Shown: positions 1 to 7,179 of the stretch, piece after piece
How the letters are laid out: the number at the start of each line of letters is the position of its first letter
How positions within the stretch are numbered: position 1 is the first letter of the stretch
Assembly: GCA_016209865.1 (NCBI GenBank)
Contig: JACQVL010000081.1
Span: 1 to 7,179 of the forward strand
DNA length: 7,179 nt
From: Candidatus Latescibacterota bacterium
Lineage (GTDB): Bacteria; JAAXHH01; JACQVL01
Direction: 5' to 3'
Notes under the pieces: generated by a model
What the model was told of the DNA's origin: nothing
The model's input: the letters and a program-made list of their open reading frames with translations, nothing else
Database searches by the model: none
Program-made: the position numbers and the translations under genes

Positions 1-1
1 C

Positions 2-1005
2 ATGCTCAGCCGCTCGTTCTTTCTTCTTTTGTTCATTCTCCCCGCATCCTCTCTCCAAACGCCCGCCTCCGCGGAACGCTACACCGTCATCATCAGCGGC
101 ATCGGGGGCGAAGCCAGCTACTCCGCGCAGCACTGGAAATGGGCGAGCGGGCTGTACCAGGTGTTGAAAGAGCAGTACGGCATCCCGTCAGATCACTTGT
201 TCCTTTTCGTCGAGGAGGTGAAAGACCCGAAGATCCCCGCCCAGAAAGCCTCGCTGGAGGCGGTCAACCGAACCTTCGCCGCCCTCGCCCAGCGGCTCGC
301 CCAGACCGACCTGCTTTTCGTCCTGCTCATCGGCCACGGGAACGCCGACGCGGGCGAAGCGAAGCTGAGCATCCCCGGCCCCGACCTGACCGCCGCCGGC
401 CTGAACGACCGACTCAGCGCCATCAAGGCCGGCCGGATCGTCGTCGTCAACGGCGCGAGCGCGAGCGGCCCGTTCATCGAGGCGTTGAGCGGGCCGGGGC
501 GCATCATCATCACCGCGACGAAGAGCGGAGGGGAAAAGCAGGCCACCATCTTCCCGGAGCATTTTCTGGCGGCGTTGTCCGGATCGAGCAGCGACCTTGA
601 CAAAGACGGGCGTGTCGACCTGCTCGAAGCGTTCAACGCCACGAAGCTGAAGACCGCCGCCTGGTACGACGAGCGCGACCGCATCGCCACCGAGCATCCC
701 CTCCTCGACGACAACGGCGACCACGTCGGCAGTCGGGAGCCGGGCGGCGCGGACCCGGACGGGAGTCTGGCGCGCACGATCACGTTCGGGGAGAAGAAGA
801 GTCTCGCAGACCAGCCCCGGCTTGCTCCCCAGGTTCTCGCCCAACTCAACACCCTCCAGACGAAAGCGCAGGAATTGCAGCGCCAGGTCGACGCGCTCAA
901 GCTGGAGAAGTCCCGCCTCCCTGAAGCCCAGTACAACGCCCGCCTGGAAGTTCTCCTCATCGAACTGGCACGAGTCAATCGGGAGATCACTCGGCTGAAA
1001 CAATC

Positions 1006-1024
<19 letters not shown>
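2..1024 (+). CDS. Secreted caspase/legumain-fold-like protein without catalytic cysteine, with EF-hand and C-terminal coiled coil
   Basis: The 340-aa protein starts with a clear signal peptide (hydrophobic core FFLLLFILP, likely cleavage after ASA at about residue 24), so it should be exported. The ATG is at the window edge; no ribosome binding site can be seen, but the intact signal peptide supports this start. Residues 26-175 have the layout of clan CD peptidases (caspase/legumain fold): a strand ending in the LLIGHG motif (His112), then a strand VVVNGASASG (147-156), where the family carries its nucleophilic Cys, then RIIITATKSG. The nucleophile position is Ala152/Ser153 and the whole protein has no Cys, so it cannot be a cysteine peptidase. 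Residues 198-209 form a canonical EF-hand loop (Asp198, Asp200, Asp202, Gly203, Asp206, Glu209), and DDNGDH at 236-241 may bind a second calcium. Residues 276-335 look like a coiled coil. The last residues (VTSDK) are encoded by a heptamer repeat that also supplies the stop. Fold assignment is inference from motifs; the biochemical role is unknown. Confidence 0.8.
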
Positions 1025-2456
<1,432 letters not shown>

Positions 2457-2469
2457 AGGAGGGTCTTCC

Positions 2470-2865
2470 ATGGCGGATGCAATCATTCCTGATAGCTCAG
2501 CCACAAATCAGACTCCCCCACCTGCCCCTCGGAAGCGGCGGTTGAAGCCCCTCCGGGACTACCTCCGCTGGGTGATCGGGGTTGTGCTCGTCGCCATCCT
2601 CGCCTACGTCTACGTCGGCGGGAATTACGGGCTGTACCGGATTTGGCGGCTCAAGCAGCAGAAGACCCGACTGGAACGCGACATCAGCGCCCTCGAAGCG
2701 CGCCGGTATGACCTCGTCCAGGAACTGACCCTCCTGAAGAAGAACCCGGTGACCGATCCCCGTCTCCGGCTCAAGCTCGAACGCCTGGCCCGCGAAGAAT
2801 ACGGCATGGTGCGCAAAGACGAGATGGTCTACCGGTTCGTGCCGACGAAGAAGGGGAAGGAATGA
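2470..2865 (+). CDS. ftsB: Divisome protein FtsB/DivIC (septum formation initiator family)
   Basis: Small bitopic membrane protein of the FtsQLB complex that links early divisome proteins to septal peptidoglycan synthesis. The 131-aa product has a proline-rich and basic cytoplasmic N-terminus (to about residue 32), one membrane helix (about 33-50), a periplasmic coiled coil (about 57-90), and the family's C-terminal block ERLAREEYGMVRKDEMVYRF (104-123). The ATG at 2470 is set by a perfect AGGAGG at 2457-2462 starting immediately after the eno stop codon, with a seven-base spacing, so translation is probably coupled to eno. The eno-ftsB pairing is known from Pseudomonas and other bacteria. The cytoplasmic N-terminus is somewhat longer than in E. 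coli FtsB (103 aa). The next native gene may once have followed directly, since an accessory island now begins within ten bases of the stop. Confidence 0.92.
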   Translation: MADAIIPDSSATNQTPPPAPRKRRLKPLRDYLRWVIGVVLVAILAYVYVGGNYGLYRIWRLKQQKTRLERDISALEARRYDLVQELTLLKKNPVTDPRLRLKLERLAREEYGMVRKDEMVYRFVPTKKGKE

Positions 2866-2873
2866 GAGAGGCC

Positions 2874-2889
2874 AGTGGTTAGTGGCCAG
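2874..2889 (+). repeat. Heptamer repeat (AGTGGTT, AGTGGCC) at the left edge of the island
   Basis: Two 7-bp units (2874-2880, 2881-2887) plus a further AG start nine bases after the ftsB stop codon and contain the GTG start of the next gene. They are related to the units at 6344-6364 and, in inverted orientation, to 3636-3650 on the other side of the island. Confidence 0.6.
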
Positions 2890-3135
2890 AAAAAGCAGAC
2901 AGTTGTCGCCAAGCTCACCTCCCGGATGCTGTCGCAAGCCCGCGTTATTGCGAAAGGGAACCGGATTCGGGATGTCCACCGTTTAGTCACGTCTTATGGG
3001 GGGACGCCTGCCCAGTGGGTCAAGAAGAGTAGTCCCCGATTCGAGTTGGCGGACCGGCAGTACGAGTATCATTGGTATGAACATCCGGGGCTTAGGCGGG
3101 TGGAACTCAAACGGAAGCAGGTGAAAGAAGTATGA
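2875..3135 (+). CDS. Small basic protein, toxin-like partner of the following gene
   Basis: I do not recognise a named family with certainty. The 86-aa protein is strongly basic (19 Lys/Arg against 7 Asp/Glu), soluble and without a signal or membrane segment. Conserved-looking blocks are RDVHRLVTSYGG (32-43), WVKKSS (48-53) and a C-terminal HWYEHPG (66-72) followed by RRVELKRK. From memory, a WVKKSS...HWYE pattern resembles the tail ends of polymorphic (Rhs/CDI-type) toxin domains; this is a recollection and not a search result. The GTG at 2875 lies in a heptamer repeat with only a weak AGAGG three bases upstream; ATG at 2926 (residue 18) is an alternative but has no ribosome binding site. 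The frame is closed upstream by the ftsB stop, so it may be a cut-off tail of a longer toxin. It overlaps the next gene by ATGA. GC is about 57% (137/240 over 2881-3120), below recO (80/120 over 4021-4140). Confidence 0.6.
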   Translation: MVSGQKKQTVVAKLTSRMLSQARVIAKGNRIRDVHRLVTSYGGTPAQWVKKSSPRFELADRQYEYHWYEHPGLRRVELKRKQVKEV

Positions 3136-3601
3136 TTGTCAAACTCAAGCGTCCGAGCATGCGGTATCCAGATTTGACTCCGGGCCAGCCGTATGTTGTG
3201 ATTGGGATTGAGGCGGATGAGTTGCGGATTTTGAACGATCACGGACGTCCATACCTGTATTCTCGCCAGCTTTTTGAGGTCGTCGATCCGCGGGCGCCCG
3301 AGGATTGGGTGACGGAAGTCGGAGCGGAAGGGGAGCGCTATGCGTATCCGCTCCCCCTCAACGAAAGTGGCTTCTTCGAGGATTTCTTTGATGGGAAGCC
3401 CGAGGCAGTGGTGACGTTTTGGCGGGTGGTCAATCAACGCTTAGCGGAGGTGATAGCGGCGGTGTAACAAATCAGTCGCCGCCTAACCACCGTTTGCAGG
3501 CCAACTGGAACCGCGCTCGGCGTTTAGACTCGCTTAGCCGGATTCCCTCTTGTTGCCGTTCGCTCGCTCCCGTGAGCGGTTCCAGCGGCTCATCGCGGGC
3601 G
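2879..3601 (+). mobile_element. Putative integron gene cassette carrying the two-gene pair
   Basis: The basic/acidic gene pair followed 13 bases later by an attC-like inverted repeat has the compact layout of an integron cassette. If recombination used the G/TT of the right-hand core (3601/3602), the best left-hand point is the GTT at 2878-2880. That left core reads GTTAGTG, which fits the GTTRRRY consensus poorly. The segment is lower in GC than its neighbours and interrupts a housekeeping stretch (ftsB to recO). No integrase gene is visible in the window. The borders are inference. Confidence 0.35.
3132..3467 (+). CDS. Small acidic protein, immunity- or antitoxin-like partner
   Basis: The 111-aa protein is acidic (18 Asp/Glu against 12 Lys/Arg), the opposite of its upstream partner, and has no signal peptide or membrane helix. 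Recognisable stretches are RPSMRYPDLTPGQPYVVIGI (7-26), LRILNDHGRPYLY (31-43), FEVVDPRAPEDWV (48-60) and GFFEDFFDGKPEAVVTFWR (80-98). The first half suggests a small beta-rich fold with a PGQPYVVIGIE strand, the second a helical end rich in Phe and acidic residues. The ATG at 3132 overlaps the stop of the upstream gene (ATGA), so the two are translated together. Overlap, opposite charge and similar size are the usual marks of a toxin with its immunity protein or antitoxin; here the toxin-like gene comes first, which is commoner for toxin-immunity pairs than for type II antitoxin-first modules. GC is about 57% (137/240 over 3181-3420). Function is inferred from context only. Confidence 0.7.
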   Translation: MIVKLKRPSMRYPDLTPGQPYVVIGIEADELRILNDHGRPYLYSRQLFEVVDPRAPEDWVTEVGAEGERYAYPLPLNESGFFEDFFDGKPEAVVTFWRVVNQRLAEVIAAV

Positions 3602-3607
3602 TTAGGA
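3481..3607 (+). other. attC-like recombination site (integron cassette end)
   Basis: The segment starts 13 bases after a stop codon with GCCTAAC (3481-3487), a perfect match to the attC inverse core RYYYAAC. It ends with GTTAGGA (3601-3607), which matches GTTRRRY except at the last base. CCTAAC and GTTAGG pair over six bases. Further in, CTGGAACCGC (3505-3514) pairs perfectly with GCGGTTCCAG (3576-3585). The arms between are unequal (18 against 16 bases), as expected for the unpaired bases that set strand choice in attC. The 61-base loop is GC-rich and can fold further. Total length of about 127 bases is inside the usual attC range of roughly 55 to 141. The left arm CCTAACnnnnnTTTGCAG also resembles common environmental attC arms, from memory. 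Confidence 0.55.
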
Positions 3608-3635
3608 CGAGTCTATCTCTTCCAGGTTGTGGTTT

Positions 3636-3650
3636 TCACTGACCACTCAC
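3636..3650 (-). repeat. Inverted heptamer repeat at the right edge of the island
   Basis: On the minus strand this reads GTG AGTGGTC AGTGA, the same family as 2874-2889 and 6344-6364. Bases 3636-3647 are identical to 6464-6475. It lies 11 bases before the recO start and so brackets the island together with the plus-orientation copy at 2874. Confidence 0.6.
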
Positions 3651-3660
3651 AGATTCATTC

Positions 3661-4440
3661 ATGCCGCTCTGCACGACTGAAGCCATCATCCTGAACCGGT
3701 ACGTCCTGGGGGATACCAGCCTCCTGGTCGCCCTGTATACGAAAGACTACGGCAAACTCAAAGTCGTGGCGAAAGGGGCACGCAGCGCGAAGAGCAAGAT
3801 CGCCGGAGGGCTGGAACCGTTTACGCACATCCAGGTTTCCTTCCGGCGGAGGGAACAGCGCGAGCTGCAGACGCTCAGCCAGGTCGAGGTCGTCACGTCT
3901 TTCCGGCATCTCGGCGAAGACCTGACGAAGATGGCGTATGCGGGCGCGGTCACGGAGATGATTAACCGATTAGTCATCGGGGAAGAGCCCAGTCCCTCGC
4001 TCTTCGGCCTCCTTCTGGAAGCCCTGATGGAGCTGAACCGTCACCCGGCCGATGCCGGGGAAGTCCTGTTCTGGGGGTTCGAGCTCCGGTTCGCGGTCCT
4101 GTTCGGGTACGCTCCCCAGTTTGTCTCGTGTCCCGTCTGCCACCGGCCCCTCGACGACGGGGAAGCCCGCTTCAGTCCAGCGCTGGGCGGGGTGCTCTGC
4201 CCCCGGTGCTTCGGCCAGGACAGCGGGGCTTTGCCGATCGCGATGGGGACGGTCAAGGTGCTCGAACGGATTCAGGCGATGCCGCTGAGCCTGCTGTCCC
4301 GGCTGAAGCCCTCGCGACTGTCCCAGCGCGAGATCGCCCAGGTCCTCCGGGCGTTCTTAGTCTACCATACCGAGGATGCGCGGGAACTGAAATCGCTCAA
4401 ATTCCTGCGCGCGGTGCAGCATGAAGTCTCCGGAGAGTGA
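3661..4440 (+). CDS. recO: DNA repair protein RecO
   Basis: RecO works with RecR (and RecF) to displace SSB and load RecA on gapped DNA, and anneals complementary strands. The 259-aa product has family length. The N-terminal OB fold (about 1-80) opens with the typical TEAIILNRYVLGDTSLLVALYTKDYGKLKVVAKGAR pattern (6-41), including the basic AKGAR and LEPFTH segments that contact DNA. A helical domain follows, with a complete Cys4 zinc site: Cys157 and Cys160 (CPVC) and Cys180 and Cys183 (CPRC). The start at 3661 fits the family N-terminus, but the bases upstream contain a heptamer repeat and no Shine-Dalgarno sequence, so the original translation signal may have been lost to the upstream island. 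A membrane-anchored protein gene follows after three bases, indicating an operon. Confidence 0.95.
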   Translation: MPLCTTEAIILNRYVLGDTSLLVALYTKDYGKLKVVAKGARSAKSKIAGGLEPFTHIQVSFRRREQRELQTLSQVEVVTSFRHLGEDLTKMAYAGAVTEMINRLVIGEEPSPSLFGLLLEALMELNRHPADAGEVLFWGFELRFAVLFGYAPQFVSCPVCHRPLDDGEARFSPALGGVLCPRCFGQDSGALPIAMGTVKVLERIQAMPLSLLSRLKPSRLSQREIAQVLRAFLVYHTEDARELKSLKFLRAVQHEVSGE

Positions 4441-4443
4441 TCG

Positions 4444-5214
4444 ATGGTCGGCAAGATCCGTGGCTACCTCCTCGTCAGTCTCGTCTGCCTGACCTTCACG
4501 GTGGTGGCCGGTGTCACGATGGTCGTCGACTTCGACCGGACCTGGGCAGTGACGAGCCGATGGGTGGATGAGCACGTGCCGTTCCTCAGTCGAGACGGGA
4601 CGAAGAACGAATCGGCGGTCCGGCTGAGTCGCTCCGCTCCGCTCCAGCTCTTGGCCGGGGCAGCCTTCCGGGCGGTCAAATCGGGTAAAGCCAGGCCGGG
4701 CGACCTGCTCGACCTCGGCCGGCTGTACTACCGGGCCCGGAGTGATGGCCATCTCGACGCGGCCGAGTTCGGCCTTCTGGTGACGTTAGCGCAGAAGACC
4801 GGGATCATCGATGAGTTGCTGAAACAGACCCCGATTCCGGCCGCAACGCCTGGGGCCGGGCTTCTGGATGGCGCGAACTCCCCCATCGACCAGTTCCGCG
4901 ACCTCCTGGCCGCCTTCGAGCAGGCGCGGGCGGATGGCCGCGTCGAGACCGGTGAGATGCTCCGCTTGATCGAGCAGGCGCGGGCGTCTGGGGTCGAGGG
5001 CCAGCTCGCGGGGATGCTGCCCGACGGGTCTGACGAGACGCGAGTCCGGGCCGTCGCGCGCGACCTGTTCAGCGCGGTCGCCAGCGGCGAGGTGTCCGTC
5101 AGCCAGATGACGCCGCTCATCCAGACGTTCAAGCAGGCGCAGGCGGACAGTCAACTGGACAAGCAAGAGGTCAGCCGTCTGACACAGATGGCGGAAGGGC
5201 TGGTCAGGCGATAA
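4444..5214 (+). CDS. Membrane-anchored protein with EF-hand/TerB-like helix-loop-helix repeats
   Basis: I do not recognise a named family. The 256-aa product has one N-terminal hydrophobic helix (about 8-28) and then a soluble, mostly helical region that probably lies in the periplasm. That region contains repeated units of the form F/Y-x-x-A-x-(A/S)-(D/S)-G-x-(V/L)-x-x-x-(E/Q)-(M/F/V) near residues 75, 96, 158, 208 and 229. The clearest are ARSDGHLDAAEF (98-109), ARADGRVETGEM (161-172) and AQADSQLDKQEV (232-243). The 75/96 and 208/229 pairs are 21 residues apart. The loops look like degenerate EF-hands or the acidic loops of TerB-type helical bundles, but lack the full set of calcium ligands. 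The ATG at 4444 is preceded by GGAGAG (4432-4437) inside the end of recO, three bases after its stop, so it is very likely co-translated with recO. It is followed by a repeat-rich gap. Confidence 0.75.
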   Translation: MVGKIRGYLLVSLVCLTFTVVAGVTMVVDFDRTWAVTSRWVDEHVPFLSRDGTKNESAVRLSRSAPLQLLAGAAFRAVKSGKARPGDLLDLGRLYYRARSDGHLDAAEFGLLVTLAQKTGIIDELLKQTPIPAATPGAGLLDGANSPIDQFRDLLAAFEQARADGRVETGEMLRLIEQARASGVEGQLAGMLPDGSDETRVRAVARDLFSAVASGEVSVSQMTPLIQTFKQAQADSQLDKQEVSRLTQMAEGLVRR

Positions 5215-5220
5215 AAGCTC

Positions 5221-5251
5221 GGGGTTCGGGATTCGGGGTTAGGGGTTCGGG
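5221..5251 (+). repeat. G-rich heptamer array (GGGGTTC type), G-quadruplex candidate
   Basis: Starting six bases after the stop codon, four 7-bp units (GGGGTTC, GGGATTC, GGGGTTA, GGGGTTC) and a final GGG give five runs of three or four guanines with loops of three to four bases on the plus strand. This meets the usual sequence pattern for an intramolecular G-quadruplex. The unit differs from the AGTGRYN family but has the same seven-base period. Confidence 0.8.
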
Positions 5252-5304
5252 AAACACAAAAGAGAGATTTGCGTGGTACACCGCCACAAAAGTTTTGATA
5301 ATTT

Positions 5305-5332
5305 GTCATTCCCGCGGAAGCGGGAATCCATC
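5305..5332 (+). repeat. REP-like palindrome, copy 1
   Basis: ATTCCCGC (5308-5315) and GCGGGAAT (5320-5327) form a perfect 8-bp stem with loop GGAA, flanked by GTC on the left and CCATC on the right. The copy at 6424-6451 is the same over 28 bases except one loop base. Palindromes with the core ATTCCCGC...GCGGGAAT are dispersed in many bacterial genomes. It ends 20 bases before the start of the kinase-like gene; the following CTCTTTTCT is too weak a T-tract to call a terminator. Confidence 0.8.
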
Positions 5333-5352
5333 TCTTTTCTAAAGGTCTCCCG

Positions 5353-6339
5353 ATGAACCGCCGCGCGTCCCGGTATGACATCGTCACGTTCGGGGAAGGG
5401 CTGATTCGACTCTCCCCGTCCCGGTACGAGCGTCTGGAACAGGCGACGATGTTCGACGTGTACGCCGCCGGGTCTGAACTCGAAGTGGCGGCCGGGGCGA
5501 GCCGGTTGGGGCTGAGGACGGCCTGGCTCTCGAAGTTGACGGACAACCCGCTCGGCCGGAAGATCACCAACAAGGCACGCGAGCATGGGGTGGACACGTC
5601 CGGGGTGTGCTGGGTTCGAGACGGACGGGTCGGGTTCTTCTACGTCGAACCAGGGAGCGCGCCGCGCGCCACGCAGGTGATCGACGACCGTGATCGGTCA
5701 GCGTTCAGCGGGGTGCGCTCCGGCGAGATCGACTGGAGCTTCCTCCGTGAGAGCCGTCTATTCCACGTCGGGGGCACGGTCCCGACACTCGGTCCGGCCT
5801 GTGCGGACGTGACCGCAGAAGGGGTGCGAGCGGCGCGTCAGGCCGGTTGTCTCATCAGCGTCAGCCTCGATGTTCCGGTGGATGCGGTGCCCGATGGGCA
5901 GCATCCTATTCCTCCTCTCCTTGAGTACGCGGACTTGCTCGTCATCACCGAAGCCGCCGCCCAACTACTCTTCGACGTGACCGGCCCTGCCGAGACTGTG
6001 GTCACCGCCCTTCAAGCGCGATCAGGAGCCCGCGTCGTCGCTCTGGCCGCGGGCCGATTGCGGACGCCCCGGTCGGGGACGTGGACGGGGGTTGTCGCGG
6101 CAGACACCGTCTACCAGGACCGGCCCTACGACCTCGAAGTCATCGATGCGTCCGGCACGCTCAGCGCGTTTACAGCCGGGTTTCTGTACGGCTACCTCAC
6201 AGACGGGCCAGAGAAGGGACTGCGGTACGGCAACGCGGCCGCCGCACTCACACATTCGATTCCCGGCAACCTGACCTGGGTCGGCGAGGAGGAAATCCTC
6301 GGCCAGCTCCAGGGAGAGGGAGGGAAACTGCAACGGTAA
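5353..6339 (+). CDS. PfkB-family sugar kinase homologue (KDG kinase-like), probable pseudokinase
   Basis: The 328-aa length, the opening YDIVTFGEGLIRLSP (8-22), ASRLGLRTAWLSKLTDNPLGR (49-69) and AFTAGFLYGYL (272-282) place it in the ribokinase/PfkB family, nearest to 2-keto-3-deoxygluconate kinases. Key catalytic positions are changed. The family motif DTTGAGDAF reads DASGTLSAF (265-273), so the catalytic base Asp is Ser271 and the GAG anion hole is lost. The sugar-binding Asn in the GG-ELNVA motif is Glu44. The DxNxR motif is replaced by DVPV (173-176). The nucleotide-side NExEA motif reads TEAAA (199-203). The frame is intact and the fold elements are kept, which argues for a retained non-enzymatic role more than a fresh pseudogene. 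AAAGG (5341-5345) gives the start with a seven-base spacing. It lies upstream of eda, whose substrate a working KDG kinase would make. Family assignment is firm; loss of activity is inference from motifs. Confidence 0.88.
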   Translation: MNRRASRYDIVTFGEGLIRLSPSRYERLEQATMFDVYAAGSELEVAAGASRLGLRTAWLSKLTDNPLGRKITNKAREHGVDTSGVCWVRDGRVGFFYVEPGSAPRATQVIDDRDRSAFSGVRSGEIDWSFLRESRLFHVGGTVPTLGPACADVTAEGVRAARQAGCLISVSLDVPVDAVPDGQHPIPPLLEYADLLVITEAAAQLLFDVTGPAETVVTALQARSGARVVALAAGRLRTPRSGTWTGVVAADTVYQDRPYDLEVIDASGTLSAFTAGFLYGYLTDGPEKGLRYGNAAAALTHSIPGNLTWVGEEEILGQLQGEGGKLQR

Positions 6340-6343
6340 AGAT

Positions 6344-6415
6344 AGTGGTCAGTGGTCAGTGATCGGTAAAATCAGTGACGAGTGACAAGTGACAAGTGAC
6401 GAGTGGCAAGTCAAG
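6344..6415 (+). repeat. Long heptamer repeat array between the kinase-like gene and eda
   Basis: Three units of the AGTGGTC/AGTGATC type (6344-6364), a nine-base break, then six units AGTGACG, AGTGACA, AGTGACA, AGTGACG, AGTGGCA, AGTCAAG (6374-6415). It begins four bases after the kinase-like stop codon. The phase is kept unit to unit with substitutions mainly in the last three bases, as in the short tandemly repeated sequences of cyanobacteria. Confidence 0.85.
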
Positions 6416-6423
6416 CAGAAGCT

Positions 6424-6451
6424 GTCATTCCCGCGAAAGCGGGAATCCATC
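6424..6451 (+). repeat. REP-like palindrome, copy 2
   Basis: ATTCCCGC (6427-6434) and GCGGGAAT (6439-6446) with loop GAAA; otherwise identical to copy 1 at 5305-5332, including the GTC and CCATC flanks and in the same orientation. It lies inside the large inverted repeat formed by 6351-6364 and 6462-6475 and ends 41 bases before the eda start. Confidence 0.8.
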
Positions 6452-6461
6452 GTCTTTAACT

Positions 6462-6475
6462 GATCACTGACCACT
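6462..6475 (-). repeat. Inverted heptamer pair just upstream of eda
   Basis: GATCACTGACCACT is the exact reverse complement of 6351-6364. The two 14-base arms enclose 97 bases holding the AGTGACR array and REP-like copy 2, so the transcript (or extruded DNA) could form one large stem with the REP hairpin inside. The right arm stops four bases before the eda ribosome binding site AAGGAG (6480-6485). Confidence 0.75.
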
Positions 6476-6492
6476 CATGAAGGAGTCCTCCC

Positions 6493-7149
6493 ATGTCCCT
6501 CAAAGACGACCATCTCCGATTCATCCTCGACGGCGGGGTCGTGGCGGTCGTGCGCGCGGCGCGGTCGGCCCGGCTTGTCGAGGTGGTGAGCGCCATCAGC
6601 GAGGGGGGGATTCGCGCGATCGAGGTGACGCTGACCACGCCCGGGGCGTTAGAGGTCATCGCCGAGTGCGCGGAACGGTTCCGGGGCACCGTCCTCATCG
6701 GCGCGGGCACGGTGCTCGACCCGGAGACGGCGCGGGCGGCCATCCTGGCCGGAGCGGAGTACCTCGTCGCGCCCTCGCTCAACCCGGCGGTCATCGAGGT
6801 GTGCCGGCGGTACAGCAAGATCGCCATCCCCGGCGCATTGACGCCGACGGAAATCCTGACCGCCTGGGAGTGCGGGGCGGACATCGTGAAGGTCTTCCCC
6901 GCGACGACGTTCGGTCCGCGCTATTTCCGTGATCTCAAAGGCCCGTTTCCCCACATCGCGCTCATACCCACCGGCGGGGTGAACCTGGAAACGGCCGGAG
7001 AATTCATCAAGGCGGGCGCGTGCGCGGTGGCTGTCGGGAGCAACCTGATCGACACGCGCGCGATCGAAGAGGGCCGTCTCCAGGGGGTGACCGAGACCGC
7101 CCGCAAGTATGTCGAGGCTGTCCGTGCGGCCAGACAGGCGAGCGCATGA
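6493..7149 (+). CDS. eda: 2-dehydro-3-deoxyphosphogluconate (KDPG) aldolase
   Basis: Class I Schiff-base aldolase that splits KDPG to pyruvate and glyceraldehyde-3-phosphate in the Entner-Doudoroff pathway; relatives also cleave 4-hydroxy-2-oxoglutarate. The 218-aa TIM-barrel protein has family length. It shows VVAVVRA (16-22), the catalytic Glu44 in GGIRAIEVTLTTPGA, GAGTVLD (70-76), the Schiff-base Lys133 in DIVKVFPA, IPTGGV (158-163) and the VGS phosphate loop (181-183). The E. coli Arg49 position is Thr48 here, a common variant. AAGGAG at 6480-6485 is seven bases before the ATG. Its stop overlaps the galU start (ATGA), so the two are translationally coupled. The kinase that should supply KDPG, immediately upstream, looks inactive, so the substrate in vivo is open. 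Confidence 0.95.
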   Translation: MSLKDDHLRFILDGGVVAVVRAARSARLVEVVSAISEGGIRAIEVTLTTPGALEVIAECAERFRGTVLIGAGTVLDPETARAAILAGAEYLVAPSLNPAVIEVCRRYSKIAIPGALTPTEILTAWECGADIVKVFPATTFGPRYFRDLKGPFPHIALIPTGGVNLETAGEFIKAGACAVAVGSNLIDTRAIEEGRLQGVTETARKYVEAVRAARQASA

Positions 7150-7179
7150 TCCATAAAGCCATTATCCCCGTCGCCGGAC
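7146..7179 (+). CDS. galU: UTP-glucose-1-phosphate uridylyltransferase, N-terminal fragment cut by window edge
   Basis: Only eleven codons (MIHKAIIPVAG) are present. They match the start of the nucleotide-binding KAxIPVAGxGTR signature of GalU-type nucleotidyltransferases, which make UDP-glucose for cell-envelope sugars and trehalose or glycogen. The ATG overlaps the eda stop codon. A related sugar-phosphate nucleotidyltransferase cannot be excluded from so few residues. Confidence 0.7.
   Translation, partial: MIHKAIIPVAG

Follow-up and report, generated by a model that had tools for sequence, protein, structure and literature searches.

A probable integron cassette with a free-standing gene pair of an uncatalogued polymorphic-toxin/immunity superfamily

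The gene pair between ftsB and recO in the window, by which we mean the whole 7,179-nucleotide stretch of Candidatus Latescibacterota DNA analysed here, is a free-standing member of an uncatalogued polymorphic-toxin/immunity superfamily, and its sequence context identifies it as an integron gene cassette, for which recombination is predicted. We consider it probable that the first gene encodes the C-terminal domain of a polymorphic toxin and the second its immunity protein, the two occurring without a delivery protein and placed between ftsB and recO as an integron cassette. The features concerned, all on the + strand, are as follows.

2470-2865, +, ftsB (DivIC), left flank of the insertion; profile match confirmed
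2875-3135, +, toxin-domain gene (86 aa as annotated, GTG start); open reading frame with profile matches in free-standing pairs and in MuF, Rhs and CdiA C-termini
3132-3467, +, immunity/antitoxin gene (111 aa, ATG start); open reading frame whose homologues follow the toxin domain in MuF and Leptospira Rhs loci as well as in free-standing ones
2879-3601, +, probable inserted cassette; inferred from G/TTAGTGG upstream and G/TTAGGA downstream (the slash marks the junction), assuming that IntI joined G/TT at 2878/2879 and 3601/3602
3481-3607, +, integron attC site, 127 nt, 13 nt past the immunity stop; inverted arms, genome copies, covariation
3481-3487, 3505-3520, 3570-3585 and 3601-3607, +, inverted attC arms R'' (GCCTAAC), L'', L' and R' (GTTAGGA), respectively
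3661-4440, +, recO, right flank of the insertion; profile match confirmed

The gene pair and its position between ftsB and recO

The two reading frames are joined by an ATGA overlap and encode proteins of opposite charge, the 86-aa product basic (pI 10.6, 19 Lys/Arg, 7 Asp/Glu) and the 111-aa product acidic (pI 4.7, 12 Lys/Arg, 18 Asp/Glu), which are exactly the counts given in the original prediction of a toxin/immunity-like island. The GC contrast described there holds in that both genes (55.8% and 56.5%) lie below the flanking genes (61.8-68.8%), but recO itself has 63.6% GC and not about 67%. GC3 is 0.65 in both genes of the pair, compared with 0.78-0.87 in the seven other genes of the window. 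The pair does interrupt a housekeeping run, as had been claimed, since both flanks were confirmed as ftsB (DivIC) and recO and the order eno-ftsB-recO is conserved: in 14 of 14 same-phylum relatives the ftsB match is separated from the recO match by 53-117 nt, and the pair is absent there. Because the pair has no counterpart at this position in any of these relatives, we regard it as a lineage-specific insertion of about 0.7 kb. A housekeeping function for either gene, the alternative raised in the original prediction, was rejected, as the pair is missing from this position in all 14 relatives and Pfam and NCBIfam scans gave no housekeeping match for either protein. The genome holds a single copy of the pair, and a profile search of it with the toxin domain matched once only.

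The exact ends of the insertion deserve some caution, and the 5' cassette boundary at 2878/2879, read from the sequence, is uncertain. The GTG start of the 86-aa gene falls inside an intergenic repeat and residues 1-8 of its product are disordered in the AlphaFold model, thus the true toxin start may be further downstream. Such dispersed intergenic repeats (AGTGGTCAGTGGTTAGTGG / GTGACGAGTGACAAGTG) lie at window positions 1005-1035, 2868-2886, 3630-3650 and 6340-6410, one of them overlapping the annotated toxin start.

The attC site and the integron integrase

The original prediction missed an integron attC site and an integrase, which together account for the arrival of the pair between ftsB and recO. 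The attC site has outer arms GCCTAAC...GTTAGGA and inner arms CTGGAACCGCGCTCGG...CCGTGAGCGGTTCCAG; its R' arm, GTTAGGA, deviates from GTTRRRY. At least four further attC sites were found in the same genome, with copies 69-74% identical, on several contigs and mostly not adjoining intI, each just past the stop codon of an unrelated gene (HAD-like, PIN-domain and two hypotheticals, the HAD and PIN names being assigned by eye). Across five copies, 77% of the cells pair, versus 30-45% with the partner columns slid, and four pairs are compensated by changes on both sides. Folding of the bottom-strand attC DNA gave a stability not above that of shuffles (z 0.15), so the attC assignment rests on the arms, the copies and the covariation. 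The integrase encoded in this genome scores 478 bits against TIGR02249 (cut-off 265) and contains the IntI-specific patch; its gene is divergent from an array of HAD gene, attC and open reading frame, in which a second attC is cut by the contig end.

A strict home-made attC scan missed many sites, and a covariance model trained on the window's genome only was used in its place, which gave matches outside its training set on contigs C57, C115 and C77. In other genomes this model also placed attC sites beside relatives of the pair at three loci (L059, L062 and L063; E 7e-4 to 6e-11), and in 234 kb of control loci it gave no attC match below E 0.5. At L063 an attC lies on either side with the pair alone between them, as in a textbook cassette; at L059 one attC follows the pair and another lies a cassette upstream, and at L062 an attC stands just ahead of the toxin gene. 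At four other loci (L008, L010, L064 and L060), an integrase or its remnant is found no more than about 1.6 kb from the pair. It is the attC behind the window pair, the integrase of its genome and the attC sites beside the pair in other genomes that make the pair an integron cassette. The array beside intI is the usual place of a cassette and not an obligatory one, as lone cassettes occur. The cassette in the window is such a lone insertion, outside any array adjoining intI, whereas relatives of the pair are found in arrays or near intI, and its position would agree with entry at a secondary attG site. Loot et al. 2024, as cited in PMC11023631, reported cassette insertion at such sites. Elsewhere in the same genome, a PIN-domain gene (VapC-like, by eye) has an attC belonging to this family directly behind it (L131:1503-2155, contig G000:C93), which is another toxin-type cassette.

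Carriers, free-standing relatives and protein structure

The original prediction had described the 86-aa protein as perhaps the orphan tail of a polymorphic toxin and suggested looking for it at the C-termini of secreted toxins, and it was indeed found in Rhs, CdiA-like and phage MuF/minor-capsid proteins, which, together with the homology of the partner, supports a toxin/immunity module. The toxin domain forms the extreme C-terminus of Leptospira RHS-core proteins, where the next gene encodes a distant relative of the 111-aa protein (hhalign of the 111-aa family against the Leptospira immunity protein, probability 93.8%, E 1.7e-7). A CdiA-like DUF637 protein also ends in this domain, as do phage minor-capsid proteins that contain a Phage_min_cap2 or Phage_Mu_F domain. 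The 86-aa frame itself is free-standing, as the N-terminal trafficking/repeat domain of a complete polymorphic toxin is absent. When viral contigs were scanned using the phage immunity protein as the query, 30 loci were returned, 20 of them distinct, and in 26 (18 distinct) a head protein ending in the toxin domain lies directly upstream of the immunity gene. Four loci remain, representing two distinct ones (L041/L042 and L045/L046), in which the head protein has a different tip and the immunity gene, an orphan, is the second small gene after it. A MuF protein with a toxin tip followed by an immunity gene is the arrangement known for MuF polymorphic toxins (Jamet et al., PMC5576092). In the phage collection, the window toxin had 0 matches and the MuF version of the toxin had one. 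The stretches L041:3285-5195 and L045:3392-5261, with a MuF protein of different tip, a small gene and then an orphan immunity copy, resemble an immunity array.

Two Proteobacterial carriers of the toxin domain have a different partner gene. The small genes after the domain in Photobacterium (L014:3716-4545) and Paraburkholderia (L092:2995-3613) are unlike the SH3-like partner and, from their sequences, are possibly a second immunity type. In the Leptospira Rhs proteins (L013:2951-4270, L012:1169-4288), the toxin domain comes directly after the first half of the Ntox10 profile (PF15520), indicating that the Ntox10 Pfam model may fuse a linker with a different toxin; the toxin domain lies outside the matched part, and the window protein has no Ntox10 match.

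Free-standing relatives are also numerous. A genome scan returned eight proteins closely related to the 86-aa protein (57-72% identity), encoded in metagenome-assembled genomes labelled Chloroflexi, Acidobacteria and Deltaproteobacteria, and in all eight a homologue of the 111-aa protein (49-74% identity) follows, overlapping or a few bases away, while the gene neighbourhoods vary. A divergent free-standing group, clade II, has a toxin of the form FEIIGEI...GRWRKLKG...AELHWYEAHGIG and a 75-aa partner ending in ...VIDESGEDYLYP, and accounts for most matches in 36 of 297 genomes from the phylum of G018, a metagenome-assembled genome labelled Acidobacteria. Profile-profile comparison joined clade II to the window family for both the toxin (E 3e-14) and the immunity protein (E 8.8e-14). 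Clade II toxins share a conserved start region of their own and are widespread without delivery forms. That the two genes would be neighbours elsewhere was thus a sound expectation: the partner is present in 39 of 42 distinct free-standing loci (11 of clade I and 31 of clade II). In the remaining loci, the partner of L065 breaks off after six codons and the toxin carries W67R, L083 has no partner found and its toxin carries H66L, and L079 has no partner found, yet its toxin looks intact; in two further loci (L074 and L091) a stop interrupts the toxin reading frame, with the partner gene intact. This asymmetry between damaged toxins and lost partners, seen in small numbers of sequences, would fit what toxicity predicts. 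At L087:1474-2258 a clade II pair in tandem duplication has two successive partner genes with a toxin-like frame fragment between them. Four clade I toxin frames (L005:4980-5040, L007:4953-5031, L009:4995-5046 and L065:1447-1519) lack an ATG, GTG or TTG before the conserved N-terminal region, and in each a Shine-Dalgarno-like AGG precedes ATT or ATA, which are possibly weak non-standard starts that would limit the toxin level.

The conserved core of the 86-aa protein spans approximately residues 22-83. W48 and K79 occur in every one of 61 toxin-domain sequences, K50 in 98%, G42, H66 and W67 in 97% and R32 in 85%, and position 64 is acidic throughout. In the AF2 model (pLDDT 88.7, rising to about 98 in the core), a helix, a strand and a second helix lead into a four-strand antiparallel region. 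A fold search with this model gave no clear relative (best Z 4.3), and no BECR (RelE/colicin/EndoU-like) RNase member was among the matches listed. The putative nuclease 7jta, with anti-Cas9 activity, was the second match (Z 4.2 over 51 residues) and was rejected as a relative because this score is within noise. Metal-independent RNase toxins use a set of Lys, Arg, His and Glu residues on a small sheet, and the conserved residues suggest that the 86-aa protein is probably an RNase. The partner is predicted to form an SH3-like barrel (residues 1-54) with a C-terminal helical extension (AF2 pLDDT 93; VIA-align Z for the SH3 fold up to 6.0 over about 50 residues). Scans of the two window proteins against Pfam, NCBIfam, PHROGs and PADLOC, and of individual alignment members against Pfam and NCBIfam, returned nothing usable, a sequence search of the PDB found nothing credible, and no known toxin-antitoxin family matched the pair in Pfam, NCBIfam or PADLOC. 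The toxin domain has no model in Pfam or NCBIfam, and the immunity family has none in Pfam.

Predicted function, alternative explanations and related systems

On sequence grounds, the pair is most likely a predicted addiction-type toxin and an SH3-fold immunity protein without delivery and moved by IntI. The 86-aa protein would act in the cytoplasm of the cell that makes it, where it would most likely be a metal-independent RNase working through the conserved R/K/E/H/K set, and the acidic SH3-fold protein, translationally coupled through the ATGA overlap, would bind and neutralise it. Loss of the cassette would then leave free toxin, which would make the pair a type II-like addiction module, and its location may be explained by IntI recombination at a secondary G/TT site between ftsB and recO. 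The small co-directional overlapping genes, kept together in nearly all distinct free-standing loci, have the layout of type II toxin-antitoxin systems, and Rhs toxin pairs can act internally as such systems (PMC7043789).

An abortive-infection module kept in the integron, in which phage infection frees the toxin and the infected cell dies, is a rather unlikely reading; about 10% of tested V. cholerae integron cassettes are anti-phage (PMC12409362) and the layout of the pair is toxin-antitoxin-like, but PADLOC gave no match for the pair, and such a role overlaps with addiction and does not exclude it. We consider it unlikely that the two genes are a spare tip and immunity gene kept as a silent reservoir, which would become active only after recombination had joined the tip to a delivery protein of the Rhs, CDI or MuF kind. 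The domain occurs on four kinds of carrier, and PMC5361080 cites Koskiniemi 2014 for the recombination of orphan Rhs tips onto full-length rhs; however, the toxin profile search, with its single match, found no Rhs, CDI or MuF carrier of the domain in this genome, and the start region peculiar to the clade II toxins, widespread as they are without delivery, also argues against a mere reservoir.

The repeated fusion of the domain to the C-termini of MuF, Rhs and CdiA proteins with a small gene after it is a toxin/immunity signature, and this makes it improbable that the two proteins form a non-toxic couple for regulation or nucleic-acid binding whose likeness to toxin tips arose through later recruitment by phage and Rhs proteins, although the partner is SH3/KOW-like, the first protein is basic and free-standing forms are very widespread. 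Toxins altered at H66 or W67 in two of the three partnerless loci (L083 and L065, with L079 intact) point in the same direction. As for the attC-like element, its scattering over contigs, mostly away from intI, is what a dispersed chromosomal repeat unrelated to integrons would also give, in which case the pair came by another route. We judge this to be very improbable, because the R and L arms covary, the copies sit directly past stop codons, one copy and a second at the contig end belong to the array adjoining intI, and attC flanks the pair on both sides in unrelated genomes. The addiction-type pair moved as an integron cassette is the reading we prefer.

Several known systems resemble this addiction-type cassette in part. 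The MuF polymorphic toxins that temperate phages encode (Jamet et al. 2017, PMC5576092) have the C-terminal domain and the downstream immunity family in common with it, in Phage_min_cap2/Phage_Mu_F proteins, whereas the window pair has no MuF part, is chromosomal and lies outside any phage. Orphan Rhs/CDI toxin-immunity pairs (PMC7043789) are likewise delivery-less tips with an immunity gene, and Rhs and CdiA-like relatives of the window pair exist; however, the known orphans adjoin a full rhs or cdiA gene. Researchers have found that integrons carry toxin-antitoxin and anti-phage defence cassettes (PMC11023631, PMC12409362), and the toxin-antitoxin cassettes of chromosomal integrons such as the V. 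cholerae superintegron (PMC11023631) are also two-gene toxin modules followed by attC, moved by IntI and likely addictive. Those cassettes are of the RelE, ParE, HigB or Doc type, whereas the window pair is of a polymorphic-toxin superfamily, with an SH3-like protein in place of a recognised DNA-binding antitoxin.

The pair defines a superfamily whose members are found in the head proteins of phages, in Rhs and CDI systems and as free-standing pairs, and it would offer a concrete mechanism by which effector-immunity pairs are mobilised. Earlier work on T6SS immunity arrays likened effector-immunity insertion to integron capture, but without integrase evidence (PMC5361080), and in a search of open-access full-text literature no paper joined polymorphic toxins with integrons beyond analogy. 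Because the sequence itself contains the attC and the integrase, together with the geometry of a cassette, the integron-capture idea can be tested by standard integron assays. We tentatively propose, as a possibility still somewhat short of likely, that integrons are a gene pool of polymorphic-toxin tips and immunity genes, with IntI as one route by which such pairs pass between delivered and undelivered forms. On this view, one small module would travel on attC cassettes in environmental bacteria and reappear as the toxic tip of phage head, Rhs and CDI proteins. Elsewhere in the window, positions 2-1024 encode a 340-aa secreted-looking protein with a weak Peptidase_C13 match below the cut-off and a coiled coil at its C-terminus, and a palindromic element, GTCATTCCCGCG(G/A)AAGCGGGAATCCAT, occurs in two intergenic copies at 5305-5332 and 6424-6450.

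Follow-up and report, generated by a model that had tools for sequence, protein, structure and literature searches.

A probable pseudokinase of the PfkB family, related to 2-keto-3-deoxygluconate (KDG) kinase and retained under purifying selection in 16 genomes of one bacterial order

The locus and its gene content

The window analysed here, 7,179 nucleotides in length, is an entire contig of a draft genome of 3.75 Mb in 356 contigs. The gene under study, which encodes a PfkB-fold protein of 328 amino acids and is called the pseudokinase below, lies at positions 5353..6339 on the forward strand; it begins with ATG and runs without an internal stop, as an earlier reading of its 328 codons had it. 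Nothing resembling a promoter was found in the vicinity of the gene. Immediately downstream, at 6493..7149 on the same strand, is eda, encoding the KDPG/KHG aldolase (PF01081, 1.7e-42; above the cut-off of TIGR01182). The end of eda overlaps the start of the next gene by a 4-nt ATGA, and that gene, which is galU-like, is cut by the contig end.

The constant upstream partner is recO (3661..4440, forward strand), which is directly 5' of the pseudokinase in a genus represented by 12 species. In the window, the two are separated by orf256 (4444..5214, forward strand), which encodes an apparently membrane-anchored protein of 256 amino acids with short internal repeats. This gene occurs between recO and the pseudokinase only in eda-linked genomes, where homologues that are 31-34% identical occupy the same position in related loci; it matches no Pfam or NCBIfam family. 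Across the loci examined, the order eno-ftsB-recO-pseudokinase does not vary, and a C13/caspase-like gene usually precedes it. Within the window, positions 2-1024 encode a weakly peptidase C13-like protein (8.9e-4, under the Pfam cut-off) upstream of enolase, a position kept in most related loci.

Several smaller features are also present. Two small open reading frames, at 2875-3135 and 3132-3467 with a 4-nt overlap, lie between ftsB and recO; they have no family match and no homologue in related loci, and could be a mobile two-gene unit. Copies of the palindromic repeat TCATTCCCGCGNAAGCGGGAATCCA flank the pseudokinase gene in direct orientation (5304-5332 and 6423-6451); the genome contains 106 copies, and none of a reversed control. 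Two intergenic regions separated by 5.4 kb contain short repeats of the GTGACAAGTGACGAG type (1002-1049 and 6370-6417).

Neighbouring genes were compared across 16 genomes of the window's phylum, all from one order. All 16 contain eda, which follows the pseudokinase in four of them, from four genera (the window genome, G001, G011 and G013); galU follows eda in those eda-linked loci that extend far enough. In the fifth genus, with its 12 species, the pseudokinase comes directly after recO, with an ATGA overlap in several species, and eda is on another contig or, in the sole case where both are on the same contig, 2.6 Mb away. In one of the 16 genomes (G006), galU adjoins a separate eda. None of the 16 passes the cut-off for classical Edd, and a dehydratase together with a KDG kinase may therefore be the route that feeds Eda. 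A gene of the mandelate racemase/enolase superfamily, possibly a sugar-acid dehydratase, is found near the separated eda in two loci (L061, 7288-8424; L064, 10096-11232).

Fold and family membership

The protein belongs to the PfkB family, with a match to PF00294 at E=4e-21 and 76.1 bits against a cut-off of 25.8. An AF2 model (pLDDT 82.7, pTM 0.88) predicts that the ribokinase-like fold is preserved. Its top match among solved folds is the KDG kinase of Thermotoga maritima, 2afb (Z 40.4, rmsd 2.1 over 314 residues, 26% identity), which is also the top solved relative by sequence (4e-34). The protein falls short of both KDG kinase equivalog models, with 208.3 bits for NF041332 (cut-off 440) and 73.9 bits for NF040938 (cut-off 400), cut-offs that are also missed by both of the canonical relatives that were scored.

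Loss of catalytic residues

In the PfkB family, the GAGD motif provides the catalytic base and the anion hole (PMC2651755). At the corresponding place the window protein reads DASGTLSAF (residues 265-273; 6145..6171, forward strand), with Leu270 for Gly and Ser271 for the catalytic Asp, and thus lacks both the Asp and the anion-hole Gly of an active PfkB kinase. When 15 orthologues that align end to end are compared with 19 canonical kinases, GxGD is present in every canonical relative and in none of the orthologues. Position 271 is Asp in 19/19 canonical sequences, and Ser in 5 and Gly in 10 of the orthologues; the canonical Gly at 270 is replaced by Leu, Phe, Asn or Pro, and Arg266 of DRxG is gone from all 15.

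The substrate and TxxD positions have changed as well. The substrate-site Asn of GGxExN, found in 18/19 canonical kinases, is Glu44 here (5482..5484, forward strand) and Glu in 15/15 orthologues. The DxNxR segment reads SLDVP (residues 171-175; 5863..5877, forward strand), where Asn173 has become Asp and Arg175 is missing in every aligned orthologue; all 19 canonical kinases retain this Asn and Arg. Both substrate residues of KDG kinase, the Asn of GGxExN and the Arg of NYR, are thus replaced throughout the orthologues, in the window by Glu44 and Pro175. The acid of TxxD, Asp in 18/19 canonical sequences, is Ala202 in the window (5956..5958, forward strand) and Ala, Ser or Thr in 15/15 orthologues. 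The canonical relatives (n=19) preserve the key residues with at most one exception per position.

The preliminary description had picked out DASGTLSAF at 265-273, Ser271 and Glu44, and the translation of the open reading frame reads exactly so. Its equation of DxNxR with DVPV was right about the loss and wrong about the register, which is off by two: D-x-N-x-R corresponds to S171, D173 and P175, and the Asp that it took as retained, D173, is therefore the replaced Asn. Similarly, its reading of TEAAA as a lost NExEA identified a real loss of the acid (Ala202), but the subfamily has TxxD rather than NExE, and Thr199 is kept.

All 15 aligned orthologues have lost these same positions, and sequencing error or chance is therefore rejected; a chimeric contig is rejected as well, as motif loss and gene order are common to other genomes. 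Nor are PfkB motifs generally lax in the window genome, where eight other sugar-kinase-type PfkB genes retain G[AGC]GD or AAGD; a tenth PfkB match is ThiD, with the motif HGTGCT. Since the GAGD base and anion hole are gone and the orthologue alignment contains no conserved residue in place of the Asp, kinase activity is unlikely on the sequence evidence.

Orthologues and descent

A contig scan with the window protein alone recovered no relative, and an alignment-based scan recovered 11 loci. The related metagenome-assembled genome records are labelled Candidatus Latescibacterota, Gemmatimonadetes, Zixiibacteriota or uncultured bacterium, and these labels disagree. Each of the 16 genomes surveyed contains one orthologue, scoring 468-586 bits compared with at most 203 bits for canonical paralogues. 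Relatives on plasmids are at most 37% identical, and where annotations are present, they are of sugar or KDG kinases.

The pseudokinases form a single clade, with support of 100/100, in a tree of 34 proteins. A phylogeny of this kind, with the question of whether the motif loss is shared, had been proposed at the outset, and the answer is affirmative, as the catalytic Asp is absent from 15/15 members aligned (Ser or Gly at 271). A 100/98 branch joins this clade with six canonical kinases from other phyla, a placement that, the tree being unrooted, depends on a root among the other canonical kinases. The C-terminal tail is common to the pseudokinases and these six nearest canonical kinases, as is an insert that precedes the ATP loop; of the six, five adjoin eda. 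By descent, the pseudokinase therefore belongs to an eda-linked KDG kinase lineage, and the pairing of kinase and eda looks ancestral, because it is found both in 4/16 orthologues, spread over four genera, and in 5/6 of the nearest canonical relatives.

A second KDG-kinase-like gene, with the canonical motif DRLGAGD, is found in 14 of the 16 genomes and is severed by a contig end in G011. No canonical GAGD paralogue was found in G009, though the pseudokinase is present there. Most of the genomes with the pseudokinase thus also encode an apparently active relative.

Selection on the pseudokinase gene

Estimates of dN/dS were made by the pairwise Nei-Gojobori method within the 12-species genus, and the pairs are not independent. 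The overall value is 0.33, with all pairs compared between 0.29 and 0.49; in the same genomes the canonical paralogue has 0.26, and recO and eno have 0.12-0.13. At approximately 2.7 times the value of recO and eno, the pseudokinase is under looser constraint than its neighbours.

Constraint is uneven along the gene. In blocks, dN/dS is 0.13-0.31 in the N-terminal/lid domain, 0.40-0.63 in columns 121-270 and 0.55-0.63 in the ATP core; it is 0.34 in the motif helix and 0.18 in the last, C-terminal block of 30 codons. Across genera, the lid is 58% identical among pseudokinases compared with 61% among canonical kinases, and the ATP core 28% compared with 47%. Two conserved stretches are the lid strand GRVGFFYVEPGSAPR (residues 91-105; 5623..5667, forward strand), in which G91, R92, G94, E99 and G101-R105 are invariant in orthologues, and the C-terminal tail QLQGEGGKLQR (residues 318-328; 6304..6336, forward strand), in which Q318, G321, G323, L326 and R328 are invariant.

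Reading frames are free of stops in 15/16 orthologues. In a neutral simulation at the median synonymous distance of 0.47, approximately five stops are predicted, and 0.7% of runs are stop-free. In one locus (L011, on G010:C265), the codon of Trp309, a residue invariant elsewhere and 20 residues short of the end, is an in-frame TAG, which is either an assembly error or early decay.

A dN/dS estimate had been among the checks suggested in the preliminary description, and it indicates purifying selection. The contrary pattern named there, with orthologues all carrying GAGD and the window copy in neutral decay, was looked for and not found. Catalytic residues lost across orthologues and purifying selection on the gene, two marks of a pseudoenzyme, are both present, and the original suggestion of a probable pseudokinase is borne out by motif loss throughout the clade in a gene that selection retains.

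Interpretation

The protein is very probably inactive as a kinase and preserved by selection, and it is probable, with no particular partner implied, that it is a pseudokinase with a non-catalytic role. The simplest history would begin with a pair consisting of a KDG kinase and eda: the kinase would have lost catalysis, and with it the residues for phosphoryl transfer, before the sampled lineages of the order diverged, and this ancient pseudokinase would since have been kept vertically for a non-catalytic job. KDG kinase dimerises via its lid, which brings the lid tip near the active site of the partner (PMC6240065). Because selection has kept the lid and the tail of the pseudokinase, action via dimerisation, ligand binding or both would be most likely. 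It may be that the protein acts through the lid, either by forming a homodimer with ligand binding in a pocket re-charged by Glu44 and Asp173, or as an inactive partner to the canonical KDG kinase or to Eda, and tunes sugar-acid flux of the Entner-Doudoroff type.

A role as a partner or sensor in sugar-acid metabolism, with the canonical kinase and Eda as candidate partners, is proposed tentatively. It is somewhat unlikely that the whole of a more specific model holds, in which a phylum-wide pseudoenzyme controls sugar-acid flux either by pairing lid to lid with an active KDG kinase or by sensing a new ligand in the Glu44/Asp173 pocket. A heterodimer with the canonical kinase specifically is unlikely, and the genome of G009, in which no canonical paralogue was found, counts against an obligate one.

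Other explanations start from the same data. Conservation of the lid equals that in active kinases, and two pocket Asn residues have become invariant acids (15/15) with no drift, so the Glu44/Asp173 pocket might instead belong to a neofunctionalised enzyme with another reaction, or with another base or phosphate donor; ThiD-type kinases, which have the same fold, also lack the GAGD Asp. However, 271 is Ser or Gly and 270 varies, which leaves no conserved replacement base, the anion-hole Gly, the Arg and the acid of TxxD have likewise been lost, and constraint is weakest in the ATP core, making such an enzyme quite unlikely. It is highly improbable that the gene is a relic in decay, an inactive kinase that has persisted by chance and is gradually disappearing. 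Although its dN/dS is higher than that of its neighbours and there is one in-frame TAG among 16 genomes, the gene is retained in the same cluster in 16/16, every pair has a value of 0.29-0.49, well below 1, and approximately five stops would be expected neutrally; on presence, dN/dS and simulation together, neutral decay is rejected and the relic reading largely refuted.

The remaining explanations concern the neighbours. The preliminary description had suggested a sensor of sugar acids or a regulator of the aldolase, and the presence of eda in 16/16 genomes, next to the pseudokinase in four of them across four genera and next to 5/6 of the nearest canonical kinases, is in keeping with this. 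In 12 of the 16 species, however, the pseudokinase stays with recO, eda is elsewhere and purifying selection persists, and a protein dedicated to regulating the neighbouring Eda, or serving as its structural partner, is accordingly a distinctly doubtful prospect. A function linked to the recO/ftsB/eno cluster and not to sugar acids, such as that of a moonlighting structural protein co-translated with RecO, would fit the constant gene order and the recO-pseudokinase ATGA overlap in several species. It is more doubtful still, as cluster order can reflect inertia and the sequence contains no pointer to DNA repair or division.

The non-catalytic pseudokinase thus remains the preferred reading. The protein is present in every sampled genome, usually in the company of an apparently active relative, and the sugar/lid half is kept while the ATP half is relaxed, a combination that makes the job of a dead metabolic kinase directly testable. 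There is also a warning for annotation, since by profile these genes are similar to KDG kinase, and a pathway reconstruction could take them for active kinases. If the heterodimer or sensor reading is true, this would be a PfkB pseudokinase acting as a metabolic regulator in bacteria.

Comparison with known systems

Pseudoenzymes are well known among protein kinases. No report of a bacterial PfkB-family pseudokinase was found in the literature searched, whose coverage excludes most subscription papers, and within that same coverage the sole lead on PfkB pseudokinases is work on plant FLN proteins.

The closest solved relatives are the KDG kinases of T. maritima (2AFB) and Thermus thermophilus (1V19/1V1B), which resemble the pseudokinase in near full-length fold (Z 40.4 and 35.4), in sequence (4e-34 and 3e-17), in the lid strand, in the C-terminal tail of the eda-linked subtype and in the ancestral eda neighbour. 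Unlike them, the orthologues have lost the catalytic Asp, the anion-hole Gly, the substrate Asn, the NYR Arg and the TxxD acid (15/15). The kinase half of the KHG/KDPG aldolase-sugar kinase fusion NF041633, in which a kinase and an Eda domain are joined, also matches the pseudokinase (1.9e-56); here, however, the kinase is degenerate and encoded by a gene of its own, and the score is 191.7 bits against a cut-off of 700.

Likenesses of role are found further afield. The FRUCTOKINASE-LIKE proteins FLN1 and FLN2 of plant plastids are PfkB-type and, as parts of a larger complex, essential to development (PMC3409070), and a structural role in that complex has been argued for FLN1 (PMC4036507). They belong to the plastid RNA polymerase complex and to a fructokinase lineage, and are likened to the pseudokinase by described role, not by residues. 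Yeast Gal3p is an inactive galactokinase-like sensor that binds ligands and regulates a partner (PMC3409070). It is of the galactokinase family rather than PfkB, and it keeps ATP binding, whereas the ATP core of the pseudokinase is relaxed.
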